Assembly (NCBI GenBank): GCA_947595925.1
Contig: CANQEV010000008.1
Location: forward strand, 1 to 64,000
DNA from: an uncultured Acetatifactor sp.
Lineage (GTDB): Bacteria > Bacillota > Clostridia > Lachnospirales > Lachnospiraceae
Reading direction: 5' to 3'
DNA: 64,000 nucleotides
The notes below the pieces were generated by a model. The model was not told the origin of the DNA. It searched no databases and saw nothing but the letters and a program-made list of their open reading frames with translations. Both the position numbers and the translations under genes were made by a program. How positions within the stretch are numbered: the stretch's first letter is position 1; each line of letters opens with the position of its first letter. Of the stretch, positions 1 to 64,000 are shown piece after piece.

Positions 1-19
1 ATCATTGTTCTTGCTTAAC

Positions 20-60
20 AGCACATAACCTGGTTCAGCACATAATTTTTGTTATGTGCT
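20..60. repeat. Inverted and direct short repeat at the broken end of the IS66 remnant
   Basis: The 10-mer AGCACATAAC at 20-29 is followed by AGCACATAA at 37-45. The perfect complement GTTATGTGCT lies at 51-60, so either copy can pair with it. The repeat sits exactly where the transposase reading frame breaks off, so it may mark a deletion or insertion junction. Confidence 0.5.
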
Positions 61-63
61 TAA

Positions 64-309
64 GAACATAACAAAAAAAACTGGTTATTCCATGACTCAG
101 TCAAAGGTGCTGAAGCCAGTGCCATCATCTACAGCATTTCCGAAACAGCAAAGCTGAGTGGTCTCAGGCCATACTTCTATTTCAGGCATCTGCTTACGGA
201 ATTGCCCAAACGCTGCGACAAGGAAGGAAATATAGATCCCGCAGAACTGGACGACCTTTTGCCCTGGTCAGAGAAACTTCCAGACGAATGCAGAAAACCG
301 CGCCGTTGA
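64..309 (+). pseudogene. IS66-family transposase, C-terminal remnant
   Basis: The open frame has no start codon; an in-frame stop lies at 61-63. From position 79 it translates as a typical IS66 transposase C-terminus, beginning NWLFHDSVKGAEASAIIYS and continuing through a region reading LPWSEKLPDE. In the family this tail follows the DDE catalytic domain, which is absent here. Upstream sequence at 20-78 is AT-rich and repetitive and does not encode the expected preceding residues, so the element is truncated rather than merely cut by the window edge. It is non-functional by itself and is evidence of an old insertion. Confidence 0.75.
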
Positions 310-318
310 AAAACGGCG
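301..318 (+). terminator. Hairpin overlapping the stop of the IS66 remnant
   Basis: CGCCGTT and AACGGCG flank a GAAA tetraloop, giving a perfect 7-bp stem over the stop codon. No U-tract follows directly, so it may be an mRNA 3'-end stabiliser or a weak terminator. The rest of 319-646 contains no gene I can support. A possible IS66 right end (GTAAAATCATTCGCTG on the minus strand) lies near 332-347. Confidence 0.4.
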
Positions 319-646
319 TTGATTTATCGGTCAGCGAATGATTTTACGCATACGATAAGTTTCAATTTTGGGGTTTTCAAATTTTGTAAATCTTGTGGTG
401 TAAAGCTGGTTTAAATATGGTACAATGGAGATACCGTGATTTTCAGCTTGAGAGGATGTTTTTCACTATCATTGCGCTCATATAATAATATCGAAGAAGA
501 GGTGTACCGTATAGCACACCATTGGCTCGCAAATTTGTATAGATTGATAAAGATTTATGCAAAACCAGGGCAAAAGTCAAAATCAGAATAAAACGCCAAA
601 TCATTAAAAATCAAGGCCTACAGGCTTATGAAGGGATATCATAACA

Positions 647-1111
647 ATGATAAAAATATATTTTTGCTGCCACGGCAATATCTGCCGCTCCACCATGTGT
701 CAGAGCGTTTTTCAACATATGATCGACACCCTCGGTCTTTCTGACCAGTTCGAAATCGATTCCTTTGCCACCAGTACGGAGGAGATCGGGAATCCGCCGC
801 ACCGGGGCACGGTGAACAAGCTGCGGGAGGTGGGGATACCGCTTTTGCCGCACCGGGCGAAGCAGATCACCTGGAGCGATTATGTGAGGGCGGACTATGT
901 GATCGGGATGGATACCTGGAACATGAGAAATCTGCAGAGGATGCTGAAGGGGGACCCGGACGGGAAAGTGTATAAGCTTTTGAACTTTGCGGGAAGTGAC
1001 AGAGATATCGCGGACCCATGGTACACGGGAAATTTTGATGAGACCTATGACGATGTGATAGAGGGGTGCGAGGGACTTTTGAAATATCTGAGGAAGGAAA
1101 GAAAAATATAA
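647..1111 (+). CDS. Low-molecular-weight protein tyrosine phosphatase
   Basis: The 154-residue product has the family signature at its N-terminus, CHGNICRS. This is the CX5R phosphate-binding loop, with nucleophile Cys8 and Arg14. The general-acid region DPWYTGNF lies near residue 122. These enzymes dephosphorylate phosphotyrosine, often on exopolysaccharide tyrosine kinases or regulatory proteins, through a cysteinyl-phosphate intermediate in the cytoplasm. Length is normal for the family. The ATG follows GAAGGGATATC. No tyrosine kinase is visible in the window, so the substrate is unknown. The glycerol kinase gene starts about 40 bases downstream on the same strand and may be cotranscribed. 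Confidence 0.88.
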   Translation: MIKIYFCCHGNICRSTMCQSVFQHMIDTLGLSDQFEIDSFATSTEEIGNPPHRGTVNKLREVGIPLLPHRAKQITWSDYVRADYVIGMDTWNMRNLQRMLKGDPDGKVYKLLNFAGSDRDIADPWYTGNFDETYDDVIEGCEGLLKYLRKERKI

Positions 1112-1153
1112 GGCAGCCGGGAGATGCGGCGGAGAAGGAAAAGGAGGCTGGTT

Positions 1154-2653
1154 ATGCAGAAGTACATGATGGCGTTGGATCAGGGAACGACGAGTTCTCG
1201 TTGTATTCTATTTGACAAGGGCGGCAATATCTGTTCCATGGCACAGAAGGAATTTGCCCAGATTTACCCGCAGCCGGGGTGGGTGGAGCATGATCCGCAG
1301 GAGATCTGGTCCAGTCAGCTTGCGGTTGCCATCGAGGCAATGGCGCGGATTGGGGCCGGGGCGGAGCAGATCAGCGGGATCGGGATCACAAACCAGAGGG
1401 AGACTACGATCCTCTGGGATAAGGTGACCGGAAAGCCGGTGTATAACGCCATCGTCTGGCAGTGCCGCCGCACTTCGGACAGGATCGAGGCGCTGAAGGC
1501 AGAGGGGTTTGACAGGACGGTTCGGGCAAAGACGGGGTTGATCCCGGACGCGTATTTCAGCGCGTCGAAGATCGCCTGGATCCTGGACAATGTGCCGGGG
1601 GTCCGGGAGCGGGCGGAAAAGGGGGAACTGCTCTTTGGCACGGTGGACACCTGGCTTATCTGGAACCTTACGAAGGGCGCGGTGCATGTGACGGATTATA
1701 CCAACGCTTCCCGAACGATGCTGTTTGACATTCACAGGCTTTGCTGGGACGAGGAGATCTTAGAGTATTTCCGGATACCGGCCTGCATACTGCCGAAGGT
1801 TATGCCTTCCAGCTGTATTTACGGGGAGACGGACGAGGCGGTGCTGGGAGGACGGATCCCCATTGCGGGGGCGGCCGGGGATCAGCAGGCGGCGCTTTTC
1901 GGGCAGAATTGTTTTGAACCCGGGCAGGTGAAAAATACATATGGGACGGGCTGTTTTCTCCTGATGAATACGGGGGACAGGGCCATTGATTCCAAGGCGG
2001 GGCTTCTGACTACCATTGCGGCCGGGGGACAAGGGAAGATTGAGTATGCGCTGGAGGGCAGCGTTTTTGTGGCGGGAGCGGCGGTACAGTGGCTCCGGGA
2101 CGGTATGCGGATGTTTCCCGAGGCTTCAAAGTCTGAAATGTATGCCGGACGGGTGGAGGATACCGCGGGAGTCTATATTGTCCCGGCCTTTGCGGGCATG
2201 GGTGCGCCGTACTGGGATCAGTATGCCCGGGGAACTGTGGTGGGGATCACCAGGGGATGTACGAAGGAACATTTCGTCAGGGCGGTCCTGGAGTCCATTG
2301 CCTATCAGACCGCGGATGTGCTGGAGGCTATGAAGCAGGACAGCGGGCTGGATTTAAAAAGCTTGAATGTGGATGGCGGGGCCAGCGCCAACGATTTTCT
2401 GATGCAGTTTCAGGCGGATATCGTGGACACCAGGGTGCAGAGGCCGAAGTGCATTGAGACCACTGCTCTGGGGGCGGCGTATCTTGCCGGGCTTGCGGTG
2501 GGGTATTGGAGTGACCAAAAAGAGATCCGGGAGAACTGGAGTCTTGGACGGGCTTTTGAGCCGGAGATGGCACCCCAGCGGCGCGCGGAGCTCTTAAAGG
2601 GCTGGAAGCGCGCCGTGAAATGCGCCAGATTCTGGGCGGAATGTCCGGATTAA
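1154..2653 (+). CDS. glpK: Glycerol kinase
   Basis: The 499-residue product is a FGGY-family kinase that phosphorylates glycerol to sn-glycerol 3-phosphate with ATP. It begins [16 protein letters not shown], carrying the diagnostic DQGTTSS phosphate-binding motif. It also contains NQRETT near residue 80, YGTGCF and AGMGAPYWD in the central part, and DGGASAND near 400. An in-frame ATG at 1124 is rejected because AAGGAGG at 1141-1147 sits correctly for the ATG at 1154. No glycerol facilitator or glycerol-3-phosphate dehydrogenase lies nearby, so this appears to be a standalone kinase. The next gene converges on it with a gap of only 10 bases. Confidence 0.95.
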
Positions 2654-2663
2654 ACGGAGAGCC

Positions 2664-3203
2664 TTATTTGGAGCGCTCCCCGGGGATCAGGTGAGCCCGC
2701 TGCAGGCCCAGGTAGATCACGGGCAGCAGGATCAGCTGAACGACGATGCCGGGGAAGCTGGACACAAAGTAGCCGGTGGCCCAGGCTTTTACGGTAAAGG
2801 CACCGGGGGCGAAGATCAGGCCCCGGGCGATGCCGGTGATGATCCGGCCGGCCAGCATGGCGGTGAGAAGGCTGATGTAAAGGTCGGCGATCAGCTTACC
2901 GGTGTGTACGAATTTCATCATAAGTCCGGTGATCAGGCCGTAGAGCGCCAGTTCCACCATCATGACGGGCAGATAAGCCATGCCGGGCATCTGGGTGATC
3001 AGGCTGGAGAGCAGAGGGCCTATGATGCCGCAGGCCAGGCCGTACTGCCAGCCGCAGACCAGGCCGCAGAGCAGCACCGGCAGGTGCATGGGGGAAAACA
3101 GGGTTCCACCGTCGGGAATCAGGTGGAATGCCAGGGGCAGCACCACGCAGAGCGCGATGCAGACCGCGGTTGTGACTAACTTTACCATGGATTGATTTTT
3201 CAT
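2664..3203 (-). CDS. ECF transporter substrate-binding (S) component, substrate unknown
   Basis: This 179-residue integral membrane protein has about five to six hydrophobic segments and the S-component pattern FHLIPDGG...PMHLPVLLCGLVCG, then LLSSLITQMPG. S-components bind a vitamin or cofactor precursor and dock on a shared EcfA-EcfT energising module, which is not in this window. The sequence looks closest to the PanT/unassigned PF12822-type group, but I cannot name the ligand. AAAGAGGT precedes the ATG on the minus strand. The gene is preceded by a roughly 200-base leader with three hairpins, the last being a terminator with a U-tract, suggesting control by transcription attenuation. Confidence 0.8.
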   Translation of the reverse strand: MKNQSMVKLVTTAVCIALCVVLPLAFHLIPDGGTLFSPMHLPVLLCGLVCGWQYGLACGIIGPLLSSLITQMPGMAYLPVMMVELALYGLITGLMMKFVHTGKLIADLYISLLTAMLAGRIITGIARGLIFAPGAFTVKAWATGYFVSSFPGIVVQLILLPVIYLGLQRAHLIPGERSK

Positions 3204-3244
3204 GTTTGACCTCTTTCTGCAAAAATGCTGTATTTTCGGAACGC

Positions 3245-3297
3245 AAAAAAACCATGAATGTTCCGCCCTTTTCTAAGGGGTGCGAAAGCCTTCATGG
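3245..3297 (-). terminator. Intrinsic terminator in the leader of the ECF S-component gene
   Basis: On the minus strand CCATGAA pairs with TTCATGG. Inside these arms TTTCGC pairs with GCGGAA, and CCCTT pairs with AAGGG. A run of seven T follows (the A-run at 3245-3251 on the plus strand). The start codon of the ECF gene is about 42 bases further on, so this terminator lies in the 5' leader and can gate transcription. Confidence 0.7.
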
Positions 3298-3405
3298 CGA
3301 TCTGTATCCTAGTATTGTGATAAGCTGCGTGTGAAAAATGTGGAACTGTGAGCCTTCGGCGGCGTTCTTCTGAACGCGGATCCCTTCCTGGGAGAATCCG
3401 AAATG
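3298..3405 (-). promoter_or_regulatory. Structured 5' leader, candidate riboswitch or attenuator
   Basis: Reading the minus strand, two hairpins precede the terminator. One has arms CGGAT/ATCCG (3377-3400), and the next is the perfect GCGTTC-AGAA-GAACGC (3362-3377). They are followed by CGCCGAAGGCTCAC. GAAGGCT occurs again at the start of the terminator arm, and GTTCC in the leader can pair with GGAAC in the terminator, so two exclusive folds are possible. I do not recognise a known riboswitch class. Confidence 0.4.
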
Positions 3406-3510
3406 ACTAAATTTATCTTAGCGGAAAGCGGGAAGAATGTCAAGGCTGGATTTTCCGGATACTGGGCGACGGGATGGATTGCTGCAGAAGAGAAAGCCAC
3501 ATTATGGAAA

Positions 3511-3650
3511 GATAGTGCTGCAACAAAAAGAGTGCGTGACGACAGCAAAGAAAGTGCGGCAAATACAAAAAAGCATAGCAACAACAAAGAAAGCGTAGCA
3601 AATACAAAGAAAGCATAGCAATAGTAAAGAAAGTACCTCCACAACAGAGA
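3511..3650. repeat. Degenerate 20-bp tandem repeat, seven units
   Basis: Units start at 3511, 3531, 3551, 3571, 3591, 3611 and 3631. The core ones read AAGCATAGCAACAACAAAGA, AAGCGTAGCAAATACAAAGA and AAGCATAGCAATAGTAAAGA. The period is exact although the sequence has drifted. It lies in the gap before the P-loop kinase gene and includes no convincing coding frame, since 20 is not a multiple of three. Purine-rich A/G sequence continues to about 3690. Confidence 0.75.
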
Positions 3651-3749
3651 TAACAAAGACAACACGGCAACAACAAAGAAAGCTTAACAATAAAGAGGGC
3701 GTTGCGGCACGAAAGAGTTGTTGTTATGAAAAAGAAAGGGAGCGTCGGG

Positions 3750-4940
3750 ATGACACAGAGGGAGTTATTTTGCGGGCAGAAAAGCAGGCATCCGTCGATG
3801 GAAGCCCAGGACTGGATGAAGCTTTGTTTTCAGGCGGCTTTTGGCGCGGAGCACCTGGCGCTGGACCCGGCAGCAGCGCAAAACTATCTGCGGGAAGAGT
3901 TTGAAAAGACGCCCGCAGGGTCAGGGCCTCTTTATGAGGAAATTTCAGAGGAGACGGTGCGGGTCAATCTGGGAGCCTGGAAGAGGGAAGGGCTGCCGGA
4001 GGAATGGCTGCTTCGGATGTTCCTGCAGACGGCGGAAAATCCGCCGAAAGAGGGGGAAAGACGGTTCCGGGAGCTGACGGAACTGGTGACGGATATTCTA
4101 AGAGAGGGGCAGACGACTGCCGGGTCAGCGGCCCCGGGACAGACGAAAAAAGAGGCGGCGGCTGCGGAGGGGTCTGCGGGCGGCGCGATCGGTCCAGGCC
4201 AGCCGGAAAAAGAGGAGACGGACACGGAGGGGCCTGCGGGCGGCGTGGCCTCCCTTCGACAGTGGAAGGAATATCTGGCGGCCTATCCTCTGGACAATCC
4301 CCACGCTGTGCATCACAGCGAGAGCTACCGCGCTGCGGAAAAACCTGCTTACAGGCTGGTCTGCAGGCGGTTTCTGCGGATCTTTCCGGTTTTGCGGAAA
4401 CTGGCAGAGCTCCGGGCTGACAGGGGGAGCGGTACGGTGCTGGTGGCGGCATTGGACGGCCGGAGCGCTTCCGGGAAGACCACGCTGGCGGATCAGCTTC
4501 AGAGGGTGACCGGCGCCGGCGTGATCCACATGGACGATTTTTTCCTGCCGGGGGAGCTGCGGATCCCGGAGCGGCTTGCGGAGCCCGGAGGGAATGTGCA
4601 TTATGAGAGGTTTGCGGAGGAAGTGCAGCCCTTTTTGAGAAAACGGGAACCCTTCTCTTACAGGGTGTTTGACTGTGGGAAAATGGCCCTGGGGGAGGAG
4701 CAGCTGGTGCCCGGCGGGGAGCTGCGGATCGTTGAGGGAGCCTACAGCTGTCATCCGAAGTTCGGAGAGTATATGGATCTGCGGGTGTTCTGCGATGTGG
4801 AGAGCGGGGAGCAGGAAAGGCGGATCCTGGCGCGGAACGGGGCGGAAATGCTGGGACAGTTCCGGGAGAGATGGATCCCCCTGGAGGAACGGTACTTTGC
4901 GGCGTACGGGATCCGGGAGCAGGCGGAGATCCTGTTGTGA
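3750..4940 (+). CDS. Two-domain protein: unknown N-terminal domain plus uridine-kinase-like P-loop domain
   Basis: The 396-residue product has an N-terminal domain of about 125 residues starting MTQRELFCGQKSRHPSMEAQ, which I do not recognise. A low-complexity Gly/Glu/Pro linker contains an imperfect internal repeat (PGQTKKE and PGQPEKE). The C-terminal domain is of the nucleoside/phosphoribulokinase type: Walker A DGRSASGKTT near residue 240, then HMDDFFLPGE and YSCHP. Substrate is unknown. The start at 3750 is chosen for GGGAG seven bases upstream; a TTG at 3702 and an ATG at 3726 are in frame but have weaker sites. The gene is followed by a 131-base gap with duplicated ribosome-binding-site-like sequence. 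Confidence 0.7.
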   Translation: MTQRELFCGQKSRHPSMEAQDWMKLCFQAAFGAEHLALDPAAAQNYLREEFEKTPAGSGPLYEEISEETVRVNLGAWKREGLPEEWLLRMFLQTAENPPKEGERRFRELTELVTDILREGQTTAGSAAPGQTKKEAAAAEGSAGGAIGPGQPEKEETDTEGPAGGVASLRQWKEYLAAYPLDNPHAVHHSESYRAAEKPAYRLVCRRFLRIFPVLRKLAELRADRGSGTVLVAALDGRSASGKTTLADQLQRVTGAGVIHMDDFFLPGELRIPERLAEPGGNVHYERFAEEVQPFLRKREPFSYRVFDCGKMALGEEQLVPGGELRIVEGAYSCHPKFGEYMDLRVFCDVESGEQERRILARNGAEMLGQFRERWIPLEERYFAAYGIREQAEILL

Positions 4941-4985
4941 GGGAGTATGACCCGGAGGAAGGGATGCAGGCGCGGGCACAGAGAC

Positions 4986-5075
4986 GGCAGGGATAGCAGG
5001 AGCGAAAAACTGCGGCGGCAGGAATCACAAGGGAAGAAAATGAGTGGCAGGAATAACAGGAGGAGAGAGAAATGA
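4986..5075 (+). repeat. Triplicated ribosome-binding-site region before the DUF3842 gene
   Basis: GGCAG-containing units begin at 4986, 5017 and 5046, about 30 bases apart. Each has a purine-rich Shine-Dalgarno-like stretch (GCAGGAG, AAGGGAAG, ACAGGAGG). The second and third also end in GAAAATGAG and GAAATGAGG. Only the last is followed by the real gene start at 5072. It looks like local tandem duplication of a translation initiation region. Confidence 0.5.
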
Positions 5076-5476
5076 GGATCATGGTCATGGACGGTCAGGG
5101 CGGGGGCGTCGGCAGAAGTCTGGTGGAGGCCCTGCGGGAGAGGATACCGGAGGCGGAGATCATCGCCGTAGGCACAAACGCTGCGGCCACCGCCAATATG
5201 ATGAAGGGTGGCACGAGCCTGGGGGCCACTGGGGAAAACGCGGTGGTCTATAACAGCCGCAGGGTGGACGCGGTCTGCGGCCCCATGGGGATCCTGATGG
5301 CAAACGCCATGCTGGGGGAGATCACGCCGAAGATGGCGGAGGCGGTGTCCTCCGGTGAGGCGCCGGTGTTTTTGATACCGATGAACAAGTGCTCCGCCAG
5401 GGTGATGGGGGTCGCGGAGAAAAAGCTTCCGGAGTATGTGAGGGAAGCGGCGGAAAAGGTCGCGGAGCTTGGGTGA
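5072..5476 (+). CDS. DUF3842 family protein
   Basis: This 134-residue protein begins MRIMVMDGQGGGVGRSLVEA, a glycine-rich segment like a Rossmann nucleotide-binding loop. It continues with AVGTNAAATANMMKGG and near the C-terminus PMNKCSARVMG. I recognise it as DUF3842, a family common in Clostridia without an assigned function. It lacks membrane segments and is probably cytoplasmic. AGGAGGAGAGAA precedes the ATG. The start lies 131 bases after the P-loop kinase gene on the same strand, and the two may share a transcript. The nucleotide-binding idea is inference from the glycine pattern only. Confidence 0.75.
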   Translation: MRIMVMDGQGGGVGRSLVEALRERIPEAEIIAVGTNAAATANMMKGGTSLGATGENAVVYNSRRVDAVCGPMGILMANAMLGEITPKMAEAVSSGEAPVFLIPMNKCSARVMGVAEKKLPEYVREAAEKVAELG

Positions 5477-5613
5477 AGAGGCCCATCAGAGAGGAGGTTC
5501 TTGTTCACAGAATCTACACACAGTTGACATAAAACATTGACAAATCATCCTTAGAATACGAAAAGAGACAGATTGGAGGAAACAAAGAACCAATCGGGAA
5601 AGGTATTAAAAGG

Positions 5614-6627
5614 ATGATCGAAGTTACAAATCTCACTAAAAGGTATGGGGATCAGACGGCCGTGGATCACCTCTCTTTCCGTGTGGAAAAGGGGCAGATC
5701 TACGGTTTTTTAGGTCCCAACGGGGCGGGTAAATCCACCACGATGAATATCATCACCGGTTATCTTGCAGCTACCGAGGGTACCGTCGTGATCGATGGCA
5801 AGGATATTCAGAAGGAGCCGGAGGAAGCAAAGAAAAAGGTTGGGTATCTGCCGGAGATACCGCCCTTGTACATGGATATGACGGTGGAGGAATATCTTCT
5901 GTTTGCGTCGGAGCTCAAGAAAGTGCCGAAGAAGGACCGGAAGGAGCAGATGCAGAAGGCCATGGAGCTCACCGGTATCGCGGATAAGGGCAGGCGTCTC
6001 ATCAAGAATCTTTCCAAGGGCTATCGTCAGCGGGTGGGTCTGGCCCAGGCCATTCTGGGGGATCCGGAGGTTCTGATCCTAGATGAGCCCTCGGTGGGTC
6101 TGGATCCGAAGCAGATCATAGAAATGAGGGAGTTGATTCGAAAGCTGGGAGAAAATCACACCGTTATCCTGAGCTCCCACATCCTCTCGGAAGTCAGCGC
6201 CATCTGCGACCATATCATGATCATCGCCCATGGGAAGCTGGTCGCCAGCGATTCCCCGGAAGGGCTTCAGAAGCTGATGGAGGGATCCCGGGAACTGGAG
6301 CTGACGGTAAAAGGCGCTTATGAGAGTATTCGGACGATCCTGGAGAAAATAGACGGCGTGGAGACTGCGGAGCAGGAGAGCTCCGGGGAGAAGGGCTGCG
6401 CTAAATTAAAATTGACATGCCGGGAGGACGAGGATGTCCGGGAGGCGGTCTTTTACGCGCTGGCTGAGGCAAAGCTCCCGATCCTGGAAATGACGCTCCG
6501 CAGGAGATCCCTGGAGGATATTTTCCTGGAGCTGACGGAACCTGAGGAACCGGAGAAAGAGGGAACGGGCGAGCAAAGTGAGCCAGATATGGTTTCCGAA
6601 AACGAAAAGGAAGGGGAGGTACAGTGA
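5614..6627 (+). CDS. ABC transporter ATP-binding protein (GldA/NosF-like)
   Basis: The 337-residue ATPase has Walker A GPNGAGKSTT near residue 40, Q-loop GYLPEIPPLY, signature LSKGYRQRVGLAQ, Walker B VLILDEPSVGLDP and the H-loop SSHILSEV. After the nucleotide-binding domain comes an extension of about 110 residues ending in an acidic tail, typical of DrrA/GldA-type exporters. It is followed at once by a membrane permease (start at 6629, one base after this stop) and then a DUF4340 protein. Together they form a three-gene unit like the GldAFG gliding-motility ABC system, which in Firmicutes has an unknown role. Confidence 0.9.
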   Translation: MIEVTNLTKRYGDQTAVDHLSFRVEKGQIYGFLGPNGAGKSTTMNIITGYLAATEGTVVIDGKDIQKEPEEAKKKVGYLPEIPPLYMDMTVEEYLLFASELKKVPKKDRKEQMQKAMELTGIADKGRRLIKNLSKGYRQRVGLAQAILGDPEVLILDEPSVGLDPKQIIEMRELIRKLGENHTVILSSHILSEVSAICDHIMIIAHGKLVASDSPEGLQKLMEGSRELELTVKGAYESIRTILEKIDGVETAEQESSGEKGCAKLKLTCREDEDVREAVFYALAEAKLPILEMTLRRRSLEDIFLELTEPEEPEKEGTGEQSEPDMVSENEKEGEVQ

Positions 6628-6628
6628 C

Positions 6629-8755
6629 ATGTTTGCGATCTATAAGAAAGAGCTGAAATCCTATTTTTATTCCTTTATTGGGCCCCTGTTCATTGCGGCA
6701 GTCCTGTTTTTTGCAAGTCTCTATTTTTTCGTGTATAACCTCTTAAACGGGTATCCCTATATTTCCCAAGCGGTTTCCGGCATAACGTTTCTGTTTCTGA
6801 TTGCCGTTCCAGTGTTGAGCATGCGGATCCTGGCGGAGGAGAGGCGGAGCAAGACGGACCAGCTGATCTTGACGGCCCCTGTCTCTGTGGGTACCATTGT
6901 GGTCGGAAAGTTTCTGGCGCTTTTGACGATTTATGTGATACCGGTGGCGATAGTCTGCGTTTACCCCTTGATTATGAGCAGGTTTGGCGAAGTTCCCCTG
7001 CCGGAATCTTATCTTGCGATCCTGGGATTCTTTCTCTACGGCATGGCCAGCATTGCCATCGGCGAATTCCTTTCGGCCTTGACGGAGAGTCAGGTCATTG
7101 CGGCGGTTCTCTCGTTTCTTGCCTTGTTCGCGGGATATATGATGCCATCTCTATGCAGCCTGATCTCAGAGACGGGCAATTTCCTGACAAAGATCCTGGG
7201 TTGTCTGGATATGTATACGCCTTTTGAGGAGATGATGAACGGGACCTTAAACTTGAAGTCCGTCGTCTATTACTTCCTTTTGACGATAATGGCGCTGTTT
7301 TTGACGGCGCAGGCCATTCAGAAGAGGCGTTACAGCGTTTCCGTGAAGAATCTGCGTGCCGGCGCATACAGCACGGGGGCTATCGTGCTGATGGCGGCTG
7401 TGGTCTTGGCCGTGAATCTGATACTGGATGAAATGCCCTCCTCCTGGATCAATCTGGATATTACGCAGGAAAAACTGTATTCCCTCACGGAGCAGACCGT
7501 GGATTTTGTAAAGGCCATGGATCAGGATGTGACGATCTATGTGATCGCCTCCGAGGACGGTCAGGACGAGACGCTTGCCCAGACGCTGGAGAGATATGAC
7601 GACCTTTCGGATCACATTACGGTGGAATATGTGGATCCTGCCGTGAACCCCAGGTTTTATACGCAATATACGGACAGTATCTCGATGAATAGCCTGATCG
7701 TCGTCAGTGAAAAGCGGAACCGGGTGATAGACTATGGCGATATTTATGAGTTCTCCTACGATTATGATTACTACACAGGGGGCTATTCCTCTACGCCAAC
7801 CGGTTACGATGGAGAGGGGCAGATCACCAGCGCGTTGGACTATGTGCTGTCTGACGATATGCCGAAACTGTACCTGACGGAGGGACACGGAGAGTCCGGG
7901 TTCAGCAGCAGTTTTAATGATGCTCTGAGGAAGGAGAATGTGGACTACGAGACCATCAATCTTATGGACTACGATGTGGTTCCGGAGGACGCGGCGTGTC
8001 TCGTCCTTTTTGCCCCCGGCGCGGATCTTTCCGCGGACGACAGGGATAAGGTTCTGAATTATCTGAAGCAGGGAGGAAATGTGGTGTTCATTGCGGGATA
8101 CGCCGAGGGCGCGACTCCCAATCTGGATGCGGTCCTGGATTATATGGGACTGGATCTGGCAGAGGGCCTTGTGGTGGAAAAAGACCAGGGGGCTTATTAC
8201 AGGAATCCCTATTATCTTCTGCCGGAGCAGCTTTCCTGCACCTATACATCTGGCCTGTACAACAAATATTATGTCTTTGCACCCTATGCACAGGGCATCT
8301 TAACGAAAGGGAATGGGGACGAGAGTCTTTCTTTTCAGAGTTTCCTGACAACATCGGACGAGGCTTTTGCCAAGGCGGACGCGATGGATAATATGGAGAA
8401 CTTTGATGAGAGCCAGGGCGATGTGGACGGTCCTTTTTCCATCGGGGTTGAGGCCGTGAGAGAACTGGACGGGGAGAAAAAGGCGACGCTTGTGGCGTAC
8501 GGCTGCGCGCAGATGTTCACGGACGATGCCAATAGTATGGTGGGCGGTGCGAACCTGATGCTGTTCACTAATACGTTCAGCGGCTTTATCGATCATGAGG
8601 TCAATATTTCCATTCCCGCGAAGGATTATTCCGTCACCTACCTGACCGTTCCCCAGTCCCAGGCGGTTCTGTATGGGGTGCTGACGGTGATCGTTTTGCC
8701 GCTGGCGTTCGTGATAGGCGGCTTTATTGTCTGGTTTCGGAGGCGCCGCTATTAA
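6629..8755 (+). CDS. ABC-2 type permease fused to a GldG-like auxiliary domain
   Basis: The 708-residue product has about six membrane segments in residues 1-240 (ABC-2 permease, GldF-like). A further membrane segment near 260 leads into LDITQEKLYSLTEQTVDFVK, the usual entry to a GldG/ABC_transp_aux extracytoplasmic domain. A last membrane helix near 680-700 precedes the basic end WFRRRRY. GldF and GldG are separate proteins in Bacteroidetes; here they are fused. The start at 6629 is chosen because AAGGGGAGGT lies just upstream; an in-frame ATG at 6578 would overlap the ATPase gene by 50 bases. Substrate unknown. Confidence 0.85.
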   Translation: MFAIYKKELKSYFYSFIGPLFIAAVLFFASLYFFVYNLLNGYPYISQAVSGITFLFLIAVPVLSMRILAEERRSKTDQLILTAPVSVGTIVVGKFLALLTIYVIPVAIVCVYPLIMSRFGEVPLPESYLAILGFFLYGMASIAIGEFLSALTESQVIAAVLSFLALFAGYMMPSLCSLISETGNFLTKILGCLDMYTPFEEMMNGTLNLKSVVYYFLLTIMALFLTAQAIQKRRYSVSVKNLRAGAYSTGAIVLMAAVVLAVNLILDEMPSSWINLDITQEKLYSLTEQTVDFVKAMDQDVTIYVIASEDGQDETLAQTLERYDDLSDHITVEYVDPAVNPRFYTQYTDSISMNSLIVVSEKRNRVIDYGDIYEFSYDYDYYTGGYSSTPTGYDGEGQITSALDYVLSDDMPKLYLTEGHGESGFSSSFNDALRKENVDYETINLMDYDVVPEDAACLVLFAPGADLSADDRDKVLNYLKQGGNVVFIAGYAEGATPNLDAVLDYMGLDLAEGLVVEKDQGAYYRNPYYLLPEQLSCTYTSGLYNKYYVFAPYAQGILTKGNGDESLSFQSFLTTSDEAFAKADAMDNMENFDESQGDVDGPFSIGVEAVRELDGEKKATLVAYGCAQMFTDDANSMVGGANLMLFTNTFSGFIDHEVNISIPAKDYSVTYLTVPQSQAVLYGVLTVIVLPLAFVIGGFIVWFRRRRY

Positions 8756-8794
8756 GGATGGAAATCTGTATGGCAGGAAAAGGAGGATGCAGAG

Positions 8795-9412
8795 ATGAAG
8801 AGACAGAGAGTTCAGATCCTGGCCCTGGCCGTGGTGCTGTTGGCCTTGGCGGGAGTCTTCCTGGGGATCAGATATTTTAATCAGGTGCAAGCCCAAAAGC
8901 CGGCGGAGGAGGAAGAAGTCATCACGGTAATCAACCTTGCTGAGGAGGATGTGAGGGTCATGTCCTATACCTACGAGGGGAAGACGGTCACTTTTGAACT
9001 GGATGGGGATACCTGGTATGATGCCGGAGACCATTCCCTGAAGCTGAAGCAGTATATGCTCTCGGTAATGGCGGAGAAAGTGGCCCCGCTCACAGCTGAG
9101 AAGAAGATCGAAAATGTGACGGATCTTGAGCAGTATGGGTTGGAGCAGCCTCAGTCTGCTGTAACTGTGGAGACGACCGAAAAGAGTTATACCTGGTATA
9201 TAGGGGATAAAAACGCCGTGACGGGAGACTATTATGTGTGTCTGCCGGATGATGATACGGTCTATACAGTGTCGGCGGACGTGGTCGCGAGATTTCAGCG
9301 GCCCGAGGAGGAACTACTTGAAGACGAGGAACCTGCGTCGGAGGAGCCGGACGGGGATACCACTTCGGAGCCGGAAGAATCCGGGGCGGAATTGGAACCT
9401 TCTGCGGAATAA
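8795..9412 (+). CDS. DUF4340 domain protein, membrane-anchored
   Basis: The 205-residue protein starts with a basic stretch and one membrane helix (LALAVVLLALAGVFLGI), placing the rest outside the membrane. The body resembles DUF4340, with DGDTWY and LEQYGLEQPQ as landmarks. It ends in an acidic Glu/Pro/Ser-rich tail of about 40 residues. DUF4340 proteins accompany GldG-like ABC systems, and this gene follows the permease by 39 bases with AAAAGGAGG before its ATG. I infer that it is an extracytoplasmic partner of that transporter. It is shorter than many DUF4340 proteins, which often carry two copies of the domain. Confidence 0.8.
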   Translation: MKRQRVQILALAVVLLALAGVFLGIRYFNQVQAQKPAEEEEVITVINLAEEDVRVMSYTYEGKTVTFELDGDTWYDAGDHSLKLKQYMLSVMAEKVAPLTAEKKIENVTDLEQYGLEQPQSAVTVETTEKSYTWYIGDKNAVTGDYYVCLPDDDTVYTVSADVVARFQRPEEELLEDEEPASEEPDGDTTSEPEESGAELEPSAE

Positions 9413-9423
9413 GTGTTAATTGC

Positions 9424-9458
9424 GGCCTTTTCTCTCTTATGGGAGGAAGGGCCTTTTT
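9424..9458 (+). terminator. Intrinsic terminator of the GldA-like operon
   Basis: GGCCTTTTCTCTC pairs with GGGAGGAAGGGCC (with G-T wobbles) around a TTAT loop and is followed by five T. It lies 12 bases after the DUF4340 stop. The rest of the gap to 9748 holds no gene; it is purine-rich with repeated GGACAGG-type words. Confidence 0.85.
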
Positions 9459-9748
9459 GTTTGCGTAAATTGCTGCTTTGCAGCTGACATAGGATTCCAT
9501 CCTGTAAAATGTTAGTGAAATCCTGTCCTAAATGTGTTAAGATATAAAAGATGTGGAAGAAACTGGAGAAGGGGAACTACCCGGGAACGCCGGAAGGAGG
9601 GGGAAAGCGGCGGGCCGAGGGCCGGGCGGATGCGCCGACTGTGTGGAACGGACAGGGCGGTCAAAAAGGACAGACAGGATTGGCAGAGTAAACCCGAGAG
9701 ACCGGCGAGGATGGGCAGGATTGAACGGACAGAAAGGGTAAGGACAGA

Positions 9749-11158
9749 ATGACAGGACAGGAAGGAACAGAAGGACAGGAAAGAACAGAAAGTCAGGACA
9801 GGCTGGATCAGCAAAAGAGGCAGTATGAGACGATGACGGAGACGCCGATCCCAAGACTGGTGATCAGGTTGGGGATTCCCACTACCATCAGTATGCTGGT
9901 GACCAGCGTTTACAATATGGCGGACACTTTTTTCGTAGGCGAGTACGGCACCAGCGCTTCCGGAGCGGTGGGCGTGGTGTTCGGGCTGATGGCCATTATC
10001 CAGGCCTTTGGATTTATGTACGGGCAGGGCGCGGGAAGTGTGAGCTCCAGGGCGCTGGGGGAGAAGAACCCGGCCAAGGCTTCAAAATACAGTTCCACGG
10101 GATTTTTCGCGGCGCTTCTTACGGGAGCACTGATCACGGGGCTGGGGCTCCTGTTTCTGGATCCTCTGATGCGGCTTCTGGGCAGCACGGAGACGATCCT
10201 GCCATACGCCAGGGAGTACGCTTTTTATATCCTGCTGGCGGCACCCTTTATGTGCAGCAGCTGTGTGCTGAACAATGTACTCCGCTTTGAGGGACAGGCC
10301 GTTTTCGCCATGGTGGGCCTGGGGTCCGGCGGGCTGCTGAATATTTTCGGGGACTGGCTTCTGATGAGCAAGCTGGATATGGGGGTTACCGGTGCGGGCA
10401 TCTCTACGGCGATCTCCCAGACGGTAAGTTTTCTGATCCTGCTCTCCATGTTTTTGCGGGGCAAGACTTCCGGAAAGATCGCTTTGAAGAATGTTTCCAG
10501 AAAACTGGAGGATCTGCTGCTGGTCTGCAAGACAGGCTTCCCCAGTCTGGTGCGTCAGGGTTTGACCAGCATATCCACAATGGTGCTGAACGACCGGGCG
10601 GGCCTGTACGGGGACGCGGCGGTGGCGGCTATGTCCATCGTGAACCGGATCTGCTTCTTTACCTTTGCCACTTCCCTGGGAATCGGCCAGGGCTTCCAGC
10701 CGGTGTGTGCCTTTAATTACGGCGCGAAGAAGTACGGCAGGGTGCGGAAGGCGTTTCTCTTCACCTTCCTGGTGGGAGAGGTCTTCCTTGGGGCGGTGGC
10801 CCTGGGAGGGCTGTGGTTTACGAAGCCCCTGGTCAGGATCTTCCGGGATGATCCCCTGGTGGTGGAGATCGGATCCCTGGCCCTGGCGGCGCAGTTTGTC
10901 GGACAGATGTTCCAGCCCTTTGCCGTCTGTACCAACATGCTGTTCCAGAGCGTCGGGAAAGTGGGGATCGCCACGGTGATGTCCCTGCTCCGCAGCGGCC
11001 TGTTCTTCCTGCCGACGCTGATCATACTGTCCGAGTTGTACGGGTTGACAGGCGTCCAGGTCTCCCAGGGGATCGCGGACGTTCTCACCATGTTTGTGGC
11101 GCTGCCCTTTGCACTTCAGTTTTTAAGGCAGATGCGCCGAATGGAGGAGGGGAACTGA
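9749..11158 (+). CDS. MATE family multidrug/metabolite efflux protein
   Basis: The 469-residue product has about twelve membrane segments and a MATE-type start to the first helices (IPRLVIRLGIPTTISMLVTS, then YNMADTFFVGEYG). MATE proteins export organic cations or metabolites against Na+ or H+ gradients. The first 28 residues are an odd hydrophilic extension built from a six-residue repeat (GQEGTE, GQERTE, SQDRLD), encoded by 18-bp DNA repeats. A shorter start at 9833 would remove it. TAAGGACAG precedes the ATG at 9749, which I prefer. The stop codon overlaps the first bases of an 83-bp palindromic element. Confidence 0.87.
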   Translation: MTGQEGTEGQERTESQDRLDQQKRQYETMTETPIPRLVIRLGIPTTISMLVTSVYNMADTFFVGEYGTSASGAVGVVFGLMAIIQAFGFMYGQGAGSVSSRALGEKNPAKASKYSSTGFFAALLTGALITGLGLLFLDPLMRLLGSTETILPYAREYAFYILLAAPFMCSSCVLNNVLRFEGQAVFAMVGLGSGGLLNIFGDWLLMSKLDMGVTGAGISTAISQTVSFLILLSMFLRGKTSGKIALKNVSRKLEDLLLVCKTGFPSLVRQGLTSISTMVLNDRAGLYGDAAVAAMSIVNRICFFTFATSLGIGQGFQPVCAFNYGAKKYGRVRKAFLFTFLVGEVFLGAVALGGLWFTKPLVRIFRDDPLVVEIGSLALAAQFVGQMFQPFAVCTNMLFQSVGKVGIATVMSLLRSGLFFLPTLIILSELYGLTGVQVSQGIADVLTMFVALPFALQFLRQMRRMEEGN

Positions 11159-11240
11159 TGGCGCTCCCTCAGCCGCGCGTGTCCGTCAAAAATTTGTGCA
11201 AGCACAATTTTTGACCGGAGCACGGCGGCTGGCTGAACTG
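11158..11240. repeat. 83-bp palindromic repeat element, copy 1
   Basis: This copy matches 41459-41541 along its whole length with a few differences. It folds into one long stem: CAGCCG pairs with CGGCTG at the base, and GTCAAAAATT-type arms pair around GTGCAAGCAC at the tip. Differences between copies keep base pairing (TCCG/CGGA here, TTCGG/CCGAA in the other). It starts on the stop codon of the MATE gene and may serve as its terminator or mRNA 3' end. Confidence 0.75.
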
Positions 11241-11251
11241 GTGGAAAGGGA

Positions 11252-11289
11252 TTGTGATTTTAAAAAAGTATGTTACAATGATATTGTAA
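11252..11289 (+). promoter_or_regulatory. Promoter with overlapping palindromic operator, aminotransferase gene
   Basis: TTGTGA (11252-11257) and TACAAT (11274-11279) are 16 bases apart. The perfect inverted repeat TTACAA-TGATA-TTGTAA (11273-11289) overlaps the -10 box, where a dimeric repressor would block polymerase. The aminotransferase start is about 100 bases downstream. Confidence 0.5.
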
Positions 11290-11380
11290 TATTACTATGG
11301 ATGTGATTGCTGAGCGCGATCGATCAAAAATGGATGTGAACAGTCGGTGTAAAACCGCAGTTCAGAAAGGAAGAAGTTGT

Positions 11381-12574
11381 ATGCTGGTACAGAAATATAA
11401 GGATATGTTGTCCGCAAAGTCCGTGATCCGGCAGCTCTCCGAGTTTGCAACCGCCCGGGGACAGGAGATCGGCTATGAAAATGTGTTTGATTACAGTCTG
11501 GGAAATCCTTCGGTGCCTGTGCCCCAGGCGTTTACGGACCGTATGATCCAGATGCTTGCCACCCGGAATCCCATGGAGCTGCACGGATACAGTCCCAGCC
11601 TCGGCATCACGAGCGTGCGGGAGGCAGTGGCTGCTTCCCTGGAGAAGCGTTTCGGGATCCCCTACCGCAAGGAGCATATCTTTATGGCCTCCGGCGCGGC
11701 GGGCGCGCTGGCCCATGCCTTCCGCCTGGTGACGGTTCCCGGGGACGAGATATTGACTTTCGCCCCTTATTTTCCAGAGTACGGGCCCTATGTGAATCTC
11801 TCCGGCGCGGTTTTGAAGGTAGTGCCCCCCGACACGGAGACCTTCCAGATCAATTTCCCCGCCTTTGAGGAAATGCTCACCGAAAAGGTGATGGCGGTGC
11901 TGATCAATACGCCCAACAATCCCTCCGGCATCGTGTATTCCACCGAGACGATCCAGCGGCTTGCGGATCTCTTAAGGAAGAAGTCGGAAGAATACGGGCA
12001 TACGATTTACCTGATCTCAGACGAGCCTTACCGGGAGATCGTGTTCGAGGGGGTGGACAATCCCTGCGTTTCTAAATTTTACGAGAATACGATCATGTGC
12101 TATTCGTTCTCGAAATCCTTATCGCTGCCCGGGGAACGCATCGGGTATGTGGCGATTCACCCGGACTGCCCGGACGCGGAAGATATGGTGTATATGTGCG
12201 GTCAGATCTCCCGGGGCATCGGGCACAACTGCCCTCCCTCCATCATTCAGCTGGCGGTGGCGGACGTTCTGGATAAGACGGCGGATCTGAGCGTTTACGA
12301 GACGAATATGAACCTGCTCTATGACGAGCTCATCGCGCTTGGGTTTACCTGCGTAAAGCCCGGCGGGACATTCTACATTTTCCCGAAAGCTTTGGAGGAG
12401 GACGCCGTGGCGTTCTGCCAGAAGGCGCTGAAGTACGACCTGATCCTGGTGCCGGCGGATACCTTTGGCGCTCCCGGGTTCTTCCGGATGGCGTACTGCA
12501 TTGACACCGAGAAGGTGAAGAGGTCCCTGGAGGCCTTGAGGCGGTTCGTGCGGGAAGAGTACGGTGGGAAGTAA
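11381..12574 (+). CDS. Pyridoxal phosphate-dependent aminotransferase, class I/II
   Basis: The 397-residue fold-type I enzyme has FDYSLGNPSVPVP at the N-terminus, ASGAAGALAHA at the cofactor phosphate site, INTPNNPSG, and SFSKSLSLPGERIGY with the Schiff-base lysine. AspC/PatA-like enzymes of this group transfer amino groups from amino acids to 2-oxo acids; the substrate cannot be read from sequence. An in-frame ATG at 11297 is rejected because AAAGGAAG stands before the ATG at 11381. The patatin-like gene starts about 45 bases downstream on the same strand. Confidence 0.9.
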   Translation: MLVQKYKDMLSAKSVIRQLSEFATARGQEIGYENVFDYSLGNPSVPVPQAFTDRMIQMLATRNPMELHGYSPSLGITSVREAVAASLEKRFGIPYRKEHIFMASGAAGALAHAFRLVTVPGDEILTFAPYFPEYGPYVNLSGAVLKVVPPDTETFQINFPAFEEMLTEKVMAVLINTPNNPSGIVYSTETIQRLADLLRKKSEEYGHTIYLISDEPYREIVFEGVDNPCVSKFYENTIMCYSFSKSLSLPGERIGYVAIHPDCPDAEDMVYMCGQISRGIGHNCPPSIIQLAVADVLDKTADLSVYETNMNLLYDELIALGFTCVKPGGTFYIFPKALEEDAVAFCQKALKYDLILVPADTFGAPGFFRMAYCIDTEKVKRSLEALRRFVREEYGGK

Positions 12575-12620
12575 ATTGCTGGGAAGGTCGGCAATCATCG
12601 GGAAAGGCTGGGTGGAGAGT

Positions 12621-13478
12621 ATGTACGAGGCCGGACTGGTCTTGGAAGGCGGCGGTATGAAGGGCCTTTATACCGCGGGAGTTCTGGACTTTTTCTTAGA
12701 GAAGGATATTTTATTTTCCAGGGTGTACGGCGTCTCTGCGGGGGCCTGCCACATGTGCAGTTACCTCTCGGGACAGAAGGGCCGTGCCCGGGATATCTCC
12801 ATAGATTATCTGGACAGCTGGCGGTACTGCAGCGTGAGGAACCTGATATTGACGGGGGATCTGTTCAACGAGGATATGTGTTACCATACCATACCGGACT
12901 ATCTCTATCCCTTTGACCACGAGGCCTATGGGAAGTATCAGGGAAAGGCATACAGCGTTGTGACCAACATCGAGACGGGGGAGGCGGAGTACCTTCGGGT
13001 CAGGGATCTTCAAAAAGAGATCGATTTTATCCGGGCATCGGCGTCCCTGCCGCTGGTGTCCAGGAATGTAAAGATCGGCGGTAAAAAGTACCTGGACGGC
13101 GGGATCGCGGATCCCATACCCATCCGCAGATCCATCCTGGACGGCAATAGAAAGAATGTGGTGATCCTCACCAAGGAAGAAGGATTTGTCCGCCAGCCTG
13201 CCAAAACCGCGCAGCTTGCGCTCATAAAAGCGAGATATCTGAAATATCCTAAAATATATGAACGGATGCTGCACCGCCATACGGCTTACAACCAGCAGAT
13301 TCAATATCTTTACCGGCAGGTGGAGAACGGGCAGGCGTATGTGATCCGGCCGAAGGTTCCCAGCGAGGTGGGGCGGATCGAGAAGGATCAGAAGATCCTG
13401 TTGGAGCTGTATCAGCAGGGTTACGACGACGCGGCGGGGCATTACGAGAGACTGATGGAGTACATGGGAAAGGAATAA
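12621..13478 (+). CDS. Patatin-like phospholipase family protein
   Basis: This 285-residue protein has the oxyanion-hole motif GGGMKG near residue 10, the nucleophile elbow GVSAGA near 40, and the catalytic Asp in LDGGIADPIP. It is therefore a Ser-Asp dyad lipid acyl hydrolase of the bacterial YjjU/RssA-like type. No signal peptide is seen, so it is likely cytoplasmic, acting on membrane lipids. The start at 12621 gives the usual short N-terminus; upstream in-frame starts run back to 12564, overlapping the aminotransferase. uppP begins 6 bases after the stop, implying cotranscription. Confidence 0.87.
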   Translation: MYEAGLVLEGGGMKGLYTAGVLDFFLEKDILFSRVYGVSAGACHMCSYLSGQKGRARDISIDYLDSWRYCSVRNLILTGDLFNEDMCYHTIPDYLYPFDHEAYGKYQGKAYSVVTNIETGEAEYLRVRDLQKEIDFIRASASLPLVSRNVKIGGKKYLDGGIADPIPIRRSILDGNRKNVVILTKEEGFVRQPAKTAQLALIKARYLKYPKIYERMLHRHTAYNQQIQYLYRQVENGQAYVIRPKVPSEVGRIEKDQKILLELYQQGYDDAAGHYERLMEYMGKE

Positions 13479-13484
13479 TATTTT

Positions 13485-14345
13485 ATGGAAGCGTTTCTGG
13501 ATGTTTTGAAGGCTGTTATTTACGGCGTGGTGGAGGGAATCACGGAGTGGCTCCCCGTGAGCAGCACCGGCCATTTGATCCTGGTGGAGGAATTTTTGCC
13601 CTTTGAGAATGTAAGCGAGGGCTTTTTTGAGATGTTCGACGTGGTGATCCAGCTGGGGGCGATCCTGGCGGTGGTCCTGCTTTTCTGGAACAAGATCTGG
13701 CCCTTTACCCTGCCCCGGGAAGGGGAGGATGCGCAGCCCGGCATCATGGGCTATATCAAGATGGATAAGATCATCCTCTGGCTGAAGATCCTGGTCTCCT
13801 GCGTCCCGGCGGCTGTGATCGGCGTGCTTTTCGACGATGTGTTTGACGCGCTGTTTTACAATCCGGTATGCGTCTCCATCGCGCTGATCGTCTTTGGCGT
13901 CGCTTTTATTGTAGTAGAAAACTGGAACCGGGGCAGAAAGCCCAAGGTCCGGTCGCTGGAGGAGATCACCTATCAGACGGCGCTGCTGATCGGGGTCTTT
14001 CAGCTCATTGCGGCGGTCTTTCCGGGAACCTCCCGTTCCGGCGCGACTATCGTGGGGGCGCTTTTGATCGGGGTCAGCAGGACGGTGGCCGCCGAATATA
14101 CATTTTTCCTGGCGATTCCGGTGATGTTCGGCGCCAGTCTTCTGAAGGTTCTGAAGTTTGGCTTTGAATTTACCGGAACGGAGATCTCTCTTCTCCTGAT
14201 CGGCACGGTGGTGTCTTTCCTGGTCTCCGTGGTGATCGTCCGGTTTTTGATGTCCTTTATCAAAAAGCACAATTTCAAGATATTCGGCTGGTACCGGATC
14301 GCCCTGGGTATTGTGGTCCTGCTTTATTTTGGACTGGCGAAATAA
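13485..14345 (+). CDS. uppP: Undecaprenyl-diphosphatase
   Basis: The 286-residue membrane protein has the BacA/UppP signature EGITEWLPVSSTGHL at its N-terminus and the second motif GTSRSGATI near residue 185, with about eight membrane helices. It dephosphorylates undecaprenyl diphosphate on the outer face of the membrane, recycling the lipid carrier for peptidoglycan and wall polymer synthesis, and can confer bacitracin resistance. AAAGGAAT at the end of the patatin gene serves as its ribosome binding site. Confidence 0.95.
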   Translation: MEAFLDVLKAVIYGVVEGITEWLPVSSTGHLILVEEFLPFENVSEGFFEMFDVVIQLGAILAVVLLFWNKIWPFTLPREGEDAQPGIMGYIKMDKIILWLKILVSCVPAAVIGVLFDDVFDALFYNPVCVSIALIVFGVAFIVVENWNRGRKPKVRSLEEITYQTALLIGVFQLIAAVFPGTSRSGATIVGALLIGVSRTVAAEYTFFLAIPVMFGASLLKVLKFGFEFTGTEISLLLIGTVVSFLVSVVIVRFLMSFIKKHNFKIFGWYRIALGIVVLLYFGLAK

Positions 14346-14431
14346 TAGGACGCTTTGAATGTCGAAATTTGTCAAGGAATAATATTTCACAATTTTTCAT
14401 TATAAAATTTGTGTAAATTTATATAAAAAGG

Positions 14432-14460
14432 TTGACAATTTTTTTAAAACACGCTATAGT
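14432..14460 (+). promoter_or_regulatory. Sigma-A type promoter of the DUF6465 gene
   Basis: TTGACA (14432-14437), a 17-base spacer and TATAGT (14455-14460) form a near-consensus promoter in AT-rich DNA. The coding start is about 80 bases downstream. Confidence 0.8.
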
Positions 14461-14541
14461 ATTTAGCGACAAGTTTTGAGGACCCGTGAGGAGTTATGAA
14501 AAATAGCGCAGCGACATATGTCGAAGGAGGAAAATGTCAAG

Positions 14542-15009
14542 ATGGTTGAGAAGAAGGCAGAAAAGGCAGCACCGGTTAAGGCAGAAGAAGTAAAGGCTGA
14601 GGCTGTAAAGAAAGTAGAAGTAAAGAAAGCGGAAGTGAAGAAGCCTGAAGAGAAGGCAGAAGTAAAGAAGCCCGAGGTAAAGGCGGAAGTGAAGAAAGCC
14701 GCTAAGCCCGCGAAGAAAGCTCCTGCTGAGAAGAAGGCTGCAGCGAAGAAGGCACCCGCAGCAAAGAAGACCACTACAAGGAAATCTGCTGCTGGAAGAA
14801 AGGCTGCTGTGAAGAGCGAGATCCATGTGCAGTACAAAGGCAAGTCCCTTTCCGAGGCAGATCTTGTAAAGATGGCTCAGGATGTATGGCAGTACGACAT
14901 GAACATGAAGCCCGAGGACTTCAAGTCCGTCGAGATCTATGTAAAGCCCGAGGAGAACACCGCTTACTTTGTAGTAAACGAGAAGTTCCAGGGAAGCTTT
15001 CAGATGTAA
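14542..15009 (+). CDS. DUF6465 family protein with Lys/Ala-rich N-terminus
   Basis: The 155-residue protein has an N-terminal half of repeated Lys/Ala/Glu/Val and then Lys/Ala/Pro, like the tails of eukaryotic H1-type and bacterial histone-like proteins. A compact C-terminal domain of about 65 residues follows, starting at EIHVQYKGKSLSEADL. I recognise it as DUF6465, common in Lachnospiraceae. DNA or RNA binding through the basic tail is inference. The start at 14542 is chosen for GAAGGAGG at 14523-14530; an ATG at 14518 lacks a binding site. Its own strong promoter and terminator make it monocistronic and probably abundant. Confidence 0.75.
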   Translation: MVEKKAEKAAPVKAEEVKAEAVKKVEVKKAEVKKPEEKAEVKKPEVKAEVKKAAKPAKKAPAEKKAAAKKAPAAKKTTTRKSAAGRKAAVKSEIHVQYKGKSLSEADLVKMAQDVWQYDMNMKPEDFKSVEIYVKPEENTAYFVVNEKFQGSFQM

Positions 15010-15035
15010 ATTCCATACAGTGACAGAGAAACAGA

Positions 15036-15079
15036 GCCGCCGCTTAACGGATCAGATCCGTGAGCAGGCGGCTTTTTTT
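15036..15079 (+). terminator. Intrinsic terminator after the DUF6465 gene
   Basis: GCCGCC at 15036-15041 pairs with GGCGGC at 15067-15072, enclosing an inner ACGGATCAGATCCGT hairpin, and is followed by seven T. Confidence 0.9.
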
Positions 15080-15154
15080 GTGGGGAAATGACAGGAGTCG
15101 GGAAGAGATAGACTCTGTTTAATAATTTTTTTAGAAATATTCTGATAAAAAATG

Positions 15155-15183
15155 TTGACAATAGAAATGCATAGTGTTATCTT
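15155..15183 (+). promoter_or_regulatory. Promoter of the hrcA-grpE-dnaK-dnaJ operon
   Basis: TTGACA (15155-15160), a 17-base spacer and TATCTT (15178-15183). The CIRCE operator begins 15 bases after the -10 box, covering the expected transcription start region. Confidence 0.8.
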
Positions 15184-15197
15184 AGTCACAGAAGGTG

Positions 15198-15224
15198 TTA
15201 GCACTCTACAAGGCCGAGCGCTAA
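15198..15224 (+). promoter_or_regulatory. CIRCE operator (HrcA binding site)
   Basis: TTAGCACTC and GAGCGCTAA are separated by nine bases, matching the CIRCE inverted repeat TTAGCACTC-N9-GAGTGCTAA with one change in the right arm. HrcA, encoded immediately downstream, binds CIRCE and represses the operon until heat shock titrates its GroE-dependent activity. Confidence 0.93.
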
Positions 15225-15246
15225 CAATTCTGAAAGAGGTGAGCCC

Positions 15247-16275
15247 GTGGAGTTGGATGAGAGAAAGAGAAAGATATTGCTGGCCGTGATCCGCAATTAT
15301 CTGGAGACCGGCGAACCGGTGGGAAGCCGTACTATTTCAAAGTACACAGACCTGAATCTCAGTCCCGCGACGATCCGCAATGAGATGGCGGATCTGGAAG
15401 AAATGGGATACATCCAGCAGCCACACACCTCGGCCGGCCGGATTCCTACCGATCAGGGCTACCGCTTTTATGTGGACGCCGTGATGCAGGAGAAGGAGAA
15501 GGAGGTTGTAGAGCTGAAGGAAATGCTCCTGGAGCGTCAGGATAAGATGGAGACGCTGCTGAAGCAGGTGGCGAAGGTGGTTGCACAGAATACCCAGTAC
15601 GCCGCGATGATCTCCGCGCCCCAGACCCACCGGAACAAAGTAAAATTTGTGCAGCTCTCTCGGGTGAACGCCGGTCAGATACTGGCGGTGATCGTGGTAG
15701 AGGGAAATGTGATCAAGAACAATATTCTGAATGTCACGGAGGAACTTTCAGACGAGAACCTTCTGAAATTAAACATTCTGCTGAACACGCATCTGAACGG
15801 TCTTTCCCTGGAAGAGATCAATCTGGGGATAATCGCCGCGATGAAGCAGCAGGCGGGGATCCACGGCGACATCATCGGAGAGGTGATCGACGCGGTGGGC
15901 GAGGCCTTCAAGGCGGACGAGGATTTGGAGATCTACACCAGCGGAACGAACAATATTTTCCGATATCCGGAGCTATCGGACAACGGAAAGGCCAGCGAAC
16001 TGGTGGGAGCCTTTGAGGAAAAGCAGCAGCTGGAGAGCCTGGTGCAGGAGACCATGGCCAACGAGGCCGGGACCGGGATCCAGGTGTATATCGGGGACGA
16101 GGCGCCGGTGCAGGGCATGAAGGACTGCAGCGTGGTGACGGCCACCTACGAGCTGGGCGAAGGGATGAGAGGAACCATTGGAATTGTAGGGCCGAAGCGG
16201 ATGGATTACGACAAGGTGATCGGAACGCTGCGGACGCTGCAGACCAAACTGGATGAATTATATAAGATCGATTAG
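15247..16275 (+). CDS. hrcA: Heat-inducible transcription repressor HrcA
   Basis: The 342-residue repressor has an N-terminal winged helix (ERKRKILLAVIRNYLETGEP, then SPATIRNEMADLEE and HTSAGRIPTDQGYR), followed by the GAF-like dimerisation and inserted domains. It represses class I heat-shock genes through CIRCE. Translation starts at GTG 15247, preceded by AAAGAGGTGAG. It is the first gene of the operon, so it represses itself. Spacing to grpE is about 50 bases. Confidence 0.95.
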   Translation: MELDERKRKILLAVIRNYLETGEPVGSRTISKYTDLNLSPATIRNEMADLEEMGYIQQPHTSAGRIPTDQGYRFYVDAVMQEKEKEVVELKEMLLERQDKMETLLKQVAKVVAQNTQYAAMISAPQTHRNKVKFVQLSRVNAGQILAVIVVEGNVIKNNILNVTEELSDENLLKLNILLNTHLNGLSLEEINLGIIAAMKQQAGIHGDIIGEVIDAVGEAFKADEDLEIYTSGTNNIFRYPELSDNGKASELVGAFEEKQQLESLVQETMANEAGTGIQVYIGDEAPVQGMKDCSVVTATYELGEGMRGTIGIVGPKRMDYDKVIGTLRTLQTKLDELYKID

Positions 16276-16328
16276 AGGGATATGCCGGCTCCAACTGCAG
16301 CGGAGCGGGGCAGAAAGGAAACATAGAG

Positions 16329-17129
16329 ATGGCGGAACAAGAAAGTATGGAACAAGAAAATTTAGAAAAGGAAAAGATCGACGGAGAACAGGAAACCTCG
16401 AAAGGAGATAAAGCCGCGGGAGCGGCGGAAACCGTAAAGCCTGAAACGGGTGCGGAAAAGACAAATCCGGGGAAGGCCGGGGAGCCGAAAGCGCAGGCTG
16501 GCGGCCCGGAGCCGGAAAAAGCCCCGGGGCCCGGAGAGAGAGCCGAAGCGGAAACGGAAGAGCCAGAGGAAGCCGAGACAGCGGCGGGGACCGACGGGGA
16601 GCCCGAAAATGCGGAGGGCGACGGCAAGGGCAAGAAGAGCTGGGGCGAGAAGATGGCGGAGAAGAAACAGGCCAAGCAGGACAAAAAGACCGACGCCATG
16701 AAAGAACAGATCGAACAGCTGGAAGACAAGGTAAAGCGGCAGCTGGCCGAATTTGAAAACTTCCGGAACCGCTCCGAGAGAGAAAAGCAGACCATGTTCG
16801 AGACCGGCGCGAAGAGCGTGATCGAGAAGATCCTCCCCGTGGTGGATAACTTTGAGAGAGGGTTTGCCACGGTGGATCCGGAGGATAAGGACGACGCCTT
16901 TGTAGAGGGCATGAACAAGGTTTACCGGCAGCTCATGACGGAGCTGGATAATCTGGGAGTGAAACCCATCGAGGCGGTGGGAAAGGAATTTGATCCCAGT
17001 CTCCACAATGCGGTGATGCAGGTGGAGAGCGAAGAATATGAGTCGGGTATCGTGGCTCAGGAGCTTCAGAAAGGTTACACCTACCGCGACAGCGTGGTTC
17101 GCCACAGCATGGTCGCAGTAGTTCAATAA
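16329..17129 (+). CDS. grpE: Nucleotide exchange factor GrpE
   Basis: This DnaK cochaperone releases ADP from DnaK. The C-terminal part carries the coiled coil and beta-wing with the landmarks LAEFENFRNRSEREK, LPVVDNFERG and GYTYRDSVVRHSMV. At 266 residues it is longer than the usual 180-210, because about 115 N-terminal residues are a disordered, Glu/Ala/Gly/Pro-rich stretch. GAAAGGAAAC precedes the ATG. dnaK follows after 39 bases. Confidence 0.94.
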   Translation: MAEQESMEQENLEKEKIDGEQETSKGDKAAGAAETVKPETGAEKTNPGKAGEPKAQAGGPEPEKAPGPGERAEAETEEPEEAETAAGTDGEPENAEGDGKGKKSWGEKMAEKKQAKQDKKTDAMKEQIEQLEDKVKRQLAEFENFRNRSEREKQTMFETGAKSVIEKILPVVDNFERGFATVDPEDKDDAFVEGMNKVYRQLMTELDNLGVKPIEAVGKEFDPSLHNAVMQVESEEYESGIVAQELQKGYTYRDSVVRHSMVAVVQ

Positions 17130-17168
17130 AATAACAAAGCAACATATAAAATATGGGAGGAAAAAGAC

Positions 17169-19058
17169 ATGAGCAAGATCATAGGAATCGATTTGGGAAC
17201 GACAAATAGCTGTGTGGCTGTTATGGAGGGCGGTAAGCCTACCGTGATCGCGAACGCAGAGGGCGCAAGAACCACACCTTCCGTTGTGGCATTCACAAAG
17301 ACTGGAGAGAGGCTGGTGGGTGAGCCCGCAAAGCGTCAGGCAGTCACCAACGCGGAGAAGACGATCTCTTCCATCAAGAGGGATATGGGCACCGACCGGG
17401 GCCGGACCATCGACGACAAGAAGTATTCGCCTCAGCAGATCTCCGCGATGATCCTGCAGAAGCTGAAGGCGGACGCGGAGAGCTACCTGGGCGAGAAGGT
17501 TTCCGAGGCGGTGATCACCGTTCCCGCATACTTCAACGACGCACAGCGTCAGGCAACCAAGGATGCCGGAAAGATCGCGGGCCTGGATGTAAAGCGTATC
17601 ATCAACGAGCCCACTGCGGCTGCGCTGGCATACGGCCTTGACAACGAGAAAGAGCAGAAGATCATGGTGTACGACCTGGGCGGCGGTACCTTTGATGTCT
17701 CCATCATCGAGATCGGCGACGGCGTCATCGAAGTGCTCTCCACCAACGGCGATACCCATCTGGGCGGCGACGACTTCGACAACAAGATCATCAACTGGAT
17801 GCTGTCCGAGTTCAAGAAGGCGGAGGGGATCGACCTCTCCAACGATAAGATGGCTATGCAGAGACTGAAGGAGGCGGCTGAGAAGGCGAAGAAAGAGCTC
17901 TCCAGCGCCATGACCACCAATATCAACCTGCCCTTCATCACCGCTACCGCAGAGGGGCCCAAGCACTTTGACATGAACCTCTCCAGAGCGCAGTTTGACG
18001 AGCTGACCAGGGATCTGGTGGAGAAGACCGCCATCCCCGTACAGAACGCCATGAAGGACGCCGGTCTGACCAACGCAGATTTGGGCCAGGTACTCCTGGT
18101 AGGCGGTTCCACCCGTATCCCCGCGGTACAGGACAAGGTGAGACAGCTCACCGGCAAGGAGCCTTCCAAGTCCCTGAACCCTGACGAGTGCGTGGCAATC
18201 GGCGCTTCCGTACAGGGCGGCAAGCTGGCTGGAGACGCCGGCGCGGGCGACATCCTGCTTCTGGATGTAACCCCTCTGTCCCTGTCCATCGAGACCATGG
18301 GCGGCGTGGCTACCAGGCTGATCGAGAGAAATACCACCATTCCTACCAAGAAGAGCCAGGTATTCTCCACCGCAGCGGACAATCAGACCGCGGTAGATAT
18401 CAATGTAGTGCAGGGTGAGAGACAGTTTGCGAGAGACAACAAGTCCCTCGGCCAGTTCCGTCTGGACGGGATCCCTCCCGCACCCAGAGGAATCCCTCAG
18501 ATCGAGGTTACCTTCGATATCGACGCGAACGGCATCGTGAATGTGTCCGCGAAGGATCTGGGCACCGGCAAGGAGCAGCATATCACCATCACCGCGGGCT
18601 CCAATATGTCTGACGCGGACATTGAGAGAGCCATCAAGGAGGCCGCAGAGTTTGAGGCCCAGGATAAGAAGCGCAAGGAGGCTATCGAGGCGAGAAACGA
18701 CGCTGACTCCTTCGTATTCCAGACCGAGAAGGCTCTGAAGGATGTTGGGGATAAGATCTCTGACAGCGACAAGACCCAGGTGGAGGCTGATCTGGAGGCG
18801 GTTAAGGCTATCCTGGAGAGGACCAAGGACCAGGAGATGAGCGACAGCGATCTGGATGAGCTGAAGGCCGCAAAGGAGAAGCTGATGAACTCCGCGCAGT
18901 CCCTGTTCACCAAGATGTATGAGAACATGCAGCAGGCTCAGGGCGGTCAGGCTGGCGCGGGTCCCGATATGAGCGGTTTCACCGGTGGCACCCAGGGCAG
19001 CGACAGCAATGGCGGCGGAGATGACGATGTGATCGACGGAAACTTCCGCGAGGTATAA
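17169..19058 (+). CDS. dnaK: Chaperone protein DnaK (Hsp70)
   Basis: This 629-residue Hsp70 begins [19 protein letters not shown] (nucleotide-binding phosphate loop). It shows [25 protein letters not shown] and [14 protein letters not shown] in the ATPase domain, then the substrate domain from about residue 370 and a lid ending in a Gly/Gln-rich tail with the charged end [12 protein letters not shown]. It binds exposed hydrophobic peptides in an ATP cycle driven by DnaJ and GrpE. GGGAGGAAAAAGAC precedes the ATG. Codon choice is more biased (more C-ending codons) than in the neighbours, as expected for a highly expressed gene. Confidence 0.98.
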
Positions 19059-19158
19059 TCGCATAACTGACAGTTCGGCGGCCGGCTCCCGGCTTTTCAA
19101 GGGCGCTGGCCGTACTATAATGATATAGGAATCAGAATTTTTAGAGAGGCTGTGTGTT

Positions 19159-20325
19159 ATGGCAGAACAAAAGCGAGATTATTATGAGGTCCTGGGCGTT
19201 GATAGGAACGCTGATGAAGCGGCGATCAAGAAAGCCTATCGCGTGCTGGCAAAGAAATACCATCCCGATATGAACCCGGGGGACGCGGAGGCGGAAAAGA
19301 AGTTCAAGGAAGCCTCGGAAGCGTACGCTGTGCTGAGCGATCCAGATAAGAGAAAGCAGTACGATCAGTTCGGCCATGCTGCCTTTGACGGCGGCGCGGG
19401 AGCGGGCGGTTTCGATTTCAGCGGCGCGGATTTCAGCGACATTTTCAGCGATATCTTTGGCGAGTTCTTCGGCGGCGGCAGCAGGCAGAGCGCGAGAAAC
19501 AACGGTCCTATGAAGGGTGCTAATTTAAGGACCAGCGTCCGGATCAGCTTTGAGGAGGCCGTCTTCGGCTGTAAGAAAGAGATCGAACTGACGGTGAAGG
19601 AACCCTGTAAGACCTGCCATGGCAGCGGCGCAAAGCCGGGAACCTCTCCCGAGACCTGCAGCAAGTGCGGCGGCAAGGGCCAGGTGGTGTTCACCCAGCA
19701 GTCTTTCTTTGGAACGGTTCGGAATGTCCAGACCTGTCCGGAATGTCAGGGAACCGGCAAAGTGATCCGGGAGAAGTGTCAGGACTGCCGGGGAACCGGT
19801 TACATCCCTATGAAAAAGCGTTATTCCGCGGAGGTCCCTGCGGGTATCGACAACGGTCAGTCCATCCGGATGCCCGGTCTGGGCGAGCCCGGCTTGAACG
19901 GAGGCCCCAGGGGAGATGTATTGGTGGAAGTCATTGTGGGACGCCACCCCATCTTCCAGCGCCAGGATATGAATATCTATTCGACGGTGCCCATGTCCTT
20001 TGCGGTGGCGGCTCTGGGCGGCGAGATCTTTATCGATACGGTGGACGGCAGGGTGGTTTATGATGTGAAACCCGGCACGCAGACCGATACCAAGGTGCGT
20101 CTGAAGGGCAAGGGTGTTCCCTCCTTGAGGAGCCGTGAGGTCCGGGGAGATCACTATGTGACCCTGGTGGTCCAGGTGCCCGATAAGCTCAGCAGCGAGG
20201 CCAAGGATCTTTTGAAGCAGTTTGACCAGGCCAGCGACAACTCCCTGACGGCGGTTCAGGACGCCGAAAAGCCGGAGGACGACGGTCGGGACAGTGGAAA
20301 AAAGAAGAAGTTCTGGAACAAATAG
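19159..20325 (+). CDS. dnaJ: Chaperone protein DnaJ (Hsp40)
   Basis: This 388-residue class A J-protein begins [19 protein letters not shown] and has the HPD tripeptide in [11 protein letters not shown] Gly/Phe-rich segment ([20 protein letters not shown]) follows, then four CxxCxGxG zinc motifs ([32 protein letters not shown] variant) and the C-terminal peptide-binding domains. It delivers substrates to DnaK and stimulates its ATPase. It is the last gene of the heat-shock operon here; a terminator lies about 60 bases beyond. Confidence 0.97.
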
Positions 20326-20384
20326 GGAAGCGATAAACAGCGAAAAAGCGATATCTTTCAAACGATTTTATAACATAGCATGGG

Positions 20385-20419
20385 AAAGTCTCGGGATAGA
20401 AGTATTCCGGGACTTTTTT
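20385..20419 (+). terminator. Intrinsic terminator of the heat-shock operon
   Basis: AAAGTC-TCGG pairs with CCGG-GACTTT around a loop of about 12 bases, followed by T residues at 20414-20419. The remainder of 20326-20770 contains the promoter listed next and a leader of about 240 bases without a convincing gene. Confidence 0.8.
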
Positions 20420-20500
20420 ATGGCGTGAGCCCTGATAAAACTGTCCATATAAAAACCAATCTGTATCGAAAAAAATTTTGTACCGAAAAACCAATTTGTG

Positions 20501-20529
20501 TTGAAAGAACAAATCCAATATGTTACAAT
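20501..20529 (+). promoter_or_regulatory. Promoter of the solute-binding lipoprotein gene
   Basis: TTGAAA (20501-20506), 17 bases, TACAAT (20524-20529), in an AT-rich gap after the dnaJ terminator. It implies a 5' leader of about 235 bases before the coding start. Confidence 0.55.
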
Positions 20530-20770
20530 TTTGTCTAAATAAGAGGGATGAACACCGAGACTGAGATACAGCAATTTCCCATGCTTCAAAACCTGGCCAA
20601 TTCCCTTTGCCTCTTTTCTATTCTGGTATAGAAATGACAGGAGTTATAATCGTTTCTAACAGATGGGTCAAAAATGGGGACGCTGGTGGAAGAGAAGATA
20701 AAAAGTTTATGCTGCGGAGGAAATGCTGTGTATCGCTTGTGTGCGAAAAAGGACGAGGGGGAAAAGTTAT

Positions 20771-23116
20771 ATGACGGGAAAAAGATGGATTGGGACGATT
20801 CTTTTATGCATGCTGTGTCTGGCGTCCTGCGGCCCGGAAAGCCAGCCTCAGGAGAGCGAGGAAAAAGTGACAGAGACGGTGGACTGGAAGACAAATGGCT
20901 TTGCGGTCTCTGAAGAATTGGGAGAGACCCAGGAATTGTGGGCGGCCGAGTACATTCGCTGGGAACATGATGAGGTCGGGGATATCAGCTATGACCCGGA
21001 TACAGAAGATTTATATGAAAAGGACCCCACTGCATACGGTGAAAAAACCTATCAGATGTATTATAGTATCATATGGGATGGGGATGAAGATGTGAAAAAC
21101 AGCCAGAATAGAGGGAACCGGCTCTGGCTGGAAGTGTATGACACCACCTCCATGCAGGCGTCGTTTACGGAGCTGGACGCAGAAAAAGCAGGACTCCAAC
21201 ATGTCCGGCCCTATGGTTACGGAGTTATAAAAGACGGAGAATATGTCTTTCACGGACAGGAATACGGCCAGGAATGGACGGGCGGCGTGCCTGTGGGCGA
21301 CCGGGGACTGCTCTTTCTGGATGAGGAGGGAACCGGCCGCTGGGTGGATATGGAGTCCCAATATGAGGAATGGGGGATTTCGAAGGATCTCGACAACAGC
21401 GAATGTATCTGCGACGAACTGGGAAATGTATATCTGAAGATAGACAAAAAAGGCTACACTTATCAAATGTATATTGTGGATAAGGACGGCGCTTTGTTGA
21501 TGAATTATGACCTGGGCGATCAAAAAACCGTTCAGAGGCCGTTTCGGATGAGCGGCGGCGATCTGATCTTTCCTGTGTATGACAAGCCGGGACAGAAATC
21601 CCTGCTTGTGTGGTTCGATCTGGAAAAGAAAGAGGAACACATAATCGCTGAACTGGAGAAGGAATTAGTAAATCAGGTATATGGTATTCAGGGAAACGAT
21701 ATCTATTATGAAAATACGGAGGGGATCGTAAGATGGGACATCGTTTCCGGTGAGAGGACGCTGATATACCGCCTGTCGGAAAATGGCGTTTCCTACGCTT
21801 TCCGCACCATGATGATCTTTCGGGATGGACAGTCTCCGATCCTTAGGATGAATGCCGAGATCAGCGGTGAACGGGAAGACTGGCTGGTGGTGCTGTCCGA
21901 TCAGCAGCAGAGCGAGCGGGAGACGGTGCGTGTCGTCAGTTTCATTGAAGAGACGCCCTGGCGCGTAAAGACCTGCGCGGCTGTGGCGTCCCGCAGGTAT
22001 CCTCAGTTGACCTTTACCTGTGAAACCTGCACGGAGGAGCAAAGGGACAGGGTCCTGGCGGATATGGTTGCCGGGAAGGGGCCCGATATCCTGTATGTAT
22101 CCTGGGAGGATATGGAGCTTCTGCAAAGTAAAGGAATGTTGAAAGATTTAAATACTGTCATGCCGCAAGAGGCGATAGAGCAAGTTCTTCCCGGTGTGAT
22201 AGAAATGGGAACTGTGGATGGAGCGTTTGTGGGATTGGCCCCGGAAGTGAACGCTTATGTGACAGCCGTAACGCTGAAAAGCGTATGGGATAAGGACAGA
22301 TGGGATCTTCAGGATATTCTGGAGCTTTTGGAAACGGGGGATTATCCATGTGGCGTCCTTTGCCAGGATACTATGCCCTTTACAAAGAATGCCATGTTTG
22401 GCCAGCTGGTCCAATGGGGATTGGAGGGATCCGAACTTGTGGACTGGGAGACGGGCGAGAGCCATTTTGAAAGTGAATTCTTCATAAGATTGCTGGAAGA
22501 TGCGAATCAATATGCGCCGGACGATCCTTTTGAGACGGGAAAGCCTGTGCCGGAAGCCTGGGTAGGAAAGGGAGGCTGTCTTGCAAAGCAGTTCTCGGTG
22601 GAACTGGATCGCCTGGACGATCTTTACGAGGAATATGGCGAGGAATATCATTATGTGGGTCTGCCATGGGAAAAAGGGGCGGGCATATACATATGGAAAG
22701 GTTATAACGACGGCGTTATTGTAGTAAACGGCAATTTGGATGACACCGAAGCGGCAGGTGACTTTTTGGAATGTCTTCTGAGGGATGAGATTCAATATCC
22801 AGATGAATATTTGTCCTGCCAGCCCATCATGAGGGTCTCACAGGAGGATATCCTGACTGTTGAATACGACGGAATCCCATATTATTTTTGGAAAGGACAC
22901 AGACTGGCCCTGCGGGAAGACGGCTCAAATTATCTGAAGGAGTATCAGGAAATGTTGGAAAGCAGCGTGCCTGAGCCAAAAGTGCCATATGATCTCCAGA
23001 AGATAGTATTTGAGGAAAGCGACAGTTATTTCAGCGGGGACAAGAGTGCGGCAGAGGCGGCGGAAGTGATTGATAACCGGGTACAGAATTACCTGAATGA
23101 AACGGGTGGTCTGTAA
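20771..23116 (+). CDS. Large lipoprotein with C-terminal extracellular solute-binding domain
   Basis: The 781-residue lipoprotein has a signal peptide ending in lipobox LASC, with the lipidated Cys at about residue 20. Residues 30-380 look like a repeat-containing beta-rich region (many short DxxGNVY and GDLIFPVYDK-type strands), possibly a propeller. Residues 390-720 resemble a family 1 ABC solute-binding protein (YPQLTFTCETCTEEQRD, then MVAGKGPDILYVSW and DLNTVMP). No permease or ATPase gene is adjacent, so it may be an orphan receptor. The start at 20771 is preferred to 20723: GAGGGGGAAAAG precedes it and it gives a normal signal peptide. Confidence 0.75.
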   Translation: MTGKRWIGTILLCMLCLASCGPESQPQESEEKVTETVDWKTNGFAVSEELGETQELWAAEYIRWEHDEVGDISYDPDTEDLYEKDPTAYGEKTYQMYYSIIWDGDEDVKNSQNRGNRLWLEVYDTTSMQASFTELDAEKAGLQHVRPYGYGVIKDGEYVFHGQEYGQEWTGGVPVGDRGLLFLDEEGTGRWVDMESQYEEWGISKDLDNSECICDELGNVYLKIDKKGYTYQMYIVDKDGALLMNYDLGDQKTVQRPFRMSGGDLIFPVYDKPGQKSLLVWFDLEKKEEHIIAELEKELVNQVYGIQGNDIYYENTEGIVRWDIVSGERTLIYRLSENGVSYAFRTMMIFRDGQSPILRMNAEISGEREDWLVVLSDQQQSERETVRVVSFIEETPWRVKTCAAVASRRYPQLTFTCETCTEEQRDRVLADMVAGKGPDILYVSWEDMELLQSKGMLKDLNTVMPQEAIEQVLPGVIEMGTVDGAFVGLAPEVNAYVTAVTLKSVWDKDRWDLQDILELLETGDYPCGVLCQDTMPFTKNAMFGQLVQWGLEGSELVDWETGESHFESEFFIRLLEDANQYAPDDPFETGKPVPEAWVGKGGCLAKQFSVELDRLDDLYEEYGEEYHYVGLPWEKGAGIYIWKGYNDGVIVVNGNLDDTEAAGDFLECLLRDEIQYPDEYLSCQPIMRVSQEDILTVEYDGIPYYFWKGHRLALREDGSNYLKEYQEMLESSVPEPKVPYDLQKIVFEESDSYFSGDKSAAEAAEVIDNRVQNYLNETGGL

Positions 23117-23214
23117 TCGCTGCCCGGCGTTGCCAATGAGGAATCAGAAAGGGTAGGGCTGGAGGGCAGGGGACGAGCAGGCGGATTAAGAGAGAGTACA
23201 CATGCATATATGAT

Positions 23215-23238
23215 GTGCCGGGACGAAAGTCCCGGCAC
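23215..23238. terminator. Perfect hairpin between convergent genes
   Basis: GTGCCGGGAC and GTCCCGGCAC form a 10-bp stem closed by a GAAA tetraloop. It lies between the convergent lipoprotein and histidine kinase genes. Neither strand has a clear U-tract, so it may be a factor-assisted or bidirectional 3'-end structure. Confidence 0.5.
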
Positions 23239-23297
23239 ACGGTATGTCAAGAGGAAATATTTCTTCTGGGCGATATCCGCGGAGGTCTTCCCTCCGC

Positions 23298-26200
23298 TCA
23301 GCTCCTTAAGATGCCGATGGCCTTTTCCTCGTCAAACTCTTCTTCCACCGCCAGAAGCGCGCCCCGGATCTTTTTGTGCGTCTCCGGGTCCAGGGGTCTG
23401 CTCAGCCATTCCTTCATGCGCTCTTCCGCATCAGGCGTCTGGAACCGGTCCAGCCAGGCGATCACTTCCTCCAGCGCCTCCTGTGTGATCTCCAGGGGTT
23501 CCCCTTCTGTCACGCGAGCGTATTTTTCTTCTTTTTCGCCCCGGTATTCCCGGTAGAGACCTTCAAAGACGTCCCGGCATCTTGCCCACTCCCGGGACAG
23601 CTCCTCCCAGTGTTCCTGGATATACGCGAGCTGTCCGGCCTTGCCCGCCTTTTCGTGTTCAAAGGCGATCTCGGAGAGCTGCCCCGCGCCCAGCATCCTG
23701 GCGTTGCTCTTCAGCGCATGGACGAGCACGGCGTAATCCGCCGTGTTTTCCGCCTCCAAAAATCCCCGGAGCTTTTCTTCCCGTTCCTCTTTTTCCCGGA
23801 GGAACATATCCACCAGGTTCAGGTAGACGTCCAGGCTGCCCCCGGCGTAGTCCACGCCCTTCCTGACGGCGATTCCTTCTTTCAGGAACCGTTCCTCCCG
23901 CTCGTCCGCCGGCTGGGGATCTTTGCGGGCGCCGTCCTCTGTGGAAGCGCCGTTTCCAGCTGCCGTCCCTTCGCCGTCATGCACTTCCAGCGGTTTCACG
24001 GTGACGGAATGAACCAGTTCCGGCGGCAGGTATTTCACCACCATCTTTTCCAGAAATTCGCTCTCGATGGGCTTTGTGAGGAAATCCACGAAACCTTCCC
24101 GGATATACATCTCCCTTGCACCCACGATGGCGTTGGCGGTCAGGGCGATCACCGGGGTGTCTTTATTCGGATTGTCGGCAAGCTCCTGCATTTTATGCAG
24201 GGTTTCGATTCCGTCCATCTCCGGCATCATGTGATCCATAAAGATGATGTGGAACTTTTCTTTTTGGATCAGCTCCAGACATTCCCTGCCGGAGGAGGCC
24301 GTGACGATCTGTACTTTTGTACGCTTCAGGAGGGCCTGGAATACCGTGAGGTTCATGGCGTTGTCGTCCACGGCCAGCACCTTCGCCTCGGGGGCCTCAA
24401 AACTCCTGTGCTCGATGTCTTCGCTGTGCGTGGTCCGGGAGCGGAGGCTTTCGAAATCGCCCACGGGATCGCTGTTTACGATCTTCTGGGGGATCGTCAC
24501 GGTGAAGGTGGAGCCTTTCTGATAGACGCTGTCCACTTTCATCTCCCCGCCCATCAGCTCCAGAAGGGACATGGTGATGTTCATGCCAAGGCCTGTGCCC
24601 TCGATATTGCGGGTCTTTTTTTCGTCCAGACGCTGGAATTTCTCAAACAGCTTTCCGAGATCTTCCTCTTTGATCCCCATGCCCGTGTCCTTGACGGACA
24701 GGATCATCTGCAGAGTGTCCTCCCCGGTCCTGCGGCAGGATATGTTCATCTCCACGCTTCCCTGGGGAGTGTATTTCACGGCGTTGGTGAGCAGGTTGGC
24801 GGCGATCTGCTTTACGCGGACGTCGTCGCCGTACAGGCGGCCCGGCATATCCGGGTCTACATGGAAGGTGATGGCAAGGCCCTTCTCCTGGGCTTTCAGA
24901 GAGATCATGTTCCAGAGATCCAGGATCAGTCCGCCCAGATCATATTCCGCTGGTACGATCTCCATCTTTCCGGATTCGATCTTGGACATGTCCAGGATAT
25001 CGTTGATCAAAAACAGCAGGGTCCGGCCGGAGCTGCGGATGTTTTCCGCGTAGGAGCGGATCTGATCGTTTTCGCACTCCCGCAGGATCATCTCATTCAT
25101 CCCCAGCACCGCATTGATCGGCGTGCGGATCTCGTGGGACATATTCGAGAGGAAGAGGGATTTTGCCTGTTCGGCCCGTATGGCGGAGGCCGCCATCTGT
25201 TTCAGGTTTTCGTTGGCCGTCCACTGCCAGCGCATCATCTTCACCATGACCACGTTCACCGCGAAGATACAGATGCCGAACAGCACCAGGAACAGCAGCA
25301 TATACTCCAGCACATTGCCGTAGATGCTCCACCAGTCCTTTACCACGATGATCCGGAACCCGGACTCGTTCTCCTCGATGGAGTCCGCCACCTTGTGAGT
25401 TCCGTCATAGTCCTCAAAGGAGACCATGCCGCTTTCGTCGTAGAGCCTGTCGTAGACCAGGTCGTGTATGTTGGGCGAGTCTTCGTCCGAAAATTCAAAG
25501 TCGGAATTCGGGTGGTCGATGATCAGGCCGTTTTTGTCCACCAGGAAGGCATAGCCGGTGTCGGAATAACTCTTTCCCAGGATGTCCGTCAGCACGTCCA
25601 GGTAAAAGTCGATGGCAAAGATGCCGTAGAACTGGCCCTTTTCCGACTGTACCATCTTGGAGAAAGTGATGCAGTATTCCCCGGTCCTGGCGTCGAAATA
25701 GGGTTCCGTGATATTGAAATCGTCCGCGGTCAGCGCACCGGTGTACCAGACCCGTTCTTCCTCTACATAATCTTCTTCCGGCACCCAGCCGTTGTTCATC
25801 ACCATGGGATGGCCGTGGGCGAAATCCGGGTTTGCAATGTAGGTGGCGGAGATCTTCGGATAGTGCTTCGTGATGTCGTCCAGGAATTTCACCATGCCGT
25901 CGTAACTGTCCAGAATCTCCGGCTTTGCGACGACCACGTTCTCAAACATGTCCAGGATGCTCTTCTGCTCCAGGACCCAGTCGCCCACTTCATAATTGTA
26001 TTTGCGCAGCTCCTCCTCCATCTTGATCCGGCTGTCGCTGATCGTCATGCGCACGCAGATAAATATGGTCACGAACATTGTAGCCACAAAGATGGCGGTA
26101 ATGCCGATCTGGTATTTCTTCTGTTCCTGGATCGTGAAATCAGCCTGCCCGTCGTCCGGCGATTTCTTTTTTCGGGCGGAACGGGGTTCCTGGGGGCGTT

Positions 26201-27137
26201 TCGGCTCCCTGCCGCGGGTCGCGAACAGATAGGCCGCCGTTCCGAGGATCACCGCCAGCATTGCCGCGATACTGCCCAGCAGGACGCGCCGATAACTGTC
26301 CCGGTAGAGGGTTCGGCTGTTGATGCTGCACATCAGGTACCAGCCGTTGTTCGTCCGGCTGCTGAACACGGCGATCCGCGTCAGCCCGGAGCCCATGCGA
26401 AAGACTACGCTGTCGTCGTCTGAGGCCAGGATCCGCAGGAAGACGTTGCGGTACTGCGGCAGGGCGGAGGAAAGCTTCTGGCCCACCACGTCCGGATCCG
26501 CATAGCCCACGATGACCTCATTGGAATCCACGATCAGGGCTTCTTCGTAATCTTCGCCGGCCAGCGTGCCCACATATTCCTGTATGGCGGAAACGCTGTA
26601 ATCCATGGCGATCATGGTGGTCCCGTCGCTCAGCATCTTTGCCACGGTAAAGCACATGTTGTCCGTGAAGGCGTCGTCATAGGAAAAGGAGATGTAAACT
26701 CTTCCCTTTGGGGTCGCGAGAAGCCCCCGGTACCATGCCCGGTCCTGCAGGACGTAATCCTCAGGGGTTTCCATTCCGGAGATCATCACCTTTCCGTCCA
26801 CCGCGCAGAAGAGATTCAGGCAGAGTCCGCCGGACAGCTCGGATTCCGCGTCCCGCTGTTTTAACAAAAATTCCCGGATCTCCTCCTCGGAGGCGTCGCT
26901 CTCTATCAGTTTTTCCAGGCTCACCCCGGCCCGCTCCAGCGCGCCTTCCGCCTCCGTCAGGTATCTCTGGAAATTGGAGGCGATGTTCTGCACCCGAAGC
27001 CTTCCCATCTGGTCCACCTGATCCCGGGCGATCCGGTTGATCATGAGCATATTGACGAGCAGCGCGGCCAGCACCACCGTCGCCAGGAGGATTACCTTAA
27101 TGCGTCTGAGTTTTCCGTAATTTTTATTGTCTTTCAT
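23298..27137 (-). CDS. Hybrid sensor histidine kinase with two Cache sensor modules, receiver and Hpt domain
   Basis: The 1279-residue product has two sensory modules in series. The first membrane-flanked extracytoplasmic domain spans about residues 35-280 (landmark DRAWYRGLL). A second helix-Cache-helix unit spans about 350-620 (ERVWYTGAL, then ITEPYFDARTGEY). The kinase core follows: HisKA NMSHEIRTPINAVLG near 667, HATPase with GMGIKEEDLG and GTGLGMNITMS, a receiver with phospho-Asp in FMDHMMPEMDG near 966, and an Hpt domain with HALKSNARMLGA near 1138. It can thus run an internal phosphorelay. No separate response regulator is adjacent. The start at 27137 has GGGAG upstream; in-frame starts up to 27209 are possible. 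Confidence 0.9.
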   Translation of the reverse strand: MKDNKNYGKLRRIKVILLATVVLAALLVNMLMINRIARDQVDQMGRLRVQNIASNFQRYLTEAEGALERAGVSLEKLIESDASEEEIREFLLKQRDAESELSGGLCLNLFCAVDGKVMISGMETPEDYVLQDRAWYRGLLATPKGRVYISFSYDDAFTDNMCFTVAKMLSDGTTMIAMDYSVSAIQEYVGTLAGEDYEEALIVDSNEVIVGYADPDVVGQKLSSALPQYRNVFLRILASDDDSVVFRMGSGLTRIAVFSSRTNNGWYLMCSINSRTLYRDSYRRVLLGSIAAMLAVILGTAAYLFATRGREPKRPQEPRSARKKKSPDDGQADFTIQEQKKYQIGITAIFVATMFVTIFICVRMTISDSRIKMEEELRKYNYEVGDWVLEQKSILDMFENVVVAKPEILDSYDGMVKFLDDITKHYPKISATYIANPDFAHGHPMVMNNGWVPEEDYVEEERVWYTGALTADDFNITEPYFDARTGEYCITFSKMVQSEKGQFYGIFAIDFYLDVLTDILGKSYSDTGYAFLVDKNGLIIDHPNSDFEFSDEDSPNIHDLVYDRLYDESGMVSFEDYDGTHKVADSIEENESGFRIIVVKDWWSIYGNVLEYMLLFLVLFGICIFAVNVVMVKMMRWQWTANENLKQMAASAIRAEQAKSLFLSNMSHEIRTPINAVLGMNEMILRECENDQIRSYAENIRSSGRTLLFLINDILDMSKIESGKMEIVPAEYDLGGLILDLWNMISLKAQEKGLAITFHVDPDMPGRLYGDDVRVKQIAANLLTNAVKYTPQGSVEMNISCRRTGEDTLQMILSVKDTGMGIKEEDLGKLFEKFQRLDEKKTRNIEGTGLGMNITMSLLELMGGEMKVDSVYQKGSTFTVTIPQKIVNSDPVGDFESLRSRTTHSEDIEHRSFEAPEAKVLAVDDNAMNLTVFQALLKRTKVQIVTASSGRECLELIQKEKFHIIFMDHMMPEMDGIETLHKMQELADNPNKDTPVIALTANAIVGAREMYIREGFVDFLTKPIESEFLEKMVVKYLPPELVHSVTVKPLEVHDGEGTAAGNGASTEDGARKDPQPADEREERFLKEGIAVRKGVDYAGGSLDVYLNLVDMFLREKEEREEKLRGFLEAENTADYAVLVHALKSNARMLGAGQLSEIAFEHEKAGKAGQLAYIQEHWEELSREWARCRDVFEGLYREYRGEKEEKYARVTEGEPLEITQEALEEVIAWLDRFQTPDAEERMKEWLSRPLDPETHKKIRGALLAVEEEFDEEKAIGILRS

Positions 27138-27422
27138 GTCTTCTCCCATATCTGTGCGTTTCCCAAGCCGGGCCTGCGCGCTGCGGGCCCGGGGTAAATC
27201 TGAAATCATTGTACCATACTGCCGGGGGTTTGTGCAGAAAAAAGAGAATCTTTTCCAAAAAAGTGTCGTTTCAGTCCTGTCGAGGGTTACCGGTTCCCGG
27301 CCCCGCGCGGACGGGGAGGTTTTTCAACAGGGGAGGGGAATCCCTGGTGTGTTTTTCAAAATTCCGCGGAGAAAACGGCGGCGCGCTTATAGCAATAAGG
27401 ACGGGAACTTTGCGGGTAATGT

Positions 27423-27451
27423 TTGACAGGAGTTTTTGTTATGTTTATAAT
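27423..27451 (+). promoter_or_regulatory. Consensus sigma-A promoter ahead of prmA
   Basis: TTGACA (27423-27428), exactly 17 bases, TATAAT (27446-27451): a perfect consensus in the 595-base gap between the histidine kinase gene and prmA. The coding start is about 275 bases downstream. The leader is GC-rich with repeated GGGACAGG/GCGGGAC words and no gene I can support. Sequence 27138-27420 also appears empty. Confidence 0.8.
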
Positions 27452-27732
27452 CAACTGTGAGAGTCCCGGACTCCGCGGGGACAGGGACACAGGCGCGAGC
27501 GGGGCCTGGGGCCGCTGGAAGCGTATCGCGACACGAAGACCTGGATGCTGAATGCCGGCGCAGGCTTAAGGGTCGCTTGGGAGCTGCATACGGGACTGCG
27601 GGACAATAGAAAGCGGGACAGGGCGGTTTTGGAAGGGAATGGCACGGACGAAACCGGTGAAAGAAGACCGTCCGTTTTTGGGAAGACTGGCAGGGACAAA
27701 GGGCTGCCATAGAGAGAGGAGCGGCAGGAAGC

Positions 27733-28719
27733 ATGAAGTGGGTGAGGTTTCGGATCAAGACGGTCACGGAGGCGGAGGATACCATCATCAGTACGCTTTA
27801 TGATATCGGACTGGAGGGCGCGCAGATCGAGGACAAGGTTCCCCTGACGGCGCTGGAGAAGGAGCAGATGTTCGTGGATATTCTGCCGGAAGGCCCGGCG
27901 GACGACGGCATCGCCTATCTCAGCTTCTTTTTGGAAGAAAAGGAGGATGGGAGCCTGGAGGTCCAGGGGGAGCCGCGGACGGCGGAGTCCGTGCTGGAGG
28001 ATGTGAACCGGGAGCTTCAGGATCTCCGGCTTTTCTGTGACATCGGCGAGGGGACGGTGACGGTGGACGAGACGGAGGACATCGACTGGATCAACAACTG
28101 GAAGCAGTATTTTCATCAGTTTACCATCGACGATATCCTGGTGATTCCCTCCTGGGAAGAGGCTGGGCCGGAGGACCGGGGAAAGCTGACGCTTCACATC
28201 GATCCCGGAACGGCTTTTGGCACCGGGATGCACGAGACCACGCAGCTCTGCATCCGGCAGCTGAGGAAGCATGTGCGGCCGGGAATGGAGATCCTGGACG
28301 TGGGGACTGGCAGCGGGATCCTGGGGATCCTCTCTCTGATGTTCGGGGCCGGATATGTGACGGGGACGGATCTGGACGTGTGCGCCCTTCCGGCGGTGGA
28401 GGAAAACTGTGCCGTGAACGGGATCCGGCCGGAACAGTTTACCATGATGATCGGCAATATCATCTCCGACAGTGACGTCCGGGAGAAGGTTGGCTATGAA
28501 AAGTATGATATCGTCACGGCGAACATCCTGGCGGACGTGCTCGTGCCGCTGACCCCGGTGATCAAGGATCATCTAAAGCCCGGGGGAATCTACATCACCT
28601 CCGGCATCATCGACGACAAGGAGAGCGTTGTGACGGAGGCGGTGAAAAAAGCAGGACTGGAGGTTCTGGAGGTCACCTATCAGGGCGAGTGGGTCAGCGT
28701 CACCGCCAGGAAGAACTGA
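27733..28719 (+). CDS. prmA: Ribosomal protein L11 methyltransferase
   Basis: The 328-residue protein has an N-terminal substrate-recognition domain and a Rossmann SAM-binding domain with LDVGTGSGILGI near residue 190 and the catalytic-site motif TANILADVLVPL. PrmA trimethylates several lysines and the N-terminus of ribosomal protein L11. The prmA-rsmE pair commonly follows dnaJ in Firmicutes; here the two are 7 kb away from dnaJ. The last 23 coding bases with the stop codon are repeated 78 bases downstream. Confidence 0.93.
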   Translation: MKWVRFRIKTVTEAEDTIISTLYDIGLEGAQIEDKVPLTALEKEQMFVDILPEGPADDGIAYLSFFLEEKEDGSLEVQGEPRTAESVLEDVNRELQDLRLFCDIGEGTVTVDETEDIDWINNWKQYFHQFTIDDILVIPSWEEAGPEDRGKLTLHIDPGTAFGTGMHETTQLCIRQLRKHVRPGMEILDVGTGSGILGILSLMFGAGYVTGTDLDVCALPAVEENCAVNGIRPEQFTMMIGNIISDSDVREKVGYEKYDIVTANILADVLVPLTPVIKDHLKPGGIYITSGIIDDKESVVTEAVKKAGLEVLEVTYQGEWVSVTARKN

Positions 28720-28811
28720 CGGATCCGTCCGGCAGGGGAAAATGTACCGGAGAATTGGCAGGGCGGGCGCAGCGGCGTCACCGCCAGGAGGAACTGACGG
28801 AGCCGTCTGGC
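28697..28811 (+). repeat. Duplicated 3' end of prmA, stop codon included
   Basis: Copies at 28697-28733 and 28775-28811 agree at about 34 of 37 positions. Both contain GCGTCACCGCCAGGA and the stop context GAACTGACGGA. The second copy is out of any visible gene. It seems a short segmental duplication across the end of prmA. Confidence 0.7.
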
Positions 28812-28864
28812 CGGAAAGGCTCTGGGAACCGGCACACGACAGGGGAGAAGAAGGAGGATGGGGC

Positions 28865-29611
28865 ATGCACCGTTTTTTTGTGTCCCCGGGACAGATTGAT
28901 AGAGAGAAGCATATGGTGACCATCACCGGGCCGGACGTCAATCATATTCGGAACGTGTTGCGGATGAAGCCGGGCGAGGAACTGGACGTGACGGACGGGC
29001 AGGATGGCAGGGAGTACCGCTGCGCGGTCAGGAGCTTTGGAGAGAACGCCGTGGACTGCGAGCTGCGCTTTGTCCGGGAGGAAGGGGTGGAGCTTCCCAG
29101 CAGGATCCATCTCTTTCAGGGACTTCCGAAGGCGGACAAGATGGAGCTGATCGTACAGAAGGCGGTGGAACTGGGGGTGTACCGGATCCTGCCGGTGGAG
29201 ACGAAGCGCTGTATCGTGAAGCTGGACGAAAAGAAGGCGGAGAGCAGGACGGCCCGCTGGCAGCAGATCTCCGAGTCGGCGGCAAAGCAGAGCAGGCGGG
29301 GGATCATACCGGAGGTGACGAAGCCCCTGCAGTTCCGCAAGGCCCTGGAGCTGGCGGAGGGAATGGATCTGAAGCTGATCCCCTATGAGCTGGCGGAGGG
29401 GATGGAGAAGACCAGGCAGCTCATAGAAAGCGCCCGGCCCGGCCAGGACGTCGCCGTGTTCATCGGTCCGGAGGGAGGCTTTGACGAGGAGGAGATCCGG
29501 GAGGCCGCAGAGAGGGGGATCGAGCCCATTACCCTGGGGAAGAGGATCCTTCGGACGGAGACCGCGCCCCTTGCCGTGCTGAGCTGGCTGATGTACCGCC
29601 TGGAACCGTAA
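28865..29611 (+). CDS. rsmE: 16S rRNA (uracil(1498)-N3)-methyltransferase
   Basis: The 248-residue SPOUT-class enzyme has the N-terminal PUA-like part starting MHRFFVSPGQIDREKH and the C-terminal knotted SAM site with FIGPEGGFDEEEI and LGKRILRTETAPL. It methylates U1498 of 16S rRNA in the assembled 30S subunit. AAGGAGG precedes the ATG at 28865; a longer in-frame start at 28742 is only duplicated prmA-end sequence. It forms a pair with prmA upstream and is followed by the cysteine desulfurase gene after about 105 bases. Confidence 0.93.
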   Translation: MHRFFVSPGQIDREKHMVTITGPDVNHIRNVLRMKPGEELDVTDGQDGREYRCAVRSFGENAVDCELRFVREEGVELPSRIHLFQGLPKADKMELIVQKAVELGVYRILPVETKRCIVKLDEKKAESRTARWQQISESAAKQSRRGIIPEVTKPLQFRKALELAEGMDLKLIPYELAEGMEKTRQLIESARPGQDVAVFIGPEGGFDEEEIREAAERGIEPITLGKRILRTETAPLAVLSWLMYRLEP

Positions 29612-29716
29612 TGCACATCCGCCGTAAATTCCGCATACAGTATTTTATAGAAAAAGATGCCGATGCTGTCGGTTTTTGTCGAACGGCGCGGCAGCGGTAC
29701 GGAAGGAGACAGTCCC

Positions 29717-30886
29717 ATGGAAGTTTATCTGGATAATTCCGCCACTACCCGGGTCTTCACGGAAGTGGCGCAGTATATGACGCAGATCATGTGTCAGGAT
29801 TATGGAAATCCCTCCAGCCTGCATAAGAAGGGATTGGAAGCGGAGCAGTATCTGCGCTACGCAAAAGAGATCTTTGCAAAAATTTTGAAGGTGAACGAGA
29901 AAGAAATCTATTTTACCTCCGGCGGGACGGAGTCGGACAACATGGCGATCCGGGGCGTGGCCATGTCCTATCAGAGGCAGGGGAGACACCTGATCACCAC
30001 CCGGATCGAACACCCCGCGGTCCTGCAGACCATGCGCTTTTTGGAGGAACAGGGATTCCGGGTGACATATCTCCCGGTGGACGCTTTCGGGCGGATCAGC
30101 CTGGAGGACCTGCAGCGGGCTATGTCCGGGGACACGATCCTGGTGTCCATTATGCACACCAACAACGAGATCGGCTCCCTGCAGCCCATCGCGGAGGCCG
30201 GCGCGCTGATCAAGCGCATGAACCCCAATACCAGGTTTCATGTGGATGCGGTGCAGGGCTTCGGAAAGGCAAGGATCTATCCGAAGAAGATGAATATCGA
30301 CCTGCTCTCGGCCAGCGGCCATAAGATCCACGCCTCCAAGGGCGTTGGGATGCTCTATGTCGACGAGAGGACCCGGCTGGCGCCCATTGTGTTCGGCGGC
30401 GGGCAGCAGGGAAACCTGCGGTCCGGCACTGAAAACGTGCCCGGGATCGCGGGCATGGCGAAGGCGGCGGAGATGCTGTACCGGGATCTGGACGAGGATC
30501 TGCGCAGGCTGGAGGAGTGCAAGAGTTATTTTATCAGAGGGATCGGAGAGCTTGAGGGAACCCGGATCAACGGATTGCTTCCCGGATATCCCCGTGGGGA
30601 GGGGACCGCGCCCCATGTGGTCAGCGTTTCCTTCCGGGGCGTCCGCAGCGAGGTGCTTCTGCACGCCCTGGAGGAGAAGGGGATCTATGTCTCCGCCGGG
30701 AGCGCTTGTTCCGCCCGCAAGCCCCAGCCTTCCGCCACGCTCCGGGCCATCGGCGTGGATAAGGCTCTGTTGGAATCCACCATACGATTCAGCTTTTCGG
30801 TATTGACGACCCGCGAGGAACTGGAGTATACTTTGGAGACACTGGAGAAGCTTCTGCCCCAGCTGCGAAGGTACACCAGGCAGTAA
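29717..30886 (+). CDS. Cysteine desulfurase (NifS/IscS-like), ThiI partner
   Basis: The 389-residue fold-type I PLP enzyme has MEVYLDNSATTRVF at the N-terminus, SGGTESDNMAI, the Schiff-base lysine in SASGHKIHASKG, and the persulfide cysteine in the loop SAGSACSARK. It removes sulfur from cysteine as a protein-bound persulfide. thiI follows 39 bases later on the same strand, so the likely acceptor is ThiI for tRNA 4-thiouridine, as with Bacillus NifZ-ThiI. GGAAGGAGAC precedes the ATG; the longer frame from 29657 is rejected for lack of a binding site. Confidence 0.93.
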   Translation: MEVYLDNSATTRVFTEVAQYMTQIMCQDYGNPSSLHKKGLEAEQYLRYAKEIFAKILKVNEKEIYFTSGGTESDNMAIRGVAMSYQRQGRHLITTRIEHPAVLQTMRFLEEQGFRVTYLPVDAFGRISLEDLQRAMSGDTILVSIMHTNNEIGSLQPIAEAGALIKRMNPNTRFHVDAVQGFGKARIYPKKMNIDLLSASGHKIHASKGVGMLYVDERTRLAPIVFGGGQQGNLRSGTENVPGIAGMAKAAEMLYRDLDEDLRRLEECKSYFIRGIGELEGTRINGLLPGYPRGEGTAPHVVSVSFRGVRSEVLLHALEEKGIYVSAGSACSARKPQPSATLRAIGVDKALLESTIRFSFSVLTTREELEYTLETLEKLLPQLRRYTRQ

Positions 30887-30925
30887 GCGGAAGCCTTTGC
30901 CGGAGAAAGAAAAGAGAGGTACGAT

Positions 30926-32104
30926 ATGTTTACATCGTTTTTGATCAAGTACGCGGAGATCGGCGTCAAGGGAGGGAATCGGCATCTGTTTGAAGACGCC
31001 CTGGTCCACCAGATCAAGGTCGCCCTGAAGAAGTGCGAGGGAAAATTTTACGTGCATAAGACCCAGGGGCGGATCTTTGTGGAGGCCCAGTCCGAATTCG
31101 ATTACGACGAGACGGTGGCGCGCTTAAAGCAGGTGTTCGGGATCTGGGGGATCTGCCCCGTGACCTGCGCCGAGGATCAGGGTTTTGAAAAACTCCGGGA
31201 GGACGTGGTCCGCTATATCGGGGAGGTCTACCAGGAGAGGAACAAGACCTTTAAGGTACAGGCAAGACGCTCCGACAAGAGTTACCCAAAGACCTCCATG
31301 GAGATCAGCGCGGACCTGGGGGAGGCGATCCTGAACGCCTATCCGGAGATGCGCGTGGACGTCCATAACCCGGAGATCCTGCTGAACGTGGAGCTCAGGG
31401 AGAAGATCTATCTCTATTCGGAGATCATTCCCGGACCCGGCGGAATGCCTGTCGGCACGGGGGGAAAGGGGATGCTGCTTCTCTCCGGCGGCATCGACTC
31501 CCCCGTGGCGGGGTATATGATCGCAAAGCGCGGGGTGAAGATCGACGCGGTGTATTTCCACGCGCCCCCCTACACCAGCGAGCGCGCGAAACAGAAGGTG
31601 GTGGATCTCGCCAGGATCGTCTCGGGATACACGGGCCCCATCTATCTTCATGTGATCAATTTTACGGACATCCAGCTGGCCATTTATGAGAACTGCCCCC
31701 ATGAGGAGCTGACCATCATCATGCGCCGCTACATGATGCGGATCGCGGAGCACCTGGCGAAGGAGACGGGCTGTCTTGGCCTGATCACCGGAGAGAGCAT
31801 CGGCCAGGTGGCCTCCCAGACCATGGCCTCCATGGCCGTCACCAATGAGGTCTGCGAACTTCCGGTGTACCGCCCGCTGATCGGGTTTGACAAGCAGGAG
31901 ATCGTGGAATTGTCTGAGAAGATCGGCACTTTTGAGACTTCCATCCAGCCTTATGAGGACTGCTGTACGATCTTTGTGGCAAAGCATCCGGTGACAAAGC
32001 CCAAGGCGGACGTGATCCGCAGGCATGAGGGAAGGCTGCAGGGGAAGATCGAGGAACTGGTGAAGACCGCCCTGGAGACGGAAGAAGTGATCGTCGTGGA
32101 ATAG
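30926..32104 (+). CDS. thiI: tRNA 4-thiouridine synthetase ThiI (without rhodanese domain)
   Basis: The 392-residue protein has an N-terminal ferredoxin-like and THUMP region for tRNA binding, then a PP-loop ATP-pyrophosphatase domain with LLSGGIDSPVAGYM near residue 190 and ITGESIGQVASQT. It adenylates U8 of tRNA and replaces its oxygen with sulfur; it may also serve thiazole synthesis. Unlike E. coli ThiI it lacks the C-terminal rhodanese domain, as is usual in Firmicutes that pair it with a dedicated cysteine desulfurase, here the gene just upstream. Confidence 0.95.
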   Translation: MFTSFLIKYAEIGVKGGNRHLFEDALVHQIKVALKKCEGKFYVHKTQGRIFVEAQSEFDYDETVARLKQVFGIWGICPVTCAEDQGFEKLREDVVRYIGEVYQERNKTFKVQARRSDKSYPKTSMEISADLGEAILNAYPEMRVDVHNPEILLNVELREKIYLYSEIIPGPGGMPVGTGGKGMLLLSGGIDSPVAGYMIAKRGVKIDAVYFHAPPYTSERAKQKVVDLARIVSGYTGPIYLHVINFTDIQLAIYENCPHEELTIIMRRYMMRIAEHLAKETGCLGLITGESIGQVASQTMASMAVTNEVCELPVYRPLIGFDKQEIVELSEKIGTFETSIQPYEDCCTIFVAKHPVTKPKADVIRRHEGRLQGKIEELVKTALETEEVIVVE

Positions 32105-32156
32105 GCAGCGGCGGCCGCGCATTCCCGGGCGGAAGCCTGAAAAGGGACAAAAATAA

Positions 32157-32179
32157 CCCCGGAGCCTTTGTCTCCGGGG
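32157..32179. terminator. Bidirectional terminator between thiI and the HPr-like gene
   Basis: CCCCGGAG and CTCCGGGG form an 8-bp stem with a seven-base loop. On the minus strand it is followed by TTATTTTT, and on the plus strand by a T-run after nine bases, so it fits convergent genes thiI and the HPr-like gene. Confidence 0.75.
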
Positions 32180-32230
32180 CAGATTCCTTTTTTGTAAAGG
32201 GATGTAAAAGGAGCTTCCAATGGGTTTCGG

Positions 32231-32461
32231 TCAGATGGTGTAGTTCTTCAGGACCTCCAGAACTTCCTCCGCGCCGTCCTCCGCGTGTATGTTCAGGTCG
32301 ATGGGCTTGGACAGGTCCAGGCTGAAGATACCCATGATGGACTTTGCGTCGATCACGTATCTGCCGGATACCAGGTCGAAATCATAGTCAAATTTAGTAA
32401 TGTCGTTCACGAAAGATTTAACCTTATCAATAGAGTTTAATGAAATCTGAACAGTTTTCAT
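32231..32461 (-). CDS. HPr-like protein lacking the active-site histidine
   Basis: The 76-residue protein has the HPr length and fold pattern: a first strand MKTVQISLN, a helix, and the regulatory-serine segment KSIMGIFSLDLS that matches the Ser46 region. The PTS phosphohistidine motif G-x-H-A-R-P is replaced by SIDKVKSFVNDI, so it cannot carry phosphate from Enzyme I. By analogy with Crh it could be phosphorylated at serine and act in catabolite control, which is inference. AAGGAGG precedes the ATG and a good promoter lies upstream, transcribed divergently from mtaB. Confidence 0.8.
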   Translation of the reverse strand: MKTVQISLNSIDKVKSFVNDITKFDYDFDLVSGRYVIDAKSIMGIFSLDLSKPIDLNIHAEDGAEEVLEVLKNYTI

Positions 32462-32503
32462 GATAATACAACCTCCTTATTCTGTGTCACACCTTCTGCC
32501 TAC

Positions 32504-32532
32504 ATCTTAGTCGGTGTGATCGGAAAAGTCAA
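32504..32532 (-). promoter_or_regulatory. Promoter of the HPr-like gene
   Basis: On the minus strand TTGACT, 17 bases and TAAGAT, with the HPr-like start about 45 bases downstream. GTGTGA/TCACAC inverted words occur in and just after the spacer (32483-32520) and could bind a regulator. Confidence 0.65.
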
Positions 32533-32555
32533 GGAAAAATTGGAAAAGAGACGTT

Positions 32556-33992
32556 ATGAAGAGCGTTGCGTTACACAATCTGGGCTGCAAGGTCAATTCT
32601 TACGAACTGGACGTCATGTGTCAAAGTCTGCAGGAGCATGGCTACAAAATCGTTCCGTTTGATGAGATTGCGGACGTCTATATCGTAAACACCTGCACGG
32701 TGACCAATGTGGCGGACCGCAAGAGCCGTCAGATGCTGCACCGGGCAAAACAGAAAAATCCAAAGGCCGTGGTGGTGGCGGCAGGCTGCTATGTGCAGAC
32801 AGACCCGGAAGGGATACAGGCGGATCCCCTGGTGGATCTCGCGGTGGGAAATAACCGAAAGAGGAATATCGCGGAAATTTTAGAGGAATACTTTAGACAG
32901 CGGGAAAAACTGGAAGAAACTTCGCCGGAATTTCCGGATAAGACCCTGGGGGGCAGTACGGTGATCGATATCGGCGGGACCCGGGAGTACGAGGAGGCGA
33001 CCCTCACCCGCACGGCGGAACACACCAGGGCTTACATCAAGATCCAGGACGGGTGCAACCAGTTCTGTTCTTACTGCGCCATCCCGCTGGCCCGAGGGCG
33101 CGTCAGGAGCCGCAGGGCGGAGGACATTCTGCGGGAAGTTGAGGGGATCGCGAAAGCGGGATATAAAGAGATCGTGCTGACGGGGATCCATATCAGTTCC
33201 TACGGCATCGATTTAGAAGAAGATGCCTGGGAACAGGGGACAAGCCTCCCGGGTAAAGATTACCGGGGCCGGAGCAAACTCCTGGACCTGGTGGAAAAGC
33301 TGCATGCGGCAGAAGGCATTTCCAGGATCCGGCTGGGATCCCTGGAGCCCAGGATCGTGACGCGGGAGACGGCGGAGCGTCTGGCGGCGCTGCCGAAGGT
33401 CTGCCCTCACTTCCATCTCTCCCTGCAGAGCGGGTGCGACGAGACGCTGCGGCGCATGAACCGCCATTACACTGCGGAGCAATATCTCCAAAGCGTGGAG
33501 GCGCTGCGGCTGGCTTATGCGCCGGAGAAGCCGGCCATCACCACGGACGTGATCGTGGGGTTCCCCGGGGAGACGGGGCAGGAGTTTGAAACCTCCAGAA
33601 GTTTTTTGGAAAAAGTGGATTTTTATGAGATGCATGTTTTTCAGTATTCCAGGCGGGCGGGGACCCGGGCGGCGGAGATGCCGGACCAGGTGCCCGGGAC
33701 AGTGAAATTCTGTCGCCTTGAGGAACTGCTGGACCTGACAAAAAGGCAGTCCCAGGCGTTCCGTAGGGGACTTCTGGGCCGGGAGGCGCAGGTCCTTCTG
33801 GAAGAAGAAAAGACCATCGGCGGAAAGAGGTACCTCATAGGTCATACTGGGACTTATGTAAAGGTAGCGGTAGAGGAAAGCGGATATAGGCCGAATGACC
33901 TGGTGACGCTCAGGCTCCGGGAATTTTTGACGGAGGAGATCCTGTTGGGGTGTGAGCTGACTGCAGAGAGTGAAGGGAGTCCGGTAACTTAA
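32556..33992 (+). CDS. mtaB: tRNA t6A37 methylthiotransferase MtaB
   Basis: The 478-residue radical-SAM enzyme belongs to the MiaB/RimO/MtaB group. The N-terminal UPF0004 domain starts MKSVALHNLGCKVNSYELD and includes NTCTVTNVADRKSRQ. The radical-SAM cluster motif is CNQFCSYC, and a C-terminal TRAM-like domain follows. It adds a methylthio group to N6-threonylcarbamoyladenosine at tRNA position 37, using two iron-sulfur clusters. mtaB often belongs to the dnaJ-prmA-rsmE neighbourhood, which supports this assignment over RimO or MiaB. Confidence 0.93.
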   Translation: MKSVALHNLGCKVNSYELDVMCQSLQEHGYKIVPFDEIADVYIVNTCTVTNVADRKSRQMLHRAKQKNPKAVVVAAGCYVQTDPEGIQADPLVDLAVGNNRKRNIAEILEEYFRQREKLEETSPEFPDKTLGGSTVIDIGGTREYEEATLTRTAEHTRAYIKIQDGCNQFCSYCAIPLARGRVRSRRAEDILREVEGIAKAGYKEIVLTGIHISSYGIDLEEDAWEQGTSLPGKDYRGRSKLLDLVEKLHAAEGISRIRLGSLEPRIVTRETAERLAALPKVCPHFHLSLQSGCDETLRRMNRHYTAEQYLQSVEALRLAYAPEKPAITTDVIVGFPGETGQEFETSRSFLEKVDFYEMHVFQYSRRAGTRAAEMPDQVPGTVKFCRLEELLDLTKRQSQAFRRGLLGREAQVLLEEEKTIGGKRYLIGHTGTYVKVAVEESGYRPNDLVTLRLREFLTEEILLGCELTAESEGSPVT

Positions 33993-34105
33993 CGCGTTGC
34001 CCAATGGCGGGGGAAAAAGCCGGACTGCCGGATGTCTTGGCGGCAGGGCGCTGATGCGCCGCAGGGAAGCACAGAAAGAACGGACGGAGGATAGGGATAC
34101 AGAGT

Positions 34106-34948
34106 ATGAAACTGATCTTTTTTGACATTGATGGAACCCTGGTGGAGCGGGGAAAGATACCGGATTCAGCGGTGAGGGCGATCCGTAAGGCTCAGGAGAA
34201 CGGGCATCTCTGCCTGGTGAACACGGGGCGTACGGCCTGCCTGGTCACGGGGTGGCTGCCGGAGCTGGTGCCCTTCGACGGATACCTGTGCGGCTGCGGC
34301 ACCCAGATTCTGTTTCACGGAAAAGAGATCTTACATAAGACCTTTTCCCGGGAGGAGGCCCTGGATATCCTGGAAGGTCTGAAAAAATACCGGATCGACG
34401 CAATTTTGGAGGGGAGCGGGAACAACTATCATGAGGATCCCGCGAACATGTATACGGAGACTTTCCGCAGGTACATCGCAAAGGCTTCCCCGGAGAGGTA
34501 TATGCCGAAAGAACTGGTGGAAAAAGGCTGGGGAAGTTACGGACAGGCCCCGGGGAAGTTTGACAAGTTTTACTGCTTCGCGGACGACCCGGAGGCGGTG
34601 AAGCTTTTTGCAGGAGAGAGGCCGGAACTGCTCTCCCTGATCGACCGGGAGAACGGCTATTACGAGATCATGCCCAAGGGGTTTTCCAAGGCCAGCGGCA
34701 TGGACGCCCTGATCGACGCGCTGAATGCTTCCGGGGAATACGGGGAAACGATCACCCTGGCGGACACGGCGGCCATCGGGGACAGCGGCAACGACATCGA
34801 GATGCTTCGCCATGCGGGAACCGCCATCGCCATGGGAAATTCCACGAAAGAAGTGATGGACATGGCGGACTTTGTCACGGGCCGCGTGAACGAGGACGGC
34901 ATTGCCAGGGCGCTGGAATGGCTGGGGGTCTGCGGGAACGCCGTTTGA
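34106..34948 (+). CDS. Cof-type HAD-IIB family hydrolase
   Basis: The 280-residue phosphatase has the catalytic motif FFDIDGTLVERG at its N-terminus, motif II in LVNTGRT, the Lys of motif III in the GFSKASGMDAL segment, and motif IV GDSGNDIEML near residue 230. A C2-type cap lies between residues 80 and 190. Such enzymes hydrolyse sugar phosphates, pyridoxal phosphate or nucleotides; the substrate cannot be read here. GGAGGATAGGG precedes the ATG. Confidence 0.9.
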   Translation: MKLIFFDIDGTLVERGKIPDSAVRAIRKAQENGHLCLVNTGRTACLVTGWLPELVPFDGYLCGCGTQILFHGKEILHKTFSREEALDILEGLKKYRIDAILEGSGNNYHEDPANMYTETFRRYIAKASPERYMPKELVEKGWGSYGQAPGKFDKFYCFADDPEAVKLFAGERPELLSLIDRENGYYEIMPKGFSKASGMDALIDALNASGEYGETITLADTAAIGDSGNDIEMLRHAGTAIAMGNSTKEVMDMADFVTGRVNEDGIARALEWLGVCGNAV

Positions 34949-35115
34949 CGAACAAAGGACGCCGGGAAGCAGGGCGGGAGTGCACAGGCGTGGTTTTGCG
35001 AATAGCTTGGTCCGAATTGTTACGGCCGGACCAAACTGCCGCCAAAGACCAGTGTGCGGCAAAAAAGAGGATTGACGCAGTTTTGCGGGGGGATGTACGA
35101 ACTGCCGCTGGGGTA

Positions 35116-35144
35116 TTGAAAAAAAAGTTTAAATGAGTTAAAAT
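35116..35144 (+). promoter_or_regulatory. Promoter of the ireB-ruvX operon
   Basis: TTGAAA (35116-35121), 17 bases, TAAAAT (35139-35144), in a short AT-rich tract. The ireB start is about 70 bases downstream. Upstream, 34949-35115 holds a TGGTCCG/CGGACCA hairpin at 35008-35033 without a U-tract. Confidence 0.65.
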
Positions 35145-35215
35145 GTATTTAATTGGGCCGTTTTCCGGGGATGGAGAGAGCGGTCCGCCGGAGGGTAAAG
35201 GATAAGGGGTATTAT

Positions 35216-35485
35216 ATGGAAAACTTGGGAAACACACAATTTTTTAAGGTTGAGACAGAGCAGGAAACAGGGGTTCAGCTGGTTCTGGACTCGGTTTACG
35301 AGGCACTCACGGAAAAAGGATACAACCCGGTGAACCAGATCGTGGGCTATATCATGAGCGGAGACCCCACCTATATCACCAGCCACAAGAACGCCCGCAG
35401 CATGATCATGAAGGTGGAGAGGGACGAGCTGGTGGAGGAGATCCTGCAGTTTTATATCACCCATAAGCTGGAAGGCGATCAGTAG
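35216..35485 (+). CDS. ireB: IreB family regulatory phosphoprotein
   Basis: The 89-residue protein begins [19 protein letters not shown] and contains [19 protein letters not shown], the highly conserved DUF965/IreB sequence. In Enterococcus faecalis IreB is phosphorylated on N-terminal threonines by the PASTA kinase IreK and affects cephalosporin resistance; Thr7 here lies in the corresponding stretch. The start at 35216 follows AAGGATAAGGGG; an upstream in-frame start at 35153 has no support. It leads the conserved ireB-ruvX-DUF1292 operon (Bacillus yrzL-yrrK-yrzB). Confidence 0.93.
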
Positions 35486-35496
35486 GAGGCGGCGTC

Positions 35497-35949
35497 ATGC
35501 GGATCATGGGACTGGACTTCGGGTCCAAGACGGTGGGCGTGGCGGTCAGCGATCCGCTGCTGATCACGGCGCAGGGGGTTGAGATCATCCGCCGCAAGGA
35601 GGAGAACAAGCTGCGCCAGACGCTGGCCAGGATTGAGGAATTGATCTTAGAGTACGACGTGGAGGAGATCGTTCTGGGGAAGCCGAAGCACATGAACGGC
35701 ACGGAGGGCGTGCGCGTGGAGCTCACGGAGGAATTCCAGGAGAAGCTGGAGAGGCGCACGGGCCTGCCGGTGGTTCTCTGGGACGAGAGGCTGACCACGG
35801 TGGAGGCGGACAGGATCATGATGGAAGCGGGCGTCCGCAGGGAGAACCGGAAGGAGCATGTGGACAAGATTGCCGCCACGCTGATCCTGCAGGGATATCT
35901 CGACCGCAGGGCCGGCCAGAGCGAGGAGAAGAAGACTTCACGGGAGTAG
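35497..35949 (+). CDS. ruvX: Holliday junction resolvase-like protein RuvX/YqgF
   Basis: The 150-residue RNase H-fold protein starts [20 protein letters not shown], with the first acidic residue of the active site. It shows [23 protein letters not shown] and ends [15 protein letters not shown] with the later acidic residues. YqgF proteins process 16S rRNA 5' ends or act on branched nucleic acids; both roles are reported in different bacteria. AGTAGGAGG precedes the ATG, 11 bases after ireB, so translation is likely coupled. Confidence 0.93.
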
Positions 35950-35953
35950 CGCT

Positions 35954-36217
35954 ATGAATAAGCAGGAGAAGATCAGATTTACACCGGATGGAGAAGAGCC
36001 GGTTGATTTTTATGTGCTGGAACAGACCAATATCGGCGGAAGGACCTATATCCTTGTCACGGATGTGGAGGAGGGCGACGGAGACGCGCTGATCCTGAAA
36101 GATATGTCCGAGGAGGGATCTGAGGAAGCGGTCTATGTCATCGTGGAGGATGACGACGAGCTGGCGGCGGTGGCCGGCGTGTTTGAGAGTATGCTGGAGG
36201 ACGTGAAGCTCTCCTGA
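35954..36217 (+). CDS. DUF1292 domain protein
   Basis: The 87-residue acidic protein carries the DUF1292 pattern NIGGRTYILVTDVEEGDGDA followed by EEAVYVIVEDDDEL. It is the regular third member of the ireB-ruvX operon (Bacillus yrzB) and starts 4 bases after the ruvX stop. No function is assigned to this family and I see no catalytic motif. The 238-base gap that follows holds a GAACCGC/GCGGTTC hairpin near 36357-36377 but no gene. Confidence 0.85.
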   Translation: MNKQEKIRFTPDGEEPVDFYVLEQTNIGGRTYILVTDVEEGDGDALILKDMSEEGSEEAVYVIVEDDDELAAVAGVFESMLEDVKLS

Positions 36218-36455
36218 GCGGAAAATCCCCGGCTGTCATTTGACGCGAGATCCCGGCCGGCAGCGATTTTTCCGCGGGATGAGCGTTGGCTGAACACGAT
36301 CATGCCGTTGGAAGTCCACACCCTCGCCGGGACTGTTACATTTACACATGAGAGGCTGAACCGCCAGGAGCGCGGTTCCTGAGATAAAAGAAAAAGAACT
36401 GCCCGGGCTTCCCGGCGGACGGGTCCGCGGGCGGAAAATTATAGGAGGAATGATT

Positions 36456-38135
36456 TTGTCAAAGAAAAAAGAGAATAAGACGTCGGGCCCGAAGCTGAAG
36501 ATCATACCCTTGGGGGGCCTGGAGCAGATCGGTATGAACATTACTGCCTTCGAGTACGAGGACAGTATTCTTGTGGTGGACTGCGGCCTGGCTTTCCCGG
36601 CGGACGATATGCTGGGGATCGATCTGGTAATCCCGGATATCAGTTATCTGAGGGACAACGCGGACAGGGTGAAGGGCTTTGTGATCACCCACGGCCATGA
36701 GGACCACATCGGCGCACTGCCGTATATCCTGAAGGAGCTGAACGCCCCGGTCTATGCCACCCGCCTGACCATGGGAATCATCGAGCATAAGCTGACGGAG
36801 CACGGACTGATGAAGGGCACCAAGCGCAAGGTGGTAAAATTCGGGCAGTCGGTGAACCTGGGGCAGTTCCGGGTGGAGTTTATCAAGACGAATCACAGCA
36901 TCGTGGACGCTGCGGCGCTGGCGATCTATTCCCCGGCGGGCGTGGTGATCCACACGGGCGATTTCAAGGTGGATTTCACTCCCGTTTACGGGGACGCCAT
37001 CGACCTGCAGAGATTCGCGGAGATCGGCAAGAAGGGGGTCCTCGCCCTGATGTGCGATTCCACGAACGCCGAGCGCCCGGGCTTTACCCCGTCGGAGAAG
37101 ACGCTGGGGCGCACTTTCGACACCCTGTTTGAGGAGCACAAGAACACCCGTATCTTTGTGGCGACCTTCGCCTCTAATGTGGACCGGGTGCAGCAGATCA
37201 TCAACACGGCGTACAAATTTGGTAGAAAAGTAGCGGTGGAAGGCCGCAGCATGGTGAATATCATCGATACCGCCAGCGAGCTGGACTGCATCACCATCCC
37301 GGAGAATACGCTGGTGGACCTGGACCAGATGAAGAATTATCCCGCGGAGAAACAGGTCATCATCACCACGGGGAGCCAGGGGGAGAGCATGGCGGCCCTC
37401 AGCCGCATGGCGAACAACATGCACCGCAAGATCACCATCGGCCCCGGGGATACGGTGATCTTTTCCTCGAACCCCATCCCCGGCAACGAGAAGCCGATCA
37501 CAAAGGTGATAAACGAGCTGATCCGTAAGGGCGCGGACGTGATCTTTCAGGACGTGCATGTCTCCGGTCACGCCTGCCAGGAGGAGATCAAGCTGATCTA
37601 CACCCTGGTACAGCCGAAATACGCGATACCCGTGCACGGGGAGTACAAGCACCTCAAAGCGCAGGCGAAGATCGCGGAAAATCTTGGAATACCGAAAGAC
37701 AAGATCTTTATCCTGTCCTCCGGGGACGTGCTGGAGCTGAACGAAGAAAGCGCCGCCGTCACGGATAAGGTGATCACCGGGGGGATCCTGGTGGACGGCC
37801 TGGGCGTTGGCGACGTGGGGAACGTGGTGCTTCGGGACCGCCAGCACCTTGCGGAGGACGGCATTATGATCGTAGTGATGAGTCTGGACAAGGCCAGCGG
37901 GGAGCTGCTGGCGGGGCCGGACATCGTCTCCAGGGGCTTTGTGTATGTCAGGGAGGCGGACGAACTGATCGAGGAAGCCCGACTCACCGTGGACGAGGCG
38001 ATTCAGGGCTGTCTGGACCGGGGGATCACGGACTGGGGAAAGCTCAAGTCTACTACAAAAGACGTCCTGAGCGACTATGTCTGGAAAAAAACAAAGAGAA
38101 GACCTATGATCCTTCCTATCATTATGGAGGTTTAG
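36456..38135 (+). CDS. rnj: Ribonuclease J
   Basis: This 559-residue metallo-beta-lactamase/beta-CASP enzyme has the zinc motif HGHEDHIGALPYIL, then HTGDFKVDFTPV, the beta-CASP region, and a C-terminal domain ending MILPIIMEV. It is the 5'-3' exonuclease and endonuclease for mRNA turnover and rRNA maturation in Firmicutes. GGAGG at 36444-36448 is only one base from the ATG at 36450 but seven from an in-frame TTG at 36456, so the TTG is probably the real start, giving MSKKKENKTSG. The downstream ylbF gene begins 5 bases after the stop. Confidence 0.95.
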   Translation: MSKKKENKTSGPKLKIIPLGGLEQIGMNITAFEYEDSILVVDCGLAFPADDMLGIDLVIPDISYLRDNADRVKGFVITHGHEDHIGALPYILKELNAPVYATRLTMGIIEHKLTEHGLMKGTKRKVVKFGQSVNLGQFRVEFIKTNHSIVDAAALAIYSPAGVVIHTGDFKVDFTPVYGDAIDLQRFAEIGKKGVLALMCDSTNAERPGFTPSEKTLGRTFDTLFEEHKNTRIFVATFASNVDRVQQIINTAYKFGRKVAVEGRSMVNIIDTASELDCITIPENTLVDLDQMKNYPAEKQVIITTGSQGESMAALSRMANNMHRKITIGPGDTVIFSSNPIPGNEKPITKVINELIRKGADVIFQDVHVSGHACQEEIKLIYTLVQPKYAIPVHGEYKHLKAQAKIAENLGIPKDKIFILSSGDVLELNEESAAVTDKVITGGILVDGLGVGDVGNVVLRDRQHLAEDGIMIVVMSLDKASGELLAGPDIVSRGFVYVREADELIEEARLTVDEAIQGCLDRGITDWGKLKSTTKDVLSDYVWKKTKRRPMILPIIMEV

Positions 38136-38139
38136 ACGG

Positions 38140-38460
38140 ATGAATCGTGTGGATGAAGCAGCGGATGCTTTGGCGGCGGCGCTCCTTAGCTCCGAGGTGT
38201 ATCTGGAATACAAGAGAAAACTGGACGAGGTAAAGAAATTCCCCCAGCTGAAGGAGAGAATTGACGAGTACCGGAGAAAAAATTATGAGCTCCAGTGCAG
38301 TCCGGACTACGCCTTCGACAAGATGGAAGAGTTTGAGAGGGAGTACCGGAGATTCCGGGAGGATTCCCTTGTGTCGGAATTCCTGGCGGCGGAGCTGGCT
38401 CTGTGCCGCCTGATCCAGAACATCAACGGCAGGCTGGTGGAGGCCATCGATTTCGAGTGA
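38140..38460 (+). CDS. YlbF family regulator
   Basis: The 106-residue, mostly helical protein matches the YlbF/YmcA family in length and charge pattern, with DEAADALAAALLSSEVYLEY at the N-terminus and CSPDYAFDKMEEFER centrally. In Bacillus subtilis YlbF, YmcA and YaaT form the Y-complex that steers RNase Y to its targets. Its place directly behind the RNase J gene fits a role in mRNA decay. ATGGAGG at the end of the RNase J gene acts as its binding site, implying coupled translation. Confidence 0.85.
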   Translation: MNRVDEAADALAAALLSSEVYLEYKRKLDEVKKFPQLKERIDEYRRKNYELQCSPDYAFDKMEEFEREYRRFREDSLVSEFLAAELALCRLIQNINGRLVEAIDFE

Positions 38461-38487
38461 TTTCGAGCGGGAAAGAAAGGGTTTCTT

Positions 38488-38877
38488 ATGAAAAATGACG
38501 GAGCGTTGGGCGCTTTTGTAAGCACCTTCCTACACATGGCGGTCCTGGTGGCGGCAGTGGTACTGATCTACCGGGGGGCCGTGATATGCTATGACTACGG
38601 TTATCGGATCTTTAACGAACCGCCCGTGGCGATCGGGGAGGGCAGGACGGTCTCTGTGACTGTCCCGTCGGACTTTAAGGTGAAGAACCTGGCCGCCCTT
38701 TTGGAATCCAAGGGGCTGGTGCGGGATTCCAAGTTATTGATCCTGCAGTATTACTGCTCGGAATACCGCAAAGACATCAAGGCGGGGACTTACGAGCTGA
38801 ACACGGCCATGACGGCGGAGGAAATGTTCGGCGTGATGGCGGGAGAAGAGTGGGAGGCGGAGACGGATGATAATTGA
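38488..38877 (+). CDS. Short MltG-like membrane protein without catalytic domain
   Basis: The 129-residue protein has one N-terminal membrane helix (FLHMAVLVAAVVLIYRGAVI). A single LysM-like/YceG N-terminal domain follows, recognisable by VSVTVPSDFKVKNLAALLESKGLV and DIKAGTYELNTAMTAEEM. Full MltG (Bacillus YrrL) is about 350 residues with an endolytic transglycosylase domain, and stands at this place in the ireB-ruvX-mltG-trmR order. Here the catalytic part is absent and the frame ends cleanly, overlapping the next gene by 11 bases, so it looks like a natural short form rather than a frameshift. Confidence 0.7.
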   Translation: MKNDGALGAFVSTFLHMAVLVAAVVLIYRGAVICYDYGYRIFNEPPVAIGEGRTVSVTVPSDFKVKNLAALLESKGLVRDSKLLILQYYCSEYRKDIKAGTYELNTAMTAEEMFGVMAGEEWEAETDDN

Positions 38878-39532
38878 GCCCAGAATGGCGGCTTTTATCG
38901 ACTCTCTCGACCGGGGCAATCCCCCCTGGCTGGATGAGCTGGAGAGGGAGGCGCTGGCGGAGAGGATCCCCATCATCCGAAAGCCGCTGCAGAGTTTTCT
39001 GCGGTTTTTATTGGTCTATGCAAAGCCGGCGCGGATCCTGGAAGTTGGGACAGCCGTCGGCTTTTCCGCGCTTCTGATGAGCGAGTACGCCCCGGCGGAC
39101 TGCCATATCACAACGATTGAAAAATATGAGAAGAGGATCCCGACGGCAAGGGCCAATTTCCGAAAGGCCGGCCGGGAGGACAGGATCACCCTTCTGGAAG
39201 GGGACGCGGCGGAGATCTTAAAGGAGCTGCGGGAGCCCTATGACCTGATCTTTATGGACGCGGCGAAAGGGCAGTACCTGAGCTTCCTGCCGGAAGTCCT
39301 GCGCCTTTTGAAGCCCGGAGGACTCCTGCTCTCCGACAACGTCCTGCAGGACGGGGATGTGATCGAGTCCCGCTTTGCCCTGGAGAGGAGGAAGCGCACG
39401 ACCCACGCCAGGATGCGGGAATATCTGTATGAGTTAAAGCACCTGCCGGGGCTGGAGACGGTGATCCTGCCGGTGGGAGACGGGGTGACGCTGACCACAA
39501 AGCTTCAAGAGGATGACGAAGATAAAATTTGA
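38867..39532 (+). CDS. trmR: tRNA 5-hydroxyuridine methyltransferase / O-methyltransferase
   Basis: The 221-residue class I SAM methyltransferase has EVGTAVGFSALLMSEY for SAM binding, the metal-binding region FMDAAKGQY, and LLLSDNVLQDG, as in Bacillus YrrM/TrmR. TrmR methylates 5-hydroxyuridine at tRNA position 34 to 5-methoxyuridine. Its order, after ruvX and mltG and before a U32 peptidase-type gene, is the same as in Bacillus, where the U32 proteins make the hydroxyuridine. This supports TrmR over a catechol-type enzyme. The start overlaps the preceding gene by 11 bases. Confidence 0.85.
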   Translation: MIIEPRMAAFIDSLDRGNPPWLDELEREALAERIPIIRKPLQSFLRFLLVYAKPARILEVGTAVGFSALLMSEYAPADCHITTIEKYEKRIPTARANFRKAGREDRITLLEGDAAEILKELREPYDLIFMDAAKGQYLSFLPEVLRLLKPGGLLLSDNVLQDGDVIESRFALERRKRTTHARMREYLYELKHLPGLETVILPVGDGVTLTTKLQEDDEDKI

Positions 39533-39752
39533 CCCGCGCCCCGAAGGAGAGAGATGTAAACGGTATGTGGGCGCGGACCGCGGCAGCAGTGGAAAATCAG
39601 AGACGCATGAGAGAACTGCGCGAAGAGGGGAGCTGAGCCGGTCCATAGAGGGCGTGGCAGCCATCGGACTCCGAATCGGCAGGACAGGGTTTCGGTTCCG
39701 GCTGGCCGGTCAGCGTAAAAAACGAAGCGCACGGGAAACGGAGGACATGAAC

Positions 39753-41255
39753 ATGGGGGACAGTTCCTGCCACAGAAAAAAACTACATAAGCCGGAACTC
39801 CTGGTTCCCGCCGGAAGTCTGGAAGTGCTGAAGACGGCCGTTCTCTTCGGAGCGGACGCGGTGTATATCGGCGGGGACGTGTTCAGCCTGCGGGCGAAGG
39901 CGAAAAACTTTTCCCTGGAAGAAATGCGGGAGGGGATCGCCTTTGCACATAGCCATGGGGCGAAGGTTTATGTCACCGCGAACATTTTTGCCCACAATGG
40001 GGATCTGGGGGAGGCGGAGGCATACTTTGCGAGTCTCCGGGACCTGGACCCCGGCGCGGAGCATCCCGCCAGGCCGGACGCCCTGATCCTTTCAGACCCC
40101 GGGATGCTGCGGATCGCAAAGCGGGTCTGGCCGGAGGCGGAAATCCATATTTCCACCCAGGCAAACAACACCAATTATGAGACTTATCTCTTCTGGCATG
40201 AACTGGGGGCAAAGCGGGTGGTCAGCGCCAGGGAACTGTCCCTGCAGGAGATCCGGCAGATCCGGGAGAAGATCCCCGAGGACATGGAGATCGAGAGCTT
40301 TGTCCACGGCTCCATGTGCATTTCCTATTCCGGCAGGTGCCTTTTGAGCAATTACTTTACGGGAAGAGACGCCAATCAGGGTTCCTGTACCCATCCCTGC
40401 CGCTGGAAATACGCGGTTGTAGAGGAATCCCGGCCCGGTGAATATCTGCCCGTCGTTGAGAACGAGAGAGGGACCTTTCTCTTTAACTCCAAGGATCTGT
40501 GCATGATCGAGCACATTCCGGAGCTGGTGCAGGCCGGGATCGACAGCTTTAAGATCGAGGGGCGCATGAAGGCCGCGCTGTATGTCGCGGCGGTGGCCAG
40601 GACTTACCGCAGGGCCATCGATGACTATTTCCGGGGAGAGGAAGTCTACCGCGCGAACCTGGACTGGTACAGGGAGGAGATCGGGAAGTGCACCAACCGT
40701 CAGTTTTCCACCGGCTTTTATTTTGGAAAGCCCGGCGGGGAGACCCAGATTTACGAGAACAGCACCTATGTGAGCGAAGCTGTGTATCTGGGGATCATCG
40801 AGGAAAGTATCTGTATCCTGGGCGATTTCACGGAAGATTATGAGAAAAATAAAGAACTCAGGCCGTTCCTGGATAAGGGGCTGCGGGAGGGAAGCCTGAA
40901 GTGGCAAAAAGCAGGGTGGCAAATACCGAAGGAGGCCGGAGAGGAACTGATTCCTGGCAAGGAGCCGGCCGCCGGGCCCATCGGCGGGGAAGAGGATACC
41001 GCCGGAGAGAGGCTTATGGGAATGATGTACTTATCCCGCATCACCCAGCGCAATAAGTTTTCCGTGGGCGACCGTATTGAAGTCATGAAGCCTGACGGGC
41101 GGAATGTGCGGGTCTGGGTGGCCGGTATGTACGACCAGGATATGAATCCGGTGGAGAGCGCGCCCCATGCGCGGCAAAAGCTGTGGATTTGGCTCCTGGA
41201 CGAAGAGACTCTGGAGGACCGCGCCGCGGAAGAAGGAGATCTGCTTCGCGAATAA
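39753..41255 (+). CDS. Peptidase U32 family protein, likely tRNA uridine hydroxylation (TrhP-like)
   Basis: This 500-residue protein has the U32 N-terminus PELLVPAGSLEVLKTAVLFG and ADAVYIGG. The cysteine-rich signature region includes FVHGSMCISYSGRCLLSNY and GSCTHPCRWKY, and an extended C-terminal domain is present. Related TrhP proteins (E. coli YegQ, Bacillus YrrN/YrrO) are needed for 5-hydroxyuridine at tRNA position 34; the upstream trmR makes the next step. The frame is open back to 39513, but residues encoded before 39747 are low-complexity and basic. GGAGG at 39740-39744 fits the ATG at 39753 best (39747 is too close). Confidence 0.87.
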   Translation: MGDSSCHRKKLHKPELLVPAGSLEVLKTAVLFGADAVYIGGDVFSLRAKAKNFSLEEMREGIAFAHSHGAKVYVTANIFAHNGDLGEAEAYFASLRDLDPGAEHPARPDALILSDPGMLRIAKRVWPEAEIHISTQANNTNYETYLFWHELGAKRVVSARELSLQEIRQIREKIPEDMEIESFVHGSMCISYSGRCLLSNYFTGRDANQGSCTHPCRWKYAVVEESRPGEYLPVVENERGTFLFNSKDLCMIEHIPELVQAGIDSFKIEGRMKAALYVAAVARTYRRAIDDYFRGEEVYRANLDWYREEIGKCTNRQFSTGFYFGKPGGETQIYENSTYVSEAVYLGIIEESICILGDFTEDYEKNKELRPFLDKGLREGSLKWQKAGWQIPKEAGEELIPGKEPAAGPIGGEEDTAGERLMGMMYLSRITQRNKFSVGDRIEVMKPDGRNVRVWVAGMYDQDMNPVESAPHARQKLWIWLLDEETLEDRAAEEGDLLRE

Positions 41256-41263
41256 GAGAGTTC

Positions 41264-41415
41264 GGCTGTTCCGTCCCTGGGGGACCAGTTCAGCCCGCGC
41301 CATTCGCAAAGCCGCGCTGACGCGCTCTCCGTCGCTTTACGAATGGCTTTGTGCATGGAAAGGCTGTTCCGTCCCTGGGGGACCAGTTCAGCCCGCGCCA
41401 TTCGCAAAGCCGCGC
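41264..41415. repeat. Identical 54-bp direct repeats with internal palindromes
   Basis: Positions 41264-41317 and 41362-41415 are identical over 54 bases, including GTCCCTGGGGGACCAG, itself a palindrome, and CATTCGCAAAGCCGCGC. After copy 1 the complement CTTTACGAATGG closes a hairpin with CCATTCGCAAAG. The second copy's equivalent arm has diverged. It looks like a REP-type extragenic palindromic element in tandem, directly after the U32 gene. Confidence 0.8.
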
Positions 41416-41458
41416 CTGCGGCGCTTACCGTCGCTTCGCGACTGTCTTTGCTCATAAA

Positions 41459-41541
41459 ATGGCGCTCCCTCAGCCGCACGTGTTCGGCAAAAATTTGTGC
41501 GAGCACAATTTTTGTCCGAACCACGGCGGCTGGCTGAACTG
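41459..41541. repeat. 83-bp palindromic repeat element, copy 2
   Basis: This is the partner of 11158-11240, with the same length and order of motifs (GGCGCTCCCTCAGCCGC at the left end, GGCGGCTGGCTGAACTG at the right end). Stem changes are compensated: TTCGG pairs with CCGAA here where copy 1 has TCCG with CGGA. It stands between the U32 gene and the glutamine synthetase promoter. Confidence 0.75.
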
Positions 41542-41561
41542 TAAAAAATTTAAAATAGGTA

Positions 41562-41590
41562 TTGCATTTTTGGAAAAAGTGGGGTATGTT
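41562..41590 (+). promoter_or_regulatory. Promoter of the glutamine synthetase gene
   Basis: TTGCAT (41562-41567), 17 bases, TATGTT (41585-41590). It implies a leader of about 140 bases containing the terminator at 41662-41700. Confidence 0.6.
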
Positions 41591-41661
41591 AATAGAAAAT
41601 GAAATGTTGATCCGAAGGATCCTGGATCATATTTCTTCACATCGGTGTCGAAGAACGAGGA

Positions 41662-41700
41662 GGTTCCATAGTAACAGGCTTACTTTGGAACCATTTTTTT
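41662..41700 (+). terminator. Leader terminator (attenuator) of the glutamine synthetase gene
   Basis: GGTTCCA at 41662-41668 pairs with TGGAACC at 41686-41692 and is followed by A and seven T. It ends 36 bases before the start codon, so it can only act as an attenuator. Upstream a GATCC-GAA-GGATC hairpin and the word TGGATC offer alternative pairings. No T-box specifier or conserved T-box sequence is visible. Confidence 0.7.
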
Positions 41701-41736
41701 ATAGCCGCACCGATAAAAATCAGAGAGAAAGGAAGT

Positions 41737-43854
41737 ATGAAGATGAGCGAAGTATTAAACGTGGAAGAGATCTTTGGCAGCAAGGTATTTACACTGAGCA
41801 AGATGAAGGAACGGCTTCCCAAGAATGTCTACAAGGAAGTCAGAAAGATCATGGAACAGGGCGGCGAACTTTCCCTGGCTACGGCGGACGTTGTGGCAAA
41901 GGCCATGAAGGACTGGGCCGTTGAAAATGGCGCGACCCATTATACCCACTGGTTCCAGCCCCTCACCGGCATCACCGCAGAGAAACACGATTCCTTTGTA
42001 GCCCATCCCGATGCGGAGGGCAGGATGCTTCTGGAGTTTTCCGGCAAGGAGCTGATCAAGGGCGAGCCCGACGCGTCCTCTTTCCCCTCCGGCGGCCTTC
42101 GCGCAACCTTCGAGGCGAGAGGATACACCGCATGGGACATCACTTCCCCCGCGTTCCTGAAGGAGGATGCGGCAGGCGTGATCCTCTGTATCCCCACCGC
42201 GTTCTGTTCCTATAAGGGCGAGGCCCTGGATAAGAAGACCCCCCTCCTTCGCTCCATGGAGGCGGTCAGCCAGCAGGCCCTCAGGATCGTCCGGTTGTTT
42301 GGCAATACCGAGGCTACCAAGGTGGTGGCAAGCGTGGGACCCGAGCAGGAGTACTTCCTGGTGGACCGCGAGAAATACTTAAAGCGTGAAGACCTGATCT
42401 TTGCCGGCCGCACCCTGTTCGGCGCGCCCGCTCCCAAGGGTCAGGAGCTGGAGGATCACTACTTCGGCACGATCCGGGAGAGGATCGGATCTTATATGAA
42501 GGATCTGAACGTGGAGCTCTGGAAGCTGGGCGTTACCGCGAAGACCCAGCACAACGAGGTGGCTCCCGCACAGCATGAGCTGGCTCCCATCTATGAGACC
42601 GCAAATATCGCGGTGGATCACAACCAGCTGGTGATGGAGACCATGAAGAAGGTGGCCGGCCGCCACGGAATGACCTGCCTGCTTCACGAGAAGCCTTTTG
42701 CGGGCGTGAACGGATCCGGCAAGCACAACAACTGGTCCCTGGGAACCGACAACGGCGTGAACCTCCTGGATCCCGGCGATACGCCGAATGAAAACATACA
42801 GTTCCTTCTGGTACTGGCCTGCATCATGAAGGCGGTGGACACTCACGCAGATCTGCTCCGTCAGAGCGCGTCCGACGTAGGCAACGACCACAGGCTGGGT
42901 GCTAACGAGGCGCCTCCCGCAATCATCTCCATGTTCCTGGGAGAACAGCTGGAGGACGTTGTGGAGCAGCTGGTTGAGACCGGCGTGGCGGAGCACTCCA
43001 TCCAGGGCGGGAAACTTATGACAGGCGTGTCAACTCTGCCTGATCTGGATAAGGACGCTACCGACAGAAACAGAACTTCGCCCTTCGCTTTCACCGGAAA
43101 CAAGTTCGAGTTCCGTATGGTGGGCAGCAACGATTCCATCGCGGACGCGAACGTTACCCTGAACGCCATTGTTGCCGAGGCATTCTGCGACGCGGCGGAC
43201 AGACTGGAAAAAGCTGACAACTTTGAGATGGCCGTGCATGACCTGATCAAGGAGTATATGACCAAGCACCGCAGGATCATCTTCAACGGCAATGGATATT
43301 CCGACGAATGGGTGCAGGAGGCTGCAAAGCGGGGACTTCCCAATATCCGTTCCATGGTTGAGGCGTCCGGCGCTCTCACCACCGACAAGGCCATCGCCCT
43401 GTTTGAAAAGTTCGGCATCTTTACGAAAGCCGAGCTGGAATCCCGCGAGGAGATCCTGTACGAAACCTACTCCAAGACCATCAACATCGAGGCCCTGACC
43501 ATGATCGACATGGCGAGAAAGCAGATACTTCCCGCTGTGATCTCCTACACCAGGTCCCTGGCGGACACGGTTCTTGCCGTAAAGGAGGCAGGAGCGGACG
43601 CTTCCGTACAGGCGGAGACTCTTGCGGAAGTATCCGCGAGACTGGCCGAGGCGAAGGCGGCCCTGAAGGCTCTGGAGGAGAAGGTTTCCAAGGCTTCCAC
43701 CATCGGCACCGAGAAGGAGAAGGCATTCTATTATAAGGATGTGATCTTTACCGCTATGGCCGACCTGAGAAAGCCTGTGGATGCCCTGGAGATGCTGGTG
43801 GATAAGTCTGTATGGCCTATTCCGACCTACGGCGACCTGATCTTCGAGGTATAA
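41737..43854 (+). CDS. glnN: Glutamine synthetase type III
   Basis: The 705-residue enzyme is far longer than GSI (about 450) and contains the type III landmarks NEVAPAQHELAP, GVNGSGKHNNWSLGTDNG, EAPPAIISMFLG and NRTSPFAFTGNKFEFR. It condenses ammonia and glutamate to glutamine with ATP as a dodecamer, and is the main nitrogen-assimilation enzyme in many gut anaerobes. AAAGGAAG lies 2 bases before the ATG at 41737 and 8 before the in-frame ATG at 41743, so either may be used. Expression is probably controlled by the leader terminator. Confidence 0.96.
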   Translation: MKMSEVLNVEEIFGSKVFTLSKMKERLPKNVYKEVRKIMEQGGELSLATADVVAKAMKDWAVENGATHYTHWFQPLTGITAEKHDSFVAHPDAEGRMLLEFSGKELIKGEPDASSFPSGGLRATFEARGYTAWDITSPAFLKEDAAGVILCIPTAFCSYKGEALDKKTPLLRSMEAVSQQALRIVRLFGNTEATKVVASVGPEQEYFLVDREKYLKREDLIFAGRTLFGAPAPKGQELEDHYFGTIRERIGSYMKDLNVELWKLGVTAKTQHNEVAPAQHELAPIYETANIAVDHNQLVMETMKKVAGRHGMTCLLHEKPFAGVNGSGKHNNWSLGTDNGVNLLDPGDTPNENIQFLLVLACIMKAVDTHADLLRQSASDVGNDHRLGANEAPPAIISMFLGEQLEDVVEQLVETGVAEHSIQGGKLMTGVSTLPDLDKDATDRNRTSPFAFTGNKFEFRMVGSNDSIADANVTLNAIVAEAFCDAADRLEKADNFEMAVHDLIKEYMTKHRRIIFNGNGYSDEWVQEAAKRGLPNIRSMVEASGALTTDKAIALFEKFGIFTKAELESREEILYETYSKTINIEALTMIDMARKQILPAVISYTRSLADTVLAVKEAGADASVQAETLAEVSARLAEAKAALKALEEKVSKASTIGTEKEKAFYYKDVIFTAMADLRKPVDALEMLVDKSVWPIPTYGDLIFEV

Positions 43855-44007
43855 TTTTGCAGAGCGCAATAACAGGCAAAGACAGACGCCAAGTGTTGGA
43901 AGTCGTGTGAGTGCAGTTTCACGGTTGGCATGGGCTGAATTGTCGTATGTGTTGGATGGGCATTGCCCTCGAGATTGAAATTCGTATGATATAAGAGAAA
44001 TGCAAAG

Positions 44008-44051
44008 ACTGCCGCTTCACAGGGAAATTTTTCCGTTGAGGCGGCAGTTTC
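44008..44051 (+). terminator. Intrinsic terminator after glnN
   Basis: ACTGCCGC pairs with GCGGCAGT and the stem continues with TCA/TGA around a loop of about 20 bases; TTTCTTCCTGTTTT follows. The rest of 43855-44200 has no gene; it becomes A-rich (repeated AAAAAAGGGCAAA) before the tRNA promoter. Confidence 0.75.
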
Positions 44052-44203
44052 TTCCTGTTTTGACGGCATGGGAATTACTTACAGATGTGATAAAGTGTTT
44101 GTAACACGGAAAAACCGATACCATAGTTTAAAAGTTTGAAAAAAGGGCAAATGAAAAAGGTTAAAAAAAAGGGCAAAAAGACTCAAAAATTTTAAAATAA
44201 GTC

Positions 44204-44232
44204 TTGCAAAAATCAGATATATCGTATATACT
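44204..44232 (+). promoter_or_regulatory. Promoter of tRNA-Gln
   Basis: TTGCAA (44204-44209), 17 bases, TATACT (44227-44232), with the tRNA 5' end 20 bases beyond the -10 box. Confidence 0.75.
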
Positions 44233-44252
44233 ATTTCAAGTGTGAAACACAT

Positions 44253-44324
44253 AGGGCTATCGCCAAACGGTAAGGCAACGGACTCTGACTCCGTCATTTC
44301 AAGGTTCGAATCCTTGTAGCCCTG
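44253..44324 (+). tRNA. tRNA-Gln (anticodon CTG)
   Basis: The 72-base cloverleaf has acceptor stem AGGGCTA/TAGCCCT, anticodon stem ACGGA/TCCGT with loop CTCTGAC (anticodon CTG), and T-arm AAGG-TTCGAAT-CCTT. The CCA end is not encoded. A CCGCAG/CTGCGG hairpin at 44339-44359 may end the transcript; the rest of 44360-44555 shows no gene. Confidence 0.93.
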
Positions 44325-44559
44325 TTTGAATGAAGAGACCGCAGCAGAGAAGGCTGCGGCCCTTTGTATTTTAAAACAATTCCCAGACTCGATTGTTCTG
44401 TCTTATAAAGTTTCCTATCGACATTCCTGCTGTGCGGGCGTCCGGAAATCTCAATGCTCCAAGACCCAAACAGTCCCTTTGGACCAGGCAATCTTTCTGC
44501 AGCCAGCGCATCCTTTGATGAATGATTGCTTTGCAAATGAATATGGTGAAAATAAGGCA

Positions 44560-44588
44560 TTGCGCATTTCGGAAAAGTATGGTATCTT
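44560..44588 (+). promoter_or_regulatory. Promoter of the GNAT acetyltransferase gene
   Basis: TTGCGC (44560-44565), 17 bases, TATCTT (44583-44588); the coding start is about 50 bases downstream. Confidence 0.5.
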
Positions 44589-44639
44589 ACCATATAGGGT
44601 TTTAAATACTACATGTTGTCACATGATGGGTGAAACGCC

Positions 44640-45182
44640 ATGAGGACATTGGAAACGGAAAGACTTTTGCTTCGGAATTTTGAAGATCGTGATGCGGATC
44701 CGTTCTTTGAATTTCTTTCCGACAGGGAGTGCTGTTATCTGGACGGCGGATACGAGCCGGTCACATCAAAAAAAGACCCGTTTTTCAGAAAGTGCATGAA
44801 ACTGTTCCGGCTGCAGAGGCAAGAACGCTTTATGATAGAGCTGAAAACGGAGCGCCGCTGTATCGGGACCATACATATTATGGAGGCGGAAAACCGTAAG
44901 GTAGAGGCCAGGGAGATCGGATACGGGATCTGCCCCGCCTATCAGAGCCAGGGGTATGCCACGGAAGCGGTCCGGGCGGCGGTTGCATATTGCTTTGCGG
45001 ATCTTGGAGCCGAGCTGGTAACGGCGAAGGCGGTCGGTCCGAATCGGGCATCCATCAGGGTCCTGGAAAAACTGGGGTTTACCCGGGAGGGGATCCGGCG
45101 CAAGGGCGCGGTGTATCCCCCTGTGGGCGTGGTGGATTATGTGTGTTTTTATAAAGAAAGACTGGAATGTGAGGACCGGTGA
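44640..45182 (+). CDS. GNAT family N-acetyltransferase (RimJ/RimL type)
   Basis: The 180-residue protein begins MRTLETERLLLRNFEDRDAD, the standard opening of RimJ/RimL-like acetyltransferases. It has GTIHIMEAENRK, the acetyl-CoA loop IGYGICPAYQSQGYATEAV near residue 100, and NRASIRVLEKLGFTREG near the C-terminus. The acceptor could be a protein N-terminus, an amino acid or a drug. GGGTGAAACGCC precedes the ATG. The dehydratase-type cluster starts about 140 bases downstream, but nothing links the two functionally. Confidence 0.88.
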   Translation: MRTLETERLLLRNFEDRDADPFFEFLSDRECCYLDGGYEPVTSKKDPFFRKCMKLFRLQRQERFMIELKTERRCIGTIHIMEAENRKVEAREIGYGICPAYQSQGYATEAVRAAVAYCFADLGAELVTAKAVGPNRASIRVLEKLGFTREGIRRKGAVYPPVGVVDYVCFYKERLECEDR

Positions 45183-45325
45183 CAGTTTGTCGGCGTCCGG
45201 CTGGCAGTTATGTGAGGGGAGAACAATGCCCGGCGGGATTTCTGAAAGCAGCGCGGAATTACAGAGGACATATCACGAAATCTTGTGGAATGATTCAATC
45301 ATAAAAAATAAGACGGGGTAAGAAG

Positions 45326-46102
45326 ATGGAAGAGAGAAAAACGAAAATTTTGGCGGTGGCCGGAAAAGGCGGGGTAGGAAAGACTTCCCTGGCGGGTACG
45401 ATCGTCCGGCTGCTGACGGAGGCATACCCGGGTAAGAGGATCCTGGCCATCGACGCCGATCCGGCGGTGGGACTGTCCGCCGTTTTGGGGATCGAGGTGG
45501 GAAAGACCATCGATGATATCCGGAAGGAAGTGATCCGAACGGTGGAGGACGGGGATACAAAGTCCGCGCTGGAACTTCTGGGCGAGGCGAAGTATGAACT
45601 CCTGGACGCCATCAGCGAACAGGACGGGTATTCCTTTATCGCCATCGGCAGGCCGGAGGCGGCAGGCTGCTACTGTAAGATCAATTCCTATTTAAAAGAA
45701 GTGATCGCCATGCTCTCCGCTCAGTACGACTATGTGGTGATCGACGGCGAGGCGGGGATCGAGCAGATCAACCGCCGGGTGATGGAGAAGGTAACGCACC
45801 TGATCTTAGTGACGGACGCCAGCAAGAAGGGCTGCCAGGTGGTTCAGACCATCAGGAAAGTTGCGGACGAGCTGGTCATGTATGAGAAGATCGGCGTGGT
45901 GGCGAACCGTCTGCCGGAGGAAAAAGTAACGGAACTCATGGATCTGGGAGGTCTTACGCTTTTGTCCGCGATCGAAGCGGATGAGGAACTTGCCGCCTAT
46001 GACGTTAAGGGTGAGAATATCTTTTATCTTCCCCGGGAGGCAAAGATCGTCAAGGGGGCGGAGAAAGCCTTAAGGAATCTGGGAATATTGACAAGTGAGT
46101 GA
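45326..46102 (+). CDS. CooC-like deviant Walker ATPase (metal-centre maturation type)
   Basis: The 258-residue MinD/CooC-class ATPase has the deviant P-loop KGGVGKTSLAG, IDADPAVGLSAVLG and GEAGIEQINRRV. It keeps the CooC-type paired cysteines in GRPEAAGCYCKINSYL (CYC), which in CooC bind Ni at the dimer interface for insertion into CO dehydrogenase. No CO dehydrogenase gene is in the window. It heads a same-strand set of dehydratase-family genes plus an acetyl-CoA-synthase-like gene, so I infer a maturation or ATP-coupled role in that system. GGGGTAAGAAG precedes the ATG. Confidence 0.8.
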   Translation: MEERKTKILAVAGKGGVGKTSLAGTIVRLLTEAYPGKRILAIDADPAVGLSAVLGIEVGKTIDDIRKEVIRTVEDGDTKSALELLGEAKYELLDAISEQDGYSFIAIGRPEAAGCYCKINSYLKEVIAMLSAQYDYVVIDGEAGIEQINRRVMEKVTHLILVTDASKKGCQVVQTIRKVADELVMYEKIGVVANRLPEEKVTELMDLGGLTLLSAIEADEELAAYDVKGENIFYLPREAKIVKGAEKALRNLGILTSE

Positions 46103-46238
46103 AGAACTTAGGTCAGCTCTCTCACGGTGAAAAAGAACTGTTTTGAACCGGTGGCTGTGTTTGACCGAGAGCAGGAGCGCATGTTTTTGAGGTACTTCAT
46201 TTTGGACTTGAGAGAAGCGAAAGGAATGGTTAGCAAAA

Positions 46239-47423
46239 TTGAAAGATCTGAAGCATCTCTATTATTTTGAAAAACTGCTGGAGGAGGCGAACCACGACCT
46301 GATCCGGGAGGCCCAGAGCCGGGGACAGATCGCCATCGGTGCCGTCTGTTTTCAGATACCGGAGCCCCTTCTGAACCTGCCGGGTTGTTTTTCCGTGAGG
46401 CTCAGGGCGCCCCGGACGGCTTCCATGGAGATGGGGACATACTACATGAGCAGTATGCTCTGTGAGGGATGCCGGGCGATTTTAGAGCGGGCCATCGAGG
46501 GCGGTTTTGAATTTCTGGACTGCATCATCGCCCCGGACGCCTGCGCCCAGATGAACCGCTGTGTGGAGAATATCGAACGGCAGAATCTCTGTACGAAGGA
46601 AAAATTCTTCGTCTCTTATGCGGATGTTCCCATGAAGGCCGACGACACGGCGCTGGAGCACTATGTGCGGCAGATGCGGGAGCATGTGCTGAAGCCCCTG
46701 GAGGAGCATTATGGGATCGATATTTCAGAGCAGGTCATGCGGGAAGCGGTGGAAACACAGAACCGGATCAGCCGGCTGATCTCTGAGATCGGGGCGTACC
46801 GCAAGGAGGAAAATCCCCGGATCACCGGCTATGAGTTTGCAGTGTTATGTACGGCGACCTACTGCAGTCCCAAGGAACTTTTGCTGGAAAAGCTGGAGGA
46901 GACGGCGGAGGAATTAAAGACCCGGGAGCCGGATGAAAAGCCCGGGTTCCGGGCAAGAGTGCTGCTGGCAGGCTCTGAGATCGACGATCCGGGCTTTATC
47001 CGTCTGGTGGAGGATGCGGGTGCGCTAGTGGTGGCGGACCGCTTCTGCTTTGGCTCCCTGCCGGGGCGAAGCGAAATCCTGCTTACGGAGAAGGAAGACG
47101 CGCTGACCCAGATCTGCCGCACTTATATGGAGTGGGGGAAATGCCCCCGGTTCATGAACACGGCGAAGATTCAGGAGCGTCAGACCTACATAGACGCCCT
47201 TGCCAAGGAGTATCACGCGGAAGGGCTGATTTACCAGCAGCTGAAGTTCTGCGATTACTGGGGTTATGAGCGGGCCTCCGCGTTTCATGTGATGCGGGAG
47301 GAGTACGGCTACCCCGTGCTGTCCCTGGACCGGCCCTATGTGGTGGGTAATTCCGGGCAGGTGAGAACCCGCGTGCAGGCTTTCGTGGAAAGCCTGGAGA
47401 TCAAGAGAGCGGGAAGAAGTTAA
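46239..47423 (+). CDS. 2-hydroxyacyl-CoA dehydratase family protein, smaller subunit
   Basis: This 394-residue protein matches the HgdB/FldC/BcrC/double-cubane family. SSMLCEGCRAILERAIEGG is the N-terminal cysteine region, followed by PDACAQMNRC, DRFCFGSLPGR and the C-terminal pattern LKFCDYWGYERASAF. QVRTRVQAFVESLE closes the fold. The cluster-ligand type cysteines (near 75/78, 102 and 338) are present, so an iron-sulfur cluster is likely. Known members dehydrate 2-hydroxyacyl-CoAs, reduce benzoyl-CoA or reduce small molecules at a double-cubane cluster. It starts at TTG 46239 after AAAGGAA; no ATG fits. Confidence 0.8.
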   Translation: MKDLKHLYYFEKLLEEANHDLIREAQSRGQIAIGAVCFQIPEPLLNLPGCFSVRLRAPRTASMEMGTYYMSSMLCEGCRAILERAIEGGFEFLDCIIAPDACAQMNRCVENIERQNLCTKEKFFVSYADVPMKADDTALEHYVRQMREHVLKPLEEHYGIDISEQVMREAVETQNRISRLISEIGAYRKEENPRITGYEFAVLCTATYCSPKELLLEKLEETAEELKTREPDEKPGFRARVLLAGSEIDDPGFIRLVEDAGALVVADRFCFGSLPGRSEILLTEKEDALTQICRTYMEWGKCPRFMNTAKIQERQTYIDALAKEYHAEGLIYQQLKFCDYWGYERASAFHVMREEYGYPVLSLDRPYVVGNSGQVRTRVQAFVESLEIKRAGRS

Positions 47424-47439
47424 GAGAAACGGAGAAAAC

Positions 47440-48978
47440 ATGGGAAAAGCAGTGGGAAGCGAGCCTCTGGGAAGGCTCTACACGGGGAAAAAGCCCCGCA
47501 GGCGCAGGGAGTGGCGCGGGTTGAAAGACACAATGTACGATTATTTCCGATGGCTGGGTTACTGGAAAACCCTGATCGGGTTTACCTTAAGCATCAATAA
47601 TATCAAGGGTTTTCTTCGCTACCGCTGGATGCTGAACTACCTCGCCATGCCGGACTATATGGACCGGCACACGGAGGGGATGCGGGGCGTACAGCTCCGC
47701 ATGGCGCACCAGGGGCTCGGGCTGATCGTGACGGACATCTGCGAGATGCTGAAGAAGATCTTCCGGGCGGACCCGGAGGTGGGCAACGACAAAGCGTTCA
47801 ACAGCAAGATCGTCCTGTTTGACGAGAACATGATGAGCACGCTGATGGGCGGTTTTCCGAATCTGATCTGGCTTTCTGTGGAAGTGCCGGCGGTGTATAC
47901 CTGTTCCATGCTGAACCAGACCGGTGTGACCTATTATGTGGAGAAGACCCAGGAGTACGGCGTGCCCTCGGATGTCTGCCCTATGCCCGCGGCGGAGCTT
48001 GGGGTCACGCTTGCGGACGACTTCCCGCTGATCGGAAAGTGCGCGGTACAGTGCAACACCACCTGCGACGGAAGCCTGATGGGGAACGGGATGGAGGCCA
48101 GGAGTTTTAAGATACCCACCTTCCAGCTGGCGGTTCCCATCCGCCACAGACAGGAGAGCGTGCAGGAGTACGCCGCAAAGGAGGTTCTGAACGCCATTCA
48201 CTTTATCGAGGAACAGACGGGGGAGACTTTCGACTGGAATGCCTTTTTCGACAGCATGAAACGCTTTAACGCCGAGACCCGGGAATTTCTGGAGTGGATG
48301 GATCTCTCAAAGACGGATTATCCCCAGATGATGGGGGTGACGCTGGCGCTCTACCGGTACGGCGTGTACCAGGCGGCCGGCGGCAGGAACCAGGCGTTCC
48401 TGGATATGGATAAGAAGCTGACAAAGCTGGCCATGAAAGGCTGGCAGGAGAAGCAGATGGCGGCGAAAGAATACCGTCACAGGTGCATGACCTGGGGCGT
48501 GCAGGCGGCGTATTACACCGCCCTGCCGATCTGGCTCATGAACTGCTGGGGAATCGTCCCCATCGCGGATATGCTGACCACTGTGTCCACGGAGATGGTG
48601 AATACGGAGGACAAGGACCAGGCTCTGCTCGACCTGGCGTACCTCTATGAAAATATGATCATGAGAAACCGTTCCAACGGCGGCTATGAGACCGGCGTGG
48701 AGGCCCTGTTCTCCTACTGTGAACAGCTCAGGATCGACATGGTCATCATGTATGTGCACATGGGCTGCAAGGCCATGTCCGGCTATCACGGTCTTTTTGA
48801 GGAAGAGGCCAGGAAACGGGGGATCCACTGGATCTGGGTAACACATAACCTGATGTGTCCTCAGGACGGTTCCCGCCGGGATATGCGCATGGAGATCAAC
48901 CGCTACATGCGCACGGTGCTCCGGGAGGAACCGCTGGATCCCTCGCTGGAGGATTTCGACGATTCTGAGAACTGGTAA
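47440..48978 (+). CDS. 2-hydroxyacyl-CoA dehydratase family protein, larger subunit
   Basis: This 512-residue protein begins 17 bases after its partner gene and belongs to the same family. CAVQCNTTCDGSLMGNG lies near residue 200, VIMYVHMGCKAMSGYHGLFE near 440, and a C-terminal segment RDMRMEINRYMRTVLREEP matches the family's closing helix. It carries an N-terminal extension of about 100 residues absent from HgdA/B-type proteins. Together with the previous protein it should form the heterodimer acted on by the activator ATPase downstream. No CoA-transferase gene is nearby, so a CoA-ester substrate is not implied. The coding end is partly duplicated 66 bases on. Confidence 0.75.
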   Translation: MGKAVGSEPLGRLYTGKKPRRRREWRGLKDTMYDYFRWLGYWKTLIGFTLSINNIKGFLRYRWMLNYLAMPDYMDRHTEGMRGVQLRMAHQGLGLIVTDICEMLKKIFRADPEVGNDKAFNSKIVLFDENMMSTLMGGFPNLIWLSVEVPAVYTCSMLNQTGVTYYVEKTQEYGVPSDVCPMPAAELGVTLADDFPLIGKCAVQCNTTCDGSLMGNGMEARSFKIPTFQLAVPIRHRQESVQEYAAKEVLNAIHFIEEQTGETFDWNAFFDSMKRFNAETREFLEWMDLSKTDYPQMMGVTLALYRYGVYQAAGGRNQAFLDMDKKLTKLAMKGWQEKQMAAKEYRHRCMTWGVQAAYYTALPIWLMNCWGIVPIADMLTTVSTEMVNTEDKDQALLDLAYLYENMIMRNRSNGGYETGVEALFSYCEQLRIDMVIMYVHMGCKAMSGYHGLFEEEARKRGIHWIWVTHNLMCPQDGSRRDMRMEINRYMRTVLREEPLDPSLEDFDDSENW

Positions 48979-49052
48979 GGCGGCGCGGAAAGGCGAGGCT
49001 GCTCTTTCAGGGTTTCCGATTTCGACGATTCCGGGCACTGGTAAGGTTGTGC
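48952..49052 (+). repeat. Duplicated 3' end of the larger dehydratase-family gene
   Basis: GATTTCGACGATTC...ACTGGTAAGG at 48952-48980 recurs at 49018-49046, 66 bases later, stop codon included. The rest of the 332-base gap (to 49310) has a repeated TATCGGGTTTRAA word (near 49156 and 49193), a small CCCGTAACGGG palindrome, and no gene. Confidence 0.65.
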
Positions 49053-49310
49053 GTTAGAGAGTTCAGCCTTCCAGAGTACCTTATGGTACCTGTCCTGGTT
49101 GGTTTTGTGGGATCCCAGCAGAAACGATCCGGCAATTAGTAAAAATCTATGGCGGATATCGGGTTTAAAATATGAAAAATCCCGTAACGGGTATCGGGTT
49201 TGAAAGACCGCGCTGAGTACGGGCGCAATCTCATAGTCCAGGAAGATACCGGGTTGGACGAAGCGGGACAGAAAACAGATAACAGTTGACTGTATGCAAG
49301 GAGAGAGAAG

Positions 49311-50102
49311 ATGGGAAAATATTTTGGCGGATGTGATATCGGCAGTACCTATACAAAGTGCATGATCCTGGACGAGGCAGGGAATATCGTTGCCAGCGTG
49401 ACAAACCGCAGCAGGATCAACCCTGTGCTCAGTGCCCAGGACGCCCTGAACGAGGTGGTGGCCCAGGTTCCGGATCTGGACAAACCGGAGGATCTGGCGT
49501 ATTTGATCGGTACCGGCTACGGGCGGAACAAGGTGCCCTTTGCGGATGAAAATATCTCGGAGATCAGCTGCCACGCCATGGGCGTGCATGTGACGGATCC
49601 TTCCGTAAAGGCGATCATCGATATCGGCGGACAGGATGTTAAAGGTATCGCCATCGACAGCGACGGCACGGTGCTGAATTTTGCCATGAACGATAAGTGC
49701 GCGGCCGGGACGGGGCGTTTTTTCGAGTCCATGGCCAGAGCTTTTGAGATGAGCCTGGAAGAGTTTTCCAACCTTTCCCTCTCCGCAAAGAATGTGATCC
49801 CTATCACCGCCCAGTGCGCGGTGTTTGCGGAGAGCGAGGTGATATCCCTTGTGGGCGAGGGAAAGCCAATGGATGAGATCGCGGCGGGGATTCAGCTCTC
49901 CGTGGCGAAGCGCTGTTTTGTGATGGCGAAAAAAGCGGGGGTCACGGACTCCGTCACCCTGACCGGCGGCTGCGCGAAGAACGAGGGCCTGAAGCGGGCC
50001 ATTGAAAAGGTCCTGAAGGTCAAGGTCGTGGATCTGAAGACGGATCCCCAGCTGATGGGAGCCCTTGGCGCGGCGGAGTATGCCAGACGAAAAGCGAGCT
50101 GA
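49311..50102 (+). CDS. Acyl-CoA dehydratase activase (BadF/BadG/HgdC-type ATPase)
   Basis: This 263-residue protein is an ASKHA-fold ATPase with GCDIGSTYTKCMILD as phosphate loop 1, DIGGQDVKGIAID as loop 2, and TGGCAKNEGLKRAIEK as the adenosine motif. Two cysteines that bind the bridging [4Fe-4S] cluster of the homodimer are in place: NDKCAAGTGRF and TAQCAVFAESEV. These activators use ATP hydrolysis to push one electron to the dehydratase-family partner. Length and residues are those of a functional HgdC-like protein. CAAGGAGAGAGAAG precedes the ATG. Confidence 0.93.
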   Translation: MGKYFGGCDIGSTYTKCMILDEAGNIVASVTNRSRINPVLSAQDALNEVVAQVPDLDKPEDLAYLIGTGYGRNKVPFADENISEISCHAMGVHVTDPSVKAIIDIGGQDVKGIAIDSDGTVLNFAMNDKCAAGTGRFFESMARAFEMSLEEFSNLSLSAKNVIPITAQCAVFAESEVISLVGEGKPMDEIAAGIQLSVAKRCFVMAKKAGVTDSVTLTGGCAKNEGLKRAIEKVLKVKVVDLKTDPQLMGALGAAEYARRKAS

Positions 50103-50175
50103 CGCTGAAAACAGGAAACTTTTGACAAGGGATGGATGAGTAGGCCGGTGTTTGCAGGATAACAAGGCAGGACAA

Positions 50176-50375
50176 CCCGGCACAAAACAACGCGGGACCG
50201 CAAGGCACAAAACAACGCGGGACCGCAAGGCACAAAACAAGGCAGGACAGCAAGGCACAGAACAACGCGGGACCGCAAGGCACAGAACAAGGCGGAACAA
50301 CAAGACACAGAATAAGGCGAGACAACAAGGCATATAGCAAGACAGGATCACAAGGCATATAACATGGCGGGACGG
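50176..50375. repeat. 25-bp tandem repeat, eight units
   Basis: Eight consecutive 25-base units start at 50176, 50201, 50226, 50251, 50276, 50301, 50326 and 50351. The consensus is CAAGGCACARAACAACGCGG plus GACCG; units 2 and 4 differ at one base, and later units drift. There are no unique spacers, so it is a minisatellite and not a CRISPR array. The unit length is not a multiple of three. It lies between the activator gene and the small membrane protein gene. Confidence 0.9.
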
Positions 50376-50440
50376 GCAGGCGGCATGGATGCGTCAGAAG
50401 TCTGATCTACGGAAAAACCGGGAAAGGGAAAAGAACGGAT

Positions 50441-50653
50441 ATGATCGTTTTGAAGATACTGGGAATTATTTTTAGCATAGTTGTCATTCTTTTTGTGGTA
50501 ACCTTTGTCATCTATTTTTTCAATTTGGACATGAAGCTGATGGCGCTGCTGATCAAACCCATGACCAAATTTTACGACTGGTCCAAGGCCAGACGGGATG
50601 CGAAGAAGTTGAAAGAGCGAGAAAAGGCTGGGGCGGAAAAGGCAGAATCGTAA
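50441..50653 (+). CDS. Small membrane protein, unknown function
   Basis: This 70-residue protein has one long hydrophobic stretch (residues 3-27, LKILGIIFSIVVILFVVTFV and on). An amphipathic segment and a Lys/Glu/Ala-rich tail that looks helical and cytoplasmic follow. I do not recognise a family. It starts 338 bases after the activator gene and ends 24 bases before the acetyl-CoA-synthase-like gene, so it could anchor that protein or the reductase at the membrane; this is inference from position only. Confidence 0.6.
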   Translation: MIVLKILGIIFSIVVILFVVTFVIYFFNLDMKLMALLIKPMTKFYDWSKARRDAKKLKEREKAGAEKAES

Positions 50654-50676
50654 AAGACCAAACAAAGGAGGCCGCA

Positions 50677-51405
50677 ATGTACCTGTGCGACAGGGATATT
50701 TCAATGTGTAAAGAATTGCTGGAGAAGGGATGTCCTAGCAGGCTGCCCGCCGCACAGGGCTGGAAATGTACGGATCAGGAGGCCCTGGTGCTCCGCTCCG
50801 ACATGGCTTACGAGCTGGGCGGCGGTACAAAAGCGGCGGTGAGCGGGCTGGGCTTTACCACGGACAGCGCTCTTGTGCCCGAAAACGGCGTGTTTTTGAT
50901 TGGGCCGGATCTTCCCGAGATTCGGGAGGATGTATCCTACGCAAGGATTACGCTGCTTAGACTGGATGATGTGGAGGAAGAGGATCCCCAGCAGCTGTAC
51001 GCCATCCTTCGAAAGCTGGAATATATCAGGTACCGAATCTATCCCGAGGGATATATGATGCGGATCTCCGCGGTGAAGGAGAGAGAGCCGGTCCGCATCT
51101 CCAGGGAAGCCCTGGGTGAGGGCATGGATTTTGCGAAGGTGGGGGCCTGTTTTGCGGGGCAGTACGCCAAAGATCCCCGGGTAAAAGCGGTTCAGACTTA
51201 TTTTGTCACCGATCCGCGCGCGGATTACGGAGCGCTGCGGAGCTATGCCCGCCGTTTTGAGCAGATCACGGAATCTCTGAACCTGGTATTTCAGGGCATT
51301 TCCATGGACTGCAGCACCTGCGGCCAGAGGGAGCTCTGTGAGGAGATCGACGGCCTGAAGGAATTACATCAAAATGTCACGGGAAAAATAACCAATCATA
51401 TGTAA
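50677..51405 (+). CDS. Short protein resembling the central domain of acetyl-CoA synthase (CdhC/AcsB-like)
   Basis: In this 242-residue protein, residues 70-215 follow the central domain of CO dehydrogenase/acetyl-CoA synthase beta subunits: VFLIGPDLPEI, a segment with MMRISAVKEREPVRIS, then EGMDFAKVGACFAGQY, and RVKAVQTYFVTDPRADY. The A-cluster domain with its SCGCFE motif is missing; instead a short C-terminus has CSTCGQRELC (CxxC-x5-C) that may bind an iron-sulfur cluster. N-terminal cysteines at 4, 11, 19 and 31 are also notable. CAAAGGAGG precedes the ATG. The link to synthase is by recalled pattern only, so function is uncertain. Confidence 0.55.
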   Translation: MYLCDRDISMCKELLEKGCPSRLPAAQGWKCTDQEALVLRSDMAYELGGGTKAAVSGLGFTTDSALVPENGVFLIGPDLPEIREDVSYARITLLRLDDVEEEDPQQLYAILRKLEYIRYRIYPEGYMMRISAVKEREPVRISREALGEGMDFAKVGACFAGQYAKDPRVKAVQTYFVTDPRADYGALRSYARRFEQITESLNLVFQGISMDCSTCGQRELCEEIDGLKELHQNVTGKITNHM

Positions 51406-51419
51406 TTATTAAAAAATTC

Positions 51420-51448
51420 TTGTATCGGCATTAAATCTGTGCTATGCT
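51420..51448 (+). promoter_or_regulatory. Promoter ahead of the Rpn-type fragment
   Basis: TTGTAT (51420-51425), 17 bases, TATGCT (51443-51448), 46 bases before the ATG at 51494. Confidence 0.5.
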
Positions 51449-51493
51449 CTTTTCAAAGCATAAGCATTCTTGTTTCTGAAAATATCAATATAA

Positions 51494-52105
51494 ATGTCTT
51501 TTCATTCACAGAAAATCTATGCTTTTCATCCATTCAAATTATACGGGCAGGAGATTTTCAGTGAAGAGAGACATGCGGTACCCCTTTATCTCCTGCGGAA
51601 TGAGACCGGGGAGGAGTTTACAGATCTCTTGGAGATCCAAGTGATTGAGCTGAATAAGGCGCTGAGCGGCAGGGACCGGATGGATGACTGGATCACGCTG
51701 TTCAACGCGGAGACGGAGGAGGATCTGAAGATGCTGGAAGCAAAGACGAAAAATCCGGGAATTTTAGAAGCGATCAAAGAGGTCAGACTGATGGGCTTGG
51801 GAAGAGCGTTGAAGGCGGTGTATGACGATCATATGAAGCAGATCCGGGATCAGAATGCCCGGGATGATTATGTGAGGGAAGAGGGAAGAACTGCGGGAAA
51901 GATGGAAGGAAAAGCGGAAGGAAAAGCAGAAGGAAAAGCCGAGGATATCCTGGAGTTATTGGAAGAATTAGGTCCTGTGCCCAGTGAGATAAGGGAGAAG
52001 ATCTGCGGCATTACGGATCTTGAGGATCTGAGGAAACTGTTGAAACTTGCGGCGAAAGCAAATTCGTTGGAGGAGTTTGAAAAAAATTATGAAAAACAAA
52101 CTTAA
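51494..52105 (+). CDS. Rpn/PD-(D/E)XK transposase-family protein, N-terminally truncated
   Basis: This 203-residue protein matches only the C-terminal half of the Rpn-type recombination-promoting nuclease family. Residues from FTDLLEIQVIELNKALSG, through VRLMGLGRALKAVYDDHM, to a charged GKMEGKAEGKAEGKAED repeat and a final helical tail are typical. The N-terminal nuclease core with its catalytic Asp/Glu-x-Lys residues is absent, and the first 35 residues look degraded. It is most likely a remnant, although it has a promoter. The 12-base GGAAAAGCAGAA-type repeat produces the GKAE tract. Confidence 0.65.
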   Translation: MSFHSQKIYAFHPFKLYGQEIFSEERHAVPLYLLRNETGEEFTDLLEIQVIELNKALSGRDRMDDWITLFNAETEEDLKMLEAKTKNPGILEAIKEVRLMGLGRALKAVYDDHMKQIRDQNARDDYVREEGRTAGKMEGKAEGKAEGKAEDILELLEELGPVPSEIREKICGITDLEDLRKLLKLAAKANSLEEFEKNYEKQT

Positions 52106-52391
52106 AAAAACAGGACTGCTTATGGCAGGCTTATTGCAGGGAACTCTGGGAAGTTATTTGGGATTATTGGGATGGGCATTCGCTTTTCCTGAAAATGGCC
52201 CCGGAAGCAAAGACTATGAAGAGGATATGTTCTTTGTTCCGTTAGGATTTATAATCATGCTTTTATGGATTATCGTGATGGTTGCAGCGATTGTACTCCT
52301 TCGCAAGAACAGGAAAAATCTGCTATTATTCTTGATCCCTTGGTTGATTGGACTGCTCGGCTGCTTGGTGTTTGTATTTATCCTTTTCTAA
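52089..52391 (+). CDS. Hypothetical membrane protein
   Basis: The 100-residue protein begins with a basic stretch (MKNKLKKTG), a hydrophobic segment over residues 10-34, a charged loop (PENGPGSKDYEEDM), and two further membrane helices (FFVPLGFIIMLLWIIVMVAA; LLLFLIPWLIGLLGCLVFVF). I do not recognise a family. Its start overlaps the end of the Rpn-type fragment by 17 bases. A longer frame from 52047 is less likely since it would overlap more and gives no better binding site. The tRNA genes that follow are on the opposite strand. Confidence 0.55.
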   Translation: MKNKLKKTGLLMAGLLQGTLGSYLGLLGWAFAFPENGPGSKDYEEDMFFVPLGFIIMLLWIIVMVAAIVLLRKNRKNLLLFLIPWLIGLLGCLVFVFILF

Positions 52392-52445
52392 AAGAATTAT
52401 CACTATAACAAGGAGATCTCCTCGTCATTCCTCCTGGCTTTTAAG

Positions 52446-52530
52446 CGTTTGCGGAAGGATTCGAACCTTCGGTGCGTTGCCGCACACCACCTTAGCAGGG
52501 TGGCACCATAAACCTCTCGGACACGCAAAC
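52446..52530 (-). tRNA. tRNA-Ser (anticodon GCT)
   Basis: This 85-base class II tRNA has acceptor stem GTTTGCG/CGCAAAC, anticodon loop CTGCTAA (GCT), a long variable arm GTGTGCGGCAACGCAC, and T-arm GAAGG-TTCGAAT-CCTTC. It is the last (most downstream) gene of the minus-strand tRNA cluster. CCA is not encoded. Confidence 0.92.
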
Positions 52531-52536
52531 GGAAAA

Positions 52537-52619
52537 TGGATGGGGCAGGACTCGAACCTGCGGTGTTTCCGTGTGGCGGATTTACAGTCCGCTGCCCTCG
52601 CCGCTAGGCATACCCATCC
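52537..52619 (-). tRNA. tRNA-Tyr (anticodon GTA)
   Basis: This 83-base class II tRNA has acceptor GGATGGG/CCCATCC with discriminator A, anticodon loop CTGTAAA (GTA) and a variable arm CACACGGAAACACCG region. It is part of the six-gene minus-strand cluster. Confidence 0.92.
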
Positions 52620-52620
52620 G

Positions 52621-52694
52621 TGGGGTGACCAGGGGGAATCGAACCCCCGTGAGCAGAACCACAATCTGCCGGACTACCACTATCCTATGGCCAC
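52621..52694 (-). tRNA. tRNA-His (anticodon GTG)
   Basis: Acceptor GTGGCCA/TGGTCAC with discriminator C and an encoded CCA, anticodon loop TTGTGGT (GTG), T-arm GGGGG-TTCGATT-CCCCC. Confidence 0.92.
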
Positions 52695-52696
52695 AG

Positions 52697-52769
52697 CAGC
52701 TCCTGCGGGACTTGAACCCGACATCTCCGGCTTGAGAGACCGGCGTCCTGACCTTTAGACGAAGAAGCC
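52697..52769 (-). tRNA. tRNA-Glu (anticodon CTC)
   Basis: This 73-base tRNA has D-arm GTCTAAAGGTCAGGAC and anticodon loop CTCTCAA (CTC) between CCGGT and GCCGG. T-arm CGGG-TTCAAGT-CCCG is regular. The acceptor stem GGCTTCT/AGGAGCT has two G-T pairs, including the first pair, so it is somewhat weak. It appears to be a diverged sister of the tRNA-Glu next to it. Confidence 0.85.
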
Positions 52770-52773
52770 TTAA

Positions 52774-52846
52774 CGATCCCCATGGGACTTGAACCCAATA
52801 CCTCCGGCTTGAAAGGCCGGCATCCTAACCTTTAGACCAGGGAATC
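52774..52846 (-). tRNA. tRNA-Glu (anticodon TTC)
   Basis: This 73-base tRNA has acceptor GATTCCC/GGGGATC, D-arm GTCTAAAGGTTAGGAT and anticodon loop CTTTCAA (TTC). D and anticodon arms are nearly the same as in the tRNA-Glu (CTC) gene downstream, which suggests duplication. Confidence 0.9.
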
Positions 52847-52902
52847 CTGCTCACGCGCCGCCGGATCGTCCATGACCGGCAAAATGATCCTTTGCGCGGA
52901 AC

Positions 52903-52975
52903 TGTTCCATATGGGACTTGAACCCATGGCCCCTCGATTAAAAGTCGAGTGCTCTCCCAACTGAGCTAATGGAAC
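52903..52975 (-). tRNA. tRNA-Lys (anticodon TTT)
   Basis: This 73-base tRNA has acceptor GTTCCAT/ATGGAAC with discriminator A, anticodon loop CTTTTAA (TTT), D-arm GCTCAGTTGGGAGAGC and T-arm ATGGG-TTCAAGT-CCCAT. It is the first gene of the cluster. Confidence 0.93.
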
Positions 52976-52977
52976 AT

Positions 52978-53014
52978 AAAAAAATACCGCCTGCCTCATT
53001 TGAGATAAGCGGTA
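52978..53014 (-). terminator. Terminator between the 59-residue gene and the tRNA cluster
   Basis: On the minus strand TACCGC pairs with GCGGTA, with an inner CTCA/TGAG hairpin, followed by seven T. It ends two bases before the tRNA-Lys 5' end, so it would stop transcription from the small gene at 53047-53226 just before the tRNAs; the tRNA promoter must then overlap or read through. Confidence 0.75.
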
Positions 53015-53046
53015 CTTGAAATCCAGGTTCTATTTCTAGCGGTCTT

Positions 53047-53226
53047 CTAAAAGACCTGCCACCGGGCGTCACACAGTTTTTCGCCTTTTCTTATCTCGCA
53101 TGAGCGCATCTTAACATGACTCTGCTCTTTTTCTTTACTGAACAGTGCCTCGTAATGTTCGCTATGCAGATAATAGGCAGATGGATTTGCTGTCAATCCA
53201 TTCGCGGCGAAATTAACTGTTGCCAT
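53047..53226 (-). CDS. Small hypothetical protein (59 residues)
   Basis: The product starts MATVNFAANGLTANPSAYYL and ends in a basic, cysteine-containing tail (SCEIRKGEKLCDARWQVF). I do not recognise it. It is supported as a gene by GAAAGGAAA seven bases before the ATG and by an intrinsic terminator shortly after the stop. It is transcribed divergently from the nucleotidyltransferase gene, with 133 bases between the starts, so the two may share a control region. A longer frame up to 53373 would overlap the divergent gene and is rejected. Confidence 0.55.
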   Translation of the reverse strand: MATVNFAANGLTANPSAYYLHSEHYEALFSKEKEQSHVKMRSCEIRKGEKLCDARWQVF

Positions 53227-53359
53227 GATCGTTTCCTTTCTGGACCTATCCGGTCCGCTTTGCTTTCTGACTGTAATCACTATAACACTGATTTTCCGTT
53301 TTGTCATTCTACCGGCAATATAATTTCTGCCTGTTGAATTATCGTTTTGGAGGAATTTT

Positions 53360-54139
53360 ATGAATAGAAGCAAAGAGCGCGCGAAAGAAATACTCCATCT
53401 TTACCTTGCTGAAGTCAAAGCCCTTGATTTTGTCGAATCAGTGATATTAGTCGGTTCTCTTTCAGATGATACCTATACCGGAAATGTTGGCAGTGATATA
53501 GACTTGATCCACATAGTGTCTGACGAAGAGGATTATTACTTGGAAAAAAAGCAAATAAAAGAACTCATCGAAAAAGTGGAACAGGCAACCGAAAATGATG
53601 TTCCGATAGCAGATGTGGTTTTCCAGCCAAGACATTTGGCGCATCCTTACAGTTATGATTTTGAACTGTCGCGGGAGAATAAGGACCTGATAGAACGCCC
53701 AATTGAGGTGTTTCGTGCCCTGGACAGCGGTATTACCGTGTACGGAGAAGATTTCATCAAGACCCTTGAACGCCCGACACGCGCTGATGTGGAGATGACA
53801 AAGCGGCTTGGCGCCGAGCAGATGGAAGCCTTGAAGGATACGGATTGGTATAAAAATGAGTATATAAAAACAGTAAACCAGCCTTCTATACGAATGATGA
53901 CGCAAATTGTTCTTACCACGGCCATGTCAGAGTATTACTACTATACCGGAAAAAGTTGTTCAAGCAAATATGATATTTTGGAACATGTTGAGAAGGAGTG
54001 TCCTCAGATCACCTATTTGAATCTACTGCGCCTTTGCCATAAAAACCGTTTTTCACCTGAAAAAATTACGGAGCAGGATATCGAAACAATGAACAGAGAG
54101 TATCAGACTATTTATTTAAAACGGCCCAAAACCTGGTAA
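53360..54139 (+). CDS. Nucleotidyltransferase-fold protein
   Basis: The 259-residue protein has the polymerase-beta-type nucleotidyltransferase motif, a GS pair (ILVGSLSDDTY) followed by SDIDLIHI with the two metal-binding Asp residues, and a third acidic candidate in PIADVVF. The C-terminal helical half (residues 140-259) resembles an HEPN-like or substrate domain. Such proteins modify aminoglycosides, proteins or tRNA; none can be chosen here. The gene is AT-rich compared with those before the tRNA cluster. TTTTGGAGGAATTTT precedes the ATG. Confidence 0.75.
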   Translation: MNRSKERAKEILHLYLAEVKALDFVESVILVGSLSDDTYTGNVGSDIDLIHIVSDEEDYYLEKKQIKELIEKVEQATENDVPIADVVFQPRHLAHPYSYDFELSRENKDLIERPIEVFRALDSGITVYGEDFIKTLERPTRADVEMTKRLGAEQMEALKDTDWYKNEYIKTVNQPSIRMMTQIVLTTAMSEYYYYTGKSCSSKYDILEHVEKECPQITYLNLLRLCHKNRFSPEKITEQDIETMNREYQTIYLKRPKTW

Positions 54140-54250
54140 AGATGTAGGGGTGAAAGAGAAATCACAATACATATGGAATTTGACGAAGACAAATGCTTCT
54201 GATATAATCAGTTCTATCAAATAAATTCAATTTCAGGAATATGGGATTTT

Positions 54251-55255
54251 ATGACTAAAAAAAGATTGACGAGAGATTTAAAATGGGGATTTCAATATTA
54301 CCCATATTATCAAATGCGTATTGATTGCGATAAATTTCATGGTTGGGCGGCACTGAATGAATTAACCGATGGAGATTATTTGTATTGGGATTTTTTTGAA
54401 AAGGCAGGAAAAGTTCCTGTGGCAGGAAAGGGAATGTGTTGGCTTACTTTAATTCCTGATGGGAAAAAACATTCTGTTACGGCAATGTTCACGAAAAATG
54501 GGGACATATCCGTATGGTATATTGATGTGATTCATTCGTTAACGACAGACGCGGATGAGGTTCTGGCTTTTATGGATCAATATCTGGATGTCCTGCTTAC
54601 AACAAGCGGCGATGTATTGATAGATGACAAGGACGAATTGGAAGCAGCATATTGTTCCGGGGAATTGACAAAAGATGAATACGAAGCGGCGCTATTGGAA
54701 GGAAATAAAATTATTGACGAATGGGGTAAAGACATTCATACATCTGAACAAATATGTAAGGAAATGTTAAGCTATGTCAAAGCGCAGATAGATGACCACC
54801 CCTTGACTGTATTTCTTGATATTGATGGCGTAATGGATATTTATCAGCCCGATCAGGAATTTCAGAATTTATTGCCGCATGCAGGGGAAAATATATGCGA
54901 ATTGGTGCACAGAATGAAAGCGAAAGTAGTCGTAATTTCAAGCCACCGGTCGGGAGGAAAAACCTGGGATCTGCTTTCAGATTTTTTTGAGCGCAATCAT
55001 ATATACAATGTTGATATTACCCCATATAGCGAAGAATACGGCAGCCGGACTGATGAAATTAACGCTTATTTGCGTATGCACCCGAATATTGAAAGATATG
55101 TTATTTTGGATGACTGTTTCCAAGATGATTATACGAGTGATAGAAAGCTGCGGGAACATCTTGTTTTTGTTGATGCTTTAAAAGGCTTACAAAAACAAGA
55201 TGTCATAAAAGCCTGCGAAATTTTAAACCGTCAAAAATCCGTTAGTCTATTTTAA
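54251..55255 (+). CDS. DUF402 - HAD domain fusion protein
   Basis: In this 334-residue protein, the N-terminal half (about 1-165) resembles DUF402, with WYIDVIHSLTTDADEVLAFM, YLDVLLTTSGDVLIDDKDEL and GELTKDEYEAAL. Residues 180-325 form a HAD-like domain with VFLDIDGVMDIY (nucleophile Asp), VVISSHRSGGKTWDLL, and RYVILDDCFQDD. The second half resembles HAD domains of Swiss-army-knife RNA repair proteins. DUF402 proteins of the FAU-1/Ntdp type bind RNA or hydrolyse nucleoside di/triphosphates. The fusion suggests nucleotide or RNA-end phosphate chemistry; that is inference. AT-rich, with a weak ribosome binding site. Confidence 0.65.
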   Translation: MTKKRLTRDLKWGFQYYPYYQMRIDCDKFHGWAALNELTDGDYLYWDFFEKAGKVPVAGKGMCWLTLIPDGKKHSVTAMFTKNGDISVWYIDVIHSLTTDADEVLAFMDQYLDVLLTTSGDVLIDDKDELEAAYCSGELTKDEYEAALLEGNKIIDEWGKDIHTSEQICKEMLSYVKAQIDDHPLTVFLDIDGVMDIYQPDQEFQNLLPHAGENICELVHRMKAKVVVISSHRSGGKTWDLLSDFFERNHIYNVDITPYSEEYGSRTDEINAYLRMHPNIERYVILDDCFQDDYTSDRKLREHLVFVDALKGLQKQDVIKACEILNRQKSVSLF

Positions 55256-55387
55256 ACCATAAAATTTCTTGATTTCAAGGTTTACGCTATGCGAAACCCT
55301 AGGTATCCTTTCCTCTGTTTTCCCTCTTGCGAGAGTTCATAACAGGATGCTTTTTGCGTATATATTTGATATTCGGAGGAGTAACGG

Positions 55388-56179
55388 ATGAATTTAGTTG
55401 CGAGAGCGATATTGGGATTTTTTATTGGAGCGGTGATATTTGGCATGATGTTTCTTCTATATTTGAAGAAGAAACATCCGATTGTCAATCCAGTTCCGAA
55501 AGAATCGCGTTTAGAGATACTGAAAAAATATAGTGAGTATGATACCAGTAAAGAATCGAAGAAATATCCTGCTACTTTTGTTTTGAACAATAAAATACCT
55601 GACATTTTGTTAAAATATGATTATTTAAAATATTCCCACAGATCGTTTGCAAAGGAGGATGATATTGTTTTTGCAATGCTTGACTTTGTCTGTGATCATT
55701 TTAGGCATGGCAGTAATGTTCGTTTGCCCAGGGACCACAGCATGGTGGGAATCATTGAAGGAAGCGAGAAAATCGGATTGATAACGAATTGCAGAGGATT
55801 ATCGCTGATATTGGCTGAATTACTGCGTATGAATGGAATTAAGGCCCGACATGTTACATGTAAACCCTATGAAGAACCTTTTTCGGACTGTCATGTTGTT
55901 GTTGACTGCGTTATGCCTTCCGAAAAAAGAATTATGCTTGATCCAACATACAGGTTATATTTTGTCGACGATAACGGTGGATATGTTTCCATTGCTCAGC
56001 TTCGGGAAGGAATAATACATGGGGTTGATTTTCACCCGAATAGGAATGCTTCATACAATGGAGGAGAGTTCGTTTATGAGGATTATAAGGAATATATGAA
56101 AAAAAACTTTTACGGTTTAATACTAATTTTATTCTGGATGATTCGTCAGCAGATAGGGAAGCGACAGAGATTGAACTGA
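55388..56179 (+). CDS. Membrane-anchored transglutaminase-like protein, frameshifted at the C-terminus
   Basis: This 263-residue frame has an N-terminal membrane helix (AILGFFIGAVIFGMMFLLYL) and an outer domain with the transglutaminase-like triad region: NCRGLSLILAELLRMNG (Cys), CHVVVDCVMPSE (His) and LDPTYRLYF (Asp). After EYMKKN the frame reads an implausible hydrophobic tail, whereas adding one base in the A8 tract at about 56099-56106 opens a frame continuing FILDDSSADREATEIELIPK and ending at 56259. A one-base deletion in the A-run is the simplest explanation. GGAGGAGTAACGG precedes the ATG. AT-rich. Confidence 0.65.
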   Translation: MNLVARAILGFFIGAVIFGMMFLLYLKKKHPIVNPVPKESRLEILKKYSEYDTSKESKKYPATFVLNNKIPDILLKYDYLKYSHRSFAKEDDIVFAMLDFVCDHFRHGSNVRLPRDHSMVGIIEGSEKIGLITNCRGLSLILAELLRMNGIKARHVTCKPYEEPFSDCHVVVDCVMPSEKRIMLDPTYRLYFVDDNGGYVSIAQLREGIIHGVDFHPNRNASYNGGEFVYEDYKEYMKKNFYGLILILFWMIRQQIGKRQRLN

Positions 56180-56464
56180 TTCCCAAGGGATATACGACTG
56201 AAAGATTTGCAAAGAGCGTAAAATTTGTAACCGATCCAATTTCGTTTTGGAATATTTGATTTGGTGGGGCCTGCACGTTAAATGCCCTTATAGTGCAGAT
56301 TTTGAGGCTTTCAGCGGAAAATCCTTTGTGTTATAGTAAAGATAGAAAAGGCAGCAGGGCCTGCAGACAGCAAGGCCGACATTCCCAGAGCCGGATGATA
56401 GCAGGACATGGACATGGACATGGGCAGGGGCTGCTGCAGGTGATAGGGAAAGGAGGAATGCGTA

Positions 56465-56689
56465 GTGCTGACATTTATCTTTTTTATCCTGTTCTTTGCG
56501 GTATTTGGTTCCGTTCTAAAGTTTTCCTTGAAGGCCGCCTGGGGGATCACGAAAATAGTAGTGGGACTGATAGTGCTTCCGATCTTGATGCTGGTGCTTC
56601 TGTTTTATGGGCTGCTGGTGCTGGCGATCCCCATTCTGATCGTTCTGGGCATTGTTTTTCTGATAAAGCTTGCATTGAAAGTCTCATAA
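56465..56689 (+). CDS. Small hydrophobic membrane protein
   Basis: This 74-residue protein is almost entirely hydrophobic, with two or three membrane segments (LTFIFFILFFAVFGSVL; ITKIVVGLIVLPILMLVLLF; LAIPILIVLGIVFLI). I do not recognise a family. AAAGGAGG lies eight bases before a GTG codon, which I take as the start. The gap upstream (56260-56464) contains a triplicated ATGGAC word (near 56406-56424) and no gene. A terminator serving the opposite strand lies just downstream. Confidence 0.6.
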   Translation: MLTFIFFILFFAVFGSVLKFSLKAAWGITKIVVGLIVLPILMLVLLFYGLLVLAIPILIVLGIVFLIKLALKVS

Positions 56690-56715
56690 ATGGGACAATC
56701 CCCGAATACTCTATT

Positions 56716-56753
56716 AAAAAAACCTCCGGGCTGATGAGTCAGTCCGGAGGTTT
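56716..56753 (-). terminator. Terminator of the sortase gene cluster
   Basis: AACCTCCGG and CCGGAGGTT pair around a 14-base loop. On the minus strand the stem is followed by seven T, ending transcription of the minus-strand genes 59632-56884; the plus-strand side has only TTT. Confidence 0.8.
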
Positions 56754-56883
56754 GAGTAATTTGGAATACTCCTGGAGCATAGGCTTCTTGCGGAGATTCC
56801 GACATAAAGCGCTGTCACATGCACTTTTCTTAGTTAGTCAATCAACTTAAATTGACTTATTAAAGCTTAATCCAGTAGAACGA

Positions 56884-57477
56884 TTAGTCCTCTTTCTTCT
56901 TGCCGGTCAGAGCGGTGCCTGCTGCGAACAGCCCTGCAAGTCCGCCAACCATCAGAGCGATATCCATCGTCTTAGGAGAACGACCGGTATCGATAACAAG
57001 TGCGAAAGGAGAGAAAGAGTCAACCATTACGGAAACCGTATTGTCGCCTACTTCAACGGGAGTAAGTCTCTCCCAACCGTTTGCACCCTTATGCAGAACG
57101 GTCACATTCTGACCCGCCCAAACGTTAGGGTTATTGATCGTCAGCTTATAAGGGAAAGCTACGTTCGGTACGTTGATGTCAACGATAGAAGCAATAAAAG
57201 TGTTTGTGCCATACAGAGCGTTAGCCTGGTTGACAGCATCCTGGAAAGTACCTGCATCTACTGCAGTTACAGTTCCGCCGTCAGAAACAGTAGTCTGAGC
57301 AGGCCAGTTCTCTCTGTTCCAAGTGCTGATCTGCTGAGAGCCGCTGCCTACGTCGTAGGTAACTTCAGGACTGCTAGCCACGTTCTGAGCACTTTGGGAG
57401 CCAGCAGCTGCTGCTGTCAGACTAGCACCCATCACCATGGTCACGGCGCATACAAGTGCCAGAAATTTCATTTTCAT
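56884..57477 (-). CDS. Secreted protein with a variant sortase sorting signal (SPKTM)
   Basis: The 197-residue protein has a signal peptide (MKMKFLALVCAVTMVMGASL ending near AAAAG). A beta-rich body includes NNPNVWAGQNVTVLHKG and SFSPFALVID. A C-terminal cell-wall sorting region consists of SPKTMD, a hydrophobic stretch (IALMVGGLAGLFAAGTAL) and TGKKKED. Class B-type sortases of Clostridia cut SPKTG/PPKTG-like motifs; here Met replaces Gly after Thr. It lies downstream of the sortase and LCP genes, so it is their likely substrate. AAGGAGGAGATTCAC precedes the ATG at 57477; an upstream in-frame ATG at 57513 is rejected. Confidence 0.75.
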   Translation of the reverse strand: MKMKFLALVCAVTMVMGASLTAAAAGSQSAQNVASSPEVTYDVGSGSQQISTWNRENWPAQTTVSDGGTVTAVDAGTFQDAVNQANALYGTNTFIASIVDINVPNVAFPYKLTINNPNVWAGQNVTVLHKGANGWERLTPVEVGDNTVSVMVDSFSPFALVIDTGRSPKTMDIALMVGGLAGLFAAGTALTGKKKED

Positions 57478-57555
57478 GTGAATCTCCTCCTTTTTAATAG
57501 ATGCATGTGACATTTATATTAAGCGGAAACCGCCTAATACCATATTAAAAGTAAA

Positions 57556-58698
57556 TTACTCTTCGAGATCAACTTCCCGGTAAAATATCTGAATCATGAG
57601 ATCCCGGAGCGCGTCCTGATCCGGATAAAACTCTTCGTGATCGCCATCATAGGTGGTTCCTTCCAGAGTGTAAATATCGTTTTCCGAATCAAAATCATAA
57701 CCGACCAACTGTGTGGCCAGGTAGGCAACCTGGTCAGAGGTGATGTCGGTAACCATATATTTGGACAGCGTGCTGTAGAGTTTTACGGGAAGAGTAAGGT
57801 CGTTCTTCACCTGCTCTTTCAGCTTGCTGATAAAAACGGATAAAAATTGTTTCTGCCTTGCCAGACGTGATCTGGCGCTTTCAAATACAGTGATGTCGCG
57901 GTCATGAACATAATGGTATGCGTTACTGCCTTCAAGGTGTATATATGCGCCTTCCGGCCAGTCAGGATTAACCCAGCTCATATCTTCCAGCACATATAAA
58001 TCCACGCCGCCTAACGCGTCTACAAGATCTCCGACAGCCCCCATATTCAAGGATGCATACCCATTGATCGGCAGATTGAAAAACAATTTGGAGACAGCTT
58101 CGACAGTGGCTTCACAGCTTTGCTCCATGCCGTCGCCAAAACCATGCTGAACAGTAATCTGCGCTTTGACAACGGGCGTTACACCGTTTTTCTCGAAACC
58201 ATACATATAAACATCTACAATGGTATCCCGGTTGATGGCGATGATCTTGACATCCTTTTCATCCGGATTTATTACAACCAGAAACAATCCGTCCGATTGT
58301 CCGCCATCCGTAGCGTCCTTTGCGGGCGCAACCGGAGTCTGTTTATCGATTCCCATCATGAGGAACGTCATAATATGATCGTTGTACTCATATATTTTGC
58401 CTTCATACCGTATCCAGCCCTCTTGCCATGTATAGGAAGAAACTTCCTCTTCCGAAACGTCTGCAGATGTTTCTTCCATCACAAGGTTTGGCGCGGTGCC
58501 CTGGGTCCGATTGGACAATTTGTATTTCCCGGAAAGGAGAAACATGCCGATGCCCAGTGCGGCAAATGCAGTCAGCGAGGCAATAACGGTAACAGTCCAA
58601 GCGGCAACGGTGATGATCCGGCGCTTTCTTTTACGGCGTTTCTCCTCTTTTGTAATAGTATGTGTGCTATAATCCAGTTCATCCAGCGTTATCTTCAT
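57556..58698 (-). CDS. LytR-CpsA-Psr (LCP) family protein
   Basis: This 380-residue protein has a short basic cytoplasmic part (KEEKRRKRKRR), one membrane helix (IITVAAWTVTVIASLTAFAA), and an extracytoplasmic LCP domain with MTFLMMGIDKQ, DGLFLVVINPDEKDVKIIAI, NRDTIVDVYMYG and RSRLARQKQFLSVFISKL. LCP enzymes transfer undecaprenyl-linked glycopolymers onto peptidoglycan. Its start overlaps the sortase gene by 20 bases, with GATGAGGCG as binding site, so the two are translationally coupled. Pairing with a sortase suggests joint decoration of the wall. Confidence 0.88.
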   Translation of the reverse strand: MKITLDELDYSTHTITKEEKRRKRKRRIITVAAWTVTVIASLTAFAALGIGMFLLSGKYKLSNRTQGTAPNLVMEETSADVSEEEVSSYTWQEGWIRYEGKIYEYNDHIMTFLMMGIDKQTPVAPAKDATDGGQSDGLFLVVINPDEKDVKIIAINRDTIVDVYMYGFEKNGVTPVVKAQITVQHGFGDGMEQSCEATVEAVSKLFFNLPINGYASLNMGAVGDLVDALGGVDLYVLEDMSWVNPDWPEGAYIHLEGSNAYHYVHDRDITVFESARSRLARQKQFLSVFISKLKEQVKNDLTLPVKLYSTLSKYMVTDITSDQVAYLATQLVGYDFDSENDIYTLEGTTYDGDHEEFYPDQDALRDLMIQIFYREVDLEE

Positions 58699-59632
58699 CT
58701 GTTGTCGCCTCATCGGCCGCTTCGATCTTTCCTACTGCGACCAGCTTTGCCTGTACGAGATAACGGTGCTCAGCTTCATTCTTTACGCAGGTGGACAGCG
58801 TGAGGACAAGGTCGTCAGCTGAGAGCTCCACATCCTCATTATAGTGGGCACCCAGGGCATCCACGGTCATTTCGCCGTTCATAACCTGCTGCAGATAATA
58901 CTCAAAGCTGTCGGGATCATTCATGGTATAACCCAGAAGCAAGGGTCTATCCACAAATTTGTAAGCGGCAAACACCTGATAGACAAGTGTGTATTCCGGC
59001 GTGTAAATATACACATAAGGATGCTCGTCAAAAAATAAGGAATCCTCGTAATTGTGCAATGACCCAAACATGGAACGGTCTCCCATATTGTGGCCATATA
59101 TAACGGTGAGATTATCCTGCCAGTCGGTGCTGTTGTAGTACTGGGTAAAGATACAGCCTCCGACGCTGCTGTTTCCCTCAATATCCCGTTTCAGATAATA
59201 TTCCGCATCATCGGGATGCTGGAGGACGGGGTAGTTGATCTTGGTATCCGGAACATAGATCCAGGCGTAAACGTCTGGGTTCAGTTCCTTTAATCCCTCA
59301 AAATCAACGTCGATTTCCGGCACGTCATAATCCGTCAGGTCGGGATAGGAAAGTTTTCCAAATACATTTGGCTCCGGCGTAGGCTCCGTACTTGCCACGG
59401 GCGTGGGCTCGGGAGTCGTTTCCGGAACAGACGATTCGACTGTTCCAGAGGATTCGATATAATTTTGCAGTAACTCTTCCATCTGTTTCCGGCTGGCGTA
59501 TAAACTGTACATATACCAGATCAGCCAAACTACACAGCACAGGAAACCTATTATGCATATTACATGTATGACGCGGCGGATATTCGTTTTTTTGGGCAGA
59601 GGGTTCTGTTCCTCTTGGTTATTGGAATGCAA
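58679..59632 (-). CDS. srtB: Class B sortase
   Basis: The 317-residue protein has an N-terminal membrane helix (VIHVICIIGFLCCVVWLIWY), a Thr/Pro/Glu-rich linker (PETTPEPTPVASTEPTPEP), and the sortase domain. Class B features are INYPVLQHPDDAEYYLKRD, the catalytic His in VIYGHNMGDRSMFG, Cys in LVLTLSTCVKN, and Arg in EAEHRYLVQAKL. It cleaves a sorting motif and links the protein to the wall. Translation probably starts at TTG 59632, six bases after AGGAGGG; the upstream in-frame TTG at 59653 has no site. It is first in a run with the LCP and SPKTM-protein genes. Confidence 0.92.
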   Translation of the reverse strand: MHSNNQEEQNPLPKKTNIRRVIHVICIIGFLCCVVWLIWYMYSLYASRKQMEELLQNYIESSGTVESSVPETTPEPTPVASTEPTPEPNVFGKLSYPDLTDYDVPEIDVDFEGLKELNPDVYAWIYVPDTKINYPVLQHPDDAEYYLKRDIEGNSSVGGCIFTQYYNSTDWQDNLTVIYGHNMGDRSMFGSLHNYEDSLFFDEHPYVYIYTPEYTLVYQVFAAYKFVDRPLLLGYTMNDPDSFEYYLQQVMNGEMTVDALGAHYNEDVELSADDLVLTLSTCVKNEAEHRYLVQAKLVAVGKIEAADEATTDEDNAG

Positions 59633-59856
59633 TGCAATCCCTCCTGTCTGCAAACAGTTATATAGTTATATTTGGAGGTAATAAACTAAAATGTCATCGT
59701 AATGCAAATGGTATTACCTACTTGTAGGCAGAATACATTTCATTTAAATATAACATACTCGCAGATAAATTTCAATAAGTTGTTTAGTACTAAATTATAA
59801 ACAATCATGGAAATTTTTTCCAAATATATAACAACAATCCCGCCAGGTACAGAAAC

Positions 59857-60897
59857 TTATCGAAAAGCGATCTGTGCGAAATTGTAAAAACCCAGGTACC
59901 AGATGTTGAAATCATGGCCTCCGGGGAGCTCCTGCCACATAAAGTTTTCACCGTCCGTAAACTGGCTGCAGACGTCGGGAAGATTTTTTGCGGCGGCGGA
60001 AGCGCTTGCGTAAGCGATGCCGTCCTCCGTTCCACAGATATTGTAGAAATAGTGGATGGGGAGGGCATTTTCTTCCAGGAGTTCCGCGGTTTTTTCCGCA
60101 GGATTGCTGGTAGGAGCCGCGGAGAAAGCGCCGTACCATCCAAACAAGTCCACGCATTCCCCGATGCCGATGTTGATGGTCTGCATACCGCCCATGGAGA
60201 GCCCGGCCATGGCCCGATGATCCCTGGAAGCGGAAAGGTCGTATCCGTCCGCGCTGTACTCCGCGTAGGTGCTGTAGTTTGCCTCGATATAAGGGATCAG
60301 GTCGTTTCGCAGCTCCTGGCCAAAGCAGTAGAAGGAGTTGTAATCCGAGCCGTTGGAAGCGTGGTTCGCAGCGGAGCGCCCGTTGGGCGTGACTACGATA
60401 AAGGGCTCGATATCCCCGAAGTAGGCCAGGTTGTCCATGATGATCTTTACGCGGGAGGACGTCCCGGTCATTCCCCACTCGTTTTCGTCGCCGCCGATGC
60501 CGTGCATCAGATACAATACGTTATACTGTTTGCCCTCGTCGTAGCCATAGGGGAGATAGACGTTTGCCTCCTTGGTGATCTCGCTTCCGTCCCCAAAATA
60601 GTCGCGGGAGGGATAGGTGATCTTTTCTATGGTGCCGGCCTCTTTCAGCTGAAGACCGGTGTACTTGGATGGAATCGCATCGCTGATCTCCGCGGTGGGA
60701 ACCCGTTCTTCGTCTTCGGAAAGGGTTTCTACAGAGACATCTACTTTGGAAGTCTCCTGCCGGATGGCCTCCTGAACAGCATTTTCACTCACACTCACAG
60801 AGCTTCCCTCCTCAATATTTTCACTGCCGCAGCCCGGGAGCAAGACCAAGACCAGGGAGAGCAGGCAGATCATTTTACAAACGGTTTGAGAACGCAT
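59857..60897 (-). CDS. Lipoprotein esterase, carbohydrate esterase family 1-like
   Basis: This 346-residue protein has a lipoprotein signal peptide with lipobox LLPGC (Cys near residue 23), an acidic linker to about residue 70, and an alpha/beta-hydrolase domain. The strand YNVLYLMHGIGGDENEW gives the oxyanion region, GLSMGGMQT the nucleophile Ser, and GGHDFNIW the catalytic His. It resembles the esterase modules of XynZ/feruloyl esterases, so removal of acyl or feruloyl groups from plant polysaccharide is plausible. GGAGAAAGGAAATGC precedes the ATG. No glycoside hydrolase is adjacent. Confidence 0.85.
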   Translation of the reverse strand: MRSQTVCKMICLLSLVLVLLPGCGSENIEEGSSVSVSENAVQEAIRQETSKVDVSVETLSEDEERVPTAEISDAIPSKYTGLQLKEAGTIEKITYPSRDYFGDGSEITKEANVYLPYGYDEGKQYNVLYLMHGIGGDENEWGMTGTSSRVKIIMDNLAYFGDIEPFIVVTPNGRSAANHASNGSDYNSFYCFGQELRNDLIPYIEANYSTYAEYSADGYDLSASRDHRAMAGLSMGGMQTINIGIGECVDLFGWYGAFSAAPTSNPAEKTAELLEENALPIHYFYNICGTEDGIAYASASAAAKNLPDVCSQFTDGENFMWQELPGGHDFNIWYLGFYNFAQIAFR

Positions 60898-61060
60898 AAA
60901 GCATTTCCTTTCTCCAATTTAAAGGATAAGGTCGAAAAAAGCAAGACCTCAGCGAAAACTTTGCACATAATTTATGTGATTTGGCAATTATTCACAATAA
61001 GACCTTTGACAGGGCGGATTTATGGAACTTTTTTCACAAGGGAAATCCCGCTGAACAGAG

Positions 61061-61104
61061 ACAGCCGGCGGAGAAACGGACCATCCCGTTTTCCAGCCGG
61101 CTGT
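61061..61104 (-). terminator. Strong hairpin after the chemoreceptor gene
   Basis: ACAGCCGGC and GCCGGCTGT pair, with an inner GAAACGG/CCGTTTT stem. It lies 30 bases past the chemoreceptor stop on the minus strand. A clear U-tract is lacking on either side, so termination is likely but not certain. Confidence 0.55.
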
Positions 61105-61134
61105 GTTTCTGCCTGGCGCCTGGGACACCCTTTA

Positions 61135-63117
61135 TCATTTCTTGAGCTTGAACTGGGAGATGGTGTCCATAAGAGATTTTGCGCAGTCCCCGAGGCACTG
61201 GGAAATCGCGGAATTTTCCTCCGCGCTGGCCGCGTTGTTCTCCACCATTTCGCTGATCTTTTTCAGGTTCGCGGAGATCTCGTCCGCTGAGTTCTTCTGG
61301 GTTTCCACGAAGCTGACGATCTCGTTCACCATCTGGGAATTGCTTGCGGAATATTCCACGCTGTCGGCGATGGTCTTATCCGCTTTGGCCACCAGCTCTT
61401 TTCCGGCGGAAACCGAGCGAAGGGAGCGCGAGATGGCGTCGCTGATCTTGACGCTGGACTGGGAACTGTTGGAGGAAAGAGTTCCGATTTCGCTGGCAAC
61501 CACCGCGAAGCCCTTGCCCACGTCCCCGGCTCTCGCCGCCTCGATGGAAGCGTTCAGCGCAAGAAGATTGGTCTGGCTTGCGATCTCGTTGATCTCTGTG
61601 ACAAATCCAGCGATTTCGTCATAGCATTTTGCAATCTCATCCATGGCGGCAACCAGTTTGTTCATCTCGCCGTTGCCAAGGGCAAGCTGTTCATTCACAT
61701 TGTCCGTGTTCTTCTTAATGGAGACGGCAAACTCGGAGATCTTCTCCATATTGTCCGTCAGAGTCTTCATTTCACGGGAGGCATCCACTACGGATTCGCT
61801 CTGCGCGGTGGCAACCTTTGCCACGTCCTCGCTGGTGGCGGACAAATCTCCCGCATACTGCATTACGGCCGAAGCGCGCTCGTTGATCTCCGAGAAACTG
61901 CTGTTCAGAACCCGCAGGATCTCCAGCAGCGCTTCCTTGATTTTTGCATAATCTCCGGCATAGTTCCCGCTCACGTCGAAATTCAGGTTCTTTTCGGAGA
62001 TGGAAGTCACGGTGTTTGCAATCTCCGATATGTAATGCTGTAAGCCCTGCATGGTATCGTTCAGCGCCACGGACAGGGAGTGGACTTCTTCTGAGTGGTC
62101 GTCAACCTGGAAGTGATAGTTCAGATCTCCGTCCGAGATGCGGCTCACATTTGCGGCGAGGTCTTCCAGGGACGCGAACATGGGCGTGACGCCGTCGGTC
62201 AGCCGCTGCTTCGCTAATTTTCCAAGGACGATTCCCAAGAGGACGTCCAGTACGGCGACCAGCGCGATGATCACGAGCACCCAGGTCAGGGAGATAACCG
62301 CAACCACGGTCCAGCCGCAGGAAGGCGCTTTGCTGCTGATGGCAAACTTGAACCCGCCCTTATAGTCAAAGATCAGTTTGGTGGAAAGATTGTCTTCGTA
62401 AACGCTCTTATATTTCCCGTGCAGCGCTTCCTCCACGGTCATGCCGCCCTTATTGTTTAGAGCGATCTCTTCATCCGGATGGGTCAGGATCGTGCCGGCC
62501 CCGGAGGTCAGGAAAACGTAATTGCCGCCCTCATAAGAATTTTCGATCAGAGTCACCAGGTCGTCCATATACATATCCATTCCGGCGACGCCTGCCAGGG
62601 TCCCGTTCTTGTAGATCGCCCGGGAGAGGGTGATGCAGATATTGCCGGTCTGTTCGTCCACGTAAGGCTCGGAGATGTAGACTTCGTCGGAGTTGGACGC
62701 TCCGATATACCAGTCCCGTTCGGACACGACGAAATCCGGCTCAGGGATCCAGCCGCCGGACATATAGGTCATGATCCCGTCGGAGTAAACGACGCCGGGC
62801 TCTTTTAAGCAGACATAAACTGCAGATACATCGTCATACTGTGCAGCCAAGGTATCTACATACGAATAGTAATTGCTTTTTATGGTCCCGGAAGAGACGC
62901 CGGCCGCCACGGTATTGATAAAGGAAACTTTCTGCGCCATGGTATTGTCTACCTGGGAGCTATAGACCTGAACCTGCTTGGAATTATCCTTGACTGTGTA
63001 GGCCAAAACGATGACGAGTACAATAAAACCCATCAGGAGGCACAGACCGGTTATGATATGCCGGATGGACCGATTGGCCTTTTCGGTGACATTGGAACTG
63101 AGTTTCTGTAAGTTCAT
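61135..63117 (-). CDS. Methyl-accepting chemotaxis protein with Cache sensor
   Basis: The 660-residue receptor has an N-terminal membrane helix ([20 protein letters not shown]), a double-Cache extracytoplasmic domain with [24 protein letters not shown] and [11 protein letters not shown], and a second helix near 290. A HAMP domain and the signalling domain follow, with the hairpin tip [20 protein letters not shown]. The R-WY-Y-D spacing resembles the amino-acid-binding dCache subgroup, so an amino acid ligand is a fair guess. No che or flagellar genes are in the window. The start at 63117 has AAGGAAGG upstream; a longer frame from 63156 is rejected. Confidence 0.92.
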
Positions 63118-63266
63118 TTGATGTCCTTCCTTTCTGTCAGCTGCAAAAAGTGGCACAGATAAAGATATGCAGGTACATTTCCATTATATTCTTTTGGGAT
63201 TTCCTGTCAAGAAGCCGAGGTCAAATTTAACGGATTGTCGACAGAATTTTTGACCTGGGCTATCAA

Positions 63267-63641
63267 TCATCTGAGATCGTAGAACGGTGACGCGTCCCGG
63301 GTGCGGTACTCATGTTTTTCATAGTAGCCGATCAGTCTGCCGTCCTCCCCGCGCAGGGCCGTCATATAGACATCTTTGTCCTGCTTTTCGTTGTAAAACG
63401 TGTGTACCCTGTTGTGGGAGACGTCCGAGGCAAACCACGCGCTGACTTCCCGGATCCTCCTGCAGGACTCGGGGTTGTGACAGTCCAGGAGACTTTTTCC
63501 GATGAGTTCGGCACCGCCGCGTTTTGCGTAGTTTGCGACCGCCGCGGGGTTCATGTAGAGTATTGTATGTTCCGGATTGCAGATCACTACGGAAGTGGGA
63601 TCCTGATCGACGATGCTCTTAAAATAAGGGGATAGTTCCAT
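63267..63641 (-). CDS. Single PAS domain protein
   Basis: The 124-residue protein consists of one PAS domain: DQDPTSVVICNPEHTILYMN at the start, GKSLLDCHNPESCRRI in the middle and VYMTALRGEDGRLIGYYEKH at the end. The CHNPESC segment with two cysteines and one histidine could hold haem or metal. No output domain is fused. It precedes the chemoreceptor gene on the same strand by about 150 bases, so it may modulate that receptor or a partner kinase. AAAGGCAGG lies ahead of the ATG. Confidence 0.78.
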   Translation of the reverse strand: MELSPYFKSIVDQDPTSVVICNPEHTILYMNPAAVANYAKRGGAELIGKSLLDCHNPESCRRIREVSAWFASDVSHNRVHTFYNEKQDKDVYMTALRGEDGRLIGYYEKHEYRTRDASPFYDLR

Positions 63642-63671
63642 GCCTGAATACCTGCCTTTCTGTCTGTAAAC

Positions 63672-63704
63672 AAAAAGGGAATCGAAACCGTAGTTTTGAT
63701 TCCC
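63672..63704 (-). terminator. Terminator after tRNA-Ser
   Basis: On the minus strand GGGAATCAAAA pairs with TTTCGATTCCC and is followed by five T. It lies five bases beyond the tRNA-Ser 3' end and precedes the PAS gene. Confidence 0.8.
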
Positions 63705-63708
63705 TGAG

Positions 63709-63795
63709 CGGAGAGTGTGGGATTCGAACCCACGTGCCCGGAATGGACAACCGCATTTCGAGTGCGGCTCGTTACGACCACTTCGATAACTCTCC
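63709..63795 (-). tRNA. tRNA-Ser (anticodon CGA)
   Basis: This 87-base class II tRNA has acceptor GGAGAGT/ACTCTCC with discriminator G, anticodon loop CTCGAAA (CGA), long variable arm around TTGTCCATTCCGGGCA and T-arm GTGGG-TTCGAAT-CCCAC. The remaining 63796-64000 holds nothing I can support. Confidence 0.92.
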
Positions 63796-64000
63796 AGAAA
63801 CCGGCAAGACCTATTCTATAAGAAAATGTTTTATTTTGCAAGCCTTAATCCCAAATTTCCCTCAATTTTCAAAAAATTCAAAAATCATCCCTGGTCTTTA
63901 ATCCAAAGACGGACCTAAAGACAGCAATATTTTAGAGGTTTAAAAGCCAGATTCGTTTTTTGAACAAAAAACAGCGGCGTCGTCAGAGCGGATTTTTTAA

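Follow-up and report, generated by a model that had tools for sequence, protein, structure and literature searches.

Enzymes of the double-cubane and class I benzoyl-CoA reductase (BCR) kinds operate at very low potentials and carry a cluster related to the nitrogenase clusters (see also PMC11971306). BzdNO and DCCP, the characterised examples, are not known to need partners of the CooC or acetyl-CoA synthase (ACS) type. Here, we describe a locus, an operon of a gut bacterium, in which two such partners, similar to components of the nickel-enzyme machinery in carbon monoxide metabolism, accompany a reductase of this family. It lies in a stretch of 64,000 nucleotides from an uncultured Acetatifactor sp. 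(the window), and an earlier note on this DNA had placed five genes and a small membrane gene here, all on the plus strand, as their coordinates given below bear out. A literature search, which left most subscription journals outside its coverage, returned no description of the module.

In the Bzd-type class I BCR (BzdNOPQ; 8s02), as described in PMC11971306, a double-cubane subunit is combined with a three-cysteine [4Fe-4S] subunit and a BcrAD-type activase. The locus has all three. The small HGD-D subunit, hgdS (46239-47423, 394 aa), starts at a TTG with the same first residue in most relatives, and the large subunit, hgdL (47440-48978, 512 aa), is BzdO-like; the two score 293 and 132 bits with the HGD-D Pfam profile. 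Aligned with BzdN, whose ligand numbers we take from PMC11971306, hgdS C37, C75, C102, C270, C302 and C338 correspond to Cys36, Cys73, Cys100, Cys263, Cys293 and Cys327. Thus, all six double-cubane ligands of BzdN are found in hgdS, and they are kept in 36/36 aligned relatives and in 29/29 in other lineages. The cysteines that the earlier note had listed in this subunit hold, but its list was incomplete, overlooking C37, C270 and C302. In hgdL, C180 and C443 align with BzdO Cys95 and Cys380, and C209 falls one residue off, adjacent to Cys128. These three [4Fe-4S] cysteines occur in all 30 aligned relatives and in 29/29 in other lineages.

The locus also departs from the Bzd-type enzyme. It stays far below the cut-off of the BzdN equivalog (TIGR03190; 107.8 bits against 453.8), and hgdL has ~85 extra N-terminal residues ahead of the part aligned with BzdO. 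It also has cysteines specific to the window's lineage, C201 (45/53), C205 (38/53) and C369 (52/53); a second metal site built from them was considered and rejected, as they recur in only 1, 2 and 0 of 29 in other lineages. In addition, the window's lineage has a single activase, and the CooC-like ATPase, the ACS fragment and the membrane protein are extra. DCCP/DCCP-R resembles the locus in its six-cysteine [8Fe-9S] site and single activase. Unlike DCCP, the locus has two dissimilar subunits, the second keeping just three of these ligand positions, and they do not reach the DCCP equivalog (NF040772; 146.7 and 45.5 bits against 350).

The activase (49311-50102, 263 aa) belongs to the HgdC/HadI/MbdQ family of ATP-dependent electron donors, and MbdQ, HadI and HgdC are its nearest solved relatives. 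It scores 194 bits with the BcrAD_BadFG Pfam profile and 218 bits with TIGR00241, above the cut-off of 125.4. Both cluster cysteines are kept, as had been claimed, since the cluster motifs align with those of MbdQ and HadI in two alignments. The activase is present at 52/52 loci with the five-gene set and at all 25 loci of a second class and the Spirochaetota, most of which carry a pair of adjacent activases, as in BzdPQ. The earlier proposal of an ATP-driven, double-cubane-like reductase is supported.

The CooC-like gene (45326-46102, 258 aa) encodes a P-loop ATPase that contains KGGVGKT as well as GCYC (C115, C117), the motif of the metal site. The P-loop and the CYC are shared with the nickel-loading ATPases CooC1 and AcsF, and CooC1 (3kje) is the top match of its profile among solved structures (E 3e-19), with the CYC aligned. 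C115 and C117 are invariant in 37/37 aligned rows, and the CXC motif is found in 37/37, 6/6 and 19/19 of the CooC-like proteins aligned or read. In contrast to CooC1 and AcsF, the protein is placed by trees apart from the six sampled CooCs of CO dehydrogenase (CODH) loci, and 19/24 host genomes have no CODH. The favoured topology would unite the CooC-like proteins of both lineages in one clade apart from the CODH CooCs (support 94), with two alternative topologies unrejected (p-AU about 0.2).

The short ACS-like protein (50677-51405, 242 aa) consists of an ACS central domain and a C-x2-C-x5-C tail. Its CdhC Pfam score, 23.9 bits, is marginally below the cut-off of 24; profile and fold comparisons nevertheless make the relationship to ACS firm. 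As in CdhC/AcsB, the central-domain fold is followed by three cysteines close to the A-cluster cysteine position. Unlike CdhC/AcsB, the protein is about one third as long and has no full A-cluster set (four Fe-S cysteines and CGC), as it holds only three of the cysteines and stops short of the CGC region. The position of the fourth cysteine is His in 42/47 rows of the window's lineage; H231 was rejected as a required ligand, since other lineages mostly have Arg there. At most 300 bp separate CooC and the ACS fragment in 24/26 cases from the second class and the Spirochaetota.

Between the activase and the fragment lie a 25-bp tandem repeat on the plus strand (8.5 copies, 50161..50373) and the small membrane ORF (50441-50653, 70 aa), which contains a single hydrophobic stretch and the motif YFFNLDMKL. 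The profile of this ORF matches at 62/80 named loci and 16/20 further loci, always within 1.5 kb downstream of an activase (66) or hgdL (15), so that its place in the set, proposed from one sequence, extends to its relatives. At the 25 loci of the other lineages, the profile gave no match. Purifying selection acts on the five larger genes, whose dN/dS against locus L028 is 0.03-0.12. Promoter-like sites are about as frequent as chance would give (5 against 3.9); of terminator-like sites there are 12 against 6.0, seven of them on the minus strand, all within genes.

Of 299 genomes, 24 have hgdL, and the short ACS fragment is found in exactly these 24 (Fisher p 6e-36); the lack of joint conservation that the earlier note had named as a refutation is thus not borne out. 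A cultured Pseudobutyrivibrio strain also carries the module. At loci with hgdS and hgdL only, the fragment is elsewhere in the genome in 14/14 cases, a subset of the 21/21 tested. More than one hgdL place is found in 8/24 genomes, up to four, and a single fragment place in 22/24, as would be expected of shared accessories. This partnership in distant bacteria of three lineages, the window's, the second class and the Spirochaetota, points to an accessory system of this reductase family that has so far gone unrecognised.

Our preferred reading, at about even odds, is a two-cluster, ATP-driven reductase from the class I BCR/double-cubane family that comes with a dedicated maturation pair, formed by the ACS fragment with the CooC-like ATPase. 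The [4Fe-4S] cluster of the activase would be reduced by a ferredoxin-type donor, and ATP hydrolysis would drive the electron to the [8Fe-9S] double cubane of hgdS. From there, it would move on to hgdL and its three-cysteine [4Fe-4S] cluster, the putative site of reduction of a recalcitrant compound that is unsaturated or aromatic. The CooC-like ATPase might bind a metal at its CYC and hand it, with ATP, to the C-x2-C-x5-C of the fragment, keeping the old chaperone-client relation of CooC-type ATPases and ACS. The fragment would then deliver the metal to the reductase or remodel one of its clusters. In the window's lineage, the membrane protein, with its single helix, may serve as a tether for the complex. 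Several observations run against this reading. Among the five larger proteins, the fragment shows the lowest conservation in the comparison with L028, and the other lineages gave no match to the membrane gene. Besides BzdNO and DCCP, for which no need of such partners is known, one genome (G458) has a BzdNO-like pair with an activase (L141) but gave no match to a short ACS fragment.

More tentatively, and on balance doubtfully, the ACS-derived domain and its dedicated CooC could be a nickel or heterometal insertion system for double-cubane/BCR-type enzymes. If so, a large, cross-phylum branch of nickel-containing or heterometal-modified reductases has gone unrecognised. The argument for nickel is one of family resemblance, and HypA is missing or below cut-off in 5/24 positive genomes. 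One of these five is the window's genome, where no HypA match exceeds the cut-off; this counts against a simple nickel story. A conserved accessory module with such nickel-enzyme ancestry would open the maturation and the metal content of these enzymes to direct tests, in spirochaetes as well as in gut Lachnospiraceae, and may hint at anaerobic gut reactions of a reductive kind not yet known.

Alternatively, but with a rather low probability, the ACS fragment is a third reductase subunit. It would then hold a cluster that CooC charges, of the Ni-Fe-S or the plain Fe-S type, or else bind the CoA of a thioester substrate. One genome (G036) has a second hgdS-hgdL-fragment set (L021, on a contig shared with L069) with neither CooC nor activase in the stretch read, and locus L153 has two fragments; both are more readily explained by a subunit than by a shared maturase. 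The fragment directly follows hgdL in L071 (contig-limited), and loci of the second class have acyl-CoA-dehydrogenase-like neighbours. In addition, R140 of the fragment, Arg in 47/47, aligns with ACS R429, which we take to function in CoA binding. A subunit is harder to reconcile with mostly one fragment copy for up to four hgdL places, and with the 14 hgdS-hgdL-only loci that have no fragment nearby.

It is improbable that a metal centre is the target of the reductase, with hgdS-hgdL and the activase reductively activating the ACS-like protein, although the fragment occurs in 24/24 hgdL-bearing family genomes of the sample. RACo is a precedent for such reductive activation, of a cobalt centre. 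Another is the nickel centre of MCR, which is activated by a known ATP-driven complex according to PMC12176620. Against such a target, several reductase pairs go with a single fragment, and acyl-CoA-dehydrogenase-like, GMC oxidoreductase, Oxidored_FMN and IsrA-like neighbours point to small organic molecules.

There is a similarly slight chance that the CooC-like ATPase serves as an additional electron donor with a cluster at its CYC, like NifH, BchL and CfbC, of whose P-loop superfamily it is a member and to which the L140 homologue gives weak matches below cut-off. However, its top solved match is CooC1, and a donor is already at hand in the activase. An ordinary 2-hydroxyacyl-CoA dehydratase with its CoA-transferase elsewhere, despite the same Pfam families, is very improbable, since the scores with the HadB/HadC equivalogs (NF052455/NF052456) are 22 and 81 bits against cut-offs of 750 and 700, and the double-cubane columns of C37 and C270 are non-Cys in HadC.

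The missed dehydratase cut-offs, which neither HGD-D protein reaches, and the finding of just two HGD-D genes in the window's genome also dispose of an amino-acid-fermentation dehydratase, and the genome gave no CODH match, which rejects a Wood-Ljungdahl locus; the earlier note had argued against both. HypA was considered as a core part of the module and rejected: it lies at only 13/80 named loci and is above cut-off in 19/24 positive genomes, the window's not among them. It tracks a flavoprotein present in 18 of these 19 genomes and in 0/5 of the others. This flavoprotein adjoins 23/80 named loci and, going by the text of PMC10134865, resembles the putative isoprene reductase IsrA in the type of its domains, in having two CxC motifs and, in many cases, in lying next to a HypA gene. 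It gave no match in the window's genome. Among family genomes, it is found in 18/24 positive and 2/15 negative ones, the latter hand-picked from those listed (Fisher p 2e-4), and is thus associated with the module but not essential to it.

The five larger open reading frames (ORFs) of the locus, all on the plus strand, held up in an ORF check at the coordinates first assigned to them. Using hmmscan, they were identified as a CbiA/ArsA-type P-loop ATPase, two HGD-D proteins (hgdS and hgdL, the small and large subunits), a BcrAD_BadFG activase and a short acetyl-CoA synthase (ACS)-like protein, hereafter the fragment, whose CdhC match falls slightly below the cut-off. The small membrane ORF (50441-50653) encodes 70 aa. 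The window's genome comprises 77 contigs (2.64 Mb in total) at 97% completeness, and an HGD-D search of it found no copies beyond this pair. A near-identical locus is carried by L027, a record of an uncultured Acetatifactor sp., which places the host among Lachnospiraceae-like gut bacteria. Between the activase and the membrane ORF lies a minisatellite (50161-50373; 25-bp unit, 8.5 copies). A PD-(D/E)XK transposase-type ORF (51494-52105), shorter than the 338-aa copy at locus L015, follows immediately downstream, so the locus edge is close to a mobile element. The large subunit encoded at L032 shares 83% identity with that of the window. This record has the title Treponema sp. and comes from horse faeces, and its locus may reflect a recent transfer or a mis-binned contig.

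Among solved structures, BzdN is nearest to the hgdS profile, followed by HadC and DCCP, and hgdL matches MbdO, BzdO and DCCP. The double-cubane cysteines of BzdN are Cys36/73/100/263/293/327 (PMC11971306), and hgdS C37, C75, C102, C270, C302 and C338 align with these six. All six are Cys in 36/36 aligned relatives and in 29/29 subunits from other lineages. In hgdL, C180 aligns with the [4Fe-4S] ligand Cys95, C443 with the ligand Cys380 within a low-scoring extra stretch, and C209 adjoins Cys128, off by one residue at a CC pair in the printed alignment. These three are Cys in 30/30 aligned rows and in 29/29 from other lineages; in a wider set (n=53), the C443 region is missing from one truncated row. 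The activase matches MbdQ (E 1e-59), HadI and HgdC, keeping the cluster cysteines in both alignments shown, and is single in the window lineage, with two adjacent activases at most other-lineage loci. Because of this family membership, electrons would pass from the activase to the double cubane and on to the [4Fe-4S] cluster. The window pair shares the BzdNO architecture but forms its own branch, and neither subunit reaches the curated cut-offs for BzdN, DCCP, BcrC or Had. By the Had cut-offs, the pair shows no grouping with a known dehydratase; such a grouping is what the earlier note had named as counting against its reading. By sequence, we file the locus as a putative variant of the class I BCR/double-cubane reductases, outside every curated subfamily.

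The co-occurrence check named in the earlier note did not refute its reading: in the window's family, hgdL and the fragment occur in the same 24 of 299 genomes. ACS-type matches were found in 26 genomes, including these 24; in the other two, the match falls in a 718-726-aa frame, true ACS, and there is no hgdL match. In 23/24 genomes a fragment lies within ~4 kb of an hgdL on the same contig (with one of the two being a contig-edge piece in G094 and G294), and in G199 they are on separate contigs. The window's genome is the only one of 398 from the phylum with a full hgdL match. Scanning named genomes yielded 369 stretches that encode hgdL relatives, and the best 80 were taken as loci: 52 have all five larger genes, 14 have hgdS-hgdL only, and 14 have other subsets, mostly cut by contig ends. 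The short fragment is present in 21/21 tested named-locus genomes, including all 14 pair-only hosts. On the hgdL tree, for which dereplication reduced 102 rows to 53, at least five changes are required to explain the pair-only state.

The CooC-like ATPase has CooC1 as its nearest solved structure (E 3e-19), with the CYC aligned. Its CXC motif is kept in 37/37 aligned window-lineage rows, 6/6 of the second class (that of genome G527) and 19/19 of Spirochaetota, including three CFC. Of the 24 hgdL-positive family genomes, 5 have CO dehydrogenase; the search found none in the window's. When placed in one tree with six CooCs of CO dehydrogenase loci, the window-lineage ATPases separate from them (support 99); with the second class added, both lineages fall on one side of a branch (support 94, not decisive). 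We infer an accessory role for CooC and the fragment because of their conserved gene company, retained chaperone/client kinship and copy number: the 24 genomes hold 37 hgdL places versus 26 fragment places, some being contig-edge or weak pieces, and 8/24 have more than one hgdL place. At L107, L112 and L113, two different hgdS-hgdL pairs lie next to one cooC gene, which suggests one accessory set common to two reductases. However, G036 has a second hgdS-hgdL-fragment set for which the stretch read shows neither CooC nor activase, and locus L153 has two fragments. That the fragment is a subunit of the reductase is a serious rival to the accessory role. Nickel as the metal would be a guess from kinship.

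The fragment profile matched 53 of the 398 phylum genomes. Besides the window's, one clear short copy was found, in G527 (245-aa frame, 126 bits); the remaining matches fall in longer frames, 48 places in frames of 712-784 aa, like those of ACS, and four in frames of 412-492 aa. The G527 locus, L140, encodes a double-cubane-type subunit, an O-type subunit, two activases, the fragment, CooC and two acyl-CoA-dehydrogenase-like proteins. In its class, 22/97 genomes matched, six with short copies; activase and CooC adjoin all six and reductase genes four, the other two contigs starting inside or just ahead of the activases. In the phylum of locus L074 (titled Spirochaetae), 20/296 genomes matched at E 1e-15. 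Nineteen regions from 18 genomes were read, leaving out G1078 (a contig-edge piece) and L074's own genome, and 19/19 combine fragment, CooC, activase and reductase subunits. Their neighbours include GMC oxidoreductases (three tested) and, by eye, a TetR-like ORF. In both the second class and Spirochaetota, a protein of 390-594 aa adjoins the double-cubane subunit (L140:14186-15970, L153:1791-3263, L154:14248-15714, L166:3147-4319). It had no Pfam match in the four tested and is perhaps another component.

A profile made from the 70-aa membrane ORF found 81 copies, matching 62/80 named loci and 16/20 further window-lineage loci, with no match in 25 other-lineage loci. All lie downstream on the same strand within 1.5 kb, 66 of them after an activase and 15 after hgdL. 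L053 is the one five-gene locus of the 52 with no profile match, and tblastn recovers a copy there; 5/14 pair-only loci also have one. The protein has a single hydrophobic stretch followed by YFFNLDMKL-like residues and may tether the system to the membrane.

A flavoprotein that combines NAD(P)/FAD domains with several Fe-S domains and contains two CxC motifs occurs at 23 of the best 80 loci, and HypA at 13; the window's genome has no HypA match above the cut-off and no flavoprotein match. In its kind of domains and its CxC motifs, the flavoprotein resembles IsrA, a putative isoprene reductase with HypA as a neighbour (PMC10134865). A 684-aa Oxidored_FMN enzyme is encoded at L110, and similar ORFs begin in L107 and L112. 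The flavoprotein and Oxidored_FMN neighbours hint at unsaturated organic molecules as substrates. Small His-rich proteins, possible metal chaperones, adjoin the clusters at L024 (7615-7875) and L116 (7822-8184). TIR-plus-Sel1 proteins are encoded between the cooC and activase genes at L024 (9756-11738) and L025 (2599-5556).
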